Source: Psychroserpens sp. SPM9 (lineage in GTDB: Bacteria; Bacteroidota; Bacteroidia; Flavobacteriales; Flavobacteriaceae). Taken from it: DNA of 64,000 nucleotides. This document shows, piece by piece, positions 1 through 64,000 of this stretch (the stretch's first letter is position 1; the number at the start of each line of letters is the position of its first letter). The stretch spans positions 1 to 64,000 of the forward strand of contig NZ_JANZNR010000005.1 in the NCBI RefSeq assembly GCF_025153525.1. Reading direction: 5' to 3'. The position numbers and the translations under genes were made by a program. The notes below the pieces were generated by a model. It worked only from the letters and a program-made list of their open reading frames with translations, had not been told where the DNA came from and made no database searches.

Positions 1-3000
1 GTTCCTCCACATTCTGTGTAAGATCCACTTAATTGACCTTCAACTGATCCTGAAATCTCACATGCTCCAGTTCCACCATTAGTATAACTTAATGATCCTG
101 CTTCGAATGCATTAGCTTCTTCACATGTAATTGTCATGTCTTCTACTTCTTCAAACTCAGCCTGTGGTGCTGGTAATACAGTAACTGTTTGACTTGCTGT
201 GATTGTTCTCTGACAATTATCAGTGTATGTCCAGCTAACAGCAATTGTTCCTCCACATTCAGTATAATTTGGAATAGCTTCTCCTTCTACTGATCCTGAA
301 ATCTCACAAGCGCCAGTGCCACCATTAGTATAAGCTAATGATCCTGCTTCGAATGAATTCGCTTCTTCACATGAAATAGTCATGTCTTCCACTTCTTCAA
401 ACTCAGCTTGTGGTGCTGGTAATACAGTGATCGTTTTCTTAGCTGTGATTGTTCTATCACAGTCATCAGTAAATGTCCAATCAACTTCTAGTGTTCCTCC
501 ACACTCAGTGTAAGAGCCACTTAATTGTCCTTCAACTGATCCTGAAATCTCACATGCTCCAGTGCCACCATTAGTATAACTTAATGATCCTGGCTCGAAT
601 GCATTGGCTTCTTCACATGTAATTGTCATGTCTTCCACTTCTTCAAACTCAGCCTGTGGTGCTGGTAATACAGTAACTGTTTGACTTGCTGTGATTGTTC
701 TCTGACAATCATCAGTGTATGTCCAGCTAACAGCAATTGTTCCTCCACATTCAGTATAATTTGGAATAGCTTCTCCTTCTACTGATCCTGAAATTTCACA
801 TACGCCAGTTCCTCCATTAGTATAAGCTAATGATCCTGCTTCGAATGAATTCGCTTCTTCACATGAAATAGTCATGTCTTCCACTTCTTCAAACTCAGCT
901 TGTGGTGCTGGTAATACAGTGATTGTTTTCTTAGCTGTGATTGTTCTATCACAGTCATCAGTAAATGTCCAATCAACTTCTAGTGTTCCTCCACACTCAG
1001 TGTAAGAGCCACTTAATTGTCCTTCAACTGATCCTGAAATCTCACATGCTCCAGTGCCACCATTAGTATAACTTAATGATCCTGCTTCGAATGCATTGGC
1101 TTCTTCACATGAAATGGTCATGTCTTCAACTTCTTCAAACTCAGCTTGTGGTGCTGGTAATACAGTGATTGTTTTCTTAGCTGTGATTGTTCTATCACAG
1201 TCATCAGTATATGTCCAATCAACTTCTAGTGTTCCTCCACACTCAGTGTAAGAGCCACTTAATTGTCCTTCAACTGATCCTGAAATCTCACATGCTCCAG
1301 TGCCACCATTAGTATAACTTAATGATCCTGGCTCGAATGCATTGGCTTCTTCACATGAAATGGTCATGTCTTCAACTTCTTCAAACTCAGCTTGTGGTGC
1401 TGGTAATACAGTAACTGTTTGACTTGCTGTAATTGTTCTCTGACAATTATCAGTGTATGTCCAGCTAACAGCAATTGTTCCTCCACATTCAGTATAATTT
1501 GGAATAGCTTCTCCTTCTACTGATCCTGAAATCTCACAAGCGCCAGTTCCACCATTAGTATAAGCTAATGATCCTGCTTCGAATGAATTCGCTTCTTCAC
1601 ATGAAATAGTCATGTCTTCTACTTCTTCAAACTCAGCTTGTGGTGCTGCTAATACAGTAATCGTTTTCTTAGCTGTAATTGTTCTATTACAATCATCAGT
1701 AAATGTCCAGTCAACTTCTAGTGTTCCTCCACACTCAGTGTAAGAGCCACTTAATTGTCCTTCAACTGATCCTGAAATCTCACATGCTCCAGTGCCACCA
1801 TTAGTATAACTTAATGATCCTGGCTCGAATGAATTCGCTTCTTCACATGAAATAGTCATGTCTTCTACTTCTTCGAACTCAGCTTGAGGTGCTGGATTTA
1901 CTTTAATTTGTTTTCTAGCTGTGATTGTTCTATCACAATCATCAGTATATGTCCAGTCAACAAATAATAAACCTCCACACTCAGAGTAAGATCCACTTAA
2001 TTGACCTTCAACTGATCCTGAAATCTCACATGCTCCAGTTCCACCATTAGTATAACCTAATGATCCTGCTTCAAATTCATTTGCTTCTTCACATGTAATT
2101 GTTATGTGCTCAAATGGTTCAAATTCTGCTTGAGGAGCTGGTAACACAGTAACTGTTTGACTTGCTGTGATTGTTCTCTGACAATCATCAGTGTATGTCC
2201 AGCTAACAGCAATTGTTCCTCCACATTCAGTATAATTTGGAATAGCTTCTCCTTCTACTGATCCTGAAATCTCACAAGCGCCAGTTCCTCCATTAGTATA
2301 AGCTAATGATCCTGCTTCGAATGAATTTGCTTCTTCACATGAAATGGTCATGTCTTCTACTTCTTCAAACTCTGCTTGTGGTGCTGGTAATACAGTGATA
2401 ACCTTCTTAGCTGTGATTGTTCTATCACAAGCATCAGTATAGGTCCAGTCAACTTCTAGTGTTCCTCCACACTCAGTGTAAGAGCCACTTAATTGTCCTT
2501 GAACTGATCCTGAAATCTCACATGCTCCAGTTCCACCATTAGTATAACCTAATAATCCTGCTTCGAATGCATTGGCTTCTTCACATGAGATTGTCATGTC
2601 TTCTACTTCTTCAAACTCAGCTTGTGGTGCTGGTAATACAGTAATTGTTTGACTTGCTGTAATTGTTCTTTTACAATCATCAGTAAATGTCCAGTCAACT
2701 TCTAAAGTTCCTCCACACTCAGTGTAAGAGCCACTTAATTGTCCTTCTACTGATCCTGAAATCTCACATGCTCCAGTGCCACCATTAGTATAACTTAATG
2801 ATCCTGCTTCGAATGCATTGGCTTCTTCACATGAAATGGTCATGTCTTCTACTTCTTCAAACTCAGCTTGAGGTGCTGGTAATACAGTGATTGTTTTCTT
2901 AGCTGTGATTGTTCTATTACAGTCATCAGTATACGTCCAGTCAACTTCTAATGTTCCTCCACATTCTGTGTAAGAGCCACTTAATTGTCCTTCAACTGAT

Positions 3001-6000
3001 CCTGAAATCTCACATGCTCCAGTGCCACCATTAGTATAACTTAATGATCCTGGCTCGAATGCATTTGCTTCTTCACATGAAATGGTCATGTCTTCCACTT
3101 CTTCAAACTCAGCCTGTGGTGCTGGTAATACAGTAACTGTTTGACTTGCTGTGATTGTTCTTTTACAATCATCAGTGTATGTCCAGCTAACAGCAATTGT
3201 TCCTCCACATTCAGTATAATTTGGAATAGCTTCTCCTTCTACTGATCCTGAAATCTCACAAGCGCCAGTTCCACCATTAGTATAAGCTAATGATTCTGCT
3301 TGGAATGAATTTGCTTCTTCACATGAAATAGTCATGTCTTCTACTTCTTCAAACTCAGCCTGTGGTGCTGGTAATACATTAATAACCTTAGTCGCTGTGA
3401 TTGTTCTCTGACAATCATCAGTATAGGTCCAGTTTACTTCTAATGTTCCTCCACACTCAGTATAAGATCCACTTAATTGTCCTTCTACTGATCCTGAAAT
3501 CTCACATGCTCCAGTTCCTCCATTAGTATAAGCTAATGATCCTGCTTCAATTGATGCCGCTTCTTCACATGACACTGTCATCTCTTCCACTTCTTCAAAT
3601 TCAGCTTGAGGTGCTGGTAATACAGTAATTGTTTTAGTTGCTGTGATTGTTCTCTGACAATCATCAGTGTATGTCCAGTTTACTTCTAATGTTCCTCCAC
3701 ATTCTGTGTAAGAGCCACTTAATTGTCCTTCTACTGATCCTGAAATCTCACATGCTCCAGTGCCACCATTAGTATAATTTAATGATCCTGGCTCGAATGA
3801 ATTTGCTTCTTCACATGAAATGGTCATGTCTTCCACTTCTTCGAACTCAGCTTGAGGTGCTGGTAATACAGTGATAACCTTCTTAGCTGTGATTGTTCTA
3901 TCACAGTCATCAGTATACGTCCAGTCAACTTCTAGTGTTCCTCCACACTCAGTGTAAGAGCCACTTAATTGTCCTTCTACTGATCCTGAAATCTCACATG
4001 CTCCAGTGCCACCATTAGTGTAACCTAATAATCCAGCTTCGAATGAATTTGCTTCTTCACATGAAATAGTCATGTCTTCAACTTCTTCAAACTCAGCCTG
4101 TGGTGCTGGTAATACAGTAATTACTTTTTTAGCTGTAATTGTTCTTTGACAATCATCAGTATACGTCCAATCAACTTCTAAAGTTCCTCCACACTCAGTG
4201 TAAGAGCCACTTAATTGTCCTTCAACTGATCCTGAAATCTCACATGCTCCAGTGCCACCATTAGTATAGCTTAATGATCCTGGCTCGAATGAATTCGCTT
4301 CTTCACATGAAATAGTCATGTCTTCTACTTCTTCAAACTCAGCCTGTGGTGCTGGTAATACTGTAATTGTTTTTCTAGCTGTGATTGTTCTCTGACAATC
4401 ATCAGTAAATGTCCAATCTACATAAAGTGTTCCACCACATTCATCGTATGTTCCACTTAATTGTCCTTCAACTGATCCTGAAATCTCACATGCTCCAGTC
4501 CCACCATTAGTATAAGCTAATGAAGTTACTATATATTGACTAGCTAATTCACATTCGATTTGAATGTCTTGCACGTCATCAAACTCAGCTTGAGGTGCTG
4601 GTAATACAGTGATAACCTTCTTAGCTGTGATTGTTCTTTTACAATCATCAGTATAGGTCCAATCAACTTCTAAAGTTCCTCCACACTCAGTGTAAGAACC
4701 GCTTAATTGTCCTTCAACTGATCCTGAAATCTCACATGCTCCAGTGCCACCATTAGTATAACTTAATGATCCTGGCTCGAATGAATTCGCTTCTTCACAT
4801 GAAATAGTCATGTCTTCAACTTCTTCAAACTCAGCCTGTGGTGCTGGTAATACTGTAATAACCTTAGTCGCTGTGATTGTTCTCTGACAATCATCAGTAT
4901 AAGTCCAGTTTACTTCTAATGTTCCTCCACACTCAGTGTAAGAGCCACTTAATTGTCCTTCTACTGATCCTGAAATTTCACATGCTCCAGTCCCACCATT
5001 AGTATAACTTAATGATCCTGCTTCAATTGATGCCGCTTCTTCACATGACACTGTCATCTCTTCCACTTCTTCAAATTCAGCTTGTGGTGCTGGTAATACA
5101 GTAATTGTTTTAGTTGCTGTGATTGTTCTCTGACAATCATCAGTATAGGTCCAGTTTACTTCTAATGTTCCTCCACATTCTGTGTAAGAGCCACTTAATT
5201 GTCCTTCAACTGATCCTGAAATTTCACATACGCCAGTTCCACCATTAGTATAACTTAATGATCCTGCTTCGAATGAATTCGCTTCTTCACATGAAATGGT
5301 CATGTCTTCAACTTCTTCAAACTCAGCCTGTGGTGCTGGTAATACAGTAATTACTTTTTTAGCTGTAATTGTTCTTTGACAATCATCAGTGTATGTCCAA
5401 TCAACTTCTAAAGTTCCTCCACACTCAGTGTAAGAGCCACTTAATTGTCCTTCTACTGATCCTGAAATCTCACATGCTCCAGTGCCACCATTAGTATAAC
5501 TTAATGATCCTGGTTCGAATGCATTTGCTTCTTCACATGAAATGGTCATGTCTTCAACTTCTTCAAACTCAGCCTGTGGTGCTGGTAATACAGTGATTAC
5601 TTTTTTAGCTGTAATTGTTCTATCACAATCATCAGTATAAGACCAGTCAACTTCTAGTGTTCCTCCACACTCAGTGTAAGAGCCACTTAATTGTCCTTCA
5701 ACTGACCCTGAAATCTCACATGCTCCAGTGCCACCATTAGTATAAGATAATGATCCTGGCTCGAATGAATTCGCTTCTTCACATGAAATGGTCATGTCTT
5801 CAACTTCTTCAAACTCAGCCTGAGGTGCTGGTAAAACTGTAATTGTTTTATTTGCATTGATTGTTCTTTGACATTCATCAGTATATGTCCAGCTAACTAT
5901 AATTTCTCCACCACACTCATTATAATCTGGTGTCGCTTCTCCTTCTACTGATCCTGAAATTTCACATACGCCAGTTCCACCATTAGTATAAGCTAATGAT

Positions 6001-6080
6001 CCTGCTTCGAATGAATTTGCTTCTTCACATGAAATGGTCATGTCTTCTACTTCTTCAAATTCTGCTGCAGGTGCCGGATC
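1..6080 (-). repeat. 25 tandem 246-bp (82-residue) coding repeats
   Basis: The landmark GTTCCTCCAC (plus strand) or its variant recurs at 1, 247, 493 and every 246 bp up to 5905 with no insertion or deletion. Each unit encodes a module with the core QAEFEEVEDMTISCEEAN, then a YTNGGTGACEISGSVEG stretch, ending YTECGGT and WTYTDDC. Two subtypes differ in the segment after GSVEG: type A reads GQLSGSYTECGGTLEVDW, type B reads GEAIPNYTECGGTIAVSW. Type B units sit at 247, 739, 1477, 2215, 3199 and (diverged) 5905; the rest are type A. Near-identical DNA suggests recent duplication or gene conversion. The array continues past position 1. Confidence 0.95.
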
Positions 6081-7502
6081 TACTGTGATAATAAAAGGAC
6101 CTGCACTTAATGGACGATCACAAGAATCTAATCCATCATAAGATACAGTAATTGTTCCTCCACATTCAGTATATTCAACATCAACGTTTGGTTCTAAAGA
6201 ACCTGAAATAGCACAAGCGCCATCTTCAACACCATTACTATAAGTTAAGTTTGGTGCTTCAAAGGTTCCTGCTTGCTCGCATGATAGGTTAGAAACGAAT
6301 AAAATGTTTTGTAAAGATGCTTCAGGTGTTGGTAAAACTGTAATAGTTTGAGTCTGAGAACTTGTTCTACCACAATCATCTGTTGCTGTATAAGTTCTTA
6401 CAATAGTACCTCCTAAACATGTACCATTAAAGTCACTTGTATCATCTGAAGATGAAATAATTACTTTAGAAGTACAGTTGTCTGTTCCATAAACAGCTTT
6501 AGATGGTGCAGGAACTTCATCAGCACAATCTACAGTAATATCTTCTGGCACACCTACTAATTCTGGAGCTTCTGTATCTCCACCACTGTAAGTTAATACA
6601 ATAGGATCTGCATAATTGTCGCAGTCATCTTTAATAGTATATGTATAAATGGCTAACCATTTGCAATCTCCACCTTTAGAATTTTCAGATTTAGAAACTG
6701 ATACAGTTCCGCAATTGTCGGTAAACAATGCAGCAATATCTTCTTCAGTTGGTCCTTGAGCTTTTTCAGCAAAACATAAATTCAATCCTGTTTCACCTTC
6801 TGGCACTACTGCACCTTTAGTTAACATTGGTGGTTGAACATCGCCTCCTGAATAAGTGAGATCTAAATCCTGTACCATATTCCCACAAGCATCCTTAATA
6901 GTATACTTATAAGTTACGGTCCACTCGCAGTCATTGCCATCAGGAGTTCCAGATTTAGTAACGAGAACATCGCTACAATTATCTGAGTACAAAGCGGCTA
7001 TATCTGCAGCTGATGGTCCTGCTGGAACATCACTATAACAAAGATTTAATCCGCTAGCACCTGTTGGTAACTCAGCACCATCATTTAATACTGGAGGTGT
7101 TAAATCTCCTCCATTGTAAACGATTTTGATTTGCTCTTCAAAATCTCCACACTTAACATCGTAAGTGTACTCAACGGTCCAAGCACAATCATTTCCTTCC
7201 TGATGCGTAGACTTAACTACTTTTGCAGGAATATCTCCACACTGATTCAGGTAGAGATTTGCAACATCTGCCTCAGATGGCCCAGGAGGCGCATCAGCAA
7301 GACATCTGTTAAAGAATGTACTTCGAGCCAAATCTTGTGCAAACACAGAGCTAGTACTAAACGCAAAAAGCATGATAAAGGCAAACGCCTTCATGCTCAT
7401 ACTTTGTTTAGTTAAAAGATCAATGCTACAACACGATAAATTCGTGATAGATTGCCAAATTTTGGCGCGTCTACCACTTCGGGTAAAATTGCTCATAAAC
7501 AT
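1..7502 (-). CDS. Giant secreted cysteine-containing repeat protein, C-terminal part outside the window
   Basis: An open frame runs leftward from ATG 7502 (or the in-frame ATG at 7496) to the window edge, giving 2,500 codons without a stop. A hydrophobic signal peptide, MSMKAFAFIMLFAFS..VFAQ, begins near residue 35, after an unusual charged pre-region. Next come three related modules of about 105-110 residues (each with paired Cys and a YSGGD-type end), then HYR/Ig-like modules (DITVDC..DDCGRT), then at least 25 copies of an 82-residue module with four conserved Cys. This architecture is typical of very large flavobacterial surface proteins exported by T9SS, but the C-terminal sorting domain lies outside, so adhesin function is inferred. 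The frame is not interrupted by any repeat indel. Confidence is high for the gene, low for function. Confidence 0.85.
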   Translation of the reverse strand, partial: MFMSNFTRSGRRAKIWQSITNLSCCSIDLLTKQSMSMKAFAFIMLFAFSTSSVFAQDLARSTFFNRCLADAPPGPSEADVANLYLNQCGDIPAKVVKSTHQEGNDCAWTVEYTYDVKCGDFEEQIKIVYNGGDLTPPVLNDGAELPTGASGLNLCYSDVPAGPSAADIAALYSDNCSDVLVTKSGTPDGNDCEWTVTYKYTIKDACGNMVQDLDLTYSGGDVQPPMLTKGAVVPEGETGLNLCFAEKAQGPTEEDIAALFTDNCGTVSVSKSENSKGGDCKWLAIYTYTIKDDCDNYADPIVLTYSGGDTEAPELVGVPEDITVDCADEVPAPSKAVYGTDNCTSKVIISSSDDTSDFNGTCLGGTIVRTYTATDDCGRTSSQTQTITVLPTPEASLQNILFVSNLSCEQAGTFEAPNLTYSNGVEDGACAISGSLEPNVDVEYTECGGTITVSYDGLDSCDRPLSAGPFIITVDPAPAAEFEEVEDMTISCEEANSFEAGSLAYTNGGTGVCEISGSVEGEATPDYNECGGEIIVSWTYTDECQRTINANKTITVLPAPQAEFEEVEDMTISCEEANSFEPGSLSYTNGGTGACEISGSVEGQLSGSYTECGGTLEVDWSYTDDCDRTITAKKVITVLPAPQAEFEEVEDMTISCEEANAFEPGSLSYTNGGTGACEISGSVEGQLSGSYTECGGTLEVDWTYTDDCQRTITAKKVITVLPAPQAEFEEVEDMTISCEEANSFEAGSLSYTNGGTGVCEISGSVEGQLSGSYTECGGTLEVNWTYTDDCQRTITATKTITVLPAPQAEFEEVEEMTVSCEEAASIEAGSLSYTNGGTGACEISGSVEGQLSGSYTECGGTLEVNWTYTDDCQRTITATKVITVLPAPQAEFEEVEDMTISCEEANSFEPGSLSYTNGGTGACEISGSVEGQLSGSYTECGGTLEVDWTYTDDCKRTITAKKVITVLPAPQAEFDDVQDIQIECELASQYIVTSLAYTNGGTGACEISGSVEGQLSGTYDECGGTLYVDWTFTDDCQRTITARKTITVLPAPQAEFEEVEDMTISCEEANSFEPGSLSYTNGGTGACEISGSVEGQLSGSYTECGGTLEVDWTYTDDCQRTITAKKVITVLPAPQAEFEEVEDMTISCEEANSFEAGLLGYTNGGTGACEISGSVEGQLSGSYTECGGTLEVDWTYTDDCDRTITAKKVITVLPAPQAEFEEVEDMTISCEEANSFEPGSLNYTNGGTGACEISGSVEGQLSGSYTECGGTLEVNWTYTDDCQRTITATKTITVLPAPQAEFEEVEEMTVSCEEAASIEAGSLAYTNGGTGACEISGSVEGQLSGSYTECGGTLEVNWTYTDDCQRTITATKVINVLPAPQAEFEEVEDMTISCEEANSFQAESLAYTNGGTGACEISGSVEGEAIPNYTECGGTIAVSWTYTDDCKRTITASQTVTVLPAPQAEFEEVEDMTISCEEANAFEPGSLSYTNGGTGACEISGSVEGQLSGSYTECGGTLEVDWTYTDDCNRTITAKKTITVLPAPQAEFEEVEDMTISCEEANAFEAGSLSYTNGGTGACEISGSVEGQLSGSYTECGGTLEVDWTFTDDCKRTITASQTITVLPAPQAEFEEVEDMTISCEEANAFEAGLLGYTNGGTGACEISGSVQGQLSGSYTECGGTLEVDWTYTDACDRTITAKKVITVLPAPQAEFEEVEDMTISCEEANSFEAGSLAYTNGGTGACEISGSVEGEAIPNYTECGGTIAVSWTYTDDCQRTITASQTVTVLPAPQAEFEPFEHITITCEEANEFEAGSLGYTNGGTGACEISGSVEGQLSGSYSECGGLLFVDWTYTDDCDRTITARKQIKVNPAPQAEFEEVEDMTISCEEANSFEPGSLSYTNGGTGACEISGSVEGQLSGSYTECGGTLEVDWTFTDDCNRTITAKKTITVLAAPQAEFEEVEDMTISCEEANSFEAGSLAYTNGGTGACEISGSVEGEAIPNYTECGGTIAVSWTYTDNCQRTITASQTVTVLPAPQAEFEEVEDMTISCEEANAFEPGSLSYTNGGTGACEISGSVEGQLSGSYTECGGTLEVDWTYTDDCDRTITAKKTITVLPAPQAEFEEVEDMTISCEEANAFEAGSLSYTNGGTGACEISGSVEGQLSGSYTECGGTLEVDWTFTDDCDRTITAKKTITVLPAPQAEFEEVEDMTISCEEANSFEAGSLAYTNGGTGVCEISGSVEGEAIPNYTECGGTIAVSWTYTDDCQRTITASQTVTVLPAPQAEFEEVEDMTITCEEANAFEPGSLSYTNGGTGACEISGSVEGQLSGSYTECGGTLEVDWTFTDDCDRTITAKKTITVLPAPQAEFEEVEDMTISCEEANSFEAGSLAYTNGGTGACEISGSVEGEAIPNYTECGGTIAVSWTYTDNCQRTITASQTVTVLPAPQAEFEEVEDMTITCEEANAFEAGSLSYTNGGTGACEISGSVEGQLSGSYTECGG

Positions 7503-7785
7503 AACATTTGGTTTTAAATTAAAATTATCTTAACATTTATATAATGACAATACTCGTATTGTCAGCAAAAACGCAAATACAAAATTTACGTGTAAGCTTA
7601 AAATCAAATATGACGTGCTGTATAAACAGTACATCAATTATTAGAATGCGAACATTCTAACTTCAATAAATGCTAATAATCAATTGTTGTGCTATCAAAC
7701 AATTTTAAGGTAAGAACAGTAATCTTATATTGCTATTATCTAAGGTTACTATTAGGCTTCGAGTGAACAAAATTCACCTCAACTT
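7503..7785 (-). promoter_or_regulatory. Long hairpin-rich 5' leader of the giant protein gene
   Basis: The stretch between the inferred start of transcription (about 7785) and the giant gene contains no gene on either strand but has four inverted repeats: GTGAA/TTCAC at 7763-7777, AATTGTT/AACAATT at 7682-7704, TTAGAATG/CATTCTAA at 7641-7660 (4-nt loop), and GACAATAC/GTATTGTC at 7546-7563. The last lies about 44 nt upstream of the start codon. They could be RNA hairpins controlling translation or stability, or protein operators. The remainder (7786-7873) holds the promoter and an A/T-rich tail after hutH. Confidence 0.45.
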
Positions 7786-7790
7786 ACTTT

Positions 7791-7822
7791 CAAAAGTATA
7801 TTATAAAATACTGACTGCCAAA
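7791..7822 (-). promoter_or_regulatory. Flavobacterial promoter for the giant protein gene
   Basis: On the minus strand TTTG (7822-7819) is followed after 20 nt by TACTTTTG (7798-7791), matching the Bacteroidota -33 TTTG / -7 TAnnTTTG consensus with normal spacing. It lies between hutH (which ends at 7874) and the giant gene, and predicts a leader of about 280 nt. Confidence 0.6.
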
Positions 7823-7873
7823 TAAATTTATTCTTTTTTTTCATAATAAACAGTTGAACATTTTTTTTTGCAT

Positions 7874-9385
7874 TTAATCGAAAATCAGTTCATTTTCAAT
7901 GTAAAAATCATCGATAAAACGCAAAGTTTTTTCAATCAATTTATAAAACACCTGATCTTCTTTCACAAATTCCACTTCCTTTTGGTAACGCCCTAAGAAC
8001 GACTCAATTAAATGTGATGATTTGAGTGGTTTTTTAAAATGTAGTGCCTGTGAAGCGTTAAGTAGTTCAATAGCTAAAATGCGTTCAACATTATAAACTA
8101 AACGATAACATTGGGTTGCTGCATTTGCTCCCATACTCACATGATCTTCCTGACCATTACTAGAGACGATACTATCTACACTTGCTGGTGTTGCTAATTG
8201 TTTGTTGGCGCTTACAATACTTGCAGCTGTATATTGCGGAATCATAAATCCCGAATTGACCCCAGGGTTATCAACCAAGAATGTTGGCAGTCCGCGTTGG
8301 CCTGAGACCAACTGATAAATTCGTCTTTCGGAGATATTCCCTAATTCGGCAATGGCAATTTTCAAGTAATCTAATGCTAAGGCTAAAGGTTGACCGTGAA
8401 AATTTCCGCCAGAAATAATTTCATCTTCACCAACAAAAATATTAGGGTTATCGGTAACAGCGTTAATTTCGGTTTTAAAAACTTTATGGACAAAATCTAA
8501 GGTATCTTTTGTAGCTCCATGTACCTGAGGAATACATCTAAAAGAGTACGGATCCTGGACATGAGCCTTTTTTTGCTGAATTAATTCACTACTTTTCAAA
8601 AACTCTCTAATACGTTCGGCAGTTTTAATTTGCCCTTTATGAGGTCTTACCAAATGAACCAATTCATTGAACGGTTCTATTCGACCGTCAAAAGCATCCA
8701 AAGACATACTTCCGAAGAAATCGGCTAAATACGACAACTTAAACGATTTAATAAGTAGGTGTACACCGTAAGCACTCATAAACTGAGTCCCGTTTAATAA
8801 GGCCAGACCTTCTTTTGATTTTAATTTAATAGGTTTCCAATTAAACTTAGCTAGTAAGTCTTTAGACTCATAAACCTTATTTTGATATACAACTTCGCCT
8901 TTAGCAATTAATGGTAACGCTAAATGAGCTAAAGGTGCCAAATCGCCTGAAGCACCCAAAGAGCCTTGAGTATAAACCACTGGTAATATGTCGTTATTGT
9001 AAAAATCTACAAGTCGTTGTACTGTTTCAAGTTGCACACCACTATGTCCATAACTTAAGGATTGCACTTTGAGAAGCAGCATAAGTTTTACAATTTCTTT
9101 CGGAACTAATTCGCCTACACCACAAGCATGAGACATGACAAGATTTTCTTGAAGCTGTGTTAGTTTGTCTTTTGAAATCTCAACATTACAGAGAGAACCA
9201 AACCCTGTATTAATACCATAAATAGGCTGGTCTTCCGTTTTAATTTTTTCGTCGAGATAAGTGCGACAGGTTTTAATTTTTTCAATGGCGCTTTCTGAAA
9301 GCTGTATGTTTTTATTCTGAAATAAGATATCGCTGATTGTCGAAATTTCTAAAACTTCTGAAGCTATAAAATGTGTTGTATTCAT
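7874..9385 (-). CDS. hutH: Histidine ammonia-lyase
   Basis: Cytoplasmic lyase converting L-histidine to trans-urocanate and ammonia, the first step of histidine degradation. The 503 residues match the usual length of about 500. YGINTGFG (56-63) and the GSLGASGDLAPL segment, whose Ala-Ser-Gly (about 145-147) forms the MIO electrophilic cofactor, are intact, as is the downstream QEDHVSMG region. The closely related aromatic amino acid ammonia-lyases share these motifs, so substrate rests on overall resemblance to bacterial HutH. No hutU, hutI or hutG lies in the window, so it appears as a single-gene unit, oriented tail-first toward the giant gene promoter. Confidence 0.93.
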   Translation of the reverse strand: MNTTHFIASEVLEISTISDILFQNKNIQLSESAIEKIKTCRTYLDEKIKTEDQPIYGINTGFGSLCNVEISKDKLTQLQENLVMSHACGVGELVPKEIVKLMLLLKVQSLSYGHSGVQLETVQRLVDFYNNDILPVVYTQGSLGASGDLAPLAHLALPLIAKGEVVYQNKVYESKDLLAKFNWKPIKLKSKEGLALLNGTQFMSAYGVHLLIKSFKLSYLADFFGSMSLDAFDGRIEPFNELVHLVRPHKGQIKTAERIREFLKSSELIQQKKAHVQDPYSFRCIPQVHGATKDTLDFVHKVFKTEINAVTDNPNIFVGEDEIISGGNFHGQPLALALDYLKIAIAELGNISERRIYQLVSGQRGLPTFLVDNPGVNSGFMIPQYTAASIVSANKQLATPASVDSIVSSNGQEDHVSMGANAATQCYRLVYNVERILAIELLNASQALHFKKPLKSSHLIESFLGRYQKEVEFVKEDQVFYKLIEKTLRFIDDFYIENELIFD

Positions 9386-9481
9386 AGTTTAATTTTACGC
9401 TATCAAAATTCTGAATAACAAATCGACTTTGCAACAAATGTTAATAATTAATAAAGTTTCTTATAAAAAGCTAATAATCTG

Positions 9482-9489
9482 TATTTTTG
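9482..9489 (+). promoter_or_regulatory. -7 promoter element for the TlpA-like lipoprotein gene
   Basis: TATTTTTG fits TAnnTTTG and lies 23 bp upstream of the ATG at 9513. No convincing TTTG at -33 is seen. Confidence 0.4.
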
Positions 9490-9512
9490 AGTAACTAAAA
9501 CAATTTATAATT

Positions 9513-10898
9513 ATGAAACGATTACTAATTGCTCTGTGTGCAATCTCAATATTTGCATGTAAGCAAGAACCTAAAATCGATTATGCTATTCTAACTGGTA
9601 AAGTAGAAAACACAAAAATCACTAAAGCCATGCTAAATGGTTCCGATTTTAAAACCGAAATAGCGATTAACGAAGACGGTACTTTTTCTGACACACTTCA
9701 AATTCCTGAAAACGGATTTTACACTTTATCCATAGGTCGAGAATACACACCAATGTATCTAAGTACTGGTGATCATTTAAATGTTGCTATTGATGCAAAA
9801 AACTTTGACGATACTGTAACTTATACAGGTGAAGGTTCTGTAGAGAATAATTATTTAGCTGCAAAAACTTTAAATACCGAAAAAGCAGCAGCTAATGTTG
9901 TGGCGTTTTATTCGATGGAAGAAGCCGAATTTAAAACGAAACTTTCTGAACTTAAAAAAGAAAATGAAGCGCTTTTAAATGGATTAGAAGCCGCTGATGA
10001 AACATTTTTAGCGACCGAAAAGCAAAATTTAGTTTATGATAATTATGCGATGTTGAATACTTATGTTAAGCGACATGGTTATTACACCAAAAAAGAAGAC
10101 TTTGAAGTTTCTGAAGGTTTTATTCCTGAAGACTTGAAAAACTTAAGCTTTGACGATGCCAATGCTTACAAATCTTCAAGATCGTATAAAGACATGGCCT
10201 TTGATGATGCCTTGACAAGTATATTTAATGATTTGGGTGATGATATTTCTTCGGTTGCACCTGAAGATTTAAAAGGCATCTCAGATATTAAAATACAAGC
10301 TTTAAAGAATGAAGTTGTTGGCTATTTAAGTAGCTTTTTAGTATCGCCAGGAAATCCAAATATGGAAGCTGTTTATAATTTTTTCATCAACAATTCTACT
10401 GATGAGGATACAAATAAAAAACTGACAGAAACCTATGAAAAAAATAAGGATTTGGTCAAAGGAAAACCGTCACCTCAATTTGTAAACTACGAAAATCATA
10501 AAGGCGGAGAAGTATCGCTTACAGATTTAAAAGGAAAGTATGTTTATGTTGATGTTTGGGCGACTTGGTGCGGACCATGTATTAAGGAAATTCCATCACT
10601 TAAAGAAGTTGAAAAGAAGTTCCATAACGAAAATATCGAATTTGTAAGCGCTTCTATCGATCAAGCCAAAGACCATGACAAATGGGTAGCTATGGTAAAT
10701 GATAAAGACTTAGGAGGTCTTCAATTAATGGCTGACAACGATTGGAAATCTCAATTTGTTCAAGAGTATGCTATTCAAGGTATTCCAAGATTTATTTTAA
10801 TCGATCCTGATGGAAACATCGTAAGTGCCGATGCACCTAGACCATCCAATCCAAAATTAATAGAATTATTAGAAGAAGAACTTAAGATGCAACCTTAA
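9513..10898 (+). CDS. TlpA-family thioredoxin-fold lipoprotein
   Basis: A 461-residue lipoprotein: hydrophobic leader, lipobox SIFAC with Cys16. The N-terminal part resembles the beta-rich DUF4369-like domain often fused to thioredoxin folds in Bacteroidota. The C-terminal 140 residues form a TlpA/AhpC-TSA-like domain with the redox motif WCGPC (Cys about 352 and 355) and the cis-proline segment IQGIPRFILID. It probably acts at the membrane on extracytoplasmic thiols or disulfides; the partner is not indicated. It is monocistronic, with its own -7 element and a strong bidirectional terminator just downstream. Confidence 0.85.
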   Translation: MKRLLIALCAISIFACKQEPKIDYAILTGKVENTKITKAMLNGSDFKTEIAINEDGTFSDTLQIPENGFYTLSIGREYTPMYLSTGDHLNVAIDAKNFDDTVTYTGEGSVENNYLAAKTLNTEKAAANVVAFYSMEEAEFKTKLSELKKENEALLNGLEAADETFLATEKQNLVYDNYAMLNTYVKRHGYYTKKEDFEVSEGFIPEDLKNLSFDDANAYKSSRSYKDMAFDDALTSIFNDLGDDISSVAPEDLKGISDIKIQALKNEVVGYLSSFLVSPGNPNMEAVYNFFINNSTDEDTNKKLTETYEKNKDLVKGKPSPQFVNYENHKGGEVSLTDLKGKYVYVDVWATWCGPCIKEIPSLKEVEKKFHNENIEFVSASIDQAKDHDKWVAMVNDKDLGGLQLMADNDWKSQFVQEYAIQGIPRFILIDPDGNIVSADAPRPSNPKLIELLEEELKMQP

Positions 10899-10913
10899 GT
10901 TTTTGAATCATTA

Positions 10914-10948
10914 TAAAAAAAAGCCGCTCATTGGAGCGGCTTTTTTTA
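10914..10948. terminator. Bidirectional intrinsic terminator
   Basis: Perfect hairpin AAGCCGCTC / ATTG / GAGCGGCTT (10921-10942) with an A-run before and a T-run after. It lies between the convergent TlpA-like gene (ends 10898) and nnr (ends 10952) and can serve both strands. Confidence 0.9.
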
Positions 10949-10951
10949 TTT

Positions 10952-12502
10952 CTATTTTTCAGGTTGCGCAGCTTCTACCTGTGGCTGTTCCGGTTGTTTA
11001 AACAAGTCGATATATGCCTCACCTAAAGCTTCAATAACATGGCTTGCAATAAGACTTTGATAACCTAAATCTTCTATAGCTATATCGGCAGCTTTTCCGT
11101 GTAGATACACTCCAAAAACTGTTGCCGAAAGCGCATCATAGCCTTGCGAAATCAAGCCTGTAATCACGCCAGTTAAGACATCACCAGTTCCTGCTGTTGC
11201 CATTCCAGGATTGCCAGTAGTATTGACATAGTATTTATCATTAAAAACAGTGATGGTATTTGCCCCTTTAATCACTAAAATTACTTTGTGTTTTTTAGAA
11301 AATGCCTTCGCTTTTGAAAGCTTATCAAAATCGTCTTTCCATGTTCCAATTAAACGTTCCAATTCTTTGGGATGTGGCGTTAAAACAGTCTGCTCTGGAA
11401 GATGCTTTAATAGTGCTTTTTTCTTTGACAAACTATTAAGTCCGTCTGCATCAATAACCAAAGGCGTTTTATTAGATTTTAAGAATTTCTCCAGTGCAGA
11501 AATCGTTTGGGCTTCTGTTCCCATACCCATTCCCAAACCTATCACCGTAGGTTCAATATCAAAAGATATATTTGAAATATGGGTTTCCTGTTCATCTGTA
11601 ATAACCATCGCTTCAGGAAACGCGGTTTGCATAATCTGATAACCACACTTTGGCACAAAAGCGGTCACCAAACCAGCACCAATTGACAACGCTGCTCTAC
11701 TACTCAACACAACAGCTCCCATTTTTCCATAACTTCCTCCAATAATAAAACTATGACCAAAATCACCTTTGTGAGCATACTTCTCTCGGGGTTTATAAAT
11801 GGGTAAAACTTCATGCTTTCCAATTAATTCTGCTTCAGTTTCTGTAACGTATAAAAATTCTCTGTCGATTCCAATATCTAAGACTTCCCATTGTATAGAA
11901 AACTTGGAAGTATCAGGTAAAAAGAATATCAATTTTGGTGACTGAAAACTCAAGGTATAATTTGCCCAAACTACTGCATTCTCATCTTCAGGAACTTGAT
12001 CTGTATACATACCTGAAGGAATATCGACTGAAAGCGTAAACGCCTGACTTTTTTTAAAGTGCACAAATAAAGATATTACCCAATCATCTGCTGGTCTGTT
12101 GAGTCCAATTCCGAAGATAGCATCCACAATAATATCATCTTTATGAATCTCTGGGAAATCGGCTTCACAACCTAACATTTCAGGCCACTTTTTTGTTGTT
12201 TGTTTTATCAAATCATAATTAATCAAAAAGTCTTTGGTACGTTTATCGCTACAGTTAACTACGTAGGTTTTCACATTATAGCCATGGGTTATTAAATGCC
12301 TAGCGACAACCAGACCATCACCACCGTTATTTCCTATGCCGCAAAACACATGAATTGGCACTTGAGCTCCTTGCATTCGAACATGCAACCAATTAAAAAT
12401 TTGTATTCCTGCGCGTTCCATTAACTCGGTGGATGTAATGTTTTGTTTTTTTGATGTTAGCGCATCACCTTCATAAATTTGTTCTTTAGAAAAAATCTTC
12501 AT
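10952..12502 (-). CDS. nnr: Bifunctional NAD(P)H-hydrate epimerase / ADP-dependent NAD(P)H-hydrate dehydratase
   Basis: Metabolite-repair enzyme of 516 residues. The N-terminal YjeF_N epimerase domain (about 1-215; CGIGNNGGDGLVVARHL, DAIFGIGL) interconverts R and S forms of damaged NAD(P)HX. The C-terminal ribokinase-like dehydratase (about 240-500; GDFGHSFIIGGSYGKMGA, VIDADGLN, NPGMATAGTGDVLTG) restores NAD(P)H using ADP. The fusion is the normal bacterial form. A 16-residue Pro/Glu/Gln-rich tail extends the C-terminus. The gene is transcribed alone and diverges from the thr operon. Confidence 0.95.
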   Translation of the reverse strand: MKIFSKEQIYEGDALTSKKQNITSTELMERAGIQIFNWLHVRMQGAQVPIHVFCGIGNNGGDGLVVARHLITHGYNVKTYVVNCSDKRTKDFLINYDLIKQTTKKWPEMLGCEADFPEIHKDDIIVDAIFGIGLNRPADDWVISLFVHFKKSQAFTLSVDIPSGMYTDQVPEDENAVVWANYTLSFQSPKLIFFLPDTSKFSIQWEVLDIGIDREFLYVTETEAELIGKHEVLPIYKPREKYAHKGDFGHSFIIGGSYGKMGAVVLSSRAALSIGAGLVTAFVPKCGYQIMQTAFPEAMVITDEQETHISNISFDIEPTVIGLGMGMGTEAQTISALEKFLKSNKTPLVIDADGLNSLSKKKALLKHLPEQTVLTPHPKELERLIGTWKDDFDKLSKAKAFSKKHKVILVIKGANTITVFNDKYYVNTTGNPGMATAGTGDVLTGVITGLISQGYDALSATVFGVYLHGKAADIAIEDLGYQSLIASHVIEALGEAYIDLFKQPEQPQVEAAQPEK

Positions 12503-12634
12503 GTATTTGGTTTAAAATCAATTGTTAAATTGTCAGTTTTCACGGATAAAAAGCCTTATTAAATCATTTTTTTTGTATTAAACTGAAAAATACGCAAAAT
12601 GACCCGTTAAGTTTTTTTTCTCTTGTAAAAATAA

Positions 12635-12642
12635 TACATTTG
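12635..12642 (+). promoter_or_regulatory. -7 promoter element of the threonine operon
   Basis: TACATTTG fits TAnnTTTG. Transcription would begin near 12649, about 14 nt before the leader-peptide ATG at 12663. A -33 TTTG at the right distance is not seen (the position is a T-run). The stretch 12503-12634 shows nothing else. Confidence 0.5.
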
Positions 12643-12662
12643 AAAGGTATAGACTATTAAAA

Positions 12663-12749
12663 ATGCTAAACGACAGACAAATATCAATTCAAATCTTCTC
12701 AATTGGTTTTGGGATTACATTTATTATGACGACCCTTAGGGGTTTTTAG
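12663..12749 (+). CDS. thrL: Putative Ile/Thr-rich leader peptide of the thr operon
   Basis: A 28-codon frame (ATG 12663, TAG 12747-12749) lies between the operon promoter and thrA. It begins MLNDRQISIQIFS and ends IMTTLRGF. Six Ile codons (7, 9, 11, 14, 18, 21) and three Thr codons (19, 23, 24) are the two amino acids made from this pathway, as in the enterobacterial thrL attenuator peptide. The 3' end of the frame overlaps a short ACCC/GGGT hairpin followed by five T (12732-12747). Function as a ribosome-stalling leader is inferred from composition and position; there is no long classical terminator, so the mechanism may differ from enterobacteria. Confidence 0.6.
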   Translation: MLNDRQISIQIFSIGFGITFIMTTLRGF

Positions 12750-12819
12750 TCTCTACATACACAACATACCCACATCCTGGTCTAGGAAAAATCAAACTAA
12801 CAACATTAAATAACTACAG

Positions 12820-15267
12820 ATGAATGTTTTAAAATTTGGCGGAACTTCAGTAGGTTCTACAAAAAACATAAATAATGTCATTTCAATTTTAGAAACCTAT
12901 TCAAAAACCGATAAGGTTATTGGTGTCGTTTCTGCGGTTGGCGGCATTACAGACAAGTTGCTAAAAGCGGGTGAATTAGCACAAAATAAAGACCAAAATT
13001 ACATTTCAGAATTTGATCAAATTAGTGAGATTCACAATACTATTTTATCTGAGTTAATTCCTGCAGAAAGCCCATCGGTCGCCAACCATCTTAACGATAA
13101 ATTACAGGAACTTAGGAGTCTTTTAGATGGTATTTTTTTAATTAATGAATTATCTCCAAAAACCTCAGATAAACTCGTGAGTTTTGGTGAGCTATTATCC
13201 TCATATATTATTGCTGAAACACTTAAATCAAGAGGTTTAAATGGTCTTCGGAAAAATAGTCAAGAACTCATTGTCACGAATTCTAATTTTACCAAAGCCG
13301 AGGTTCTATTCCAACAAACCAATGACAATATCACACAGTATTTTTCGGAAGCATCCCAACAAATAACCATACTTCCTGGCTTTATTTCAAAATCAATTAC
13401 AGGTGATATCACAACACTAGGAAGAGGTGGCTCCGATTTTACAGCGGCCATCATTGCTGCGGCTTTAAATGTTAACCGACTCGAAATCTGGACCGATGTG
13501 AGTGGCATGTATACTACCAATCCCAAATTGGTAAAACAGGCCTTTCCTATTCAAAAAATTTCCTATCAGGAAGCCATGGAATTGTCACATTTTGGAGCCA
13601 AAGTTTTATACCCTCCAACCGTTCAGCCTGTATTAGATCTAAACATTCCGATTCATATTAAAAACACCATGGAACCAGAAGCAACTGGCACCATTATTTC
13701 TAACGACTTAAAAGACGATAATACGCATCCCGTAAAAGGGATCACCAACATTAATAATATCGCTTTATTGACGCTTCAAGGGAGTGGTATGGTTGGAATC
13801 CCTGGGTTTTCAAAACGCTTGTTTGAAACCTTAGCCCAAGAGAAAATAAATGTGATTTTTATAACGCAAGCCTCTTCAGAACACTCGATTTGTTTTGGTA
13901 TTGACAGTAAAGATTCTCATCAAGCTAAAACCGCCATTGATACTACTTTTGAGAATGAAATTTCATTGCATAAAATAGACCCAATTATTGTGGAATCAGG
14001 ATTGTCTATTATTGCACTTGTGGGTGATCAAATGAAAAGCCATCAAGGGATTAGCGGTAAAATGTTTCGAACCTTAGGAAAGAATAATATTAATATTCGA
14101 GCTATTGCTCAAGGTGCTTCTGAAAGAAATATTTCGGCTGTTATTGTTGAAAAGGATGTCAAAAAAGCTCTCAACACTTTACATGAACGATTTTTTGAAG
14201 ATAAAAACAAACAGCTTAATGTATTTATTACTGGTGTTGGCAATGTTGGCGAACGTCTTGTAGAACAAATTAAACAACAAAAAAAATATCTCAAAGAGCA
14301 ACTTAAAATCAACCTTAAAGTGGTTGGGATTTCCAATTCCAGAACCATGATTTTTGATGATTCTGGTTTAGCTTTAAAACAGTGGAAAACAGACTTAGCT
14401 TCTGGAGAAAAAGCAACCTTAAACGGATTTCTAGAGCGAGCAAAGGCGTTTAATTTACGTAATAGCATCTTCGTAGATGTAACGGCAAATGAAGAGGTTT
14501 CAAATCTTTATGCTGCCTATTTAAGAGAGAGTATTGCTGTAGTTGCTTGTAATAAAATAGCTTGTTCTAGTAACATAGAAAACTACAAAAAATTAAAAGA
14601 TTTATCGAGAAAATACAATGCGTCATTTTTATTTGAAACCAATGTTGGCGCAGGACTTCCTGTGATAGACACCCTAAATAATTTAATCGCTTCAGGTGAC
14701 AAAATCACTTCTATTCAAGCGGTATTATCGGGAAGCCTTAACTTTGTTTTCAATAATTTTAATGCCTCAACAAAATTTCATGATGTTGTAAAACAAGCTC
14801 AGGAAGAAGGCTATACTGAACCTGATCCAAGAATAGATTTGAGTGGTATTGATGTCGCGAGAAAAATTTTAATTTTAGCACGTGAAAGTGGTACCGATAT
14901 GAATCTTTCAGATATTGAAAATGAATCTTTTTTAACTCAGGCGAATCTGGAAAGCGATTCTGTGGCTGATTTTTATCAGACTTTACTTGATGACGAAGCT
15001 CATTTTCAAAGTTTGTATGCGTCGGCCCAAGCCAATGATTGCCAGTTAAAATATGTTGCCGAATTCAATAATGGCAACGCTAAAGTTGGACTGAAAGAAA
15101 TTCCGAAAGGCCATCCATTTTACAACCTTGAAGGTAAAGATAATATTGTGATGTATTACTCACAGCGATACCCAGAACAACCCATGATTATTAAAGGCGC
15201 TGGCGCTGGTGCAGATGTTACTGCCTCCGGACTTTTTGCTGATATTATCAGAATAGGAAACAATTGA
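12820..15267 (+). CDS. thrA: Bifunctional aspartate kinase / homoserine dehydrogenase I
   Basis: Catalyses the first and third steps from aspartate to homoserine. The 815 residues are close to E. coli ThrA (820). Aspartokinase domain about 1-290 (VLKFGGTSVGS at the N-terminus; TTLGRGGSDFTAA), tandem ACT domains about 310-460 for allosteric control (QGASERNISAVI), then homoserine dehydrogenase from about 465 (FITGVGNVGERL Rossmann motif; GLPVIDTL; EPDPRIDLSGIDVARK). It is the first gene of thrA-thrB-thrC. Its TGA shares one base with the thrB ATG, implying coupled translation. Threonine feedback inhibition is expected from the family. Confidence 0.96.
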   Translation: MNVLKFGGTSVGSTKNINNVISILETYSKTDKVIGVVSAVGGITDKLLKAGELAQNKDQNYISEFDQISEIHNTILSELIPAESPSVANHLNDKLQELRSLLDGIFLINELSPKTSDKLVSFGELLSSYIIAETLKSRGLNGLRKNSQELIVTNSNFTKAEVLFQQTNDNITQYFSEASQQITILPGFISKSITGDITTLGRGGSDFTAAIIAAALNVNRLEIWTDVSGMYTTNPKLVKQAFPIQKISYQEAMELSHFGAKVLYPPTVQPVLDLNIPIHIKNTMEPEATGTIISNDLKDDNTHPVKGITNINNIALLTLQGSGMVGIPGFSKRLFETLAQEKINVIFITQASSEHSICFGIDSKDSHQAKTAIDTTFENEISLHKIDPIIVESGLSIIALVGDQMKSHQGISGKMFRTLGKNNINIRAIAQGASERNISAVIVEKDVKKALNTLHERFFEDKNKQLNVFITGVGNVGERLVEQIKQQKKYLKEQLKINLKVVGISNSRTMIFDDSGLALKQWKTDLASGEKATLNGFLERAKAFNLRNSIFVDVTANEEVSNLYAAYLRESIAVVACNKIACSSNIENYKKLKDLSRKYNASFLFETNVGAGLPVIDTLNNLIASGDKITSIQAVLSGSLNFVFNNFNASTKFHDVVKQAQEEGYTEPDPRIDLSGIDVARKILILARESGTDMNLSDIENESFLTQANLESDSVADFYQTLLDDEAHFQSLYASAQANDCQLKYVAEFNNGNAKVGLKEIPKGHPFYNLEGKDNIVMYYSQRYPEQPMIIKGAGAGADVTASGLFADIIRIGNN

Positions 15268-16187
15268 TGAAAGAACTAAGAATAGTCTCACCTGCCACTG
15301 TTGCAAATGTATCTTGCGGCTTTGATGTACTCGGATTTTGCCTCGATAATATTGGCGATGAAATGGTCATTCGTACTACCGACAAAAAAGGCATTCATAT
15401 CACCAAAATTGAAGGGTACGATTTACCGTTTGAAGCCGAAAAAAATGTAGCTGGTGTCTCGGCATTGGCTATGCTTGAAGACGCACAGATTGATCACGGA
15501 TTTGAAATCGAAATTTACAAAAAAATCAAACCGGGAAGCGGGATTGGAAGCAGTTCTGCCAGTGCTGTAGGAAGTGTTTTTGCAATGAATGAATTATTAG
15601 GCAGACCTTATAACAAAACTGAATTGACAAACTTTGCCATGAAAGGTGAAGCCCTAGCGAGTCAATGTGAACATGCCGACAATATTGCACCTGCTATTTT
15701 TGGCGGATTTACATTAGTAAAATCGGTTGCACCTTTAGACATTTTACAGCTGCCAACACCTGAAAATTTATATGCTGTTATACTTCATCCACAAATTGAA
15801 ATAAAAACAGCAGAAGCCCGAGCTATTTTACCAAAAACGGTACCTTTAAAAGATGCTATAACGCAATGGTCTAATGTTGGAAGTCTGGTACATGCCTTAC
15901 ATACCAATGATTACAATTTATTAAGCAAATCGCTTACCGATGTTGTTGTTGAGCCCTATCGCAGTCGGTTAATTCCCCATTTTAATGCTGTCAGACAAAG
16001 TGCTTTAGAACATGGCGCTTTAGGGGTTGGAATTTCGGGATCTGGACCTTCAATTTTTAGTCTATGTCACGGAAATGAAAAGGCAGAGCAAGTGGTTGTA
16101 GCGTTAAAAAAACTATATGCAGAAACAGCTATTCCTTTTGAAATTTATTGTTCAAAAATAAACACTCAAGGCATTAAAATTATATAA
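15267..16187 (+). CDS. thrB: Homoserine kinase
   Basis: GHMP-family kinase that phosphorylates homoserine for threonine synthesis. It has 306 residues. SPATVANVSCGFDVLGF near the N-terminus and the ATP-binding GSGIGSSSASAVGSV (about 91-105) are diagnostic, with GVGISGSGPSIF near the C-terminus. I use the ATG at 15267, which overlaps the thrA stop as TGATG, rather than an in-frame TTG one codon upstream. thrC begins on the base after its stop, so the three genes form one tightly packed operon. Confidence 0.95.
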   Translation: MKELRIVSPATVANVSCGFDVLGFCLDNIGDEMVIRTTDKKGIHITKIEGYDLPFEAEKNVAGVSALAMLEDAQIDHGFEIEIYKKIKPGSGIGSSSASAVGSVFAMNELLGRPYNKTELTNFAMKGEALASQCEHADNIAPAIFGGFTLVKSVAPLDILQLPTPENLYAVILHPQIEIKTAEARAILPKTVPLKDAITQWSNVGSLVHALHTNDYNLLSKSLTDVVVEPYRSRLIPHFNAVRQSALEHGALGVGISGSGPSIFSLCHGNEKAEQVVVALKKLYAETAIPFEIYCSKINTQGIKII

Positions 16188-17486
16188 ATGAATTATTACA
16201 GTTTAAATAGAAAAGCACCAGACACAAGCTTTGAACAAGCTGTCATTAAGGGATTAGCACCCGATCGAGGTTTGTATTTTCCGAAAGAAATAACAACTTT
16301 GCCTGCTTCCTTTTTTAAAGACATAGACAGTAAAACTAATACTGAAATTGCCTTTGAAGCCATTAAGCAATTTATAAGTCCAGAAATCCCTGAAAACACT
16401 CTAAAAACCATTATCGAAGAGACTTTAGCTTTCGATTTCCCTGTTGTAAAACTCAGTGATTCAATTTCAACTTTAGAATTATTTCACGGACCAACCATGG
16501 CGTTTAAGGATGTTGGGGCTCGGTTTATGGCGCGATGTTTAGGGTACTTTAATCAAAATAACACGAATGATGTTACCGTTTTAGTGGCGACTTCTGGCGA
16601 TACTGGTGGCGCTGTTGCCAATGGTTTTTTAGGCGTAAAAGGTGTGAATGTTGTTATTTTATATCCTTCAGGAAAAGTAAGTGCGATTCAAGAAAAACAA
16701 CTGACTACACTGGGACAAAATATTACAGCTTTAGAGGTCGATGGCGTTTTTGATGATTGTCAGGATATGGTAAAAAAAGCCTTTCTTGACGAATCGATTA
16801 CAAGTCAAATGCAACTTACTTCAGCAAATTCGATAAATGTAGCGCGATGGTTGCCACAGCTCTTTTATTTTATCTTTGCCTATAAGCAATTGCACAAACA
16901 TCATGACGAGATTGTATTTTCGATTCCTAGTGGCAACTTCGGAAATATCTGTGCTGGAATGATGGCACAACAGTTAGGCTTGCCTATACAACATTTTATC
17001 GCATCAAACAATGCTAACAATGTTGTTACCAACTACTTAAAAACCAAAAATTACAGTCCGAAACCTTCAGTTCAAACCCTAAGTAATGCCATGGACGTTG
17101 GAAATCCAAGTAATTTTGTCCGCATTCAGGAAATTTACAACAACGACTTTGAAACATTAAAGCAAAACTTATCTTCATTTAGTTATACTGATGACGACAC
17201 TAAAGCGGCCTTATTAGAAATTTACGAGCGCTATAACTACATTGCAGATCCGCATGGTGCCGTTGGTTACTTAGGATGCAAAGACTACCTTAAAACGCAT
17301 AAAAATGCGCATTGTGTATTTTTAGAAACGGCACATCCAACCAAGTTTTTAGATGTTGTTGAAGAAGTGATTCAAACTAAAGTTGACTTACCTCCTCAAA
17401 TAAAAGCGGTGATGGACAAGACAAAAGTAGCTACTAAGATTTCTGATTATGAGGATTTGAAAGCCTATTTACTCAAAACAATTTAA
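16188..17486 (+). CDS. thrC: Threonine synthase
   Basis: PLP-dependent enzyme converting O-phosphohomoserine to threonine, the last step of the operon's pathway. It has 432 residues, the usual length of the type found in enterobacteria. The N-terminal segment YYSLNRKAPDTSFEQAV is followed by LFHGPTMAFKDVGARFMAR, where the Lys (about 107) should bind PLP, and by the phosphate-binding ATSGDTGGAV. SIPSGNFGNICAG is also present. The start codon directly abuts the thrB stop. The weak promoter after it suggests that the following lipoprotein gene is separately transcribed. Confidence 0.96.
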   Translation: MNYYSLNRKAPDTSFEQAVIKGLAPDRGLYFPKEITTLPASFFKDIDSKTNTEIAFEAIKQFISPEIPENTLKTIIEETLAFDFPVVKLSDSISTLELFHGPTMAFKDVGARFMARCLGYFNQNNTNDVTVLVATSGDTGGAVANGFLGVKGVNVVILYPSGKVSAIQEKQLTTLGQNITALEVDGVFDDCQDMVKKAFLDESITSQMQLTSANSINVARWLPQLFYFIFAYKQLHKHHDEIVFSIPSGNFGNICAGMMAQQLGLPIQHFIASNNANNVVTNYLKTKNYSPKPSVQTLSNAMDVGNPSNFVRIQEIYNNDFETLKQNLSSFSYTDDDTKAALLEIYERYNYIADPHGAVGYLGCKDYLKTHKNAHCVFLETAHPTKFLDVVEEVIQTKVDLPPQIKAVMDKTKVATKISDYEDLKAYLLKTI

Positions 17487-17496
17487 CCTCTGAAAT

Positions 17497-17504
17497 TACG
17501 TTTG
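17497..17504 (+). promoter_or_regulatory. -7 promoter element for the small lipoprotein gene
   Basis: TACGTTTG fits TAnnTTTG and is 25 bp upstream of ATG 17530, just after the thrC stop. There is no clear -33 element. Confidence 0.35.
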
Positions 17505-17529
17505 AATTTTATATCAGAATCAAAACTTT

Positions 17530-17958
17530 ATGACTTCTTTTGTTTCTAAAACCTTCTTCGTAATTCTCATAAGTTTATCATTTTTTTCTTGTGACAGACC
17601 ACAATGCGACACTAATAACACTGTGTTTTTGAACTACGAAGTTACAAGTAATGAATACCAAACCGAAGTTGCCAAACTCATAGAATCTATTGGTATAGAA
17701 AACCTCAGGTTTTGGTTGGCAGATTATATAGAAAAAGCCGACAAACATTATTTTATATTTTATACACAAGGCCATGATTTATGTGCTCAAATGATGGTTC
17801 AGGTGGATGCAGAAAACCCTAATTTTGGTGAGCTTATCAAGACAAAAGGTAAAGGCAGATTCAATGCTGAATTTGTTGGACTCTTAGTTGATATTGTTCC
17901 TAAAAACCCTAATCAAATTGAGTTCATCTACAAGAGCCACAAACGCATTATTGATTAA
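17530..17958 (+). CDS. Hypothetical small lipoprotein
   Basis: 142 residues with a lipoprotein signal peptide (ISLSFFSC, Cys21) and a compact predicted soluble domain. Three further Cys (in RPQCD, HDLCAQ and near the lipobox) are noted. I do not recognise the family. It follows thrC by 43 bp and has a possible promoter of its own; nothing indicates a link to threonine metabolism. It converges with the surface-protein operon ending at 17989, with only 30 bp between. Confidence 0.75.
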   Translation: MTSFVSKTFFVILISLSFFSCDRPQCDTNNTVFLNYEVTSNEYQTEVAKLIESIGIENLRFWLADYIEKADKHYFIFYTQGHDLCAQMMVQVDAENPNFGELIKTKGKGRFNAEFVGLLVDIVPKNPNQIEFIYKSHKRIID

Positions 17959-17988
17959 CTATAAACCAAATGAGTTGTTGCCTCTGGA

Positions 17989-20154
17989 TTACTTTCTTTT
18001 AAGACTCATATCTCGCATTCGTTTGATCACTTTAGCATAGTGTTCTGCTAGTTTTTGACCATTCTCAGGTGTTGGGTTTTCGATGGCTTCCATAAGGTAA
18101 GGAAATTTGGAAAAATCGAATTCACTCGTCTCAAATTGCGCTTTAATTTTTTGGGATAACTGTCTGAGTTGTTCCTGCTGATTTTTTGATGGATCAACCA
18201 ACTGATCCTTAATATTGACAATATTTATCTTGTCAGAATTGGTTGGCATTTTCTCATCCAAATCGTATAAATCAACTTTAAAATCTGGGTCTAATTTAGC
18301 CAAGCTCAGCTGCATTAAATTTATAGTCTGTTGCATTTGTTTAACTGAAGCCGACATGTCATTAGAATTGATACCGACAGCAGTATTAACATATGAAAAC
18401 AAGGAGTCACCTGATGATGTATCCCAAGCCACGCCAATAATGCGTTTATAGTCATCAATCTTCATTAATTCTGGAGATACTGCCATTGCTAAACCATCGG
18501 CATTTCCTGAAGGCAACACATAATCACCTTTATTTACTTTACCAATAACCTTTACAGGAACTTGTCCCATAAACGCAATACGTTCAAACAAATGTTCGTC
18601 TTCTTTTGCGGGCATCGCGCCACTAATTAATGGGTTTTGTGAAACAACCATATAATTTTCGGCAGAGGCAAAAGATTTAGATATTAATCCGCCTCTTACA
18701 CCAACCACATCACCAAAAAACAAAGGTTCATTCTCGTCATATTTTTTTAACCATTCAGCATAATCTGCGCTACCAGATTCAAAAGCAATCCCAATATTTA
18801 TAGCATTATATAAATACCATTCGGCTAATTGAATTCCGTCAATAGACAAATCCACAAAAGCCCAAATTGCATCGTCACAATCACCTGTTGCACAAAGTCC
18901 AGTTGCAGCAGCGAGATTCACTCCGAAGCGTTGAATTGAGACTGCAAAATCCATGGTATAATGATAAGCAGTAAATGAAAAGTCATTCGCATAAAACTGA
19001 TTTTCAAACACATCATTTATAAGGGCATCGGGATCAAAATTAAATTCGGGAGCAGGCGTAAAATCTATAAATAAATCGATTAAATCGCCAACACTTGGCG
19101 GATCAATAATATCCAATAAAAAATCTAATGCTATCGGCTCCAAATAATCATTCCCTTCAATACGCCCTCTTGCCTGGCCATTGTTACTAAAAAACGTGAT
19201 ATAATTATTATCTCTATCAGGTTGATCTTCAGTTAATCTAATGGCTATACCTTGGCTACTACCCTGCACTTGAAACGGATAAGAATTGTAACTATTTTGA
19301 GTGGCATTGACTTCTGCATTGATTCTAACACGGTTGTTAAAAAGACTGACGCCTTCTACTTTCAAATCATCATTTAAATCGGTTCTTCCGTCCACATTTA
19401 AATTCCCTGACAGATTGGATAAATTGGCATTATTTACATTAAATGCATTATTAATATTGGTGATTCCATCTGCCGTTAAGGTATTTAAACTCGAATGTTG
19501 ATTGACTGTCAAATTATCAAATACGCCATCGGTAAAGAAGGCCGTTCCGAACACATATAAATCACCCGAAAGTGTCGTTGTACTTTGATTATTGACATTA
19601 AAATCACTTTCTATATTCGTTTCACCGTCTACCGTTAGTGTTCCAGAAAGGTTTGTCGGACTTTGATTATTGACCGATAAACTATTATTTAAGTTGGTTT
19701 CGCCATCGACATCGAGTGTTGATGTAGCAATGATTTCACGATGTCTCACGTAGGGAATATAAGTCAAATTTTGTTGGCTAAAGGTGATTAAACCATTACC
19801 ATCAAACAAGTCGATTTCAACTATTAACCGCTTTGGATTATCCCAGTAAATTTGATTGAATTCGGAAGGACTTCCGCTGGTTGTGACCCCTTGACCAATC
19901 ATTAAACTTATCATTCCGAAAGGATCGGTTTCTGTTTGATGAGTTTCCTGATACACCACTATACCAGCTCCATCTTCAATTGTAAAACGAACTTCTAGAG
20001 GCTTGTTTGGTACATTATTATTTGGAATATCAACACCTGGAATTTCCTGTGGATTATTATCAATAATAACCGCTTGATAATTGATTCCGTCGGTTTGTGC
20101 AAAGGCATAAATATTGAGTAAAAGACCTGTGATTAATAGTAATTTTTTTTTCAT
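17989..20154 (-). CDS. Modular secreted repeat protein with GINYQAVI N-domain
   Basis: 721 residues, started at ATG 20154 (MKKKLLLITGLLL..AFAQ signal peptide), because an upstream in-frame TTG would add ten residues before the signal. The first 150 residues carry the GINYQAVI..YQETHQTETDPFGMISLMIG domain common in large Bacteroidota surface proteins. Then about five repeats of roughly 26 residues follow a VDGETNLNN-SLSVNNQS-LSG pattern, resembling beta-helical fibre repeats. The C-terminal third is predicted soluble with a helical end (QQEQLRQLSQKIKAQ). No T9SS sorting domain is visible. It is the last gene of a leftward three-gene operon. It resembles tail-fibre repeats but there are no phage genes nearby. 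Confidence 0.8.
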   Translation of the reverse strand: MKKKLLLITGLLLNIYAFAQTDGINYQAVIIDNNPQEIPGVDIPNNNVPNKPLEVRFTIEDGAGIVVYQETHQTETDPFGMISLMIGQGVTTSGSPSEFNQIYWDNPKRLIVEIDLFDGNGLITFSQQNLTYIPYVRHREIIATSTLDVDGETNLNNSLSVNNQSPTNLSGTLTVDGETNIESDFNVNNQSTTTLSGDLYVFGTAFFTDGVFDNLTVNQHSSLNTLTADGITNINNAFNVNNANLSNLSGNLNVDGRTDLNDDLKVEGVSLFNNRVRINAEVNATQNSYNSYPFQVQGSSQGIAIRLTEDQPDRDNNYITFFSNNGQARGRIEGNDYLEPIALDFLLDIIDPPSVGDLIDLFIDFTPAPEFNFDPDALINDVFENQFYANDFSFTAYHYTMDFAVSIQRFGVNLAAATGLCATGDCDDAIWAFVDLSIDGIQLAEWYLYNAINIGIAFESGSADYAEWLKKYDENEPLFFGDVVGVRGGLISKSFASAENYMVVSQNPLISGAMPAKEDEHLFERIAFMGQVPVKVIGKVNKGDYVLPSGNADGLAMAVSPELMKIDDYKRIIGVAWDTSSGDSLFSYVNTAVGINSNDMSASVKQMQQTINLMQLSLAKLDPDFKVDLYDLDEKMPTNSDKINIVNIKDQLVDPSKNQQEQLRQLSQKIKAQFETSEFDFSKFPYLMEAIENPTPENGQKLAEHYAKVIKRMRDMSLKRK

Positions 20155-20165
20155 GATTTGTAGTT

Positions 20166-20813
20166 TTAAAATGGGCAATTGCAATTGGGTAAACTGATAA
20201 TGATTCCGAAACCAAATTGATGTGCTAATAATTTTAATTCTTCTTGATCTGTAGCATTTCCTTTATCGAGTAAGACTGTTTTTCCCAGTGAATAATTTGC
20301 AGTGATATGTGTATTTCTGGATATAGGATACGTCATCATTAATCCGCCTCTTAAAAAGAAAATATGGTTATTAAATTCTTCTTCGCCTACTAAATTGAAT
20401 ACTTGGTTATTGAGGGTTTGGTTCCCTTGTATCAAAAATTCAGCAGAAGCAGTGCCTTTCAGAAAAAAAGAAAAATCTCTGATTCGAAATATTCTAAAGT
20501 CTACTCCTGCCTCGACGCCTAAATAAGTTACATCCCATTCGTAAAAATTGTCTAATAGGCGATCACTTCCAATTGCACCATATCCGTTATAGTTTGCTCC
20601 AATTGAGAAGAATAAAGTTTCATTATGATTTAAAACATCTCTATACCCCATTTTTAAATAATTATTGGGTTTAGATTGCATATTATCCAAACGGACTCCT
20701 AGTGAATTCTTATAATCAAAAGCAGACATGGTTTTTCCTATTTCCATAAATAACTGCTGGCTATTACATAGGTTTGTTAAGGTTACAACCATTAAAAAGA
20801 CTATACGTTTCAT
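20166..20813 (-). CDS. Outer-membrane beta-barrel-like protein
   Basis: 215 residues with a signal peptide ending near CNSQQ, followed by alternating hydrophobic/aromatic strands (LFFSIGANYNGYG, YLGVEAGVDFRIF, FFLRGGLMMTYPI, HITANYSLGK) and a C-terminal FGFGIIISL strand, typical of an eight-stranded outer-membrane barrel. It ends in an odd CNCPF tail. It sits 3 bp after the T9SS cargo gene and 11 bp before the repeat-protein gene, so the three are likely co-expressed. Function is unknown; it may anchor or assemble its operon partners. Confidence 0.75.
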   Translation of the reverse strand: MKRIVFLMVVTLTNLCNSQQLFMEIGKTMSAFDYKNSLGVRLDNMQSKPNNYLKMGYRDVLNHNETLFFSIGANYNGYGAIGSDRLLDNFYEWDVTYLGVEAGVDFRIFRIRDFSFFLKGTASAEFLIQGNQTLNNQVFNLVGEEEFNNHIFFLRGGLMMTYPISRNTHITANYSLGKTVLLDKGNATDQEELKLLAHQFGFGIIISLPNCNCPF

Positions 20814-20816
20814 ACC

Positions 20817-21314
20817 TTATCGTCTCACTAATTTTGCAACTAATAGCTCTGTTCGCATTTGCAATCTAAACAGATAACTTCCCGAACTTAAATCCCCAAA
20901 ATTTATAATTAAGCTCTGCATTGGTTGAAACGTTTTGTCATAAACCAAACGCCCTAGTATGTCGTGTACTGTAACTGTTATCACATCAATAATGGGCTCT
21001 TGAAATTGAACATTGACATGATCAACAAATGGATTGGGATAGAAAAAACCCAAAAGATGAGTATCCAGATGTTCTGAAATGAGTGAAACATCAAGTGGTT
21101 GTAAAAACCCTTGACGCAAACTATAGTTATTTGCATTGTAGGTACGAATAACACTTTGCTGACCTATACTTTCTTGTATATAATAACTTTTTGCGTTTGC
21201 AAATACAAGATGAGTTGATCCTTGAATCCCTAAAGATTCCCGTTTTAAAGTTTGTGCAAATCCTAATGAACCGATGAGCATTAAACTTGTAATAATCCAG
21301 TTTTGATATGACAT
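20817..21314 (-). CDS. Short T9SS cargo protein with C-terminal sorting domain
   Basis: 165 residues from ATG 21314 (MSYQNWIITSLMLIGSLGFAQ signal peptide). Longer in-frame starts exist but would bury the signal. After a short middle region (QESIGQQSVIRTY, LRQGFLQPLD), the last 80 residues are a type A T9SS sorting domain (FFYPNPF..VTVHDILGRLVYD..SSGSYLFRL). Almost the whole mature protein is therefore sorting domain plus a 60-residue head, which is unusually small for a cargo. It is the first gene of the leftward operon, divergent from the TPR/LuxR-type regulator; a GTCCAC direct repeat lies 67 bp upstream. Confidence 0.85.
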   Translation of the reverse strand: MSYQNWIITSLMLIGSLGFAQTLKRESLGIQGSTHLVFANAKSYYIQESIGQQSVIRTYNANNYSLRQGFLQPLDVSLISEHLDTHLLGFFYPNPFVDHVNVQFQEPIIDVITVTVHDILGRLVYDKTFQPMQSLIINFGDLSSGSYLFRLQMRTELLVAKLVRR

Positions 21315-21380
21315 AATTAACACGTTTAATTTTATCGAAGGTAGGACAGGCTCATGCTTAAAAAAAGAAAAAAAGACGAT

Positions 21381-21398
21381 GTCCACCCTTTGTCCACC
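21381..21398 (+). promoter_or_regulatory. GTCCAC direct-repeat operator, upstream copy
   Basis: GTCCACCCTTTGTCCACC contains two GTCCACC half-sites starting 11 bp apart (21381, 21392), one helical turn. It lies between the divergent surface-protein operon (start 21314) and the regulator gene (start 21545). A near-consensus minus-strand -7 element TACCTTCG (21343-21336) puts the site about 50-70 bp upstream of the operon's likely transcription start. The same arrangement recurs twice after the regulator gene. Confidence 0.55.
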
Positions 21399-21544
21399 AC
21401 CAAAAAAAACCTTCAAATAAAAAAAGAAGGATCTTTATAATACGTCAAAAAGGCGTAAAAAAATATTATTAACAAATTGATTTTCATCGTATTAAATAAT
21501 TTTAAGAATTGTTTGTATTTTAGAGAATCTAACCACCACAAAAC

Positions 21545-23479
21545 ATGGAATCAAAAACAAGCACTAGAAATGTCCCAATTTCAAAATTTCAGAATAATGT
21601 CTACTTTGAGGTGGACAAACTCCTTTTTTTAATTTTCATTTTGACCTTTGGAATGCATTTGAATTTAAATGCTCAGTTTGATAAAAAAATAGACAGCATT
21701 CAGCAAAGAATTAATTCCGCAGAAAATGATAGCATAAGAGCTACCGAACAATTAACGCTGGCGGAAATGATTATCTATCAAGATCCTCAAAAAGCCAAAG
21801 CGTATATTGATAGTGCTGAAACTATTTATCAAACCAAAACCTACGAACGAGGATTTGCAAACTTATATGCAGTAAAAGCAAATTATGCATATACTCAAAG
21901 TGATTATGAATCTGCCATGACCTATTTAAATCGATCTGGTGATGAGTTCATGAAAATTGGTGATACGCTTTTAGGCTTAACCATAAAATCAAATGTTATT
22001 ATTACAATGAACGGACTGTCTAAACCTTTGGATAGTATAGAAAAAGCAATGAACGCCATTGAACCTTTAATTATCAAATACCAAGATTCGTCTTTAATGG
22101 CTACGATGTTAGGACATAGAAGTGACATGGCATTAGAAAAAGGTCATAGAAATATTGCTTTGGCAAAGATGTTAGAAAATATTGAATTGAGGGAAGCCTT
22201 TAAAGACTCTGCGTATTTACCGCAGGTTTATTATAAAATAGGCGTACTATACCTCGAGATGTTTGACTATGAAAAAGGTATTGAGCAATTTGACATTGGA
22301 ATCAATATATGTGATGACGTTGGTCAAAACAATTTAAAAGCACAACTGCTCCGGATGAAAGCTTTAGGATTAAAGCAACTCAAGCGATATGATGAATCTA
22401 AAATAAATTATGAAGCAGCTTTAGAACTCTCTAAGCGCATAAATCTAAGAAGAAACATTGCGAAAACATATATACAATTAGCTGAGCTAGAAATGGATCA
22501 AGGCAACTTTACTCAAGCCAAAAATTATCTCAATGCATATGATAAACTTGCCGATGATATTAAGATTGGAGCAGTTTTATATGATTATAACTTAACAAGT
22601 GGTCAGTTAAATTTAAAAATAAATCAGCCTAAAGCTGCCTTAGCTAATTTAGATTATTGCTTAGAAGTTGCCGAGTCATATAATTCGTTTAGAGATATTA
22701 GTTGGTCAAAGTTATATCGATCTCGAGCACTTAAACAATTAGGTCGATTAAATGAAGCATACAATGAATTGCAAGAAAGTAGTGATGCAAAGGATTCTCT
22801 AAATAATTATTTAAGAACAAGTTTATCAGAAGAACAAAAAATAATCTATGAGACTAATAGAAAAGAGAAAGAAATTGCGCTTCAAAAATCTGAAATCGAG
22901 TTATTAAGAGAGAAAGAGAAAGTTACCAAGGGAAGGCAATTGTTGTTAATAATTGGAATTAGTTCTCTTTTATTGCTTGGCGGATTAGTCTTCTATGGAT
23001 TACGTCAAAAAATGAGACGACAAAAAGCTGAAAAAGAAAAAGTTGATGCCTCATTAGAGTTTAAAGAAAAAGAACTAACAACACATGCTTTACATCTCGC
23101 ACACAAAAATGAAGTTTTACTCGATCTAAAATCTCAATTAAAAGAGTTAAAATCAACTTCTGATAATTCTAGAAACTATCAAAAGGTGATCAATACTATC
23201 AATTTGGATATTAATAATGATAACAACTGGGAACAATTTAGAACCTATTTTGAAGATGTTCACAAAGGCTTTAATGCCAAAGTGATGAAAAGCTATCCTG
23301 GGGTTTCTACCAACGATTTAAGACTCATGTCATTACTTAAAATGAACCTGTCATCAAAAGAAATTGCTAACATTTTAAACATTTCAACCGAAGGTGTCAA
23401 AAAAGCACGGTATCGTCTACGTAAAAAACTCAACTTATCAACAGAAGACTCCTTACAAGAATTAGTTATTGAATTGTAA
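21545..23479 (+). CDS. Membrane-tethered TPR / LuxR-type HTH transcriptional regulator
   Basis: 644 residues. An N-terminal signal or membrane segment (about 26-44) precedes tetratricopeptide-like repeats (about 50-430) that should face the periplasm. A coiled coil leads into a second membrane helix (about 466-487, LLLIIGISSLLLLGGLVF), then a cytoplasmic coiled coil and a C-terminal LuxR/sigma-4-like helix-turn-helix (about 590-644; LRLMSLLKMNLSSKEIANIL, STEGVKKARYRLRKK). Such proteins are common next to surface-protein genes in flavobacteria and are thought to pass periplasmic signals directly to DNA. Here GTCCAC direct repeats lie on both sides, making the flanking operon and the 23706 lipoprotein gene likely targets. 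A single half-site (GGTGGAC, 21610-21616) lies in its own coding start. Confidence 0.88.
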   Translation: MESKTSTRNVPISKFQNNVYFEVDKLLFLIFILTFGMHLNLNAQFDKKIDSIQQRINSAENDSIRATEQLTLAEMIIYQDPQKAKAYIDSAETIYQTKTYERGFANLYAVKANYAYTQSDYESAMTYLNRSGDEFMKIGDTLLGLTIKSNVIITMNGLSKPLDSIEKAMNAIEPLIIKYQDSSLMATMLGHRSDMALEKGHRNIALAKMLENIELREAFKDSAYLPQVYYKIGVLYLEMFDYEKGIEQFDIGINICDDVGQNNLKAQLLRMKALGLKQLKRYDESKINYEAALELSKRINLRRNIAKTYIQLAELEMDQGNFTQAKNYLNAYDKLADDIKIGAVLYDYNLTSGQLNLKINQPKAALANLDYCLEVAESYNSFRDISWSKLYRSRALKQLGRLNEAYNELQESSDAKDSLNNYLRTSLSEEQKIIYETNRKEKEIALQKSEIELLREKEKVTKGRQLLLIIGISSLLLLGGLVFYGLRQKMRRQKAEKEKVDASLEFKEKELTTHALHLAHKNEVLLDLKSQLKELKSTSDNSRNYQKVINTINLDINNDNNWEQFRTYFEDVHKGFNAKVMKSYPGVSTNDLRLMSLLKMNLSSKEIANILNISTEGVKKARYRLRKKLNLSTEDSLQELVIEL

Positions 23480-23500
23480 ATCAATTTATTACATAACAAA

Positions 23501-23517
23501 GTCCACTTGTTGTCCAA
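23501..23517 (+). promoter_or_regulatory. GTCCAC direct-repeat operator, downstream copy 1
   Basis: GTCCACTTGTTGTCCA has half-sites starting at 23501 and 23512, again 11 bp apart. Its second half overlaps an 8-bp inverted repeat GTCCAATA/TATTGGAC (23512-23532). It lies just after the regulator stop and upstream of the 23706 gene. Confidence 0.5.
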
Positions 23518-23533
23518 TAAATAGTATTGGACT

Positions 23534-23551
23534 GTCCACGAGTTGTCCACC
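23534..23551 (+). promoter_or_regulatory. GTCCAC direct-repeat operator, downstream copy 2
   Basis: GTCCACGAGTTGTCCACC has half-sites starting at 23534 and 23545, 11 bp apart. Relative to the predicted start near 23596 it occupies about -62 to -45, a normal activator position. Confidence 0.55.
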
Positions 23552-23582
23552 ATCAAAATTTTAATTCATAATAAACACCCTC

Positions 23583-23590
23583 TATGTTTG
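23583..23590 (+). promoter_or_regulatory. -7 promoter element for the cadherin-like lipoprotein gene
   Basis: TATGTTTG fits TAnnTTTG. There is no -33 TTTG, consistent with dependence on an activator bound at the GTCCAC sites just upstream. Confidence 0.45.
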
Positions 23591-23608
23591 TGCTGTCATT
23601 AATTTGAC

Positions 23609-23696
23609 AACCAGTTTTGTGGTGCCTTGCGCTGGTTAGGCTGCAGACTTTACCAGTTGCAAGACGCTACGAAAACTTATTAAAAAACCACAAAAC
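23609..23696 (+). ncRNA. Structured 5' leader RNA (candidate cis-regulatory element)
   Basis: The leader of the 23706 gene can fold into a nested structure: outer stem GTTTTGTGGT (23614-23623) with ACCACAAAAC (23687-23696); inner stem CTTGC-G-CTGGT (23626-23636) with ACCAG-TT-GCAAG (23652-23663). CTGGTT (23632-23637) can instead pair with AACCAG (23609-23614), so two exclusive folds exist. The outer stem ends 9 nt before the start codon. The region is also more GC-rich than its surroundings. It matches no riboswitch class I recognise. Confidence 0.4.
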
Positions 23697-23705
23697 ATTA
23701 GCATT

Positions 23706-24662
23706 ATGAATTTCTTAAACTCCAACCCATTTAAAATAAGCTTTGTCCTAATCACGTCTATGTTTATCACTGTATCATGCAGTAGTGAAGATGATGCTTC
23801 AGATGATTCACCAACAAACACCAATATAGAGGTTTCTATAAATGAATATCCAAACTCTGGAGATCTTATTACTACAGTTACATCCAGTCTGTCAGGTGAC
23901 TTAAGTTTCAGTGTAACATCTCAATCCTTATCTCAAGCATTCGACCTCAACAGCTCTACAGGAGAGTTACGTGTTTTAGATTGGCAATTATATGATTTTG
24001 AAACCAATCCAACTATGACAACATCTGTTGAAATTAGTAATGGAACTGATAGTGAAAATAAGCTTATCATCATTTCAATAAACGATATAGACGATATTGC
24101 TGCGTTTTTAAATAGTTCACTTACTGAATATGAAAACGCTAATGCTGGCGAATGGATTATGGTCACTGAAAGCGAATACAATGACTTAGCTAACTATTTA
24201 TCGCTTGTCACTAAAAGTGGAGCAACAAACGAACATATTTCAAACACTGCAAATATTCAACAAAATTCGGGCAATGCATTATTAGCGAATAGAAATGGTG
24301 ATACAATGCCAGAAGGCAGTTATTTATTTGCGTTTAAATACTATTCTTGGGCAAATAATGTATCTGGAACGAAAGTGAAAGTCTCTGAAGATGATGAATC
24401 CGGTATTTACAATACAGTGGGAACTACACTGCCTCAACATAATGATGAATACAATCATTTTGTTATAAAAGGAAATGCAACAGCAACCAATAACGAAGGA
24501 TATCTAGCCATATTTTCAAACTTAGGTATAGGTTTTAAAAGTATTGAGGGCACTATTTACGGTTGGGGAGACGGAGGCGATACCGACATGATTACCAATG
24601 GTAATATTAACGCCGTGTTTTTATACCAAGGTTTGAGTACCACATTAAAACAATGGGATTAG
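23706..24662 (+). CDS. Secreted lipoprotein with cadherin-like N-terminal domain
   Basis: 318 residues with a lipobox (TVSC, Cys25) and an acidic Asp/Ser-rich spacer. A region of about 100 residues (SLSQAFDLNSSTGELRVLDW, then ISINDIDD) resembles a cadherin or Calx-beta-type repeat. The C-terminal 180 residues (EWIMVTESEYNDLANYLS; YLFAFKYYSW; GNATATNNEGYLAIFSNLGI) form a domain I do not recognise but which looks like a compact beta-rich surface domain. It lies downstream of the tethered regulator with paired GTCCAC sites, a -7 element and a structured leader, so it is the best candidate target. It is followed by a strong terminator. Confidence 0.8.
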   Translation: MNFLNSNPFKISFVLITSMFITVSCSSEDDASDDSPTNTNIEVSINEYPNSGDLITTVTSSLSGDLSFSVTSQSLSQAFDLNSSTGELRVLDWQLYDFETNPTMTTSVEISNGTDSENKLIIISINDIDDIAAFLNSSLTEYENANAGEWIMVTESEYNDLANYLSLVTKSGATNEHISNTANIQQNSGNALLANRNGDTMPEGSYLFAFKYYSWANNVSGTKVKVSEDDESGIYNTVGTTLPQHNDEYNHFVIKGNATATNNEGYLAIFSNLGIGFKSIEGTIYGWGDGGDTDMITNGNINAVFLYQGLSTTLKQWD

Positions 24663-24683
24663 CCAAAATCACGTTAGTTTGTT

Positions 24684-24719
24684 AAAAAGAGTAAGCCTTA
24701 GTGCTTGCTCTTTTTTTAT
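24684..24719 (+). terminator. Intrinsic terminator
   Basis: AAAGAGTAAGC / CTTAGT / GCTTGCTCTTT hairpin (one T-G wobble) followed by seven T, 22 bp after the 23706 gene. Confidence 0.85.
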
Positions 24720-24766
24720 TCTGAAAAAATGACGAACTTGGTTATGAAATTATAATCCATATATAC

Positions 24767-25597
24767 GTGATATTTGAAACACACCCATTAACACCTCCTT
24801 TATCTGAGCATGTCGAATCTATATTTTACTTTAAAAATTTTAAACCTGACCATTCTATTGAACGGGTTGTACCTACAGGACATGTATTTATCATATTTGA
24901 ATTAGATGGTTTTAAACGCCATACTTATGACAATAAGACTCTAAAAACAAACGGTGATTTTTGTAACGTTTGGATTTCTGGAATGCATAAAAACTACCTC
25001 TCTATTTCGGCTCATCAAAATTCTGAAATGCTAGTTATTCAATTCAAAACCATTGGCGCATATCCTTTTTTTAAATTTCCAATTCAAAATTTAAATGATA
25101 AGGTCATTAATGCTGAAGATATATTTGGAAATGATATATTAGAATTAAGACATCAAATTTTGAAACGAAATAAAGTTTCGGAAAAATTCAAACTCACCAG
25201 AGAATGGCTCATTAAAAATTATGATCCTAAAAAAATACCTCACACCTCAATTGTTCATATTTTAAATCTTCTTAAAACAAAATCCGAGCGAGAAAACACT
25301 AGTATTATAGACGCTTATTCTAAATCTCAAAAGCATCTTATTAATCAGTTTAAAACTTACTTCGGTCTTACTCCAAAAGTATTTCATAGAATATTCAGAT
25401 TCAACGATTTACTCCTACAAATACATCAGAAACAAAACCTCGATTGGTCACAAATTGCCTACGAATTTGGATACTCAGACCAATCGCATTTTATAAAGGA
25501 GTTTAAAGCGTTTTCTGGATTTAATCCTCAGGAATTTATAAAATCAGGTTTTCAAAATAATGAACCCAATTTCTTTCCACTAGACAAAAAAGGTTAA
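24767..25597 (+). CDS. AraC-family transcriptional regulator
   Basis: 276 residues, starting at GTG 24767 (no in-frame ATG fits the family N-terminus). The N-terminal 150 residues match the DUF6597/cupin-like sensing domain (HVESIFYFKNF, VPTGHVFIIFEL). The C-terminal HTH_18 pair of helix-turn-helix units covers about 175-265 (SKSQKHLINQFKTYFGLTPK; WSQIAYEFGYSDQSHFIKEF). This is a one-component regulator with unknown ligand. It lies upstream of, and on the same strand as, an SRPBCC gene and a DUF4287/DUF5655 gene, which may be its targets. Confidence 0.9.
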   Translation: MIFETHPLTPPLSEHVESIFYFKNFKPDHSIERVVPTGHVFIIFELDGFKRHTYDNKTLKTNGDFCNVWISGMHKNYLSISAHQNSEMLVIQFKTIGAYPFFKFPIQNLNDKVINAEDIFGNDILELRHQILKRNKVSEKFKLTREWLIKNYDPKKIPHTSIVHILNLLKTKSERENTSIIDAYSKSQKHLINQFKTYFGLTPKVFHRIFRFNDLLLQIHQKQNLDWSQIAYEFGYSDQSHFIKEFKAFSGFNPQEFIKSGFQNNEPNFFPLDKKG

Positions 25598-25659
25598 TAT
25601 TTTACTATTATAATTAACAATAAGTTTCTTAATTTGTGATGTACACTTACTTTAAAATT

Positions 25660-26235
25660 ATGAAACTTTTCCAAATTCAGATTATACTATTATGTTTTTC
25701 AATAACACTGTATGCTCAGGAAACTGAAAAAAGAGTTACTTCTGTAATTGACTCCTCTCAAACCGATAATATGGTTTTAAAACAATCATTTGTGGTTAAT
25801 GTTTCCTTAGATTCTGTTTGGAATGCATACACAACAAAAAAAGGATGGGAAAGTTGGGTGGCTGCTAAAGCTGAAATTGATTTCAAAATAAACGGTATTA
25901 TTAAAACCACCTATGATAAAGACGCAAAAATTGGTGATGATTCAACCATTATTTTACACATTACCAATTACATTCCAAAACGCATGTTAACATTGCAGGC
26001 CACACTCACAAAAAACTTCCCTGAGTTTATGAAAGCTGACGAAGACGACTTATACAATATAATCCTTTTTGAACCTATAAGCGCTAACCAAACTAAAGTT
26101 ATCTCTTATGGAATTGGCTATAAAAACAATGTAAAATATATGTCATTAATGAAATTCTTCATCAAAGGAAATGAACAATCATACCGCAATCTGATATCGT
26201 ATTTAGAAACCGGAAAACCTTCTATAAATTATTAA
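25660..26235 (+). CDS. Secreted SRPBCC (START/AHSA1-like) protein
   Basis: 192 residues from ATG 25660 (signal peptide MKLFQIQIILLCFS..LYAQ). Upstream in-frame ATG 25639 and GTG 25636 would add up to eight residues before the signal. The body matches the SRPBCC fold used for hydrophobic ligand binding: LKQSFVVNVSLDSVWNAYTTKKGWESW, then a long C-terminal helix region (SLMKFFIKGNEQSYRNL). Ligand is unknown. It is 38 bp after the AraC stop region and 3 bp before the next gene, so the two downstream genes are likely co-transcribed. Confidence 0.8.
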   Translation: MKLFQIQIILLCFSITLYAQETEKRVTSVIDSSQTDNMVLKQSFVVNVSLDSVWNAYTTKKGWESWVAAKAEIDFKINGIIKTTYDKDAKIGDDSTIILHITNYIPKRMLTLQATLTKNFPEFMKADEDDLYNIILFEPISANQTKVISYGIGYKNNVKYMSLMKFFIKGNEQSYRNLISYLETGKPSINY

Positions 26236-26238
26236 ATT

Positions 26239-26781
26239 ATGGACAAAGCACTGCAAACAATGATTGATAATATGCCAGAAAAAACTGGAAAATCATTAGA
26301 TCAATGGAAAACTATCTTAAAGGCTAAAGCTTTTTCAAAACACTCAGAAGGTCTTAATTTTCTTAAAAAAGAACATGGTGTCACACATGGTTACGCCAAT
26401 ACCATTATTTTATTATCTAAAGATGAAAGTCCTTCTGAAGATGACTTGGTAAGCAATCAATACAAAGGAAAAGAGAGCTTATTCCCTATTTATGAAATGC
26501 TTATTGACACTATCAAACCCTTCGGAAATGACATCACAATCACTCCTAAAAAAACTAGTGTTAGTGTGATTAGAAAACGTCAATTTGTACTTATCAAACC
26601 AGCGACTAAAACACGGATTGATCTCGGATTCAAACTTCCTGACAAACCAACCACAGATCGGTTAGGCAACTCTGGACCTTTCGGAACCATGTGTACACAT
26701 AGAGTTCAATTAACCTCAGTTGACGATGTAGATTCAGAATTAATTGGTTGGATGAAAGAAGCCTATACTTTAGCAAAGTAA
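26239..26781 (+). CDS. DUF4287 / DUF5655 domain protein
   Basis: 180 residues, cytoplasmic. The N-terminal half matches DUF4287 (MIDNMPEKTGKSLDQW; FLKKEHGVTHGYANTI), and the C-terminal half matches DUF5655 (FGNDITITPKKTSVSVIRKR; LVIK-like PATKTRIDLGFKL). These domains often occur together in small proteins of unknown function near AraC-type and SRPBCC genes. Start ATG 26239 is 3 bp after the SRPBCC stop, indicating an operon. Function not known. Confidence 0.85.
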   Translation: MDKALQTMIDNMPEKTGKSLDQWKTILKAKAFSKHSEGLNFLKKEHGVTHGYANTIILLSKDESPSEDDLVSNQYKGKESLFPIYEMLIDTIKPFGNDITITPKKTSVSVIRKRQFVLIKPATKTRIDLGFKLPDKPTTDRLGNSGPFGTMCTHRVQLTSVDDVDSELIGWMKEAYTLAK

Positions 26782-26819
26782 TTTTATCGATTAAAATGTA
26801 AAATGCTCTCTAAAACATC

Positions 26820-28025
26820 TTAGTTATACTCATCACCATTGAAGGTTAATACGGTCTTTTTTTCAGTAATGTCTTCCTTAGATTTACAATCACCATTTTC
26901 ATCTTCATGATTTTTAGTTTCTGTAATTTTACTTTTTACTAGTATATCAAAATAGTCATTGGTCTTTTTGGTAGACATCATGAATGTGTTTTTGATTTCA
27001 GTGAATTCACCAGTACATCTCGTGTCCCATGCTCCTGAATATTCCATAGCACTGTAACTATCTAAAACCTTAACTAAAGCATCTTTCGACTTTACAAATA
27101 GAGATATGTCTTCACTACTATAAGGATTGGGTTGCGACCTGCTATAATAAAACACACGTACACCGAAAGCTTTTGAATCTTTGGCAACCTGATACGCTGC
27201 AGTATCAATAGATATCCTTTCAATGGCTACAGCATGAGACAGCCAACCATTGGTTTTAAAACTCTCAAAATATTGGTGGGTGATTTTTCCGGTCTTCGTA
27301 TTTACCAAGAGAATATAGCTGTTTAGTTTGAACATATGTTCATTTTCTTCTGCAATTTCAGGAATAACTACAATGGTCTCATTAGGGCTATTGGGTTGCG
27401 TTTTGGCAATTACAAAGTCCTGATGAATTTTAGATTTTTCTAAACCGAGTTGCTTTATTACCGAATCAATTAGAATGTCTTCCTCAGAAAGTTTCGTAAT
27501 AATTCCATCTGCTTCGATGGTGTGTAATGATGTGTTCACTTTCTTTTCGTCAATCCATAAAATATGATCCACTGTTAACTTGTTGCGCTCAATTTTAGTT
27601 TCTATTCTCGATTGTCCTTCGGCTATTTCGTCGTAAGCAACAACTTCATGATCTATAATATTGCCTTTTAAATCATAGTTTATTAAGGTTGATTCCATTT
27701 CGTTATCACCTTTTTTAACGGTTACCACAACAGAATAAAAATCTTTAGACAGTACTATTTTATAACATCTTATAGCCTTATAATTATAACCTTCTTTATA
27801 AAAATTCGCGTATACATCTTCTAATTTTAAAGTTTTTACATCAACCGTTTTATAATCTTCGGCTTCAATGAAACTATCAAAATTTGTAGTGTCGTTTAGT
27901 GGAATATCTTTTGCCCACATCGTCTCTATAAGTTGATAAAATTTTGAAGCTACATGTTCTTGAGCTATCATTTTGGTCGTAAAACTGAATGCAATAATCG
28001 TTATTAGCAGATGGTAAGATTTCAT
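26820..28025 (-). CDS. Hypothetical secreted protein
   Basis: 401 residues with a signal peptide (MKSYHLLITIIAFSF..MIAQE). The mature part is soluble with alternating beta/helical segments, several Lys/Glu-rich stretches, and a C-terminal Cys-containing segment (WDTRCTGEF, NGDCKSKED). No family was recognised. It is transcribed alone on the minus strand, convergent with the DUF4287 gene (38 bp gap). Confidence 0.75.
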   Translation of the reverse strand: MKSYHLLITIIAFSFTTKMIAQEHVASKFYQLIETMWAKDIPLNDTTNFDSFIEAEDYKTVDVKTLKLEDVYANFYKEGYNYKAIRCYKIVLSKDFYSVVVTVKKGDNEMESTLINYDLKGNIIDHEVVAYDEIAEGQSRIETKIERNKLTVDHILWIDEKKVNTSLHTIEADGIITKLSEEDILIDSVIKQLGLEKSKIHQDFVIAKTQPNSPNETIVVIPEIAEENEHMFKLNSYILLVNTKTGKITHQYFESFKTNGWLSHAVAIERISIDTAAYQVAKDSKAFGVRVFYYSRSQPNPYSSEDISLFVKSKDALVKVLDSYSAMEYSGAWDTRCTGEFTEIKNTFMMSTKKTNDYFDILVKSKITETKNHEDENGDCKSKEDITEKKTVLTFNGDEYN

Positions 28026-28157
28026 TGTTGAAATGTTTAAAAACCGTTAGTGTTGAAAATTAATATTTATTAATTCCATTCTGAAAATGAACATATTATC
28101 GTTTTTATGTCTTTATAAAAAGTTTTAAACTCTAAAGTAAAGGTATCATTTTCATTA

Positions 28158-28232
28158 TTATATTAAATCAATGACCTTTTCTAATAAATAATGAAGTCCA
28201 CCTACTCCAATGGCAATAATCAATAGAAACAT
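28158..28232 (-). other. Tiny hydrophobic frame, possible membrane peptide or gene remnant
   Basis: In the 262-bp gap 28026-28287 a frame of 24 residues (ATG 28232; MFLLIIAIGVGGLHYLLEKV then four residues) reads as one transmembrane helix with a charged end. In-frame coding-like codons extend upstream to a stop just before. It is too short to claim as a gene and has no visible ribosome-binding site or promoter. The rest of the gap shows nothing. Confidence 0.2.
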
Positions 28233-28287
28233 AAAACGAACATAAGGAATTGCATTTTATTAGTTAGCAAAATACTTGACGGTTTAT

Positions 28288-28674
28288 TTATGCAGCAGCT
28301 CTTATAACTGTTTTCTCTAGTTCTTCAAAGGCTTTTTGTTGTGACCCAACTAATAGTGCTTGCTTAATTTTACCAGCAACAATCTCAATAACATTTCGAT
28401 ATGCTTTTTCGCTTTTACCAAAGTAAGCATGCAGCATTTTATTAGGAATTATATGATTAATTTTTACCGTATTTTCATTCATAAAAAAGACTTTTATGGC
28501 ATGCATCCCACTCTTTTTAAGAACAATACATTGCGCCATTTGCCCATTAGCATCTGTTCGTACTTCCCAGGAGTCATACGTTTTAGAGCATTCAAAATTT
28601 GATTCTTGCTTTAAAAGATTGTATAATTTATCTAGTGAGTTATAGTCGCTTTTAATTTCTATTAAATTTTCCAT
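28288..28674 (-). CDS. Hypothetical small cytoplasmic protein
   Basis: 128 residues without signal peptide or membrane segment. It is alpha/beta in character: MENLIEIKSDYNSLDKLYNLLK helix, a beta-rich middle (WEVRTDANGQ, AIKVFFMNENTVKINHI) and a C-terminal helix (AYRNVIEIVAGKIKQALL). Not recognised. It lies 75 bp downstream of the small membrane-protein gene at 28983 on the same strand, so the two may be co-transcribed. Confidence 0.7.
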   Translation of the reverse strand: MENLIEIKSDYNSLDKLYNLLKQESNFECSKTYDSWEVRTDANGQMAQCIVLKKSGMHAIKVFFMNENTVKINHIIPNKMLHAYFGKSEKAYRNVIEIVAGKIKQALLVGSQQKAFEELEKTVIRAAA

Positions 28675-28749
28675 GGTTATAAGTTTTTAATTACTAGTTC
28701 ATTTTTAGGTAGGAATACTTAGGATGCAACTAAGTGTAAAGGTTGATTC

Positions 28750-28983
28750 TTATTCGTCTACTGAATAGTCCCCATCTGCTTCATCGCTTCCAAAAAAGAA
28801 GAATAGTGCAGCACCAATAACAATTAATAGAATTCTAATAATCCATCCAGTGGTATTGCCCCAAGCATCTACCCAAGCAAGTAATCTAATATTATAATTA
28901 AAAACTGAAAGTAGAATTGATATAATACCCATAGCTGCAAGTAGTAAGCCGCCTTTTCCTAATTTTGATGTGATGTGTTCCAT
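28750..28983 (-). CDS. Small two-helix membrane protein
   Basis: 77 residues with two hydrophobic helices (about 11-28, GGLLLAAMGIISILLSVF; about 47-64, IIRILLIVIGAALFFFFG), an amphipathic linker with three Trp and an acidic C-terminal tail (GSDEADGDYSVDE). No family is recognised; similar small inner-membrane proteins are common in Bacteroidota. ATG 28983 is the first start. A 10-bp inverted repeat lies upstream. Confidence 0.7.
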   Translation of the reverse strand: MEHITSKLGKGGLLLAAMGIISILLSVFNYNIRLLAWVDAWGNTTGWIIRILLIVIGAALFFFFGSDEADGDYSVDE

Positions 28984-29014
28984 AATAATTTTAAGTTTTT
29001 TTGATTATACAAAT

Positions 29015-29054
29015 CTGGTTGTTGCATTTACGGTATTATACATACAACAACCAG
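29015..29054 (-). terminator. Possible terminator or inverted repeat after the BspA-like gene
   Basis: CTGGTTGTTG (29015-29024) and CAACAACCAG (29045-29054) form a perfect 10-bp inverted repeat with a 20-nt loop, 24 bp downstream of the BspA-like gene end at 29078. There is no long T-run, so it may instead be a processing or regulatory structure for the gene starting at 28983. Confidence 0.35.
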
Positions 29055-29077
29055 TGAATTTTAAGTAAAATGAGGCT

Positions 29078-31171
29078 TTATTTTATAAACTTTTGTGTCA
29101 CAGTACCTTTATCAAATTTGAGTTTTAGAATATAAATACCATTTGCAAAAGTGCTTGTAGTTATTTCGGTAGTTCTACCTGTAGCTATTTGCTGCCCAGA
29201 AATACTATAAATAGTATAGTTATCTAGTCTAACATTATTCGATGCTAAAATTTTAACGGTATCAGTAGTTGTAATGATTTTTATGTTGTTATCTAGTTCA
29301 AAATCAGAGACACTTAGAGCATCTTCAGTAACCGGATTAAAGCCTGTCCATAAAGCACCTGAATCTGTAACATAAGCACCCATTGTTCCTGGTGGAATAT
29401 GTAAATGGATGTTGCTGCGGTTAAACGCAAATGTATCATTAGTACCAGTAGTAATTGTTGGTGGTGTTACAGCAAATGACGTGACACTAGCTAATGGATT
29501 ATTACCAAATGCTAATAAACCAATAAAAGTAACATTGCTTGGAATAGTAACATCCGTTAAATTATTGTCTACAAAAGCACCAATACCTATATCAGCAACA
29601 TTAGCACCTAATGATAGGTTTGTAATAGGATTGGTAGCAAAAGCTGTAGTGCCAATAATGGTAACACTATCTGGTATTGTTACACTCGTTAAATTGTTAG
29701 TATTAAATGCTGAAATCCCAATGTTTGTAACACTATTAGGAATTATAACACTAGTTAAGCCTATATTTTCAAATGCTGAATTATCGATTTTAACAACATC
29801 AAATACATTAGAACCTGCTGTAACAGATGCTGGTATAACCACATTAGTACCATTTGCTGGGTCGTAATTTGAAACTTCAATAGTAGTTGGGGACGTAGCT
29901 TCAAAAACCATTTTAAAGCCTGTCCATAGTGCTCCGGGATCTGTAACATATTCGTCCGTTGCATTATTAATTATCACTAGATCGATATTACTTCGGTCTC
30001 CATTTTGAGCAAACGTATCGGTACTATTGTTTGTAGTTATAGTGGGTGGAATTGCAGCCAACGATACAACACTATTTAGAGGATTTGAAATAAAAGCTAA
30101 AGGACCTATACTGGTAACACTCTCTGGTAATATAACATCTGTAAGTTGATTTGTGTGAAAAGCGGAAATCTCTATAGTAGTAATACTATTAGGAATAGTT
30201 ACATCCGTTAAATTTTTACTTTGAAAAGCTCCACCGCCAATACTAGTAACATTATAACTTGAAACACTATAAGAAACAGAAGCCGGTATATCAACCACAG
30301 TACCTCCAGCCATATCATAATCTATCGCCTCAACGGTTTCTGGTGATACAGAAGTTACTTCATAAGTTATATAATCTACAATAAAGGTATCTCCAATTGA
30401 TGCACTAGCTTCCGTTACTGTATTAAAACCTGTCCAATTTGCTGTTGGGCTTGGGTTGGTTACATAATCATTTAAAGTGCCAAAAGGTATAAATAAATCA
30501 ATATTAGAGCGGTTAATCCCAAAGGTGTCAGCTGTAGGAACCGTAGTTATATCTGGAGGAATGATAGCCAAAGATGTAACACTAACTAGTGGACTATTTT
30601 CAAATGCAATTGAGCCAATGCTCGTTACACTGCTTGGAATTGTTATACTGGTCAGCAAGGTATTTCTAAAAGCACCTAGACCTATGGTAATAAGACCATT
30701 TCCAAAATTAACATTACTAATATCGGTAAAATCAAATGCTTGTTGACCAATACTTGTTACACTATCTGGAATAATAATACTTGTTAAGCCAGTATTAAAA
30801 AAAGCACTATTTTGTATATCAATAACACCATTTTGAATAGTTGCACTTACCATATTATTGTTGCTATCGAAGGCACCATTTTTTATAGTTTCAACACTTC
30901 CAGAGATAGTTACATCAGTCAATTGCTTAAGTCTGAAAGCATCTACTCCAATACTGGTTACGCTAAATACATCAGTATTATTTTGAACCGTATTTGGTAT
31001 AGTTACAATTGTACCACCTGCTGTATTATAATCAATGGCTTCAACCTCATCTGGTGACAAAGATGTAATCTCATAGGTGATAAAATTATCTACAAAAGTA
31101 TCTCCAACGGATTGGGAATACCCAATTACAGCTGTAAATAAAGTCATTAAAATAAGTAGTTGTTTTTTCAT
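29078..31171 (-). CDS. BspA-like leucine-rich-repeat T9SS cargo protein
   Basis: 697 residues: signal peptide (MKKQLLILMTLFTAVIGYSQ), three large modules, then a type A T9SS sorting domain (DNYTIYSISGQQIATG, FANGIYILKLKF, VTQKFIK). Each module has LRR_5/BspA repeats of the NSVTSIGISAFNTNNLTSV type, followed by a conserved cap (PPTITT..DTFAFNRSNIHLHIPPGT..Y, LWTGFNPVTE). Modules 1 and 2 begin with a nearly identical SIGDTFIVDYITYEVTS segment. BspA-type proteins mediate binding to hosts or other cells in relatives; here only surface location is inferred. It is 45 bp after a lipoprotein gene, and the LytTR/kinase pair lies upstream. Confidence 0.9.
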   Translation of the reverse strand: MKKQLLILMTLFTAVIGYSQSVGDTFVDNFITYEITSLSPDEVEAIDYNTAGGTIVTIPNTVQNNTDVFSVTSIGVDAFRLKQLTDVTISGSVETIKNGAFDSNNNMVSATIQNGVIDIQNSAFFNTGLTSIIIPDSVTSIGQQAFDFTDISNVNFGNGLITIGLGAFRNTLLTSITIPSSVTSIGSIAFENSPLVSVTSLAIIPPDITTVPTADTFGINRSNIDLFIPFGTLNDYVTNPSPTANWTGFNTVTEASASIGDTFIVDYITYEVTSVSPETVEAIDYDMAGGTVVDIPASVSYSVSSYNVTSIGGGAFQSKNLTDVTIPNSITTIEISAFHTNQLTDVILPESVTSIGPLAFISNPLNSVVSLAAIPPTITTNNSTDTFAQNGDRSNIDLVIINNATDEYVTDPGALWTGFKMVFEATSPTTIEVSNYDPANGTNVVIPASVTAGSNVFDVVKIDNSAFENIGLTSVIIPNSVTNIGISAFNTNNLTSVTIPDSVTIIGTTAFATNPITNLSLGANVADIGIGAFVDNNLTDVTIPSNVTFIGLLAFGNNPLASVTSFAVTPPTITTGTNDTFAFNRSNIHLHIPPGTMGAYVTDSGALWTGFNPVTEDALSVSDFELDNNIKIITTTDTVKILASNNVRLDNYTIYSISGQQIATGRTTEITTSTFANGIYILKLKFDKGTVTQKFIK

Positions 31172-31216
31172 TTTGTTTTGGTTTTAAGGTTAAAGTAAAT
31201 TTATTTTTAAGCCGCT

Positions 31217-31804
31217 CTAATAATCCATTTTAATAAGATCACCCTCTAGTGTATAGTAAAAACGAAACGTGGTACCTCCATTTTCTGAATTGAGGCTAAT
31301 CGTATACTCCGTTTTACTTAGATCGCCATTGTCTGGAAAAATTAAGCCTGCTATGCTCAAGGTTGGATTATCAAGGTTTTTTTCATCCTTAAGTTTTTGA
31401 ACCGATTGTTCTACTAAACCACCCAATTTGGATAAGCTTATAGTTTCACCTAACTGAAACATATAGTCTGCAGCTTTTGTGCCTTCAGGAACTTCAATTG
31501 TGATGTCTGAATTTTGCTGCCAGATATCTTGGGTCAGATTCCATTGTCCCATTTTTAAAGATTCTGGATCTTCAGTAACGGTAACACCAATAATATTACC
31601 TATTGATTTATTGTAAGTAATAGTAAGGTCTGTATAGTAAGCATCCTTACCAAACTTGCTCACGAGCTCGTTTTCTATTTCTGTAAAGCCTTCTGAAGTT
31701 GCTGGTTGGTTATTGGTTGAGCTGCTACATGATATTAATTGTATAAAGACTAATAGTGTAAATAAGTAGCCTATTGAGCTTAATTTTGTGGTCTTGTTTT
31801 TCAT
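31217..31804 (-). CDS. Hypothetical lipoprotein
   Basis: 195 residues from ATG 31804 (MKNKTTKLSSIGYLFTLLVF signal), lipobox LISC with Cys26. A longer in-frame start at 31846 would add 14 residues before the signal. The mature domain (EIENELVSKFGKDAYYTDL; TVTEDPESLKMGQW; GGTTFRFYYTLEGDL) is not recognised. It lies upstream of the BspA-like gene by 45 bp and is likely transcribed with it. Inverted repeats and A/T-rich sequence fill 31847-32039, after the response-regulator gene. Confidence 0.75.
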   Translation of the reverse strand: MKNKTTKLSSIGYLFTLLVFIQLISCSSSTNNQPATSEGFTEIENELVSKFGKDAYYTDLTITYNKSIGNIIGVTVTEDPESLKMGQWNLTQDIWQQNSDITIEVPEGTKAADYMFQLGETISLSKLGGLVEQSVQKLKDEKNLDNPTLSIAGLIFPDNGDLSKTEYTISLNSENGGTTFRFYYTLEGDLIKMDY

Positions 31805-32039
31805 AATAATAGTTGGTAATGAGTAAAGCGAAACGTCATTATTCACCCAATTGATTTTACTCGTTTTGTTTAAATATATAATGCCATCAAAGGCTTCATA
31901 ACTATTTGTTATTAAGTAAATGTATAGGACAACAATGAAGAATGAAATAGGGAATCTATTTCCTTTAGGTGTAAATAAATAAGCGTGGTACTTTAAGAAA
32001 TATCTGTAAAAACAGCAGTTTAACCTGATATTTCGACAC

Positions 32040-32777
32040 TTAATCTGTGTTTTTGCTTAAAAAAGCCGTTACAAATTGTTCCTTTTTTCGCGAAGAGACA
32101 GGTATTTTTTTTCCATTTTTTAAATGAATTACGCCAGACTTGTCGTATTTATCTATATACTTTAAGTTAACCATAAAAGATTGATGTGGTCTTGTAAAAT
32201 TAGCATCTGTAAGTCGTTCTTCAAATTCTTTTAATGTTTTTGAGACCAAATGCTTTTTACCATCATTGCAATAAAAAGTAGTATAGCCTTTATCTGATTC
32301 ACAGAACATCAACTCATTTAAATCTACAACCTGAAAACTATCCTGAAGCGAAAGTATCAGCTTGTCATCCTGATTTTGCCATACCTTTTTAGCTACATTT
32401 ATCTTTTGCTTTTGTTCAGAGACCGAGAATTGTTTTACCTTATGTAATGCAATTTTTAACTCTTCAACATCAACAGGTTTTAATAGGTAATCCACAGCTC
32501 CCATTTTCAGGGCTTTTAGAGCAAATTCTTCGTAAGCAGTTATAAAAATCACTTTGAATTTAAGGTGTTCTGTTTGTTCTAAAAATTCAAAGGCGTTACC
32601 ATCAGTTAAATTAATATCCAAAAAAATAAGCTCTGGCTTGCAAGCATTGGCTACAACAACGGCTTCTTTTACAGATTCACATTCGCCTACAACTTTTACG
32701 TCGGTTTCAATAAGTTCTAAAAGGTTAAGCAACCCTTTTCTTATATAAGCTTTATCTTCTATTATAATTGATTGCAT
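32040..32777 (-). CDS. LytTR-family response regulator
   Basis: 245 residues: receiver domain about 1-115 with phospho-acceptor Asp54 (LIFLDINLTDG) and the conserved Lys region (DYLLKPVDVEEL), then a LytTR DNA-binding domain about 140-240 (LMFCESDKGYTTFYCNDGKK; RPHQSFMVNLKYI; PVSSRKKEQF). It pairs with the adjacent kinase; its ATG overlaps the kinase stop by one base (TAATG), implying coupled translation. LytTR proteins typically control cell-surface and secreted functions; the downstream lipoprotein/BspA-like operon is a candidate target by position only. Confidence 0.95.
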   Translation of the reverse strand: MQSIIIEDKAYIRKGLLNLLELIETDVKVVGECESVKEAVVVANACKPELIFLDINLTDGNAFEFLEQTEHLKFKVIFITAYEEFALKALKMGAVDYLLKPVDVEELKIALHKVKQFSVSEQKQKINVAKKVWQNQDDKLILSLQDSFQVVDLNELMFCESDKGYTTFYCNDGKKHLVSKTLKEFEERLTDANFTRPHQSFMVNLKYIDKYDKSGVIHLKNGKKIPVSSRKKEQFVTAFLSKNTD

Positions 32778-34960
32778 TAGGCTACGTCTTTTTTATAAGG
32801 AATTACTAAAGTAACTATAGTGCCTTGTTCACTATGCTTTTTTCTATCTTCAATACGTACAGAACCTTCTATGTTAAAATCTTTTGACAGCATCTTTAAT
32901 CGCTCTGAAGTTATTGTCGTTGCCAAGGACTTTTTATCTTTTCGGTTATGTCCATTTTGTGAATCTATACCTATACCATTATCCTTAATGGTACAAATCA
33001 ATTCATCGTTCAAATATTCTATTTGAACATCTATTTTCCTGTTCTCTTTTCGATCTTCAAAAGCATGCTCAATAGCATTTTCAATAAAGGGTTGAATAAG
33101 CATTGGTGGTATTTTAAACATTTCTTCATCAATATTCTTATCTACCAAAATTGTATAATCGTAAGATTGACTATCTTCAAGATTTTGAAGCTCTAAGTAA
33201 TTGTTTACAGCTTCTAGTTCTTGATTCAGAGGCACCAACTTATCTCTTGAATTTTCTAATGTAATTCGCAATAATTTTGAAAATTTAGACAAATAAAATA
33301 CCGATTTTTTGTCTTCCTTATTCAGTATCATTCCTTGTAAGACAGATAGTGAATTAAAAATGAAATGTGGTGTCATCTGTGAACGTAACAGTTTCTGCTC
33401 TATGGCTATATTTTGGGTTTTTGCTTTTTGATGTCTCAACTTTAATGAGAAAATAATTCCGCCTAATATAATAGCACTAACTAAAAATGCTATAACACCC
33501 AAAAACAGGTTGCGTTTAGATTTTTCTAAATCTTGAGAGGTGGTTAATACTGTTTTTGTCAACTTTAATTCTCTAATGTTTGCTGAATCTAGAGCTTGTT
33601 TGTATTTATATTCATATTCTAATTGCGTAATTTTTTCAATATTATCTTCATTGAAAATACTATCGTTTAGTGTTTTGTAGAGTTCATGGCTTTCAAGAGC
33701 TTTTTTATAATCGCCATTGTTTTTATAAATTTTTGAAAGCAATATTTGGGCATTTTTTTGGTGTCTTAAAAAGTCATATTTATTTGATAGCTCTTCTAAT
33801 TTTTTTGCATTAACTAGTGCTAGATTATAGTTTTTCAAACCACAATAAGCATCTGCTAAACCATGATAAGAGTCCGATAAATCGAATGGCTGATTATTTT
33901 TTAGAGTTAACGCTTCAGCTTCTTTAAAATAATCTACAGCTTTTTCATATTGTTTCATTTCAAAATACGCAAAACCCAAACCATTAAGAGCATTTGCTAA
34001 ATTTAAATCATCTTCTATTTCCCTACTAAGTGCAATAGACTCTTTAAAGTATGTAATAGCAGTTTTGTAATCTTTGTCATCATAATAAATCCCAGCAATA
34101 TTATTTTTAAGGGCCGTAATGTTTCTGGTATTATAATGAGCGGTTTTTATAGCAAGGGCTTTGTTGTAAAAGGTTAATGACTTATCATTTAAATTTTGCA
34201 TTCTGTACAGATTTCCTGTATTGATATATGATTGAAATATACCAATAGAATCATTAGCTCTTTTGGCTACTTTTAAAGATTCTCCATGATATTTTAAAGC
34301 CAAAGGATAATTGCCTTGCATGTAATATACATTGCCTATTGAATTTAAATTATTGAGAATTCCTTGCGAATCGTTAGTTTCTCTGTTAATTTTTAACGCT
34401 TTTTCAAAATTCTCCAATGCTTTTTTATACTCTCCAGTGTCTGCATAAATATTACCAATATTGTACAAAAGCCCTTCATTGTTCTTTATACCAAGCTTTT
34501 CTTTAAGTTTTAGCGCTTCTTCATAATATTTTAGAGCTTGTTGGGTATCGCCTTTGTAATGATATAAAACTCCAAAAGCATTTTTACATTTTGCAACTCC
34601 GTCTAAATCGTCGATAGAGTTATAAAATTGTAGTGCCTTTTCAAAATTCTCTATAGCTTTTTCAAAATTAGCCTGTTCCATATAAATAGCACCTTTAATA
34701 TTATAGCTACGTGCTTTTAACTCAACAGACTGTAGCTCATCAGCTAGTTTAAAAGCTTCATTTACATAAGCCATAGCTTGAGGTGGATTATTTCTATAAT
34801 GTTCAAATGCTAGTTCATTTAGAATTTGAACTCGGACAGTATCTTTTTTTTGATGAATTTTTAATTCATTCTCTAAGCTATCAATCACTCTATTTTGAGA
34901 ATATATAGTTATTGGCAGCAATGAAAAGCAGATTAGAATGATATAGAATTTCCTTTTCAT
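32777..34960 (-). CDS. TPR-containing LytS-type sensor histidine kinase
   Basis: 727 residues: signal segment (MKRKFYIILICFSLLPITIY), a long periplasmic array of tetratricopeptide repeats (about 40-450, recurring A-x-KYYEEALKLKEKLG and NIGNIYADTGEYKKALENF), one membrane helix (about 485-505), then a His_kinase domain with MTPHFIFNSL (His about 532) and a HATPase domain (PPMLIQPFIENAIEHAF; IKDNGIGID). It is the partner of the LytTR regulator. TPR sensor domains suggest sensing of a peptide or protein in the periplasm. A -7 element on the minus strand lies at 35056-35049. Confidence 0.95.
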   Translation of the reverse strand: MKRKFYIILICFSLLPITIYSQNRVIDSLENELKIHQKKDTVRVQILNELAFEHYRNNPPQAMAYVNEAFKLADELQSVELKARSYNIKGAIYMEQANFEKAIENFEKALQFYNSIDDLDGVAKCKNAFGVLYHYKGDTQQALKYYEEALKLKEKLGIKNNEGLLYNIGNIYADTGEYKKALENFEKALKINRETNDSQGILNNLNSIGNVYYMQGNYPLALKYHGESLKVAKRANDSIGIFQSYINTGNLYRMQNLNDKSLTFYNKALAIKTAHYNTRNITALKNNIAGIYYDDKDYKTAITYFKESIALSREIEDDLNLANALNGLGFAYFEMKQYEKAVDYFKEAEALTLKNNQPFDLSDSYHGLADAYCGLKNYNLALVNAKKLEELSNKYDFLRHQKNAQILLSKIYKNNGDYKKALESHELYKTLNDSIFNEDNIEKITQLEYEYKYKQALDSANIRELKLTKTVLTTSQDLEKSKRNLFLGVIAFLVSAIILGGIIFSLKLRHQKAKTQNIAIEQKLLRSQMTPHFIFNSLSVLQGMILNKEDKKSVFYLSKFSKLLRITLENSRDKLVPLNQELEAVNNYLELQNLEDSQSYDYTILVDKNIDEEMFKIPPMLIQPFIENAIEHAFEDRKENRKIDVQIEYLNDELICTIKDNGIGIDSQNGHNRKDKKSLATTITSERLKMLSKDFNIEGSVRIEDRKKHSEQGTIVTLVIPYKKDVA

Positions 34961-35048
34961 AAAGGTGGTAACAGTGGTTTTATGCTAATTGATCATTTAA
35001 TAATACGCATAAATAATCAAATTAATAATATTACATAAAACTTAACTG

Positions 35049-35056
35049 CAAAAATA
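35049..35056 (-). promoter_or_regulatory. Possible -7 element for the kinase operon
   Basis: TATTTTTG on the minus strand fits TAnnTTTG, 89 bp upstream of the kinase ATG. No -33 TTTG at the right distance. Confidence 0.3.
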
Positions 35057-35161
35057 AATATTCGATATGCTTAAAGCTATATTCGTGAAGTATCAACCCA
35101 TATTTGTTTATAAGAATTCTAGATGATTAATTCTTTTATAAAATTGAAATGAAAATCTAAG

Positions 35162-36466
35162 TTAGTTAACTACCTCACCATACAAATCAAAATCTTCAGC
35201 TTCAATCACTTTTATAGTAGCAAATTCACCAGTCTTTAAGTAAGCTTTAGTAGCATCAATCAACACTTCGTTATCTACATCTGGCGAATCATATTCGGTT
35301 CTTCCAACAAAATAATTCCCTTCTTTACGATCGATAACCACTCTAAATTCTTGTCCGATTTTAGCCTGATTCAATTCCCAGGAAATCTGAGACTGAATTT
35401 CCATAATCTGATTGGCTCTGTCAATCTTCACGTCTTCAGGTACATCATCTTCCAAATTATAGGCATGTGTATTTTCTTCATGAGAGTAAGTAAAACAACC
35501 TAGACGTTCAAAACGCATCTCTTTCACCCAATCTCTAAGCGTTTCAAAATCTTCTTGAGTTTCGCCAGGATAACCAACAATAAGTGTCGTTCTTATGGTC
35601 ATTTCAGGGACTTTAGCTCTAAATTCTTTAAGCAATTTTGTAGTTTTTTCCTTGGTGGTTCCACGACGCATACTTTTTAAAATCGAATCGGATATATGTT
35701 GCAACGGAATATCCAAATAATTACACACCTTTGGCTCACGATTCATTACATCTAATACATCCATCGGAAAACCTGTCGGAAATGCATAATGTAAACGTAT
35801 CCATTCTATCCCATCCACTTTAACTAAGTGTTCTAGTAATTCGGCAAGATTACGTTTTTTGTATAAGTCTAATCCGTAATAAGTCAAATCCTGAGCAATC
35901 AAAATCAGCTCTTTTACACCGTTTGCTGCTAATTTTTCAGCTTCAATAACAATGTCTTCAATAGGTGTACTCTTATGCTTTCCACGCATCAACGGAATCG
36001 CACAAAAGCTACATGGACGATCACAGCCTTCAGCAATCTTCAAATAGGCATAATTTTTAGGCGTCGTTGTCAAACGCTCTCCAATCAATTCATGCTTGTA
36101 ATCGGCTCCTAAAGCTTTTAGTAATTGAGGTAATTCTGTCGTTCCAAAATACTGATCTACATTCGGAATTTCCTTCTGTAAATCGGGTTTATAACGCTCA
36201 CTTAAACAACCTGTCACAAAGACTTTATCAACGTCACCGGCTTCCTTTTTCTGCATAAATTCCAAAATCGTATTAACGCTTTCTTCCTTTGCATTATTGA
36301 TAAATCCGCAGGTATTAATAACCACAACATTACCTTCCTCTTCATGAACGACGTCCTTTCCGCTGGCCTTTAATTGTCCCATTAACACTTCACTATCGTA
36401 AACATTTTTACTACAGCCAAGAGTGACAACATTGATTCTATTCTTCTTAAGTGATTTAGTTCTCAT
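35162..36466 (-). CDS. rimO: Ribosomal protein uS12 methylthiotransferase
   Basis: Radical-SAM enzyme that adds a methylthio group to an aspartate of ribosomal protein uS12. 434 residues from ATG 36466 (an in-frame TTG two codons upstream is less likely). The UPF0004 domain begins INVVTLGCSKNVYDSEVL. The SAM-cluster motif is CDRPCSFCAIP, followed by RGKHKSTPIEDI, and the C-terminal TRAM domain ends the protein (RVVIDRKEGNYFVGRTEYD). SKNVYDSEV and the order of motifs favour RimO over MiaB. TATCTTTG (36491-36484, minus) is a probable -7 element, about 18 bp upstream. Confidence 0.95.
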   Translation of the reverse strand: MRTKSLKKNRINVVTLGCSKNVYDSEVLMGQLKASGKDVVHEEEGNVVVINTCGFINNAKEESVNTILEFMQKKEAGDVDKVFVTGCLSERYKPDLQKEIPNVDQYFGTTELPQLLKALGADYKHELIGERLTTTPKNYAYLKIAEGCDRPCSFCAIPLMRGKHKSTPIEDIVIEAEKLAANGVKELILIAQDLTYYGLDLYKKRNLAELLEHLVKVDGIEWIRLHYAFPTGFPMDVLDVMNREPKVCNYLDIPLQHISDSILKSMRRGTTKEKTTKLLKEFRAKVPEMTIRTTLIVGYPGETQEDFETLRDWVKEMRFERLGCFTYSHEENTHAYNLEDDVPEDVKIDRANQIMEIQSQISWELNQAKIGQEFRVVIDRKEGNYFVGRTEYDSPDVDNEVLIDATKAYLKTGEFATIKVIEAEDFDLYGEVVN

Positions 36467-36569
36467 ACTCAAATTTCAGTGGGCAAAGATACATAATGAT
36501 TATTGATATATATGTGTTCAAAGGATTAAACCTTTTACTACTGAAATGGTCTAAGTAAAAAACCTAGGT

Positions 36570-37664
36570 ATGAAGCTAACAATTTTCTCTTGTATTACTG
36601 TAGTATGCTTATTTTTATTTAATTGTTCTACGGATGGCTCTCCATTTCCCGATGATATTCAAGATGATGACACCTTTGAAAGTGCTATTTACTTTCCACC
36701 TCTGGACACAACTGCAGACTGGGAAAGCAAAACGATTGCTGAAGCAGAATGGAATGACGCCCAATTACAAGCATTGCTCGATTTTTTAGAAGAAAAAAAC
36801 ACTAAAGGTTTTATCATGCTTCACAACGGAAAAATTGTTGTTGAAGCTTATATGAATGGCCATACGAATCTTACACCTTGGTATTGGGCCAGTGCTGTAA
36901 AAACCCTGACAGCTACTGTTTCGGGCATTGCGCAAGATGAAGGACTCTTGGATATTCATTCTAAAGTTTCGGATTATTTAGGAACAGGATGGACAAGCGC
37001 CAGTATTGAAAAAGAAGACCTAATTACCCCTGAACATTTGTTATCTATGACTTCTGGTTTGGATGATACAACTGGTGACGATGTATCTCCCGAAAACCTA
37101 GAATATACAGCTGATGCAGGAACACGCTGGGCATATCACAATGTCTATGTAAAACTTCAAGATGTTGTGGCTCAAGCTACCAATACATCTTGGGACAATT
37201 ATTTTGACACGGCATTAAAATCTAAAATTGGGATGTCTGGCTCATGGATTCCTTTAAATAGTTTGAATGTTTATTGGAGCAATACCCGAAGTATGGCGCG
37301 TTTCGGACTCATGATTTTTGCTAACGGACAATGGGAAGACCAGCAAATAGTTTCAGAAAGTCATATCACTGCGGCGACCAATACGTCTCAAGACGTCAAC
37401 TTAGCTTACGGATATTTATGGTGGCTCAATGGCAAATCCAGCTATCATTTACCACAAAGTCAGTTTGAATTTCAAGGCGAGCTTATTCCTAATGCGCCAG
37501 CAGATATGTTTGCTGCACTAGGGAAAAATGATCAAAAAATCTATGTGGTTCCGAGTAAAAAATTAGTCGTCATCAGAATGGGTGAAGCTGCTGAAGATTC
37601 TAATTTTGCATTGTCTAATTTTGACAATGATTTATGGGAACACATCAATGCACTCATTGATTAA
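36570..37664 (+). CDS. Serine hydrolase lipoprotein of the beta-lactamase family
   Basis: 364 residues, lipobox FNC with Cys19 and an Asp-rich spacer. The class C beta-lactamase/penicillin-binding fold is shown by SxxK (Ser108-Ala-Val-Lys111 in WASAVKTLTA), YHN (about 189-191, RWAYHNVYV) and LSMTSGLDD. Most family members are esterases, peptidases or peptidoglycan-active enzymes rather than resistance enzymes; no resistance role is indicated. It is transcribed rightward from beside rimO and converges with the amidase gene, overlapping its stop by 4 bp. Confidence 0.88.
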   Translation: MKLTIFSCITVVCLFLFNCSTDGSPFPDDIQDDDTFESAIYFPPLDTTADWESKTIAEAEWNDAQLQALLDFLEEKNTKGFIMLHNGKIVVEAYMNGHTNLTPWYWASAVKTLTATVSGIAQDEGLLDIHSKVSDYLGTGWTSASIEKEDLITPEHLLSMTSGLDDTTGDDVSPENLEYTADAGTRWAYHNVYVKLQDVVAQATNTSWDNYFDTALKSKIGMSGSWIPLNSLNVYWSNTRSMARFGLMIFANGQWEDQQIVSESHITAATNTSQDVNLAYGYLWWLNGKSSYHLPQSQFEFQGELIPNAPADMFAALGKNDQKIYVVPSKKLVVIRMGEAAEDSNFALSNFDNDLWEHINALID

Positions 37665-39325
37665 TTATAATGCATAGGCGCCTTTCGCTTTTTAGAAGCT
37701 TGTTCATACACATAAGCCCATTCTAAGAGTTGTTTTTCTCGCAACCTCGAACTTATAAAAGTTAAGCCTTTGGGCTCGCCTTCTTCGGTGTAACCCATCG
37801 GCACAGTTAAAGCAGGATATTCACCAACTGCAGCAAAACCTGCGTGATAATTATTAATAGACAGGATGCCGTCTAAATTATGAGTTGTCATAGGTTCGTC
37901 AAAAAATCGCTTTCCATTCGCATGTAAGGTGGCTTTAATTTGAGCAAATTCTTCTTCGGTTGCCGTATCTTCAGAAATCCCATGGAATAATTTTTGTCCG
38001 TAAGGCATCACCTTCAAGCTATCAGTTCTATTAAAAGCCATAACATCTTCGATGGATGTATAACCTAAGTTTTTATTTCCGTAGATATTTAAATAAGTCA
38101 CTAAATCGGTTTTCATATCGAGATTCAATAATCTTATAAATCCCGGTAGATTAAGATCTAATGGCTCGATTTCTATTATTTCGGCACCTTGCTGTTTTAA
38201 CGCTTCAATAGCCTCTTTATACAAAGCATCTTCCATTAAATTTTTGAGCGCTCCAAAGCGTTTGCCTTGAAGTGTAGTCGTTTTTAAATCGTTCTGATAA
38301 AATGGCGATTCCCATAGGTTGTATACCGATTTTGAATCGGAAAGATCCTCGCCAAAAAGCGCATCTAAAACAATAGCATTATCCGTGACATTTTTAGTCA
38401 TTGGACCTGCTGTATCTAAGGTTGAAGAAATAGGAACAATCCCACTTCGACTCACCAAACCAATGGTAGGTTTGAGTCCGACAACCGAATTCTGACTCGC
38501 TGGCGACAAGATAGAACCCGAGGTTTCACTTCCTATGGCAGCAGCGCAAAAATTAGCTGCGACAGCAACACCACTTCCAGAGCTTGAACCTCCAGTATCA
38601 ATGATGCGTCTTCCGTACGGATTTAAAGTTTGGCCACCAATTGCTGAATAGCCACTCGGACAATCACCACAGAAAAAATAAGCCCATTCGCTCAGGTTTG
38701 TTTTTCCTAAGATAATGGCGCCTTTATATTTTAATTGTTTCACAATAAAAGCATCATCGGTTGTATTATGTTGAAAAGCTACAGCACCAGCTGTTGTTGG
38801 CATTTCTGCTGTATTGATATTATCTTTTAAAAGAATAGGCATTCCAAAAACGGGATGTTTCAGCTTTTTATTGAGGAATTCCTGATCTTTCAGTTGAGCT
38901 TCGGCAATTGCATTTGGGTTGATAGCAATAACAGCATTTAAAGACCAGTCATTTTCACGATCAAACTTTCTAATTCGGTATAAATAAAATTTGGTCAATG
39001 ATTCATAGCTCAATGTTCCGTCAACCATATGCTGTTGAAGTGTTGGTATATCCTGATCCAAAACAAAAGGTTTAAGGCGATTGTATTGGTCTTCAGTAAA
39101 ATCTTTTAAATCCTTATTAAACACATCCCAAAGTTCAGCATTGGTGATGTATTTAGAATCCAAGACTTTAAATTCCCTGAAATCTTTGGTCGAAATAGCA
39201 CTTAAATCCTCATTTGCTGGTGTGACTTCAGGTGTATTATTGTCATTAGGGTTTGTGGACTTTTCTTCAGAAGGTTTGCAACCAACATAAACAATAAGAA
39301 AGCAACATAAAATGAAATAACGCAT
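37661..39325 (-). CDS. Amidase-signature lipoprotein
   Basis: 554 residues with a lipobox (YVGC, Cys16) and a Pro/Asn/Thr spacer, so membrane-anchored. The amidase signature family is evident: catalytic Lys in ILLKDNINT, the Ser cluster in DTGGSSSGSG with VAVAANFCAAAIGSETSGSI, and the substrate-pocket segment GLKPTIGLVSRSGIVPIS. It hydrolyses an amide bond; the substrate is not identifiable. It faces the serine hydrolase with overlapping stops. It differs from GatA in its signal peptide, length and lack of gatCB neighbours. Confidence 0.9.
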   Translation of the reverse strand: MRYFILCCFLIVYVGCKPSEEKSTNPNDNNTPEVTPANEDLSAISTKDFREFKVLDSKYITNAELWDVFNKDLKDFTEDQYNRLKPFVLDQDIPTLQQHMVDGTLSYESLTKFYLYRIRKFDRENDWSLNAVIAINPNAIAEAQLKDQEFLNKKLKHPVFGMPILLKDNINTAEMPTTAGAVAFQHNTTDDAFIVKQLKYKGAIILGKTNLSEWAYFFCGDCPSGYSAIGGQTLNPYGRRIIDTGGSSSGSGVAVAANFCAAAIGSETSGSILSPASQNSVVGLKPTIGLVSRSGIVPISSTLDTAGPMTKNVTDNAIVLDALFGEDLSDSKSVYNLWESPFYQNDLKTTTLQGKRFGALKNLMEDALYKEAIEALKQQGAEIIEIEPLDLNLPGFIRLLNLDMKTDLVTYLNIYGNKNLGYTSIEDVMAFNRTDSLKVMPYGQKLFHGISEDTATEEEFAQIKATLHANGKRFFDEPMTTHNLDGILSINNYHAGFAAVGEYPALTVPMGYTEEGEPKGLTFISSRLREKQLLEWAYVYEQASKKRKAPMHYN

Positions 39326-39367
39326 GGTGTGATAGTTAGTTTAAATTTTAATAAAAATAAGGAAAAA

Positions 39368-39796
39368 TCAATTGCGGTTTTCAAAAGGAATGATAACACC
39401 TTTTTCGATATAGTTTTTTAAGCCTAACAATAATTGCGACCAACAAAATGCAGAAAATCTAAAATGATGGTTTTGCTCTGGCCAATTGGTATGTGAGAAT
39501 TTGAGTAAGGTTTTATTTTGATGGTCTTCTAAAGTTATCCCGAAGGTAGTAGGCTTCCAATTGGCATCAGCCTCTGTCATACTAAGATAGAAGTATGTGT
39601 TGGTTTTTACTTTAGTGACTTCAGCAAACCAATTGTACTGGTCTGTAAAATTAAGATTGTAAATCGCTCCAAGTTCAGGTTGTCCAGATGATTTTAACGT
39701 CCACCAATGATCTAAGTGTTCTGGCAAGCAAAAGGCTTCAAACACGGTTTGTTTGGGTGCATCAATATAAAAATCGAAATAGATATTATGATTCAT
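39368..39796 (-). CDS. SRPBCC domain protein
   Basis: 142 residues from ATG 39796; the frame extends seven codons upstream to a TTG but MNHNIYFDFYIDAPKQTVFEA is the usual family start. It matches the AHSA1/START-like fold: DAPKQTVFEAFCLPEHLDHWW, then FGITLEDHQNKTLLKFSHTNW and the C-terminal helix SQLLLGLKNYIEKG. Ligand and role are unknown. It overlaps the small membrane-protein gene upstream by 11 bp, and 42 bp separate it from the amidase gene start, so a short operon with ftsY read-through is possible. Confidence 0.82.
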   Translation of the reverse strand: MNHNIYFDFYIDAPKQTVFEAFCLPEHLDHWWTLKSSGQPELGAIYNLNFTDQYNWFAEVTKVKTNTYFYLSMTEADANWKPTTFGITLEDHQNKTLLKFSHTNWPEQNHHFRFSAFCWSQLLLGLKNYIEKGVIIPFENRN

Positions 39797-40121
39797 AAGG
39801 ATTGAAACTATTGACAAACAGATAAATATCTCCTGCTAATATAGTTATCAATAATGTCATGACAAAAAGTACCAGAACACGTACTAAATTATAAGACTTC
39901 CTTTTAAAATTTAAATAATTAATTACAGTTAATACCAGATATAACACAGCCATTAAACTAAGAGGAAAGGCTGCAAGTTTCCATATGCCTTGTGGGATTA
40001 ATGGATTTTCTATGACATCAAAAATGGATGTTCCTAGTTGAACAGTGTAATTTAAAAACTGAATGATGGAGATTCCTAAAGAAACAGTCAAAAGTATTCT
40101 TAAGGTCGTCTCGCTTTTCAA
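39786..40121 (-). CDS. Small membrane protein, probable TTG start
   Basis: 111 residues with three hydrophobic helices (about 8-28, 47-65 and 80-103). No ATG is present before residue 58, so the frame most likely starts at TTG 40121, 10 bp after the ftsY stop. I do not recognise a family. Its end overlaps the SRPBCC gene start, indicating an operon. The late start and low similarity to known genes leave some doubt about the N-terminus. Confidence 0.6.
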   Translation of the reverse strand: MKSETTLRILLTVSLGISIIQFLNYTVQLGTSIFDVIENPLIPQGIWKLAAFPLSLMAVLYLVLTVINYLNFKRKSYNLVRVLVLFVMTLLITILAGDIYLFVNSFNPYES

Positions 40122-40131
40122 ACTTCAAATT

Positions 40132-41106
40132 TTATTTAAAGAAAGAATCTACAAATTCGTATTTATTGAAAACTTGTAAATCTTCAATCCCTTCGCCAAC
40201 ACCAATATATTTCACAGGAATTTGAAATTGATCACTGATACCAATTACCACGCCACCTTTAGCGGTTCCGTCGAGTTTAGTTACAGCTAGTGATGTCACT
40301 TCTGTAGCAGCTGTAAATTGCTTAGCCTGTTCAAAAGCGTTTTGACCTGTAGAGCCGTCTAAAACCAAAAGCACGTCGTGAGGTGCATCGCCAACCACTT
40401 TTTGCATGACACGTTTCACTTTAGTAAGCTCGTTCATCAAGTTGATTTTATTGTGTAAACGACCTGCAGTATCAATAATAATCACATCGGCATCTTGATT
40501 AACTCCCGATTGTAAGGCATCAAATGCCACAGAAGCAGGATCAGATCCCATTTCTTGACGAATCATGGGAACTTCGACACGATCTGCCCACACTTGTAAT
40601 TGGTCGATTGCAGCCGCTCTAAAGGTATCTGCGGCACCGAGAACGACTTTTAATCCTTTCTTTTTAAACTGATAGGCTAATTTACCAATCGTTGTTGTTT
40701 TTCCAACACCATTAACTCCAACAACCATGAGGACATAAGGTGTTTTAGAACCATTTTCTTGTTTTGGCAACTCAGGAATCACATAATCGGTCTCTTCACC
40801 AGAATTGGTTTCCGATAGCAAGCCAGCAATTTCTTCGCGTAAGATTTTATTTAATTCTGAAGTCCCTAAATACTTATCTTTCGCCACACGTTCTTCAATA
40901 CGCTCAATCACTTTTAAAGTCGTATTCACACCAACATCACTGCTCACTAAGATTTCTTCAAGATTATCTAAAACATCATCATCTACTTTAGATTTACCAG
41001 CAACTGCTTTATTTAATTTTGAAAAAAACGAGGTTTTCGATTTTTCCAACCCTTTGTCTAAGGTTTCTTTTTTTTCCGAAGAAAATATTTTTTTAAAAAA
41101 ACTCAT
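40132..41106 (-). CDS. ftsY: Signal recognition particle receptor FtsY
   Basis: GTPase at the inner membrane that docks SRP-ribosome complexes to SecYEG. 324 residues: a charged NG-domain start (MSFFKKIFSSEKKETLDKGL) without the long acidic A-domain of E. coli, the P-loop GVNGVGKTTTIGKLA, then ADTFRAAAIDQL, IIDTAGRLHNK, TKLDGTAKGGV and the closing GVGEGIEDLQVFN. It has its own promoter lying in the terminator that ends the DUF4295 transcript. Small membrane and SRPBCC genes follow it by 10 bp. Confidence 0.96.
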   Translation of the reverse strand: MSFFKKIFSSEKKETLDKGLEKSKTSFFSKLNKAVAGKSKVDDDVLDNLEEILVSSDVGVNTTLKVIERIEERVAKDKYLGTSELNKILREEIAGLLSETNSGEETDYVIPELPKQENGSKTPYVLMVVGVNGVGKTTTIGKLAYQFKKKGLKVVLGAADTFRAAAIDQLQVWADRVEVPMIRQEMGSDPASVAFDALQSGVNQDADVIIIDTAGRLHNKINLMNELTKVKRVMQKVVGDAPHDVLLVLDGSTGQNAFEQAKQFTAATEVTSLAVTKLDGTAKGGVVIGISDQFQIPVKYIGVGEGIEDLQVFNKYEFVDSFFK

Positions 41107-41181
41107 TCGTTTTACTTATTTATAAGTTCTATTCAAATGTCGAGCCGAAAATTTTTACTGCTATTTTGACAGATAATCGCT

Positions 41182-41212
41182 CAAATATAGCCATAAAAAA
41201 ACTGCTTTCAAA
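41182..41212 (-). promoter_or_regulatory. ftsY promoter embedded in the upstream terminator
   Basis: Minus-strand TTTG (41212-41209) and TATATTTG (41189-41182) are separated by 19 nt, a full match to the flavobacterial consensus. The -33 box coincides with the loop of the 41195-41224 hairpin. Predicted start near 41175, 69 nt upstream of ftsY. Confidence 0.6.
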
Positions 41213-41224
41213 TATGAAAGCAGT
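41195..41224 (-). terminator. Intrinsic terminator after the DUF4295 gene
   Basis: Perfect 10-bp hairpin ACTGCTTTCA / AATA / TGAAAGCAGT (41201-41224) followed on the minus strand by six T. It ends the rpmB-rpmG-DUF4295 transcript. Confidence 0.85.
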
Positions 41225-41250
41225 TCGTAACCAGATATAAAATATCTAAT

Positions 41251-41403
41251 TTATTTTTTGTTTAAAAAATCATTGACAAACTCTGGTGCCATTACTGACT
41301 CAACAAACATGTAAGCGCCAGTTTTTGGTGACTTTACCATTTTGATTGCTTTTGTAAGTCTTTTAGATCCTGTTTGTAATGATGCTACTGATTTCTTTGC
41401 CAT
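41251..41403 (-). CDS. DUF4295 small protein
   Basis: A 50-residue basic protein (ATG 41403, TAA 41251) starting MAKKSVASLQTGSKRLTKAI and ending FVESVMAPEFVNDFLNKK. It matches the DUF4295 family that in Bacteroidota always lies immediately after rpmG (L33), and is probably ribosome-associated by context; the function is not established. It is 52 bp after rpmG and is the last gene before a terminator. Too short for ordinary gene calls, but the motif content and location are clear. Confidence 0.92.
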   Translation of the reverse strand: MAKKSVASLQTGSKRLTKAIKMVKSPKTGAYMFVESVMAPEFVNDFLNKK

Positions 41404-41455
41404 GACTCTATAATTTTATAATGCATTATTTGAGTTTTCTATCGAAAAACTCTAA

Positions 41456-41638
41456 TTATTTAATTTCTTTGTGAACAGTCATACGCTTTAAGATTGGATT
41501 AAATTTCTTAATCTCCATTCGATCTGGCGTATTCTTTTTGTTTTTTGTAGTAATGTAACGAGACGTTCCTGGTTGTCCAGATTCTTTGTGCTCTGTACAT
41601 TCTAATATCACCTGTATTCTATTTCCTTTTTTTGCCAT
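41456..41638 (-). CDS. rpmG: 50S ribosomal protein bL33
   Basis: 60 residues, very basic, with the L33 pattern [40 protein letters not shown] and the C-terminal [14 protein letters not shown]. It lacks the paired Cys zinc motifs (only one Cys), so it is the zinc-independent form. It is 27 bp downstream of rpmB and forms an operon with it and the DUF4295 gene. Confidence 0.96.
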
Positions 41639-41665
41639 TGTACGTGTATTTAACGCGTTATGCTA

Positions 41666-41902
41666 TTATTTTAAAAATCCTTTGGACTTTGCTTCTTTGA
41701 TTGCAGCAGAAATACCAACCTTGTTGATCGTTTTTAATGCTGAAGTTGATACTTTTAAAGTAACCCACTTATCTTCCTCAGGAATGTAAAAACGCTTTTT
41801 AATTAAGTTAGCGTTAAATTTACGCTTCGTTTTATTCATCGCGTGAGATACGTTGTTTCCAACCATCGCTTTCTTTCCAGTAAGTTCACAAACTCTTGAC
41901 AT
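41666..41902 (-). CDS. rpmB: 50S ribosomal protein bL28
   Basis: 78 residues starting MSRVCELTGKKAMVGNNVSH and continuing with AMNKTKRKFNANL and RFYIPEEDKWVTLKVSTSAL, the L28 family signature. First gene of rpmB-rpmG-DUF4295. A strong promoter lies 73-104 bp upstream. Confidence 0.97.
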   Translation of the reverse strand: MSRVCELTGKKAMVGNNVSHAMNKTKRKFNANLIKKRFYIPEEDKWVTLKVSTSALKTINKVGISAAIKEAKSKGFLK

Positions 41903-41974
41903 TTCTTTCTAACTTTATATGATGTTATACTGCCTATCTTCTAATATCTCTTATGGATATTTTTAAACAGGGTG

Positions 41975-42006
41975 CAAATTTAAGAAAACTTTGTATTACA
42001 GGCAAA
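41975..42006 (-). promoter_or_regulatory. rpmB-rpmG promoter
   Basis: Minus-strand TTTG (42006-42003), 20 nt, then TAAATTTG (41982-41975), a full consensus match. Predicted start near 41968, leaving a leader of about 65 nt before rpmB. The -33 box lies just beyond the cinA stop. Confidence 0.6.
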
Positions 42007-42015
42007 CTAAAAGTG

Positions 42016-43263
42016 CTACTTTTTTAAAATTTCTTTTTGTAGCATTTCGAAGGCTTTATTTGCCGCTTTATTTATCACTTTTACACGATGATTCCCAAGG
42101 CTAAATTTCTCAGAATAGACATGCTCTTTGGTTGCTATGGCGATATACACAATTCCTAAATCTTCGGCAGTATCATCTTTAGTTGGACCTGCATTTCCTG
42201 TAGTGGCTATGGCATAATCGGTATTTAATAACCTACGAACATTTTGCGCCATGGCTTCTGCAACTTCGGCACTGACGACAGAATGGGTATTGATTAAATC
42301 TTCGGAAACCTTAAGCACATTGATTTTGGTTTCCTTGGTATAACTAATAATACTTCCTTTAAAATATTTTGAAGCACCAGCATTCGCCGTAATATGTTCA
42401 GCAATTAATCCGCCTGTACAGCTTTCAGCAGTCGCTAGAGTTTTTTTGAATTGGGTTAATTGGTTTCCTATGACCGCTTCGATGGACAAATCCTCTTCAA
42501 AACCAACAAAAATATCTTGAATTAACGGAAGCAACAATTGTGTTTGTTTATCCATTTCGGTTTCAACAAGCGCTTTATCATTTGCTTTTGCCGATAATCG
42601 CAACCTAACGCGTCCTAAACTTGGTAAATAAGCCAGTTTAATAAACGCTGGCAATTCATTTTCAAAGGTTTCAATGCGATCGGCCACAGTGCTTTCGCCT
42701 AAACCATAGGTTAAAAACGTTTTATGCAAAATATATGGAAACTGAAACTGACGTCTCAATTTTGGAAGCACCTCGTCATCAATCAACGCCTTCATTTCGT
42801 AAGGCACACCTGGCAGCACAATAAAAACAGTGTTGTTTTTTTCAATCCACATCCCTGGAGCGCTTCCGTACTTATTCATCAATACCTCAGCTTTTGAAGG
42901 CACCAAAGCCTGATCTAAATTCACCTGAGTGATTGGTTTTTTAATGTAGACTTCCCAGAGATGCTCAATGTTTTTCCGAACTGCAACATCTTCTATTAAG
43001 ACATCCTCAAAATACGCAGCAATTGTTGTTTTGGTAATATCATCTTTAGTGGGGCCGAGACCGCCTGTAAGGATAACAATATCAGCATTTGTTTCGGCTT
43101 CGTATAAGGCTTTTAAGATGTGTGTTTTTTCGTCTTGTACCGAAGTGATTTGATACACCGAAACACCTATCTTATTAAGTTGCTTTGCTATAAAAGCTGA
43201 ATTTGAATCCACTATTTGTCCGATAAGAATCTCATCGCCAATAGTAATAATTTCTGCTTGCAT
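42016..43263 (-). CDS. cinA: CinA family protein (nicotinamide mononucleotide deamidase / competence-damage-inducible)
   Basis: 415 residues, the standard two-domain CinA. N-terminal MoCF/COG1058 domain (AEIITIGDEILIGQIVDSNS; ILTGGLGPTKDD; LPGVPYEMKALID), C-terminal PncC/CinA amidase domain (TLATAESCTGGLIAEHIT; TGNAGPTKDD). It likely recycles NMN to nicotinate mononucleotide and may hydrolyse ADP-ribose, as in other species. Its ATG overlaps the Hpt-gene stop by one base. It faces the rpmB promoter on the same strand. Confidence 0.95.
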   Translation of the reverse strand: MQAEIITIGDEILIGQIVDSNSAFIAKQLNKIGVSVYQITSVQDEKTHILKALYEAETNADIVILTGGLGPTKDDITKTTIAAYFEDVLIEDVAVRKNIEHLWEVYIKKPITQVNLDQALVPSKAEVLMNKYGSAPGMWIEKNNTVFIVLPGVPYEMKALIDDEVLPKLRRQFQFPYILHKTFLTYGLGESTVADRIETFENELPAFIKLAYLPSLGRVRLRLSAKANDKALVETEMDKQTQLLLPLIQDIFVGFEEDLSIEAVIGNQLTQFKKTLATAESCTGGLIAEHITANAGASKYFKGSIISYTKETKINVLKVSEDLINTHSVVSAEVAEAMAQNVRRLLNTDYAIATTGNAGPTKDDTAEDLGIVYIAIATKEHVYSEKFSLGNHRVKVINKAANKAFEMLQKEILKK

Positions 43264-43604
43264 TAGAGGTTAAAGTCTTCTTTGAGTTCTGCTGAAGCTT
43301 TTTCAACGGCAGCGAGTACGATTTCTAATTCGTTAGAGCAGTCTTCACCTACTTTCTCAAATTTGCCCCAATCTTGAACGACTATAAGGTCTTGAAGAAC
43401 GCCTAATTCGAACAAATCGATTGTAGGTTTCATTTTGTGAGCCGCTTGATAAGTATTGTAATAATCCTCTTCGGCAACTGCTTTTTTGAGTCGCTCAGCA
43501 TCTACTGGTACTTCTTCTAAAAATGCTTCGGCTAATGTTTGGATAAAATCCATATCATTATCTGCCAATTCACGAACTCTTGATAATTTGTAATGTTGTT
43601 CCAT
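43263..43604 (-). CDS. Orphan Hpt-domain phosphotransfer protein
   Basis: 113 residues, a stand-alone histidine phosphotransfer domain: four-helix pattern with the active-site motif YQAAHKMKPTIDLFEL (His56) and the preceding FLEEVPVDAERLKKAV. Hpt proteins relay phosphate between hybrid kinases and response regulators. No kinase or regulator lies nearby; it sits between a FAH-family gene (3 bp upstream) and cinA (1-bp overlap), so its partners must be elsewhere. Confidence 0.88.
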   Translation of the reverse strand: MEQHYKLSRVRELADNDMDFIQTLAEAFLEEVPVDAERLKKAVAEEDYYNTYQAAHKMKPTIDLFELGVLQDLIVVQDWGKFEKVGEDCSNELEIVLAAVEKASAELKEDFNL

Positions 43605-43607
43605 TAT

Positions 43608-44219
43608 TTATTTTACTGTAATTGAAAACAATTGTTTGTCTTCAATATATCCTTTTAATTTATCGTTAGCAATAACTTTGCCAACTCCTGACGGAGTTCC
43701 CGTAAAGATAATATCTCCAATCTTTAAAGTAAAATATTTTGAGACATATTCTATGAGTTCATCAATCTTCCAAAGCATCAAACTTGTATTTCCGCTTTGA
43801 ACAACGGTCTCATTTTTATGCAAACTAAAATCGATTGCATCTACATTTTCAAACGCACTTTTAGGCAACCAGTCACCAATTACAGCAGCTCCATCAAAGG
43901 CTTTTGCTTTTTCCCAAGGTAAGCCTTTTGCTTTGAGTTGGGCTTGTAAATCACGCGCTGTAAAATCGATACCTAAACCAATTTGGTCGTAATATTTATG
44001 AGCGAATTTTTTGGCAATATGTTTTCCAACTTTATTTATCTTGACTAAAACCTCTACTTCATAATGGACGTCATCAGAGAAGTCTGGGATAAAAAACGGT
44101 TGCTTTTTTAATAAAATAGACGTGTCAGGTTTTAAGAACACGACAGGATCTGAAGGTTTTTCATTATCGAGTTCTTTGATGTGTTCGGTATAATTGCGAC
44201 CTATACAAATGAGTTTCAT
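43608..44219 (-). CDS. Fumarylacetoacetate hydrolase family protein
   Basis: 203 residues, the short FAH-fold form (MKLICIGRNYTEHIKEL; DPVVFLKPDTSIL; DVHYEVEVLVKI; GLGIDFTARDLQ; GDIIFTGTPSGVGKV). Metal-binding Glu residues of HYEVE and the D in DFTARD fit. Family members act as acylpyruvases or oxaloacetate decarboxylases/tautomerases; the exact reaction is undetermined. It is in the same leftward run as the exonuclease gene (34 bp), Hpt and cinA. Confidence 0.9.
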   Translation of the reverse strand: MKLICIGRNYTEHIKELDNEKPSDPVVFLKPDTSILLKKQPFFIPDFSDDVHYEVEVLVKINKVGKHIAKKFAHKYYDQIGLGIDFTARDLQAQLKAKGLPWEKAKAFDGAAVIGDWLPKSAFENVDAIDFSLHKNETVVQSGNTSLMLWKIDELIEYVSKYFTLKIGDIIFTGTPSGVGKVIANDKLKGYIEDKQLFSITVK

Positions 44220-44253
44220 TGTCTAGATGGATGGGTTAGTTAGAGTGATAAAT

Positions 44254-45030
44254 TTAAAATAGTTTATTATTAAATGCTCTCAATTTGATGGCAGTTAACA
44301 CCTTTTTGGTATACAATGGAAAATCGGCATTGAGTAACCAGCCAAAATAGCCAGGTTCTTTTTCTAAAACTTCGGTGACGAGTTTTCCTTTATGTTTTCC
44401 AAAAGAGAAACATTCGTCGCCATCTTTATTAAAAGCTATAAATCCTGCAAAATCGGCAAATTTCTTACGCGAACTAAATTCGGCTAAAAACTTCGTATCA
44501 TTTTCCAGTTCTTCATATTTGTCTAATTGGGCTTTTAAAACTTCATAAGTTGCTAAGGTATCTGCTTCGGCACTGTGCGCATCTTCTAGATTTTTATTGC
44601 AGTAAAACTTATACGCCGCACTTAAGGTACGCTGTTCCATTTTATGAAAAATAGTTTGCACATCAATAGACTGTGTGTTTTTTATATCAAAATCGATCTC
44701 GGCTCGCAGCATTTCTTCGGCAAGCAACGGAATATCAAAGCGGTTGGAATTAAAACCACCCAAATCGGAATCCTTAATCATTTGATATACGTCTTTCGAA
44801 ATCTCTTTAAAGGTGGGTTTGTCGGCAACATCGGCATCAGAAATCCCATGAACCAAAGTCACCTGTGGCGGAATAGGAATTGTAGGGTTCACACGTTGAG
44901 TGTAAGTCTCCTCTTTTCCGTTAGGATGCACCTTTAAGATGGAAATTTCAACAATTCTATCACTAGTGATATTAATTCCTGTGGTTTCTAAATCGAAAAA
45001 ACAGATGGGCTTTGTAAGATTGAGTTGCAT
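44254..45030 (-). CDS. DEDDh 3'-5' exonuclease (DnaQ-like)
   Basis: 258 residues. Exo I motif ICFFDLETTGINITSDRIVEIS, Exo II GGFNSNRFDIPLLAEEML and Exo III DAHSAEADTLATYEVL mark the DEDDh family related to the DNA polymerase III proofreading subunit. A C-terminal region (FGKHKGKLVTEVLEKEPGYFGWLL) is a DUF3820-like element common to stand-alone bacterial exonucleases. Role in DNA or RNA trimming is inferred. It starts the exonuclease-FAH-Hpt-cinA run, with a minus-strand -7 element (TACCTTTG, 45053-45046). Confidence 0.92.
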   Translation of the reverse strand: MQLNLTKPICFFDLETTGINITSDRIVEISILKVHPNGKEETYTQRVNPTIPIPPQVTLVHGISDADVADKPTFKEISKDVYQMIKDSDLGGFNSNRFDIPLLAEEMLRAEIDFDIKNTQSIDVQTIFHKMEQRTLSAAYKFYCNKNLEDAHSAEADTLATYEVLKAQLDKYEELENDTKFLAEFSSRKKFADFAGFIAFNKDGDECFSFGKHKGKLVTEVLEKEPGYFGWLLNADFPLYTKKVLTAIKLRAFNNKLF

Positions 45031-45201
45031 GCGTATAATTTTTCACAAAGGTAATTAGATTAATGAATTATAGAGGTCGAAGCCAAAAATTAACTTTCTT
45101 TCTTGAAACTTATTCAAAACTAATTCGTCATGTTATTGTAATAAAAATGCAATAGAAATAAATTATTACGTCTTTATAGTTGAGAGCTGTATTAAAGCAC
45201 A

Positions 45202-45747
45202 ATGAACCAATCAGAAAATAATAAAAAGTTAAACACATTTTTTAACGAAGAATACTCTTCTCTTAAATCTTATGTAAGCTCCAATTTAAAAGCGAGCGTC
45301 AATAAAGATGCAGAAGACATTATTCAGGATGTGGCTTTAAAACTGTTTACTAGTGCTGACAGATATTCACCAATTAACAACGTTGCAGGCTTCGTATATC
45401 GTGCAATTCGAAACAAAATAATAGATGTTATGAGGTCTTCAAAAAAACCTCATGTGAGTTATGACACACAGAATGAAGCCAAGTTGACAGAGCTTACACA
45501 CTTGATTTATGATACAGCATCAGAAGTATATCCTGAACAAATGAAGCAAGAATTAAAAAATGCCATTATCAATCTGAAGCCAAACTATAAACATATCATT
45601 ATCGCTATTGACTTTGAAGGCTATACGTATAAAGAAATAGAAAAAGAAACAGGAGTACCGATTGGGACATTAATGTCACGACGTCATAGAGCCATTTCGC
45701 TCCTATATAAAACGCTAAAATCAAAACAAGAAATTATTAATAAATAA
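45202..45747 (+). CDS. ECF-type RNA polymerase sigma factor
   Basis: 181 residues with sigma-70 region 2 (DAEDIIQDVALKLFTSADRY; FVYRAIRNKIIDVMRSSKK) and region 4 (IAIDFEGYTYKEIEKETGVP; GTLMSRRHRAISLLYKTL). It is followed within 5 bp by a small membrane protein, and that by an 8-bp-overlapping metal-binding-like gene, so the trio is an operon. No anti-sigma domain is recognisable in the neighbour, though the membrane protein could serve as one. Target genes are unknown. Confidence 0.93.
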   Translation: MNQSENNKKLNTFFNEEYSSLKSYVSSNLKASVNKDAEDIIQDVALKLFTSADRYSPINNVAGFVYRAIRNKIIDVMRSSKKPHVSYDTQNEAKLTELTHLIYDTASEVYPEQMKQELKNAIINLKPNYKHIIIAIDFEGYTYKEIEKETGVPIGTLMSRRHRAISLLYKTLKSKQEIINK

Positions 45748-45752
45748 AAATT

Positions 45753-46151
45753 ATGTCAAATTATTTTAAACACAAAATGAGAGGCAAATCTCCAGGAGAA
45801 ATTGCCGGAATGATCATCTTCGGAATCATATTTATTACTGGCTTAGCTATACTGTTTGGCTTTGTTATTATGTGGTTATGGAATTGGTTGATGCCAATGA
45901 TTTTTGGACTTACAACATTAACGTACTGGCAGGCTGTTGGCGTTTTTATATTAGCTAAAATACTCTTAGGAGGTTGTGGCGGTTTTGGAGGTAAGGACAA
46001 ATCTTCTTCAAAAAAATCCAGCTGCACAAAGGAGTCTAAAGGAGAATTTTCAAAATGGAAGCACTATGATGATTTTTGGAAAGAGGAAGGCAATAAAGCC
46101 TATGATGATTATGTAAATCGATTAACCAGTAATAACGACACCAATGATTAG
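45753..46151 (+). CDS. Small membrane protein of the sigma-factor operon
   Basis: 132 residues. Two adjacent hydrophobic helices (about 16-38 and 48-70) with three Trp near the membrane (VIMWLWNWLMP), a Gly/Cys-rich segment (LGGCGGFGG) and a Lys/Ser-rich C-terminal half (SSSKKSSCTKES), with a final YDDFWKEEGNKAYDDYV helix. Its position right after the sigma gene suggests a membrane-bound modulator, such as an anti-sigma factor, but there is no zinc-finger motif and no known match. Confidence 0.75.
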   Translation: MSNYFKHKMRGKSPGEIAGMIIFGIIFITGLAILFGFVIMWLWNWLMPMIFGLTTLTYWQAVGVFILAKILLGGCGGFGGKDKSSSKKSSCTKESKGEFSKWKHYDDFWKEEGNKAYDDYVNRLTSNNDTND

Positions 46152-46395
46152 TCAATTCTACATAAAACAGAAACAAAACATTCAAATTCATGTTTTTAAA
46201 ACAAATATCAATAACGATACTGATGTAAAAACTATTGGTACATTATTGAATTCTAACCCATACATAAAAAACTGGAGTGTTGATTTGGAAGATATTGATA
46301 GGGTGTTAAGAATAGAAGCCAGAAAACAATTACATGAAAATGATATTGTCAAGCATTTAAATACAAAAGGTTTTTATTGCGCTATATTAGAATGA
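46144..46395 (+). CDS. HMA-like small protein without CxxC
   Basis: 83 residues: a ferredoxin-like beta-alpha-beta-beta-alpha-beta pattern (IQIHVFKTNI; VKTIGTLLNSNPYIKNWSVDL; RVLRIEARKQL; HENDIVKHLNTKGFYCAIL) like heavy-metal-associated domains, but the CxxC metal site is absent and a single Cys is left near the end. It overlaps the membrane-protein gene by 8 bp and ends the operon before a strong terminator. Suggested role: a protein-protein or metal-independent sensor partner of the sigma system; this is inference. Confidence 0.65.
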   Translation: MISQFYIKQKQNIQIHVFKTNINNDTDVKTIGTLLNSNPYIKNWSVDLEDIDRVLRIEARKQLHENDIVKHLNTKGFYCAILE

Positions 46396-46423
46396 CAGTT
46401 ATACCACAAACCTCCTTGAAATT

Positions 46424-46456
46424 AAAAAGCACAATCAAATGATTGTGCTTTTTTTA
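46424..46456. terminator. Bidirectional intrinsic terminator
   Basis: AGCACAATCA (46428-46437) and TGATTGTGCT (46440-46449) form a perfect hairpin flanked by A5 and T7, between the sigma operon (+) and the E2 gene (-). Confidence 0.9.
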
Positions 46457-46463
46457 TGATTTA

Positions 46464-46479
46464 ATTCCTGAACAGGAAT
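46464..46479. repeat. REP-like palindrome ATTCCTG..CAGGAAT, copy 1
   Basis: ATTCCTGAACAGGAAT is a perfect 16-bp palindrome 6 bp after the E2 gene end. The same arms recur with a 6-nt loop at 58565-58584, upstream of htpG. Confidence 0.4.
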
Positions 46480-46484
46480 GTTAT

Positions 46485-47825
46485 TTAAATCTCTCTGTTA
46501 GAATCCCAGGCTTCTAAATAATCTTTAACTGCTTTTACAAATTGTCCGCCTAAAGCGCCATTAACCACTCGATGATCATAAGAATGCGATAAGAACATTC
46601 GGTAGCGAATACCAATAAAATCACCTTCAGGAGTTTCAACAACAGCAGGTACTTTTCTAATAGCACCAAGAGCTAAAATCCCTACTTGTGGCTGATTGAT
46701 GATTGGTGTTCCCATAATACTTCCGAAGGTACCTACATTAGTTACCGTATAGGTTCCGCCTTGAATATCATCAGGCTTCAATTTGTTGTCTCGCGCACGT
46801 GATGCTAAATCATTAACCTTTTTTGTCATACCAACTAAGTTTAGCTGGTCGGCATCTTTAATTACTGGTACAATTAAGTTACCATCTGGTAAGGCAGCAG
46901 CCATCCCTAAATTGACATGTTTTTTCTTAACAATCGTATCCCCTTGAAGCGAAATATTCATCATTGGAAAATCACGTAAGGCTTTAGCCACGGCTTCCAT
47001 AAATATTGGTGTAAAGGTTAAATTTTCACCTTCACGTTTATAAAACTCATCTTTAACTTTCTTTCTCCAATTCCATATTTTGGTCACATCTGCTTCAATA
47101 AAACTCTGTACATGAGCTGATGTTTGCACAGATTCTACCATATGATGAGCAATAAGTTTACCCATTCTGGTCATTTCTATAATCTCATCATCACCACTAG
47201 CAACCACTGGAGCTGCTTCTGATTTCTTATCTGCAACAACAGGCTGTACTGGTGTTACTTTTGGTGCCTCTGAAGTTTCAACTTTTGCTGGAGTTGTTTG
47301 TGTACCTCTATGTTCAACATAGGAAAGAATATCATGTTTAGTAACGCGTCCGTCCTTACCAGAACCTGCAATACTATCTAATTCTTTCTGAGAAATCCCT
47401 TCTTGTTTCGCAATATTTCTGACTAAAGGCGAATAAAAGCGATCGCCATTATTAGTAATAGGCGCCACCGTTTCTTGTGCAGCAACTACAGTTTTTGCAA
47501 CTTCGGCAACAGCGGGAGTTTCTTTGATGGTTTCAGTTTTAACTGGTTCAGATTTTGGTGCTTCAACTGAAGCATTATCATCGCCTTCAATTTCTATCAC
47601 AGCAATGGTTTGCCCAACTTGAACTACATCATCAACATCAAACAGTTTCTCAATAAGCACACCATCCACTTCACTCGGCACTTCACTGTCAACTTTATCT
47701 GTAGCAATTTCTAAAACTGCTTCATCAGCTTCGATAGTATCGCCAACTTCTTTTAACCAAGATGTTATTGTTGCCTCAGCAACACTCTCTCCCATTTTAG
47801 GAAGCTTTAGCTCAAATTTTGCCAT
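46485..47825 (-). CDS. Dihydrolipoamide acyltransferase (E2) of a 2-oxoacid dehydrogenase complex
   Basis: 446 residues: N-terminal lipoyl domain with the modified Lys in EIATDKVDSEVPSEV (about 43), an Ala/Pro/Val-rich linker, a peripheral-subunit-binding domain (about 130-170; YSPLVRNIAKQEGISQKELD, GRVTKHDIL) and the catalytic acyltransferase domain ending HSYDHRVVNGALGG, which carries the active His and the region of Asp. It may serve branched-chain or pyruvate dehydrogenase; E1 and E3 genes are not in the window, so substrate is open. TAATTTTG (47870-47863, minus) is a possible -7 element. Confidence 0.93.
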   Translation of the reverse strand: MAKFELKLPKMGESVAEATITSWLKEVGDTIEADEAVLEIATDKVDSEVPSEVDGVLIEKLFDVDDVVQVGQTIAVIEIEGDDNASVEAPKSEPVKTETIKETPAVAEVAKTVVAAQETVAPITNNGDRFYSPLVRNIAKQEGISQKELDSIAGSGKDGRVTKHDILSYVEHRGTQTTPAKVETSEAPKVTPVQPVVADKKSEAAPVVASGDDEIIEMTRMGKLIAHHMVESVQTSAHVQSFIEADVTKIWNWRKKVKDEFYKREGENLTFTPIFMEAVAKALRDFPMMNISLQGDTIVKKKHVNLGMAAALPDGNLIVPVIKDADQLNLVGMTKKVNDLASRARDNKLKPDDIQGGTYTVTNVGTFGSIMGTPIINQPQVGILALGAIRKVPAVVETPEGDFIGIRYRMFLSHSYDHRVVNGALGGQFVKAVKDYLEAWDSNREI

Positions 47826-47905
47826 ATCTTTAATCTAGGGTCTATAATTTGTTATTCGGTTGCAAAATTAATGAAAAATCAATACAATTACTGAGATTAT
47901 TTCAA

Positions 47906-49012
47906 TTAATTATCTTTAAAAGTAATCACCTCTCCTCTACTTTTGGAGCTATTACTTCCGATGATAAAGTTAGAGTTTTTTGGTAGAATTTTAAATGTCG
48001 CCGAACAATTTTTAGGTGTATCAGATAAGATTTGGATGATGGACTTAAAACTTAGCTGATTATTATCTAAAATATATTCGGTGTTATGCTCATAGTTTTT
48101 TAGATGCGATTGTAGCTTTAAATCGGTTGTTAATACTGATTTTAAACCTATATGCATTTCCAAAGACACCAACCTGTAATCGTCAATACACTGCTTTTCT
48201 TTTTTTGAATCGCCTTGAAGTAATGGCATGATCTTAATTCCTAACCAAACCAAAAGATCAAAAACACTATTAGACTTGAAATGCTTATTATAAAATATTT
48301 GCATAGCACCATAAAATCGCTTTGCATAGGTTTTATCTTTTAAGGTACTTTCCCCTTTATAGTGAATTATGGCGACTTCGCCATTGTACCAATTGGTATA
48401 ACCAGCCTGGCTCACTTTATAGGACAAATCAATGTCTTCACCATACATAAAATAGTCTTCATCAAATCCATTCACTTTTTGATAAACTGCTTTAGGTAGT
48501 AACATAAACGCACCCACAAATACAGATACAGGCCCAATCGCTTTAGCATCGAGATGAGAAGCATAATAGGATTTAGACCATCCAAGCATTTTTTTAATCG
48601 CTACTCCTGGTTTTGGGATATTTCTTTTGCTTTCGGGAAGAAATTTGCCTTGACCATCAATCAATCGGCAACCAACAATACCACTCTTTTTTTGCGCTTC
48701 GGAAAATTTTAAGAGGATTTCAAATGTATCTTCGGCGACTACAGTATCTGGATTTAATATGCAAACATAATCCCCTTTAGCCTGATCAACACCGATATTG
48801 TTTCCTTTAGAAAATCCGTAATTCTCAGAATTTTCAATAAGTAGCACCTCTGGAAACAGGCGTTTAACCATGGCACAGCTATCGTCTTGAGATAAGTTAT
48901 CTACCACAATGATTTCTGCCTCTAAATGACGTGTAGCCGCTTCAACACTTCGGAGACAGAGTTCTAAAAAATGGCGAACATTATAGTTTAATATGACGAC
49001 TGAAAGCTTCAA
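47906..49012 (-). CDS. Family 2 glycosyltransferase
   Basis: 368 residues, GT-A fold: VVILNYNVRHFLELCLRSVE start, EIIVVDNLSQDDSC, and LNPDTVVAEDTFEIL as the acceptor-side DxD-like segment, with GFDEDYFMYGEDIDLSYKV for the catalytic base region. This matches the rhamnosyl/N-acetyl-type family 2 enzymes acting on cell-wall or lipid-linked sugars; the donor is unknown. The start is TTG 49012 (MKLSVVILNY equivalent), only 6 bp after the recR stop, so it relies on read-through from recR. The C-terminal part is unusually long. Confidence 0.9.
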   Translation of the reverse strand: MKLSVVILNYNVRHFLELCLRSVEAATRHLEAEIIVVDNLSQDDSCAMVKRLFPEVLLIENSENYGFSKGNNIGVDQAKGDYVCILNPDTVVAEDTFEILLKFSEAQKKSGIVGCRLIDGQGKFLPESKRNIPKPGVAIKKMLGWSKSYYASHLDAKAIGPVSVFVGAFMLLPKAVYQKVNGFDEDYFMYGEDIDLSYKVSQAGYTNWYNGEVAIIHYKGESTLKDKTYAKRFYGAMQIFYNKHFKSNSVFDLLVWLGIKIMPLLQGDSKKEKQCIDDYRLVSLEMHIGLKSVLTTDLKLQSHLKNYEHNTEYILDNNQLSFKSIIQILSDTPKNCSATFKILPKNSNFIIGSNSSKSRGEVITFKDN

Positions 49013-49018
49013 TACACG

Positions 49019-49636
49019 TTACGATTTTAAAGACGCTTCAAACGGAATTCTATTGACAATACTTCTGCCAAGAGTTATCTCATCTGTATATTCGAGTTCG
49101 TTTCCTACTGAAATACCTCGTGCTATGGTTGATGTTTTTACATCGTAATCTTGTATTTGTTTATAGATATAAAAGTTAGTGGTATCGCCTTCCATAGTAG
49201 AACCCAAAGCGAAAATAAGTTCTCTAATTGTGCCTTGCTTTACTTTTTCAACTAGCGACTGAATGTTTAATTGATTGGGACCAATACCATCCATTGGTGA
49301 AATTTTTCCGCCTAAAACGTGGTATAAACCTTTAAATGAACTCGTGTTTTCGATAGCCATAACATCCCGAATATCTTCAACAACACAGACTATATCTTCA
49401 ATACGATTGGGATTGGCACAAATTTCGCAGACTTCAGTATCACTTATATTATGGCAGCTTTTACAAAATTTAATTTCGGTACGCATGGTACTTAATGCTT
49501 TTGTAAAGTCAAGTGTTTGGGATTCAGGTTGACGCAATAAATGCAGGACCAAACGCAAGGCCGTTCGTTTACCAACGCCAGGTAATTGTGACATTTCATT
49601 AACTGCGTTCTCTAATAATTTAGACGAAAATTCCAT
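49019..49636 (-). CDS. recR: Recombination mediator RecR
   Basis: 205 residues. N-terminal helix-hairpin-helix ([18 protein letters not shown]), zinc finger [16 protein letters not shown], Toprim domain ([33 protein letters not shown]) and C-terminal [12 protein letters not shown]. Acts with RecF/RecO to load RecA at gapped DNA. Ordinary length for the family. It is followed after 6 bp by the glycosyltransferase gene, with which it is probably co-transcribed. Confidence 0.97.
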
Positions 49637-49682
49637 AGTTGCGAATTTACAATATGTAGATGAATTTGAAGTAGCCTAGCAT

Positions 49683-49717
49683 AAAAAAAACCATTATTGA
49701 TGTCTCGATAATGGTTT
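49683..49717 (-). terminator. Intrinsic terminator after the T9SS propeller gene
   Basis: AAACCATTAT (49688-49697) and ATAATGGTTT (49708-49717) form a 10-bp stem; on the minus strand it is followed by a run of eight T. It ends the gene that stops at 49738. Confidence 0.85.
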
Positions 49718-49737
49718 AATTCTGGTTGAATTGTTAG

Positions 49738-52272
49738 TTATTTTACAACCAGTTTTTTAGTCACAAATCCTGAGGTATTATTTATTCTGACAAAATAGAG
49801 ACCAGATGTGTAATTAGATACATCAATGGTCGTTGGTTCAGAAACATCTAAGTCTTTAGCAAAATACATTAGTTTTCCCATAACATCATATATTTTTACA
49901 GAAACAGCTTCGTTCTTGTCCCACTCCAATGACACTGTATTTTCAGCAGGATTGGGATACACCTTAAACGTTTCTAATTCTAATTCACTTACGCTAAGAG
50001 AAGCATCATAAACACTAGATCTCCAGAGGCCTCTTCCATAAGTTGCTGCATAAATTTTATCATCTGCAGTATTAATTTCCAATTCATTAATACGTACATT
50101 AGGCAAACCATTATTAAAAGGTACCCATGAATTTCCTGTGGTATTGTCCATATAGTACACACCGTAATTCATTCCGACGTATAAACCATCTGTTCCATTA
50201 TTTTGATACGTTATAGCTTGCGCTGGGAATCCTGGTAAATCAAATTCGATTCCAGTAAATGAAATCCCATTGTTGGTACTCACATAAACTTTTTCTGATC
50301 CCGAAGTTGAAATCGCTACTTTAGAGGCGTCAACAGGATGAGGCGCGATACCAGTAATAACAGCGCCACCCAAGCTCAATCCAGGCGATTGAAACCAATT
50401 AGCACCACCATCTAAAGAAGCTAGAAAGCTTCCATTTATAGCCATATATATATAATTATTATTAACAGGAGAGATTTTAAGATGATCGATATTGGCACTG
50501 TAATTTGTAGATATAGAAGTCCAATTTGCACCACCATCTGTAGACTTATAAAGCTCATCAAAAGCCACATAAATGACATTTGCATCTATTGGATCTTGTT
50601 CAAAAGGTACAATCCAATTATAATTGCTTTGCCCGCCTTTACCATCAGGTTGTGAAATACTAGTTAAATTACTACCACCATTTACACTTTTATAAAGGGT
50701 TCCATACTGACTTGTTCCATATAATATTTGCGAATCATTTTTATCGACAAAGCTCTCCATCCCATCGGCACCTAACCAATCTATCCAATTGCCAGCAGGC
50801 GTCATCACAGACGTACCGTTGTCTTGAGAACCACCAGAGACCACCACTGGATCTGTTTGGCTTACTCCTATTTTATAGAATTGACGGATTCCTAAACCAC
50901 CAGTCAAATCTGTGTAAAAATTACTATTTACTACAGATGGATTGTTAGCTACATAAATACCGCCATCGGTACCAACATATAATTTATTGCCCACAAACTC
51001 CAGAATATCAACATCGGCATGACAATAACCAATATTTTCGAATTGAGAAATTCCAGGTTGCCATTGTGAGGTAATGCTAAAGGTTAAACCGCCATTATTA
51101 GATTTCCATGTGTTAATTCCTGCAATATGAACCTCATCAATATTAGTAGGATTAACAGCAATATCCATATCTCTTGGAGCTTGTCCGGGACCAAAAAGAT
51201 CTTCAGCCGTTGGATCTGAATTATAGCCAAAGTAATTTTTGCCTGTATGATTTAACGTTGCAAAACTGATTCCTGAATTGGTAGATTTATAGAGATTATT
51301 AAATCCGCCACCACTAGCTTCTAAAACATAAACAACTGTAGGATCATCGGCCGACACACCTATCATTTTTGGTCCGGAAGTTCCAACAGACGGAATCACT
51401 ATAAATGAAGCGCCACCATCATTGGAATAATAAAAACTAGTCCCAGATGCATAAACAACGTTAGGGTCTCCTGGTTTAAATTCTACATCATAACCATTTC
51501 CTGATGCGATTTGCGTCCAGTTGGCACCACTATCTGTAGACTTATAGATTCCGCTCCCTTGAACTGTAGCATACATTTTTGTGCTATTAGCAGTTGGATC
51601 AATCAATATTTTATTGACAATACCTGCTCCTGCATTCGAATAATAATTCCACGTACTCCCAGAATTGGTTGATCTAAATATCGTTCCTCCCGTCGATCCC
51701 CAATAATACACAGCAGGATTTTTTGGGTCGATCGCTAAGGCATAGACATCTATATTTGATAAATTATCTGTAAGAACCGTCCATGTTTGCCCGCCATCTG
51801 TACTTCTCCAAACGCCTCCAGTCATTGAACCAATAATCATTGTTGTAGGCGTATTAGGATCAACGGCAATCGCTGTGATTCGACCAACACCTGGGTTCCA
51901 TCCTGAAGTAGCATTCCATGAAGTTGGTCCCATTTCTTCCCAAGTTCCAACCGTGGTTCTTGCTAAGACATTTGCTAAGACATCACTAGAATTTAAATAA
52001 GCATTATAGCTTTCTAGTTCTTGCTGATAAAACTGTGGTAGTTTTGTTTTTCCGGTGACATCCATATTACGTTCCGCAAAATACTGCCATCTTCTAAACG
52101 ATTTATAACCGGTTCCTCTACCTCTACCAACGTTATCGAAGTGAGCTTCAGCTTCTTCAACAATTTGAGCAACGGTGTAATCTTCAACGTGCATCATCAT
52201 GTTTTTATATTCTTGCGACCAGGACATGGCAATAAAACACATGAAACTTAAAACAAATAATATCTTTTTCAT
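49738..52272 (-). CDS. T9SS cargo with BNR/VPS10-like beta-propeller repeats
   Basis: 844 residues: signal peptide (MKKILFVLSFMCFIAMSWSQ), a short N-domain with MMMHVEDYTV, then many sialidase-type Asp-box/BNR repeats (GGVWRSTDGGQTWTVL; GTIFRSTNSGSTWNYY; ELYKSTDGGANWTSIS) that form a beta-propeller resembling the VPS10/glycosyl hydrolase exo-alpha-sialidase fold. A type A T9SS sorting domain ends it (FKVYPNPAENTVSLEW; VKIYDVMGKLMYF; TSGLYFVRI). Catalytic sialidase residues are not evident, so it may be a structural or adhesive propeller. Monocistronic, with its own terminator. Confidence 0.92.
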   Translation of the reverse strand: MKKILFVLSFMCFIAMSWSQEYKNMMMHVEDYTVAQIVEEAEAHFDNVGRGRGTGYKSFRRWQYFAERNMDVTGKTKLPQFYQQELESYNAYLNSSDVLANVLARTTVGTWEEMGPTSWNATSGWNPGVGRITAIAVDPNTPTTMIIGSMTGGVWRSTDGGQTWTVLTDNLSNIDVYALAIDPKNPAVYYWGSTGGTIFRSTNSGSTWNYYSNAGAGIVNKILIDPTANSTKMYATVQGSGIYKSTDSGANWTQIASGNGYDVEFKPGDPNVVYASGTSFYYSNDGGASFIVIPSVGTSGPKMIGVSADDPTVVYVLEASGGGFNNLYKSTNSGISFATLNHTGKNYFGYNSDPTAEDLFGPGQAPRDMDIAVNPTNIDEVHIAGINTWKSNNGGLTFSITSQWQPGISQFENIGYCHADVDILEFVGNKLYVGTDGGIYVANNPSVVNSNFYTDLTGGLGIRQFYKIGVSQTDPVVVSGGSQDNGTSVMTPAGNWIDWLGADGMESFVDKNDSQILYGTSQYGTLYKSVNGGSNLTSISQPDGKGGQSNYNWIVPFEQDPIDANVIYVAFDELYKSTDGGANWTSISTNYSANIDHLKISPVNNNYIYMAINGSFLASLDGGANWFQSPGLSLGGAVITGIAPHPVDASKVAISTSGSEKVYVSTNNGISFTGIEFDLPGFPAQAITYQNNGTDGLYVGMNYGVYYMDNTTGNSWVPFNNGLPNVRINELEINTADDKIYAATYGRGLWRSSVYDASLSVSELELETFKVYPNPAENTVSLEWDKNEAVSVKIYDVMGKLMYFAKDLDVSEPTTIDVSNYTSGLYFVRINNTSGFVTKKLVVK

Positions 52273-52415
52273 TTTGATAATTTAGATTAAAATCTTTGGA
52301 GACTATAACATCATTACAGACAATTACGCTACTTTTAATTTTAATTAGTTAATATTGTTTACAATTTTCAGCTAAAATAAAACAATTCATTTAAAATTCT
52401 GTTTAATCGTTACAT

Positions 52416-53879
52416 ATGTCTACTAGCGCCATTATTTTACTCATATTAGCCTACTTTGGAGTACTCATCTTAATCTCATATTTTACGGGTAAAGAAGATT
52501 CTAATGCTGCCTTTTTTAAAGCCAACAAGTCGGCTCCTTGGTATTTAGTTGCTTTTGGAATGATTGGCGCTTCCTTATCTGGAGTTACTTTTATTTCGGT
52601 TCCTGGCGCTGTAGAAGCGAAACAATTTGGCTATTTTCAAGTGGTTTTAGGCTATTTTTTCGGCTACCTCATTATCGCTTATGTCTTGCTACCATTGTAT
52701 TACCGACTAAACCTTACTTCCATTTATACCTATTTAAAAGAACGCTTTGGAAATACCAGTTATAAAACCGGATCGATTGCTTTTCTTATCTCAAGAACTG
52801 TTGGCGCCTCTTTTAGATTGTTTTTAGTTGCTAAAGTATTACAGCTACTTGTATTTGACAGTCTTGGGGTTCCCTTTTTTATCACAGTAATTATCACCAT
52901 AGCATTGATTTGGTTGTACACTTTTAAAGGCGGTATTAAGACTATTATTTTTACTGATACGCTTCAAACGCTTTTTATGCTTGTATCGGTTATTGTGACC
53001 ATTTCGTTTTTAGCTTCGGCTCTTAATTTAAATAGCGTTTCTGAAATTTACACCTATGTTAGTGACAGTAATCTTAGCAAAGTATTCTTTTTTGACGATG
53101 TCAACGACTCGCAATATTTTCTAAAGAGTTTTCTTGCTGGTATCTTCATAACCATTACTATGACTGGTTTAGATCAAGATATGATGCAAAAAAACCTGAC
53201 TTGTAAAAACCTAAAAGATGCTCAAAAAAACATGGTAAGTTTCAGCGTTGTTTTAGTCTTTGTGAATATACTTTTTCTTGCGCTTGGTGTACTATTAACA
53301 CAATATGCTGCTCAGCATGGTATTGAAGCTAAAAAAGATGATTTATTTCCTACGATAGCTATGCTGCCGGAAATAGGCGTCGTGACTTCAGCTTTCTTTT
53401 TATTAGGCCTAATTGCTGCTGCTTATTCCAGTGCAGATAGTGCTCTAACATCACTCACCACATCCTTTTGCATAGACATTATAGAACTGGACAAAAAACC
53501 TGAGGAAAGTCGGAAGAAAGTTAGAAAACAAATTCATGTTCTATTTAGCATCATCCTTATTGTTGTCATTCTTTTATTTGATATTCTATTTACAGATGTT
53601 TCTGTAATCTGGGAATTATTTACAGCAGCTGGCTACACCTATGGACCATTACTGGGCTTGTTCGCTTTCGGCATCTTAACCAAGATCGATTTAAAAGACA
53701 AGTATGTTTGGATCATTGCGATTGTAGCACCAATCGTTTCATATGTAATTAATCACTATTCTGTAGACCTATTAAATGGCTATCAAATAGGGTTTGAAAT
53801 TTTAATTGTAAATGGCATATTAACGTTTTTCGGACTTTTATTTATCTCCAAAAGAACCGTTCCTAGTATTGATTTGTAG
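52416..53879 (+). CDS. Sodium:solute symporter (SSS family)
   Basis: 487 residues with about 13 hydrophobic helices. Family traits include FTGKEDSNAAFFKANKSAPW after helix 1, FGMIGASLSGVTFISVPGAV, VAKVLQLLVFDSLGVPF and ALTSLTTSFCIDI. It couples sodium entry to uptake of an organic solute; the substrate cannot be named from sequence. The 3' end overlaps the CoA-binding protein gene on the opposite strand by 17 bp. Confidence 0.92.
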   Translation: MSTSAIILLILAYFGVLILISYFTGKEDSNAAFFKANKSAPWYLVAFGMIGASLSGVTFISVPGAVEAKQFGYFQVVLGYFFGYLIIAYVLLPLYYRLNLTSIYTYLKERFGNTSYKTGSIAFLISRTVGASFRLFLVAKVLQLLVFDSLGVPFFITVIITIALIWLYTFKGGIKTIIFTDTLQTLFMLVSVIVTISFLASALNLNSVSEIYTYVSDSNLSKVFFFDDVNDSQYFLKSFLAGIFITITMTGLDQDMMQKNLTCKNLKDAQKNMVSFSVVLVFVNILFLALGVLLTQYAAQHGIEAKKDDLFPTIAMLPEIGVVTSAFFLLGLIAAAYSSADSALTSLTTSFCIDIIELDKKPEESRKKVRKQIHVLFSIILIVVILLFDILFTDVSVIWELFTAAGYTYGPLLGLFAFGILTKIDLKDKYVWIIAIVAPIVSYVINHYSVDLLNGYQIGFEILIVNGILTFFGLLFISKRTVPSIDL

Positions 53880-54225
53880 ATAATAACACTAAAGTACAAG
53901 CATTTTCAAAATCGATATGTGCTTGTCTTAGTATATTTTGAAATTCGGAATTTTCGGTACCAGGATTAAAAATAACGCGCTTAGGCTGAAGCCCAATAAT
54001 ATAATCGTAAAATGGTTTTTGGCGTTCTGGATTCAAATACAAAGTTACCGTATCAATATCTTTATAAGGCATTAAATTAGTATCAATTGCCACGCCTGCA
54101 ACCACACCTTCTCTTAATCCGAAAGCGACCACATTATGACCATGACTTACCAACCTATTGATGGCAATATTTGAATAGCGTTGTAGCTTTAATGAGGCTC
54201 CAAGTACTAAGGTGTTCTTCTTCAT
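53863..54225 (-). CDS. CoA-binding domain protein
   Basis: 120 residues, a single Rossmann-like CoA-binding domain (LVLGASLKLQRYSNIAI; HNVVAFGLREGVVAGVAI; IIGLQPKRVIFNPGTENSEF). It resembles the YccU-type N-terminal domain of acyl-CoA synthetases but stands alone. Role unknown. TATTTTTG (54250-54243, minus) is a possible -7 element. It converges with the symporter gene. Confidence 0.9.
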   Translation of the reverse strand: MKKNTLVLGASLKLQRYSNIAINRLVSHGHNVVAFGLREGVVAGVAIDTNLMPYKDIDTVTLYLNPERQKPFYDYIIGLQPKRVIFNPGTENSEFQNILRQAHIDFENACTLVLLSTNQY

Positions 54226-54328
54226 TGTTATATAATTTCCTACAAAAATAGGACTCTTAGCCTTAATATTTACTTTGGGATGTTAAAAGCATGTTAACTA
54301 GTGTTAAAAAAAGTAACACATATAAAAA

Positions 54329-54348
54329 GTTATCGTCTATGAGATAAC
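54329..54348 (+). promoter_or_regulatory. Inverted repeat upstream of the TonB receptor gene
   Basis: GTTATC (54329-54334) and GATAAC (54343-54348) with an 8-nt loop, 46 bp before the start codon; could be a 5' hairpin or operator. No clear promoter element is seen in 54226-54394. Confidence 0.3.
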
Positions 54349-54394
54349 AACCGATTTTATATAAAAAAAGCTAATCAATCAAATCAATCAAAAA

Positions 54395-56878
54395 ATGAAA
54401 AAAATCACACAATTGTGCGTGTTTCTCTTTGCAATTATTGCATTTGCACAACCTCAAAACCCAGAATTAAGAGATGGGTCAGTATCTGGTCGCGTTATCG
54501 ACGCTCAATTAAATGCACCTTTACCTTACGTAAACATTGTAATTACCGATACGTCTAACAAAACGATTACTGGCGGTATCACAAACGATGACGGAACGTT
54601 TGAAATCAATAAAATTCCTGAAGGTCAAATCATTGTATCGATTCAATACATAGGTTACAAAACTGTTTCTAAAAACATCCATTTAGGTAAAGAAAGTTAT
54701 CATATTAATCTTGGAGATATACGTCTTGAAGAAGATATTGAAAGTTTAGATGAAGTCACTGTAGTTGCTGAAGTCACTACAATTCAACAAAAAGTAGACC
54801 GAAAGGTTATTAATATTGGTAAAGATTTAACGACATCGGGACCAACGGCTAGTGATATAATGAATAATCTTCCGTCTGTAAACGTCGATCAACAAACCGG
54901 AAATATTAGCTTACGTGGCAATGAAAATGTACGCGTGATGGTTGATGGTAAACTTTCTAATGTGCCTATTGCGCAATTATTAAAGCAAATTCCTTCGACA
55001 TCTATTAAGCAAATTGAACTTATTACAAATCCTTCAGCTAAATACAATCCTGAAGGTATGAGTGGTATTATCAATATTATTCTTCACAAAAACACAACGA
55101 TTGGTTTTAACGGAAACATTAACGTTGGCCTCACTAAAGAAATCAATGCACGTTTCAACAGTTCTATTGATATGAATTATCGCAATGGTAAATTCAATTT
55201 TTATGGAAACTACGGAAACAATATTGGTAAAAGTGCTAATTACGGAACCATTAATCGTATTGATGATGAATCGGTTCAATTATTTGACTTCGGAAATAAT
55301 AACAAATCCCATTTGTATAAAGTAGGTCTTGATTTTTATTTAAATGATACCAATACATTTTCATTCTTTACCAATCAAAATATGTATGATGGTTCTGGAA
55401 CAGGAACAACAGGTATTCAATATGTAGATGAACCCTTTCAATTACAAACGTTCAATAATGATACTGAAAATACAGTCTCTCAATACAATGGTGTTTTTAA
55501 TCACCAGTTTAAGAAGGAAGGTGAAAAATTAGATTTAGAAGTCGATTACAGTGTTTTTGGACAAGATGAAGTTGCTAATTTTAGCTTTGTCAATATTCCG
55601 TTTCCTCCAAACTATACAGATTTTGTAGACACTGACAGAGATCAAACTGTTGTAAATTTAGATTACACGAATCCATTATCTGATAAAGCAAAACTAGAAG
55701 TTGGAGCTGAAGCACGATTGTTTGAAACCAACATCGACTACAATTCTACCGGTTTATCGGTCAATGAAAATCAAGACGATGTGCCTGATAATGGGGATGA
55801 ATTTATTCCAACTCCACAAACAGATTTTACCTATAAAAGAGATATTTATTCAGTATATGTTACTTACGGAAAAACATTTGAAAAGTGGAGTTACCAAGTT
55901 GGCGCCAGAGCCGAAAGTGTTAAAGAAGAAGCTTCTGCAATACGACAGTTAGAAACAAGTGCTGAAACCATTCCGTTTGAAAACGATTATATTCAAGTCT
56001 ATCCTTCGGCATTCTTTACGTATAACCCAAGTGAAAAAAACTCGTATCAAGTAAGTTTCAGTCGTCGTGTAGATCGTCCTGGATTACAGCAAGTAAATCC
56101 GATTAGAGAATGGAGCACGCCTTTAGTATCATCATTTGGAAATACTAATTTACAGCCACAGTTTACCAATTCGGCAGAATTAAACTATACGAGAAAATTA
56201 GAAAAAGGAAGCATTACAGGTGGTGTCTTTTTCAGATTGGTAGAAGATGAAATTAACAGAGCTGTTTTTATAGATCGCTTAGATGTTAATAAAAACATAC
56301 TTACCTATGACAATTTTGAAAACACCACAGCGTATGGTATTGAAATAAGCAGCAACTACAGACCAACCTCTTGGTGGAGTTTAAATGGTAGTTTCGATTT
56401 ATTTGCACGACAACAAAAAGGGATTGCCGAATTATTAACGGCACCAACCGATGTAGCGACTGCCGATGATATTCTACGCTCGACGATCACTGTAGATAAT
56501 ATCGTTTACAATTTAAGATTGTTCAACAATTTTAAAGTCACTAAACAGCTTAACCTATCTTTATTTACAATGTATAGAGGGGAAGAAAAAGGCTTACAAT
56601 TTACCAGAAAACCAATGTTTTTAGTCAATACTGGTTTACGTTACACCTTCCTTGAAGATGGTAGAGGCACCTTTAGTTTTAACTATAGCGACATTTTTAA
56701 TACCATGAAATTTGAATTTGAAGGAGACAGACCTTATCCTCAAGTTGGCGAATTTAACTGGGAAAGTAACACCTGGAATATTGGATTTTCTTACCGATTT
56801 GGAGGTGGAAAATACAGAGCGCTACAACGTAAGCAACGTGATAATAATGAAAAATCTGGTAGTGGCGGATTTATATAA
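54395..56878 (+). CDS. TonB-dependent outer-membrane receptor
   Basis: 827 residues: signal peptide (MKKITQLCVFLFAIIAFAQ), N-terminal CarboxypepD_reg-like domain (about 30-115; GSVSGRVIDAQLNAPLPYVN; QYIGYKTVSKNI), plug domain with the TonB-box-proximal DLTTSGPTASDIMNNLPSVN and ISLRGNENVRVMVDG, then a barrel with the OMP_b-brl_3 type (YQVGARAESVKEE; FSRRVDRPGLQQVNP; SFGNTNLQPQFTNSAELNY). No SusD partner is adjacent, so it is not a typical polysaccharide locus; substrate is unknown. Terminated by a strong hairpin. Confidence 0.93.
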   Translation: MKKITQLCVFLFAIIAFAQPQNPELRDGSVSGRVIDAQLNAPLPYVNIVITDTSNKTITGGITNDDGTFEINKIPEGQIIVSIQYIGYKTVSKNIHLGKESYHINLGDIRLEEDIESLDEVTVVAEVTTIQQKVDRKVINIGKDLTTSGPTASDIMNNLPSVNVDQQTGNISLRGNENVRVMVDGKLSNVPIAQLLKQIPSTSIKQIELITNPSAKYNPEGMSGIINIILHKNTTIGFNGNINVGLTKEINARFNSSIDMNYRNGKFNFYGNYGNNIGKSANYGTINRIDDESVQLFDFGNNNKSHLYKVGLDFYLNDTNTFSFFTNQNMYDGSGTGTTGIQYVDEPFQLQTFNNDTENTVSQYNGVFNHQFKKEGEKLDLEVDYSVFGQDEVANFSFVNIPFPPNYTDFVDTDRDQTVVNLDYTNPLSDKAKLEVGAEARLFETNIDYNSTGLSVNENQDDVPDNGDEFIPTPQTDFTYKRDIYSVYVTYGKTFEKWSYQVGARAESVKEEASAIRQLETSAETIPFENDYIQVYPSAFFTYNPSEKNSYQVSFSRRVDRPGLQQVNPIREWSTPLVSSFGNTNLQPQFTNSAELNYTRKLEKGSITGGVFFRLVEDEINRAVFIDRLDVNKNILTYDNFENTTAYGIEISSNYRPTSWWSLNGSFDLFARQQKGIAELLTAPTDVATADDILRSTITVDNIVYNLRLFNNFKVTKQLNLSLFTMYRGEEKGLQFTRKPMFLVNTGLRYTFLEDGRGTFSFNYSDIFNTMKFEFEGDRPYPQVGEFNWESNTWNIGFSYRFGGGKYRALQRKQRDNNEKSGSGGFI

Positions 56879-56943
56879 AAGTAAATTTAATAGCCTACAT
56901 ATAATAGTTGATGGTTAGTGTTAATGTTTGGTTATTAAATAAG

Positions 56944-56973
56944 AAAACCCAAAACGTTTTGTTTTGGGTTTTT
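56944..56973 (+). terminator. Terminator hairpin 1 after the TonB receptor gene
   Basis: 12-bp perfect stem AAAACCCAAAAC (56944-56955) and GTTTTGGGTTTT (56961-56972), T-run following. The first of three hairpins in the 499-bp gap 56879-57377, which holds no convincing gene. Confidence 0.9.
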
Positions 56974-57111
56974 GTTTTTATAATAAAGTGTTAAAGTTTA
57001 ATAATCAATGTAATACCATTCGATAATTCACGACTCATATAAACACAAACATTTGGTTTATTATAATTTAGTCCTAAATAATAAGCAAAGTTTTAAGTGA
57101 TTAATAGCAAG

Positions 57112-57144
57112 AAAATCCGCAGTATGAACTACGGATTTTTTTTA
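57112..57144 (+). terminator. Terminator-like hairpin 2
   Basis: AAAATCCG (57112-57119) with CGGATTTT (57132-57139), plus an AGT/ACT extension past a C/A mismatch, followed by a T-run. Preceded by TTAATAGCAAG, like hairpin 3. Confidence 0.6.
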
Positions 57145-57317
57145 TATAAATCACATCACTTCTAGTTACAATGTTAATTGATAGTTAAAAATGTTAAGAG
57201 ATGAAATAAAAACTACTTTTTTACGTCTTATGACTGTGATAAGTTTTAAAGCTAATCAGTTTAAAAAAATCACTCTTTTATAGTTTTAGTGTTTTTAGTA
57301 AAATTGGTTAATAGCAG

Positions 57318-57349
57318 AAAAATCCCAAAGTTTAAACTTTGGGATTTTT
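57318..57349. terminator. Terminator-like palindrome 3
   Basis: A perfect 32-bp palindrome (arms 57318-57333 and 57334-57349, centred on TTTAAA; core TCCCAAAG/CTTTGGGA) with T-runs on both strands, 28 bp after the fabH end. Works for either strand. Preceded by TTAATAGCAG. Confidence 0.7.
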
Positions 57350-57377
57350 TGTTGCTGTTATATATACAAAGAATAGT

Positions 57378-58388
57378 TTACCACTTTATAATTACGCTTC
57401 CCCAAGTAAATCCACTACCAAATGCAGCCAGTACTACAGTATCGCCTTCTTTAATTTTACCTTCTTCCCAGGCTTCGGTTAAAGCTATAGGAATAGACGC
57501 TGCAGTGGTATTTCCATACTTTTGAATATTATTAAAGACCTGGTCATCTTCCAATTTAAATTTACGCTGAATAAATTGCGCAATACGTAAATTGGCTTGA
57601 TGCGGAATGAGCATATCAATATCATCAACTTGTAGTTTGTTTTTCATTAAGCCTTCCATGATTACTTCACTAAAACGAACCACCGCATTTTTAAATACAA
57701 ATTGTCCGTTCATATATGGGAAATAACTTTCGTCATTCGGATCGTTTTCCGCCAAAATATCATTCACCCAACGCTTCCCCATTCCTGGAGCAATCAACAC
57801 CAATTCTTCGGCATGCTCACCTTGCGAATGCAAATGCGTAGATAAAATCCCTTTACTGGTATCTTCTTCTCGTGTTAAAACTGCGGCACCTGCACCATCG
57901 CCAAAAATAACCGACACGCCTCGCCCTCGCGTCGTTTTATCTAATCCGTAAGAATGTAATTCACTCCCAATAACCAGTATGTTTTTATACATGCCTGTTT
58001 TGATAAAATTATCGGCAACCGAAATGGCATATACAAATCCCGAACATTGATTCCTAACATCTAAAGCACCAACCGTTTTAATATCTAAAGCGTGTTGTAC
58101 CTGAACACCAGGTCCAGGGAAATACATATCCGGACTCAAGGTGGCAAAAATGATAAAATCGATTTCGTCTTTGTCAATACCAGCCCGTTCAATAGCAACC
58201 TTAGCCGCCTTAACACCCATTGTTGCTGTAGTATCACCCGAGTTTTTCGTTACCCAACGACGTTCTTTAATTCCGGTACGTTCTTGAATCCATTCGTCAT
58301 TCGTATCCATCATTTTTGACAAATCATCATTCGTCACCACATTATCAGGAACGTAATGCCCTAAGCCTATTATCTTGGAATTGTACAT
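57378..58388 (-). CDS. fabH: Beta-ketoacyl-ACP synthase III
   Basis: 336 residues; starts fatty-acid chains by condensing acyl-CoA with malonyl-ACP. Active-site Cys115 lies in DVRNQCSGFVYA, with His in IPHQANLRI and Asn in KYGNTTAASIP. N-terminal pattern ERTGIKERRWV and C-terminal GSGFTWGSVIIKW fit FabH. It is unaccompanied by other fab genes, so it may be a second paralogue serving branched-chain or specialised acyl primers. Ordinary length. Confidence 0.93.
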   Translation of the reverse strand: MYNSKIIGLGHYVPDNVVTNDDLSKMMDTNDEWIQERTGIKERRWVTKNSGDTTATMGVKAAKVAIERAGIDKDEIDFIIFATLSPDMYFPGPGVQVQHALDIKTVGALDVRNQCSGFVYAISVADNFIKTGMYKNILVIGSELHSYGLDKTTRGRGVSVIFGDGAGAAVLTREEDTSKGILSTHLHSQGEHAEELVLIAPGMGKRWVNDILAENDPNDESYFPYMNGQFVFKNAVVRFSEVIMEGLMKNKLQVDDIDMLIPHQANLRIAQFIQRKFKLEDDQVFNNIQKYGNTTAASIPIALTEAWEEGKIKEGDTVVLAAFGSGFTWGSVIIKW

Positions 58389-58564
58389 AGTAATGTATTA
58401 TTAAATAAGTGCTGCAATTTAACTATTTACAACCTACTTTTTTTTAAACTGAATCCCAATCGTTATGCATGCATAGTATCTTAAAAATGTCAGTTTGTCA
58501 CCTTTGTGCTCTTGGTACTTTTTTTGTCTACAGATATAAGGTAAATAAATTAATATTAATTAAG

Positions 58565-58584
58565 ATTCCTGTCTCTTCAGGAAT
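58565..58584. repeat. REP-like palindrome ATTCCTG..CAGGAAT, copy 2
   Basis: ATTCCTG (58565-58571), loop TCTCTT, CAGGAAT (58578-58584), 17 bp upstream of htpG. It could affect htpG translation or be a dispersed repeat shared with 46464-46479. Confidence 0.4.
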
Positions 58585-58601
58585 GACAAATAAATTATAT
58601 C

Positions 58602-60512
58602 ATGACAAAAGGAAATATTAATGTATCGGTAGAAAATATTTTTCCGCTCATTAAAAAATTCTTGTACAGCGATCACGAAATCTTTTTACGTGAATTAATT
58701 AGTAATGCAACAGATGCGACTTTAAAATTAAAACACCTAACAAGCATCGGTGAATCTAAAAGTGAGTACGGAACTCCGAAAATCGAAGTTAAAATCGATA
58801 AGGAAGGTAAAAAACTACACATCAGCGATCAAGGTTTAGGTATGACCGCCGAAGAAGTTGAAAAATATATCAATCAGGTGGCCTTTTCTGGAGCGGAAGA
58901 ATTTTTAGATAAATACAAAGATTCTGCTAAAGATTCTGGGATTATAGGTCATTTCGGACTAGGATTTTACTCGGCATTTATGGTTGCTGAAAAAGTAGAA
59001 ATCATTACAAAATCGCACACAGATGCACCAGCGGCACACTGGACCTGCGATGGTTCTCCAGAGTTTACTCTAGTAACAGCCGACAAAACAGAACGCGGTA
59101 CCGAAATCATACTTCATATTGCTGAAGATTCTACTGAATTCTTAGAAGAAGCTCGAATTAGAGAGTTGCTCCTTAAGTACAATAAGTTTATGCCGGTTCC
59201 AATTAAATTCGGAACAAAAGAAATCAATGACCCAAACTTTACGCCTAAAACAACAACTGATAAAGACGGTAAAGAAACAACCGAACCTCATAAACAAATA
59301 ACCGTTGATAACATTATCAATAATCCAAATCCGGCGTGGACAAAACAACCAACCGATTTAGAAGCTGATGATTATAAAAATTTCTACCGAGAGCTGTATC
59401 CAATGCAGTTTGAAGAGCCTTTATTTAATATTCATTTAAATGTAGATTATCCATTTAATTTGACGGGAATTTTATACTTCCCAAAAATGACGAATGATAT
59501 AAACATTCAAAAGGATAAGATTCAATTGTATCAAAACCAAGTATTTGTTACCGATAATGTAGAAGGTATCGTGCCCGAATTCTTAACCATGTTAAGAGGT
59601 GTGATTGATTCTCCAGATATCCCTTTAAACGTATCGCGTAGTTACTTACAGGCTGATGGTGCTGTCAAGAAAATTTCATCATACATCACACGTAAAGTAG
59701 CCGATAAATTAAAATCGTTGTTCAATTCTAACCGTGAGGATTTTGAAGCTAAATGGGATGATATCAAAATTGTCATCGAATACGGTATGCTTTCCGAAGA
59801 AAAATTCTTTGAAAAAGCAGATGCCTTTGCATTGTATCCAACCGTTGATGGCACTTATTATACCTATGAAGAGCTTTACAATAAAATTAAAGCGAAGCAA
59901 ACCGATAAAGATGACAAATTAGTCATATTATATGCTTCTGATAAAGATGCGCAACACGCCTATATCGAATCGGCTAAAGCTAAAGGTTATGAAGTGTTGC
60001 TATTAGATTCTCCAATTGTTTCGCATTTAATTCAGAAATTAGAAACGACTAAAGAAAATATTTCGTTTGCGCGTGTTGATGGAGATCATATTGATAACCT
60101 CATCAAGAAAGACGACACGACAATTTCTAAGCTTTCGGAAGAAGAAAAAACAGCATTAGACACGCTATTAAAGGAAACTATTCCGCAAGAAAAATTCGCT
60201 GTACAATTAGAAGCTATGGATAGTGATGCCTCACCATTTATCATCACACAACCTGAATTTATGCGTCGTATGAAAGAAATGCAGCAAACTGGTGGTGGTG
60301 GAATGAACATGTTTGGCAATATGCCAGAGATGTATAATCTTATTGTGAATACAAATTCTGAATTGGTTGGCGAAATCTTAAACACTAAAACCAAAAAGAA
60401 ACAAGAACGTTTAATTAAGCAAAGTTTAGACTTGGCACGTTTGTCTCAAGGCTTACTAAAAGGTGAAGAATTAACCAACTTTATTAAACGTAGCTACGAT
60501 ATGATAAAGTAA
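58602..60512 (+). CDS. htpG: Molecular chaperone HtpG (Hsp90)
   Basis: 636 residues, the usual length. The GHKL ATPase domain begins GNINVSVENIFPLIKKFLYS; nucleotide motifs FLRELISNATDATLKLKHL, DQGLGMTAEEV and GHFGLGFYSAFMVAEKV are intact; the middle and C-terminal dimerisation domains follow (LNVSRSYLQADGAVKKISSY; MRRMKEMQQTGGGGMNMFGN). A hairpin lies in the leader; no CIRCE element was found, so heat induction would use another route. A strong terminator follows. Confidence 0.97.
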   Translation: MTKGNINVSVENIFPLIKKFLYSDHEIFLRELISNATDATLKLKHLTSIGESKSEYGTPKIEVKIDKEGKKLHISDQGLGMTAEEVEKYINQVAFSGAEEFLDKYKDSAKDSGIIGHFGLGFYSAFMVAEKVEIITKSHTDAPAAHWTCDGSPEFTLVTADKTERGTEIILHIAEDSTEFLEEARIRELLLKYNKFMPVPIKFGTKEINDPNFTPKTTTDKDGKETTEPHKQITVDNIINNPNPAWTKQPTDLEADDYKNFYRELYPMQFEEPLFNIHLNVDYPFNLTGILYFPKMTNDINIQKDKIQLYQNQVFVTDNVEGIVPEFLTMLRGVIDSPDIPLNVSRSYLQADGAVKKISSYITRKVADKLKSLFNSNREDFEAKWDDIKIVIEYGMLSEEKFFEKADAFALYPTVDGTYYTYEELYNKIKAKQTDKDDKLVILYASDKDAQHAYIESAKAKGYEVLLLDSPIVSHLIQKLETTKENISFARVDGDHIDNLIKKDDTTISKLSEEEKTALDTLLKETIPQEKFAVQLEAMDSDASPFIITQPEFMRRMKEMQQTGGGGMNMFGNMPEMYNLIVNTNSELVGEILNTKTKKKQERLIKQSLDLARLSQGLLKGEELTNFIKRSYDMIK

Positions 60513-60536
60513 TCGTTCTTAAACGACGATAAATTT

Positions 60537-60567
60537 AAAACCACTTTGTTTCTTCAAAGTGGTTTTT
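60537..60567 (+). terminator. htpG terminator
   Basis: AAAACCACTTTG (60537-60548) and CAAAGTGGTTTT (60555-60566) form a 12-bp stem with a TTTCTT loop and T-run. Confidence 0.9.
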
Positions 60568-60669
60568 CTTATTAAAAACAACCGATTAACTAATTTTTAA
60601 AGCGAATACCGATGCTTAACACCTCATTTAAAAGGTTTTACGTAAATTACTAGAATCAATCAAATTTAA

Positions 60670-61254
60670 ATGAAAACCGATACCTCCAAAATAAAGGAGA
60701 TTTTTAAAGATCTGACTTTTTCAGACTTCGAAATAAGCATTTTAGAATCTGTATTCCATAAAGTTACCTATAAAAAAGGAGCCGTTATTCTTAAAGCAAA
60801 TGATATTGTGACCATGCAATACTATATCTATGATGGCTGTCTCAGATCGTATCATATCGATGCTCAAGGTAAAGAACATACGGTACAGTTTGGTATTAAA
60901 GATTGGTGGATAAGTGATTATACGGCGTTTTTTACGACATCGAAATCCATCATGAATATTGAGGTTTTAAAAGATGCTACATTGCTAAGATTATCGCACA
61001 AGGATAAAGACTATTTATACGCTCAAATTCCTAAAATAGAATCCTTTTTCAGGAAAAAACTTGAGCGTGCATTTGCAGCCTTTCAAAAACGGATCTTATC
61101 CGGTTTATCCCAAACTGCAACCCAACGTTATATAAACTTTATTAATAAGTATCCCAATATCGAACGTAGTGTAAAAAACTATCACATCGCTTCTTACCTG
61201 GGAATTACTACCGAAAGTTTAAGTCGCATTCGTAAAGAATTGTCTAGACATTAA
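60670..61254 (+). CDS. Crp/Fnr-family transcriptional regulator
   Basis: 194 residues: N-terminal cyclic-nucleotide-binding-like beta-roll (about 10-120; LKANDIVTMQYYIYDGCLRS; HTVQFGIKDWWISDYTAFF), then a C-terminal helix-turn-helix (YHIASYLGITTESLSRIRKE). The cAMP phosphate-binding Arg/Ser pair of Crp is not present, so the ligand is probably different. This is the common short Bacteroidota type. It precedes a candidate small RNA and a VOC/WYL pair but nothing fixes its targets. Confidence 0.93.
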   Translation: MKTDTSKIKEIFKDLTFSDFEISILESVFHKVTYKKGAVILKANDIVTMQYYIYDGCLRSYHIDAQGKEHTVQFGIKDWWISDYTAFFTTSKSIMNIEVLKDATLLRLSHKDKDYLYAQIPKIESFFRKKLERAFAAFQKRILSGLSQTATQRYINFINKYPNIERSVKNYHIASYLGITTESLSRIRKELSRH

Positions 61255-61289
61255 ATTTCTTAACATACATCAATTTTTTTAAGTAAATA

Positions 61290-61320
61290 CAATCTTACAT
61301 TTGCAGCACTAGTAAGATTG
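61290..61320 (+). promoter_or_regulatory. Promoter with overlapping 9-bp inverted repeat
   Basis: TACATTTG (61296-61303, TAnnTTTG) lies within the inverted repeat CAATCTTAC (61290-61298) and GTAAGATTG (61312-61320). The arms are placed so that a dimeric regulator would cover the -7 box and start. It drives the candidate small RNA that follows. Confidence 0.5.
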
Positions 61321-61398
61321 ACATAATAAAAGCTATAAAAGAATCCCTAATGATTAGTAGCTAACGAGCGTGAGTTGTAACAACTCGCGCTTTTTTTT
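61310..61398 (+). ncRNA. Candidate small RNA
   Basis: In the 346-bp gap 61255-61600 a promoter is followed by about 60 nt without a plausible gene and then a strong hairpin (AGCGTGAGTTG 61367-61377, loop TAA, CAACTCGCGCT 61381-61391) with a run of eight T. Predicted transcript length is about 88 nt. The only frame inside is MISS-stop. The rest of the gap (61399-61530) shows nothing obvious. Could be a trans-acting regulatory RNA; no known family is recognised. Confidence 0.5.
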
Positions 61399-61534
61399 AT
61401 AACTTTAAACAAAAGTGAAAACTGGTTGTATAAAACCATTCACACAACTACCTAACAAAAAATAGATCAAAAAAACCTTAAGACGATCACACTAAATAAC
61501 TAATTTCAGAAAAAAATAAATTCAAAAAAGACCC

Positions 61535-61568
61535 TTGACATAATCTGACACAAGCTCAAATATCTTTG
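61535..61568 (+). promoter_or_regulatory. Promoter of the VOC protein gene
   Basis: TTG (61535-61537) and TATCTTTG (61561-61568), separated by 23 nt, 33 bp upstream of the start codon. Confidence 0.5.
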
Positions 61569-61600
61569 CATTACGTTTAACAATTAAAATCAATTTAAAA

Positions 61601-61978
61601 ATGAGAAATGCAGTGAACTGGTTTGAAATTCCAGTAAAGGATTACAACAGAGCCAAACAATTTTACAGTACGGTTATGGATTCTAAAATCACCGATCATC
61701 CAATGCCAGAACAAAACATTAAGTATGGTATTTTTGAATACGATGAAGACAATAATGGTGTTGGTGGCGCCATTATTGAAGGTGAAGGTCAAAATCCTAC
61801 AAGCGATGGCGCAACAATTTATTTAAATGGTGGTGACGACTTAAGTGTCGCTTTAGAAAAAGTTAAAGCTAATGGTGGAAAAATTACGATGCCAAAAACC
61901 GATATTGGTACATTTGGTTTTATTGCTCAATTTATAGACACCGAAGGCAATCTGGTCGCTTTACACTCCATTATGTAA
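61601..61978 (+). CDS. VOC (glyoxalase/bleomycin-resistance fold) family protein
   Basis: 125 residues: two beta-alpha-beta-beta-beta halves (AVNWFEIPVKDYNRAKQFYS; GGKITMPKTDIGTFGFIAQF; DTEGNLVALHS). Vicinal-oxygen-chelate proteins bind a metal or small ligand; metal residues (Glu in WFEIP, His/Glu positions in the second half) are only partly conserved, so the function is not clear. It has its own promoter and lies 56 bp before a WYL-type regulator, with an 11-bp inverted repeat between. Confidence 0.9.
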   Translation: MRNAVNWFEIPVKDYNRAKQFYSTVMDSKITDHPMPEQNIKYGIFEYDEDNNGVGGAIIEGEGQNPTSDGATIYLNGGDDLSVALEKVKANGGKITMPKTDIGTFGFIAQFIDTEGNLVALHSIM

Positions 61979-61994
61979 TCTTCTAACAAAATTT

Positions 61995-62029
61995 AAGATA
62001 GTGAATTGCACTGCGGTTCACTATCTTTG
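61995..62029 (+). promoter_or_regulatory. 11-bp inverted repeat overlapping the -7 element of the WYL regulator gene
   Basis: AAGATAGTGAA (61995-62005) and TTCACTATCTT (62017-62027) are a perfect inverted repeat with an 11-nt spacer. TATCTTTG (62022-62029, TAnnTTTG) lies in the right arm; the start codon is at 62035, so transcription would begin at or next to the ATG. It may also act as the terminator of the VOC transcript. Confidence 0.5.
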
Positions 62030-62034
62030 GTATT

Positions 62035-62727
62035 ATGTCTCAACTCTCCAGACTCATATCCATATTAACCCTTTTGCGTTCTAAACGCTTACTAACCGCT
62101 AGCGAATTATCCAGCAAATTCGATGTAAGTGTTCGAACCATTTACAGAGATATTAGAAAACTAGAAGAAGCTGGTGTTCCTGTAATAACCATAGAAGGCA
62201 AAGGTTATTCATTAATGGAAGGTTATACGGTTGCGCCTGTTCAGTTTACCGAAAAACAAGCCAATGCTCTAATTACTGCACAGCACCTTGTTAATCAAAC
62301 TAATGACTTGTCGTTTGCGACCGACTTTAAAGACGCAATGACAAAGATTAAATCGGTGTTTAGGACTTCAGTTCAAGAAAAAAGTGAGTTATTAAGCAGT
62401 AAAATTTTTGTTTTTGATTCTAACTATGAGAACATTTCCAGCAACGCTCTTTCAGAAATACAAATAGCAATTACCAATTTTAATTATGTTGAAATCAGTT
62501 ATAAAAAAATTAATGACGAACAGGTTTCATTCCGAAAAATAGAACCTTACGCATTCTACTCTACCCAACATAAATGGATTTTAATTGCCTGGTGCCATTT
62601 ACGAAATGATTACCGAGCATTCAGAATTGATCGTGTTCAAAATTTTAAAATCCTAACTGAAACTTTTAAAGACCGAAAGTTTAACCTTCAAGATTACTTT
62701 CAATCTTGTTCTTATGACGATAAATAA
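62035..62727 (+). CDS. WYL-domain transcriptional regulator (YafY type)
   Basis: 230 residues: N-terminal winged HTH_11 (about 5-60; LLTASELSSKFDVSVRTIYR, then DIRKLEEAGVPVITIEGKGY) and WYL domain (about 130-225; YVEISYKKINDEQVSFRKIE, HKWILIAWCHLRNDYRAFRI). It senses an unknown ligand. It follows the VOC gene and may regulate it. The -7 element lies only 6 bp before its ATG, suggesting a leaderless mRNA and autoregulation through the overlapping inverted repeat. Confidence 0.93.
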   Translation: MSQLSRLISILTLLRSKRLLTASELSSKFDVSVRTIYRDIRKLEEAGVPVITIEGKGYSLMEGYTVAPVQFTEKQANALITAQHLVNQTNDLSFATDFKDAMTKIKSVFRTSVQEKSELLSSKIFVFDSNYENISSNALSEIQIAITNFNYVEISYKKINDEQVSFRKIEPYAFYSTQHKWILIAWCHLRNDYRAFRIDRVQNFKILTETFKDRKFNLQDYFQSCSYDDK

Positions 62728-62837
62728 ACGATTAAACTTTAGTTGCCAAAACCACACCCAAACTTGCGGTAAATGTTAAAATAATAAAAGTGTAGATTTC
62801 AGGTATAATTACCTATAAATAGTACAGCATCACTATT

Positions 62838-62845
62838 TAAATTTG
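62838..62845 (+). promoter_or_regulatory. -7 promoter element for the HEAGH protein gene
   Basis: TAAATTTG fits TAnnTTTG, 48 bp before ATG 62894. An AGGTA/TACCT inverted repeat (62801-62814) lies just upstream. Confidence 0.4.
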
Positions 62846-62893
62846 AATGCATATCATTCAATAAGACAAGGCCTTAACAAACAATTATTTTAG

Positions 62894-63367
62894 ATGAATT
62901 CTGATGAAACTACTCTAAATCAAATTATTCAATTTCTTAACAGTATTCAAATTCGAGTTATTCCAACCCAGTTAAATGAGACTACATTTTTACCAGGATT
63001 ACAATTAAAAGGGCAATCGATTTTAATAGATAAAGACCGTCTAAAATATCCAGGAGACTTATTACACGAAGCTGGACATATTGCTGTTACCGAAGCTTCA
63101 CTAAGACCACTTATTGGCACTCCAGAAATGGACAACAATTGGCCAAATTTAGGTGATGAAATTGTGGCTATATTATGGTCGTATGCAGCTTTACGCCATT
63201 TAGATCTTGAGCCCAAAGTTGTATTTCACCCTCAAGGTTATAAGAATGCTTCTAACTGGTTTATAGAACAATTTACCAATGAGACTTATATGGGCTTACC
63301 GCTATTAAGCTGGATGGGACTTTGCAATACCGAAGACTTTCCTGTCATGAAACGCTGGCTTAGGTAA
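62894..63367 (+). CDS. Small HEAGH-motif protein
   Basis: 157 residues, cytoplasmic. The motif LLHEAGHIAVTEA (His about 58) is an HExxH zinc-protease-like motif, preceded by LIDKDRLKYPGD and followed by GDEIVAILWSYAALRHL. It resembles small families of bacterial proteins of unknown function with a compact metalloprotease-like core; a third zinc ligand is not evident. Not assigned to a family. No signal peptide. Confidence 0.7.
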   Translation: MNSDETTLNQIIQFLNSIQIRVIPTQLNETTFLPGLQLKGQSILIDKDRLKYPGDLLHEAGHIAVTEASLRPLIGTPEMDNNWPNLGDEIVAILWSYAALRHLDLEPKVVFHPQGYKNASNWFIEQFTNETYMGLPLLSWMGLCNTEDFPVMKRWLR

Positions 63368-63436
63368 AAAAATACGTAAATTAGACTTGTAATCATATAA
63401 ACAGGACTTACATCTGTTTACTTCAATACCAGAGCC

Positions 63437-63964
63437 ATGTACAAAAAACTGCTACTCTTATTTATAGGCCTTATGACATCCATTAACATTTGCGAGGCGC
63501 AATCTCTAAGAAACCTAAAAGAAATTAATACGGTCTGGAATCAATTTTACATAGCCTTCAATACTTTAAATCATCAAACGATGGCCTATATTCATTCGGA
63601 AGCGTTAATAAGAATTTCTGGCGGACGTACAATTATCGATTATCAAACCTATATTTCAAATTATAAAAATCAATTTCAAGCTGCCAAATCTGAAGGCACA
63701 ACTTATGACATTTCACTCCGTTTTTTTGAACGTATTAACACTAATACAACTGCAAGTGAACGTGGTGTTTACAGGTTAATCATCAACAAAGAAAAGCCTG
63801 ACGAACAAACTTATTACGGTCAATTTCATGTTATTATGAAAAAAGAAAATGGTGATTGGAAAATTACTATGGACTATGATTCTACCGAATTTGATACCAT
63901 TGATGAAAAATCCTATTTAAAAGCACACGCTATTACAGATTTTGAAGCGTTTTTAAAGCAGTAA
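63437..63964 (+). CDS. Secreted NTF2-like (SnoaL/DUF4440) protein
   Basis: 175 residues with signal peptide (MYKKLLLLFIGLMTSINICEAQ) and an NTF2-like cone fold: TVWNQFYIAFNTLNHQTMAY, IHSEALIRISGGRTIID, then YYGQFHVIMKKENGDWKITM and DYDSTEF. Family members bind small ligands or act as isomerases or hydrolases; no catalytic residues are certain. The next gene starts 1 bp after its stop. Confidence 0.82.
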   Translation: MYKKLLLLFIGLMTSINICEAQSLRNLKEINTVWNQFYIAFNTLNHQTMAYIHSEALIRISGGRTIIDYQTYISNYKNQFQAAKSEGTTYDISLRFFERINTNTTASERGVYRLIINKEKPDEQTYYGQFHVIMKKENGDWKITMDYDSTEFDTIDEKSYLKAHAITDFEAFLKQ

Positions 63965-63965
63965 A

Positions 63966-64000
63966 ATGAAAATTATTTCTACGAATATAGCCCAACCTCA
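63966..64000 (+). CDS. Start of a gene cut by the window edge (possible MOSC-domain protein)
   Basis: ATG 63966 begins a frame reading MKIISTNIAQP, 1 bp after the NTF2-like gene. The N-terminus resembles flavobacterial MOSC-domain proteins, which handle sulfur transfer or molybdenum-cofactor chemistry, but only 11 residues are visible. Confidence 0.35.
   Translation, partial: MKIISTNIAQP

What the first reader, a model, noticed from the sequence alone, without database searches (positions are those of the whole stretch)
21381..23551. Three GTCCAC direct-repeat pairs with 11-bp spacing around a membrane-tethered regulator
GTCCAC-N5-GTCCA occurs at 21381-21398, 23501-23517 and 23534-23551, always with half-sites 11 bp apart, and I noticed no other pair in the window. 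One is upstream of the divergent operon, two are upstream of the 23706 gene, each near -45 to -68 of a predicted start. The gene between them encodes a periplasmic TPR / membrane helix / LuxR-type HTH protein. Together this looks like an unreported one-component signalling system and its operators.
Basis: partly seen in the sequence, partly recalled or inferred. Interest (0 to 1): 0.78.

Follow-up and report, generated by a model that had tools for sequence, protein, structure and literature searches.

The report
Flavobacterial switch for surface lipoprotein genes
Three short paired DNA repeats beside a membrane-spanning sensor gene are very likely its landing sites, part of a conserved flavobacterial control module with a structured RNA leader in front of surface lipoprotein genes, several of which resemble pore-forming proteins.

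Summary
In detail: exactly three GTCCAC-N5-GTCCA sites, in the window and in the whole 3.8-Mb genome. In relatives the sites recur at the same places with rigid promoter geometry: the -7 box (TAnnTTTG) starts 49 bp after the operator start for the downstream gene, or 54 bp away on the other strand for the divergent type IX operon. Half-sites follow the regulator's recognition helix: KKARY with GTCCAC-like, KKARQ with GTACCC (a paralogous pair in the same genome), and changed residues before the conserved Gly with GTCTAC-like sites in separate lineages. Downstream lies an unannotated ~110-nt structured leader (covarying helices, no Rfam match), then usually a lipoprotein gene. 49 compared products form four families and a singleton, among them thiol-cytolysin (CDC-like) and a predicted aerolysin-like fold; the window's own is neither. 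Periplasmic TPR sensors are swapped (16-21% identity) over a constant output domain (75-93%). Best reading: a membrane one-component activator on head-to-tail 11-bp repeats. Ten searches of an incomplete full-text library found no account of it. Binding, sign of control, signal and RNA switching are untested.

The parts
21381..21398 (+). Operator O1, GTCCACCCTTTGTCCACC, in the divergent gap; inferred to serve the T9SS operon (minus strand, box 54 bp away) and perhaps the regulator's own promoter (plus strand, 49 bp)
23501..23517 (+). Distal operator O2, GTCCACTTGTTGTCCAA, 33 bp (three turns) upstream of O3
23534..23551 (+). Proximal operator O3, GTCCACGAGTTGTCCACC, 49 bp from the -7 box start (-61..-45)
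21545..23479 (+). Regulator gene, 644 aa: signal peptide, TPR sensor inferred periplasmic (about aa 44-430), membrane helix (about aa 465-486), cytoplasmic linker and C-terminal LuxR/NarL-type HTH
   Evidence: topology by eye from the sequence, no predictor run
21336..21343 (-). -7 box TACCTTCG of the divergent T9SS operon, 54 bp from the far end of O1
21430..21437 (+). Weak -7-like box GATCTTTA, 49 bp after O1 start: possible autoregulated promoter of the regulator
23583..23590 (+). -7 box TATGTTTG of the lipoprotein gene
   Evidence: consensus TAnnTTTG from PMC9723704
23595..23705 (+). Structured 5' leader: terminal stem-loop P1 (23595-23608), long hairpin P2 (about 23613-23677); ACCACAAAAC (23687-23696) before the start codon is complementary to the P2 5' arm (23614-23623)
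23706..24662 (+). Target gene: 318-aa lipoprotein, N-terminal cadherin-like domain, conserved C-terminal domain ending YQGLST..KQWD, no Pfam hit of its own
20817..21314 (-). First gene of the divergent operon: small protein with a T9SS type A sorting domain
20166..20813 (-). Second gene of the divergent operon, 215 aa, no family; conserved in the orthologous operons
17989..20184 (-). Third gene of the divergent operon, 721 aa from ATG at 20154 (731 from TTG), fibre-like; short match to a phage family of unknown function

Best explanation
A membrane one-component regulator. Its periplasmic TPR domain senses an unknown envelope or extracellular signal. Through one membrane helix and a cytoplasmic linker it pairs two LuxR/NarL-type HTH domains head-to-tail on one DNA face, each reading one GTCCAC half-site 11 bp apart. 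Bound at -61..-45 it activates promoters with TAnnTTTG boxes: the downstream lipoprotein gene (two operators), the divergent T9SS operon (opposite strand, 5 bp further) and, possibly, its own gene. The lipoprotein message starts with a conserved structured leader that adds a second, post-transcriptional control. Shown by sequence comparison: sites, conservation, fixed geometry, co-variation of half-site with recognition helix, leader structure, product families. Inferred: binding, activation rather than repression, autoregulation, membrane topology, signal, leader function.
For: Genome-unique motif. In the genus, 7 of 7 genomes with a close regulator at this locus have exact sites on both sides of it. 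Counting 7-mer direct repeats around 75 regulators without any motif supplied, period 11 leads (93, against 25-69 for the other periods 8-15); 65 of the 93 are operator-like and none of those at other periods. Of 134 distinct operators the forward box peaks at 49 bp (54; next highest offset 8) and the reverse box at 54 bp (33; next highest 4). Half-site co-varies with the helix: Q with A at position 3 of the first half-site in 11 of 11 against 0 of 52, Fisher 1.6e-12; T at position 4 of both half-sites in 3 of 4 regulators lacking E/D before Gly against 0 of 59, p 1e-4 (rows not phylogenetically independent, but the tree puts the two GTCTAC cases in separate places). Six of six paralogous loci examined have TGTACCCCTTTTGTACCC; GTACCC-N5-GTACCC occurs once in the own genome, before the paralogous T9SS operon. 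Leader: 97.6% of cells paired, 8 of 17 pairs with changes on both sides, 0 of 500 shuffles as high on either. Of 30 leader loci from a whole-genome scan, 23 match GTNC-N7-GTNC 49 bp before the box position (12 of the 17 that were not in the model's training set) and 28 have the regulator upstream.
Against: No binding or expression data. The GerE hit of the window protein is just below the Pfam cut-off. The helix-operator table kept only operators whose two half-sites begin with GT and that have a box at 49 bp, and its rows are related, so Fisher values overstate. Seven of the 30 leader loci lack the pattern at 49 bp: two match only at 81-82 bp, one at 63 bp, four not at all, though a variant repeat is visible by eye; two have no regulator within the 1.5 kb fetched. 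Period-12 repeats are also fairly many (69; none operator-like). 21 of 266 family genomes without a leader match still have the motif. Of 61 distinct leaders with an operator, 6 have no ORF of 60 codons behind them by my criterion and 8 have a short one. The autoregulatory box in the window is poor (GATCTTTA).
Confidence: 0.85

Rival explanations
1. The repeats are mainly recombination sites: short direct repeats that let the sensor-regulator-lipoprotein segment be exchanged or lost, with the regulatory look secondary.
For: Sensors of 16-21% identity sit on output domains of 75-93%. In G010 regulator and lipoprotein are absent and one operator joins the T9SS side to a leader remnant, as expected of loss between repeats. 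Downstream genes differ between loci.
Against: Fixed 49-bp and 54-bp box distances, strand logic and helix co-variation have no reason to exist under this reading. Repeats of 18 bp may recombine by accident without being for it. I made no search for recombinase genes at these loci.
Confidence: 0.07
2. The sites are real operators, but for a repressor function, or for another DNA-binding protein encoded elsewhere, not for activation by this regulator.
For: Position alone does not prove activation; an AraC-type gene lies at 24767.
Against: Operators sit upstream of the promoter core (-61..-45), the usual activator place (recalled), and half-site letters track the adjacent regulator's helix, including a paralogous pair in the same genome.
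Confidence: 0.08
3. The conserved leader is no regulatory RNA device but only a stability or translation-enhancing element; the match of ACCACAAAAC to the hairpin arm is incidental.
For: A 5' terminal stem is a common stability element and A-rich sequence before the start codon is ordinary in Bacteroidota (both recalled). With G-U allowed, 39 of 1400 shuffles of the stretch before the start codon also reach 10 of 10 pairs with the arm.
Against: 41 of 53 loci reach 10 of 10 pairs, and the long hairpin is conserved and co-varies beyond shuffled and slid controls.
Confidence: 0.4

Closest known systems
Membrane-tethered one-component regulators (ToxR/CadC kind; recalled)
   Same: Single polypeptide with extracytoplasmic sensor, one membrane helix and cytoplasmic DNA-binding domain
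   Different: TPR sensor and a LuxR/NarL-type HTH at the C-terminus instead of an N-terminal OmpR-type winged helix
NarL/LuxR (GerE) DNA-binding domains
   Same: GerE Pfam match over the HTH; the variable residues lie where NarL's recognition helix contacts bases (recalled, not aligned here)
   Different: Head-to-tail 11-bp direct repeats rather than the usual inverted sites (recalled); no receiver domain; score just below the Pfam cut-off
CDC-like (CDCL) two-component lipoprotein toxins of Bacteroidota (PMC11169675; abstract, outline and five passages seen)
   Same: 10 of 49 downstream proteins carry PF01289 Thiol_cytolysin
   Different: The window's own lipoprotein is not one. That paper's main text has no occurrence of 'LuxR' or 'tetratricopeptide'. 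Here CDC-like and unrelated lipoproteins share one promoter type and leader
Aerolysin/epsilon-toxin-type beta pore-forming fold
   Same: The predicted model of the 551-aa family matches a pore-forming mushroom lectin (1w3a, E 2.6e-10) and other aerolysin-type folds
   Different: About 12% identity, TM-scores at most 0.47 in the 50 rows shown; fold resemblance only, no activity known

Membership tests
One-component membrane regulator | Sensor and DNA-binding domain in one chain, no kinase or receiver | tested here: met
   Pfam at E 0.001: TPR and GerE only; NCBIfam gave only hits far below cut-off, among them 22.8 of 600 bits to a histidine kinase over the linker
One-component membrane regulator | Signal peptide and single membrane helix between sensor and HTH | tested here: inconclusive
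   Hydrophobic stretches by eye in A1; no predictor run
LuxR/NarL (GerE) HTH | Profile score at or above the curated cut-off | tested here: not met
   22.1 against 23.5 bits, E 1.2e-4: close, so membership is likely but not met by the curated score
T9SS cargo (20817 gene) | C-terminal sorting domain above cut-off | tested here: met
   TIGR04183 37.6 against 23 bits; PF18962 40 against 27
CDCL / thiol cytolysin | PF01289 in the window lipoprotein | tested here: not met
   No family; met in 10 of the 49 downstream proteins scanned, the window's included in the 49
Aerolysin-like pore former (551-587 aa family of relatives) | Fold similarity to solved members | tested here: inconclusive
   Foldseek E 2.6e-10, probability 1.00, TM-scores 0.30 and 0.46 for the best row
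Aerolysin-like pore former (551-587 aa family of relatives) | Pore formation | not testable with these tools
   none
Known structured RNA (Rfam 15) | Match to any family | tested here: not met
   0 matches at E up to 1 over 20500-24800

The most novel reading that the evidence does not exclude
A two-layer, plug-in control system for surface lipoproteins, weapons among them, in Flavobacteriia: interchangeable periplasmic TPR sensors over one DNA-reading domain, orthogonal operator codes (GTCCAC, GTACCC, GTCTAC) that keep neighbouring systems apart, and an RNA leader acting as a translational switch, in which the P2 5' arm pairs either with its hairpin partner or with ACCACAAAAC before the start codon. 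New lipoprotein genes can be slotted behind it.
Probability: 0.33. Interest if true: 0.87.

Novelty: new variant of a known kind. Interest (0 to 1): 0.78.

Why it matters
It gives a testable regulator, operator code and leader RNA for lipoproteins of Flavobacteriia that include CDC-like proteins, whose Bacteroides relatives kill bacteria (PMC11169675, abstract). It offers natural specificity variants of an HTH that appears to read direct repeats, sensor swapping that could reveal the signals, and a candidate new RNA family.

Tried and rejected
Chance origin of the repeats: rejected. Motif scattered through the genome: rejected. Known RNA for the leader: no Rfam match. Phage-family search of six proteins gave one short match of unknown function. 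PDB sequence search with the output-domain profile gave nothing at E 0.01. Of the places outside regulator loci, five were fetched: L074 (G010) kept the T9SS operon; in L072, L073, L075 and L081 no ORF matched the regulator or T9SS-operon proteins and they were set aside; the other such places were not examined. Ten literature searches listed no paper whose title or abstract start describes this regulator class, operator or leader; three of the listed papers were opened (passages, and one abstract and outline). The library lacks most subscription papers and all bioRxiv preprints.

Rows dropped or not seen. One search listed 57 matches in 33 genomes, antisense duplicates included; 30 genomes gave a locus, one match each, and G129, G250 and G321 were not examined; L189 (antisense duplicate) was dropped before the 30-locus count. 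One search oriented the minus-strand loci wrongly and was replaced. One search kept only regulators with both an operator and a box. Of the 75 loci (160 relatives found, best 80 kept), 55 have an operator-like period-11 repeat within the stretch scanned. The 49 downstream proteins are those of 200 aa or more that are complete, duplicates left out; four follow a leader without a GTNC-N7-GTNC operator (L126, L130, L131 at 4734, L152 at 801); downstream ORFs under 200 aa, five of them 121-128 aa long, were left out. The overlap of motif and leader genomes was counted by hand from the lists, taking the two draws of 299 genomes as the same.

Full report
OBSERVATION. 100 shuffled windows gave none.

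THE GENE BETWEEN. The 644-aa protein has TPR hits above the Pfam cut-offs and a GerE hit just below (22.1 against 23.5 bits). By eye it has a signal peptide, a TPR region, a membrane helix near aa 465-486 and a C-terminal HTH; in an alignment of 15 relatives most of the invariant columns lie in the C-terminal third. Upstream and divergent lie a small T9SS-sorted protein (TIGR04183), a 215-aa protein and a fibre-like protein of 721 aa. Downstream is a 318-aa lipoprotein.

CONSERVATION IN THE GENUS. Of 23 genomes of the genus searched (own included), seven (own, G004, G005, G007, G008, G017, G022) have a close regulator between the T9SS operon and the downstream genes. All seven have the exact motif before and after the regulator; G007 and G008 have one of the two downstream copies in degenerate form. 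In G005 two tandem regulators sit between the sites. Where the operon is rearranged (G004, G007, G008) an extra, slightly degenerate copy precedes the second unit. In G010 the regulator and lipoprotein are missing; one operator remains with a box on each side and a leader remnant that no lipoprotein gene follows.

A SECOND, ORTHOGONAL PAIR. Six paralogous loci examined, one of them in the same genome, all carry TGTACCCCTTTTGTACCC, also with 11-bp period. GTACCC-N5-GTACCC occurs once in the own genome, before the paralogous T9SS operon.

WIDER SURVEY. A scan of genome contigs with the output-domain alignment gave 160 relatives; the best 80, or 75 loci, were kept. By their titles they lie mostly in Flavobacteriaceae, with one Saprospiraceae (L127) and one Cyclobacteriaceae (L149, named so) locus. 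Without any motif supplied, 7-mer direct repeats near these regulators are most frequent at period 11 (93, against 25-69 at the other periods from 8 to 15); 65 of the 93 are operator-like, none at the other periods, and 55 of 75 loci have one. In 299 family genomes GTCCACNNNTTGTCCA gives 60 matches, against 6 for the pattern read backwards.

PROMOTER GEOMETRY. Of 134 distinct operators (distal ones included), a forward -7 box (at least 5 of the 6 fixed letters of TAnnTTTG) starts at 49 bp in 54 (the next offset, 48 bp, has 8) and a reverse-strand box at 54 bp in 33 (next 4). TAnnTTTG at -12 to -5 is the sigma-A box of Flavobacterium psychrophilum (PMC9723704, passages only). From it the proximal site is at -61..-45 of the lipoprotein start (23595) and O1 at -66..-50 of the T9SS operon start (21331); a poor box 49 bp after O1 suggests autoregulation. 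The 5-bp, half-turn difference between the two orientations fits an asymmetric head-to-tail complex that must face polymerase the same way (inference).

RECOGNITION CODE. In 63 regulators with operator and box, the residue after KKAR is Y in 51, all with C at position 3 of both half-sites; Q in 11, all with A at position 3 of the first half-site (10 of them GTACCC twice); and N once, with GTCCCC/GTCACC. Regulators without E or D before the conserved Gly have T at position 4 of both half-sites in 3 of 4; those with E or D in 0 of 59. On the tree the two GTCTAC cases lie in different clades, and GTACCC rows form two separate sets. The rows are related and were selected for having an operator with GT at the start of both half-sites, so the p-values (1.6e-12, 1e-4) overstate; even so this is the strongest evidence that the regulator reads these sites.

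LEADER RNA. After the box comes a conserved stretch of about 110 nt. In 49 aligned leaders 17 pairs are predicted, 8 with changes on both sides; 97.6% of cells are paired, the covariation score is 0.306 against 0.190 shuffled (0 of 500), and slid versions reach at most 0.130. The window leader folds 3.4 sd below shuffles; of five leaders folded one, L118, is only 1.6 below. P1 starts at the inferred +1. A covariance model finds one sense match in the own genome, E 5e-16, and its weak antisense shadow, and matches in 33 of 299 family genomes. Of 30 loci taken from that scan (13 of them training sequences), 23 match GTNC-N7-GTNC exactly 49 bp before the box position, two only at 81-82 bp, one at 63 bp and four not at all; by eye those four have GTCTAC or mixed half-sites at 49 bp. 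28 have the regulator upstream. Genomes with the leader carry the exact motif in 24 of 33 cases, those without in 21 of 266. Rfam has no match. The element ACCACAAAAC, 8-9 nt before the start codon in 37 of 53 loci, is complementary to the hairpin's 5' arm (41 of 53 with 10 of 10 pairs, against 39 of 1400 shuffles): a possible switch, not shown.

DOWNSTREAM GENES. Of 61 distinct leaders with an operator, 47 are followed by an ORF of 200 aa or more, 8 by a shorter one and 6 by none of 60 codons under my criterion. The 49 complete downstream proteins compared, the window's included, fall into families of 18 (551-587 aa), 13 (220-355 aa, with the window's), 10 (615-684 aa), 7 (739-759 aa) and 1. 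A Cys is an invariant column of their alignment, and a simple lipobox pattern is found in 42 of 49. Thiol_cytolysin is matched by 10 members and Cadherin by 7; the three Thiol_cytolysin members seen one by one belong to the 615-684 aa family of 10. A model of the 551-aa family (mean pLDDT 80) resembles aerolysin-type pore formers (best E 2.6e-10, TM at most 0.47 in the rows shown). The window's lipoprotein (pLDDT 80) has a cadherin-like part and an unassigned C-terminal domain. CDC-like lipoproteins of Bacteroides kill related bacteria (PMC11169675, abstract); whether any protein here does is unknown.

SENSOR SWAPPING. Among eight regulators at this locus in seven genomes of the genus, sensors are 16-21% identical between types while output domains of the same pairs are 75-93% identical; the tandem pair of G005 has 17% and 93%. 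So different signals may feed the same operators.

MECHANISM AND LIMITS. Most likely the regulator is an activator that binds as a head-to-tail pair and drives lipoprotein, T9SS operon and perhaps itself. Binding, sign of regulation, topology, signal and leader function are inferred. The literature searches cover open full texts only.

Noticed in passing
L074 7832 onward on the reversed strand (G010): Natural deletion: one operator left between T9SS operon promoter and a leader remnant, with regulator and lipoprotein gone
   Followed up: partly
L064 2205-6015 (G005): Two tandem regulators with near-identical output domains and unrelated sensors between the same operators
   Followed up: partly
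L078 6689 and L079 7633: Distant regulators beside a divergent lipoprotein of the window's family, with GTCCAT-N5-GTCCAT-like sites
   Followed up: no
L115, L118, L119, L125, L135, L140, L148: Lipoprotein family of 739-759 aa behind the same leader, without a convincing Pfam match; two members also tried in NCBIfam
   Followed up: no
L117, L142, L145, L153, L169: Small ORFs of 121-128 aa behind operator and leader, left out of the family comparison
   Followed up: no
L088, L090, L094, L095, L103 and L066: Operator and leader kept, but no downstream ORF of 60 codons found by the criterion used (five loci from Winogradskyella records)
   Followed up: no
window 17989-20184 (-): Fibre-like T9SS-operon protein with a short match (aa 517-580) to a phage family of unknown function
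   Followed up: no
window 24767-25597 (+): AraC-type regulator with DUF6597 just downstream of the lipoprotein gene
   Followed up: no
L152: Three leader copies in one 16-kb locus, two with operators of different code (GTACCC, GTCCAC) at 49 bp, preceding different lipoproteins
   Followed up: partly
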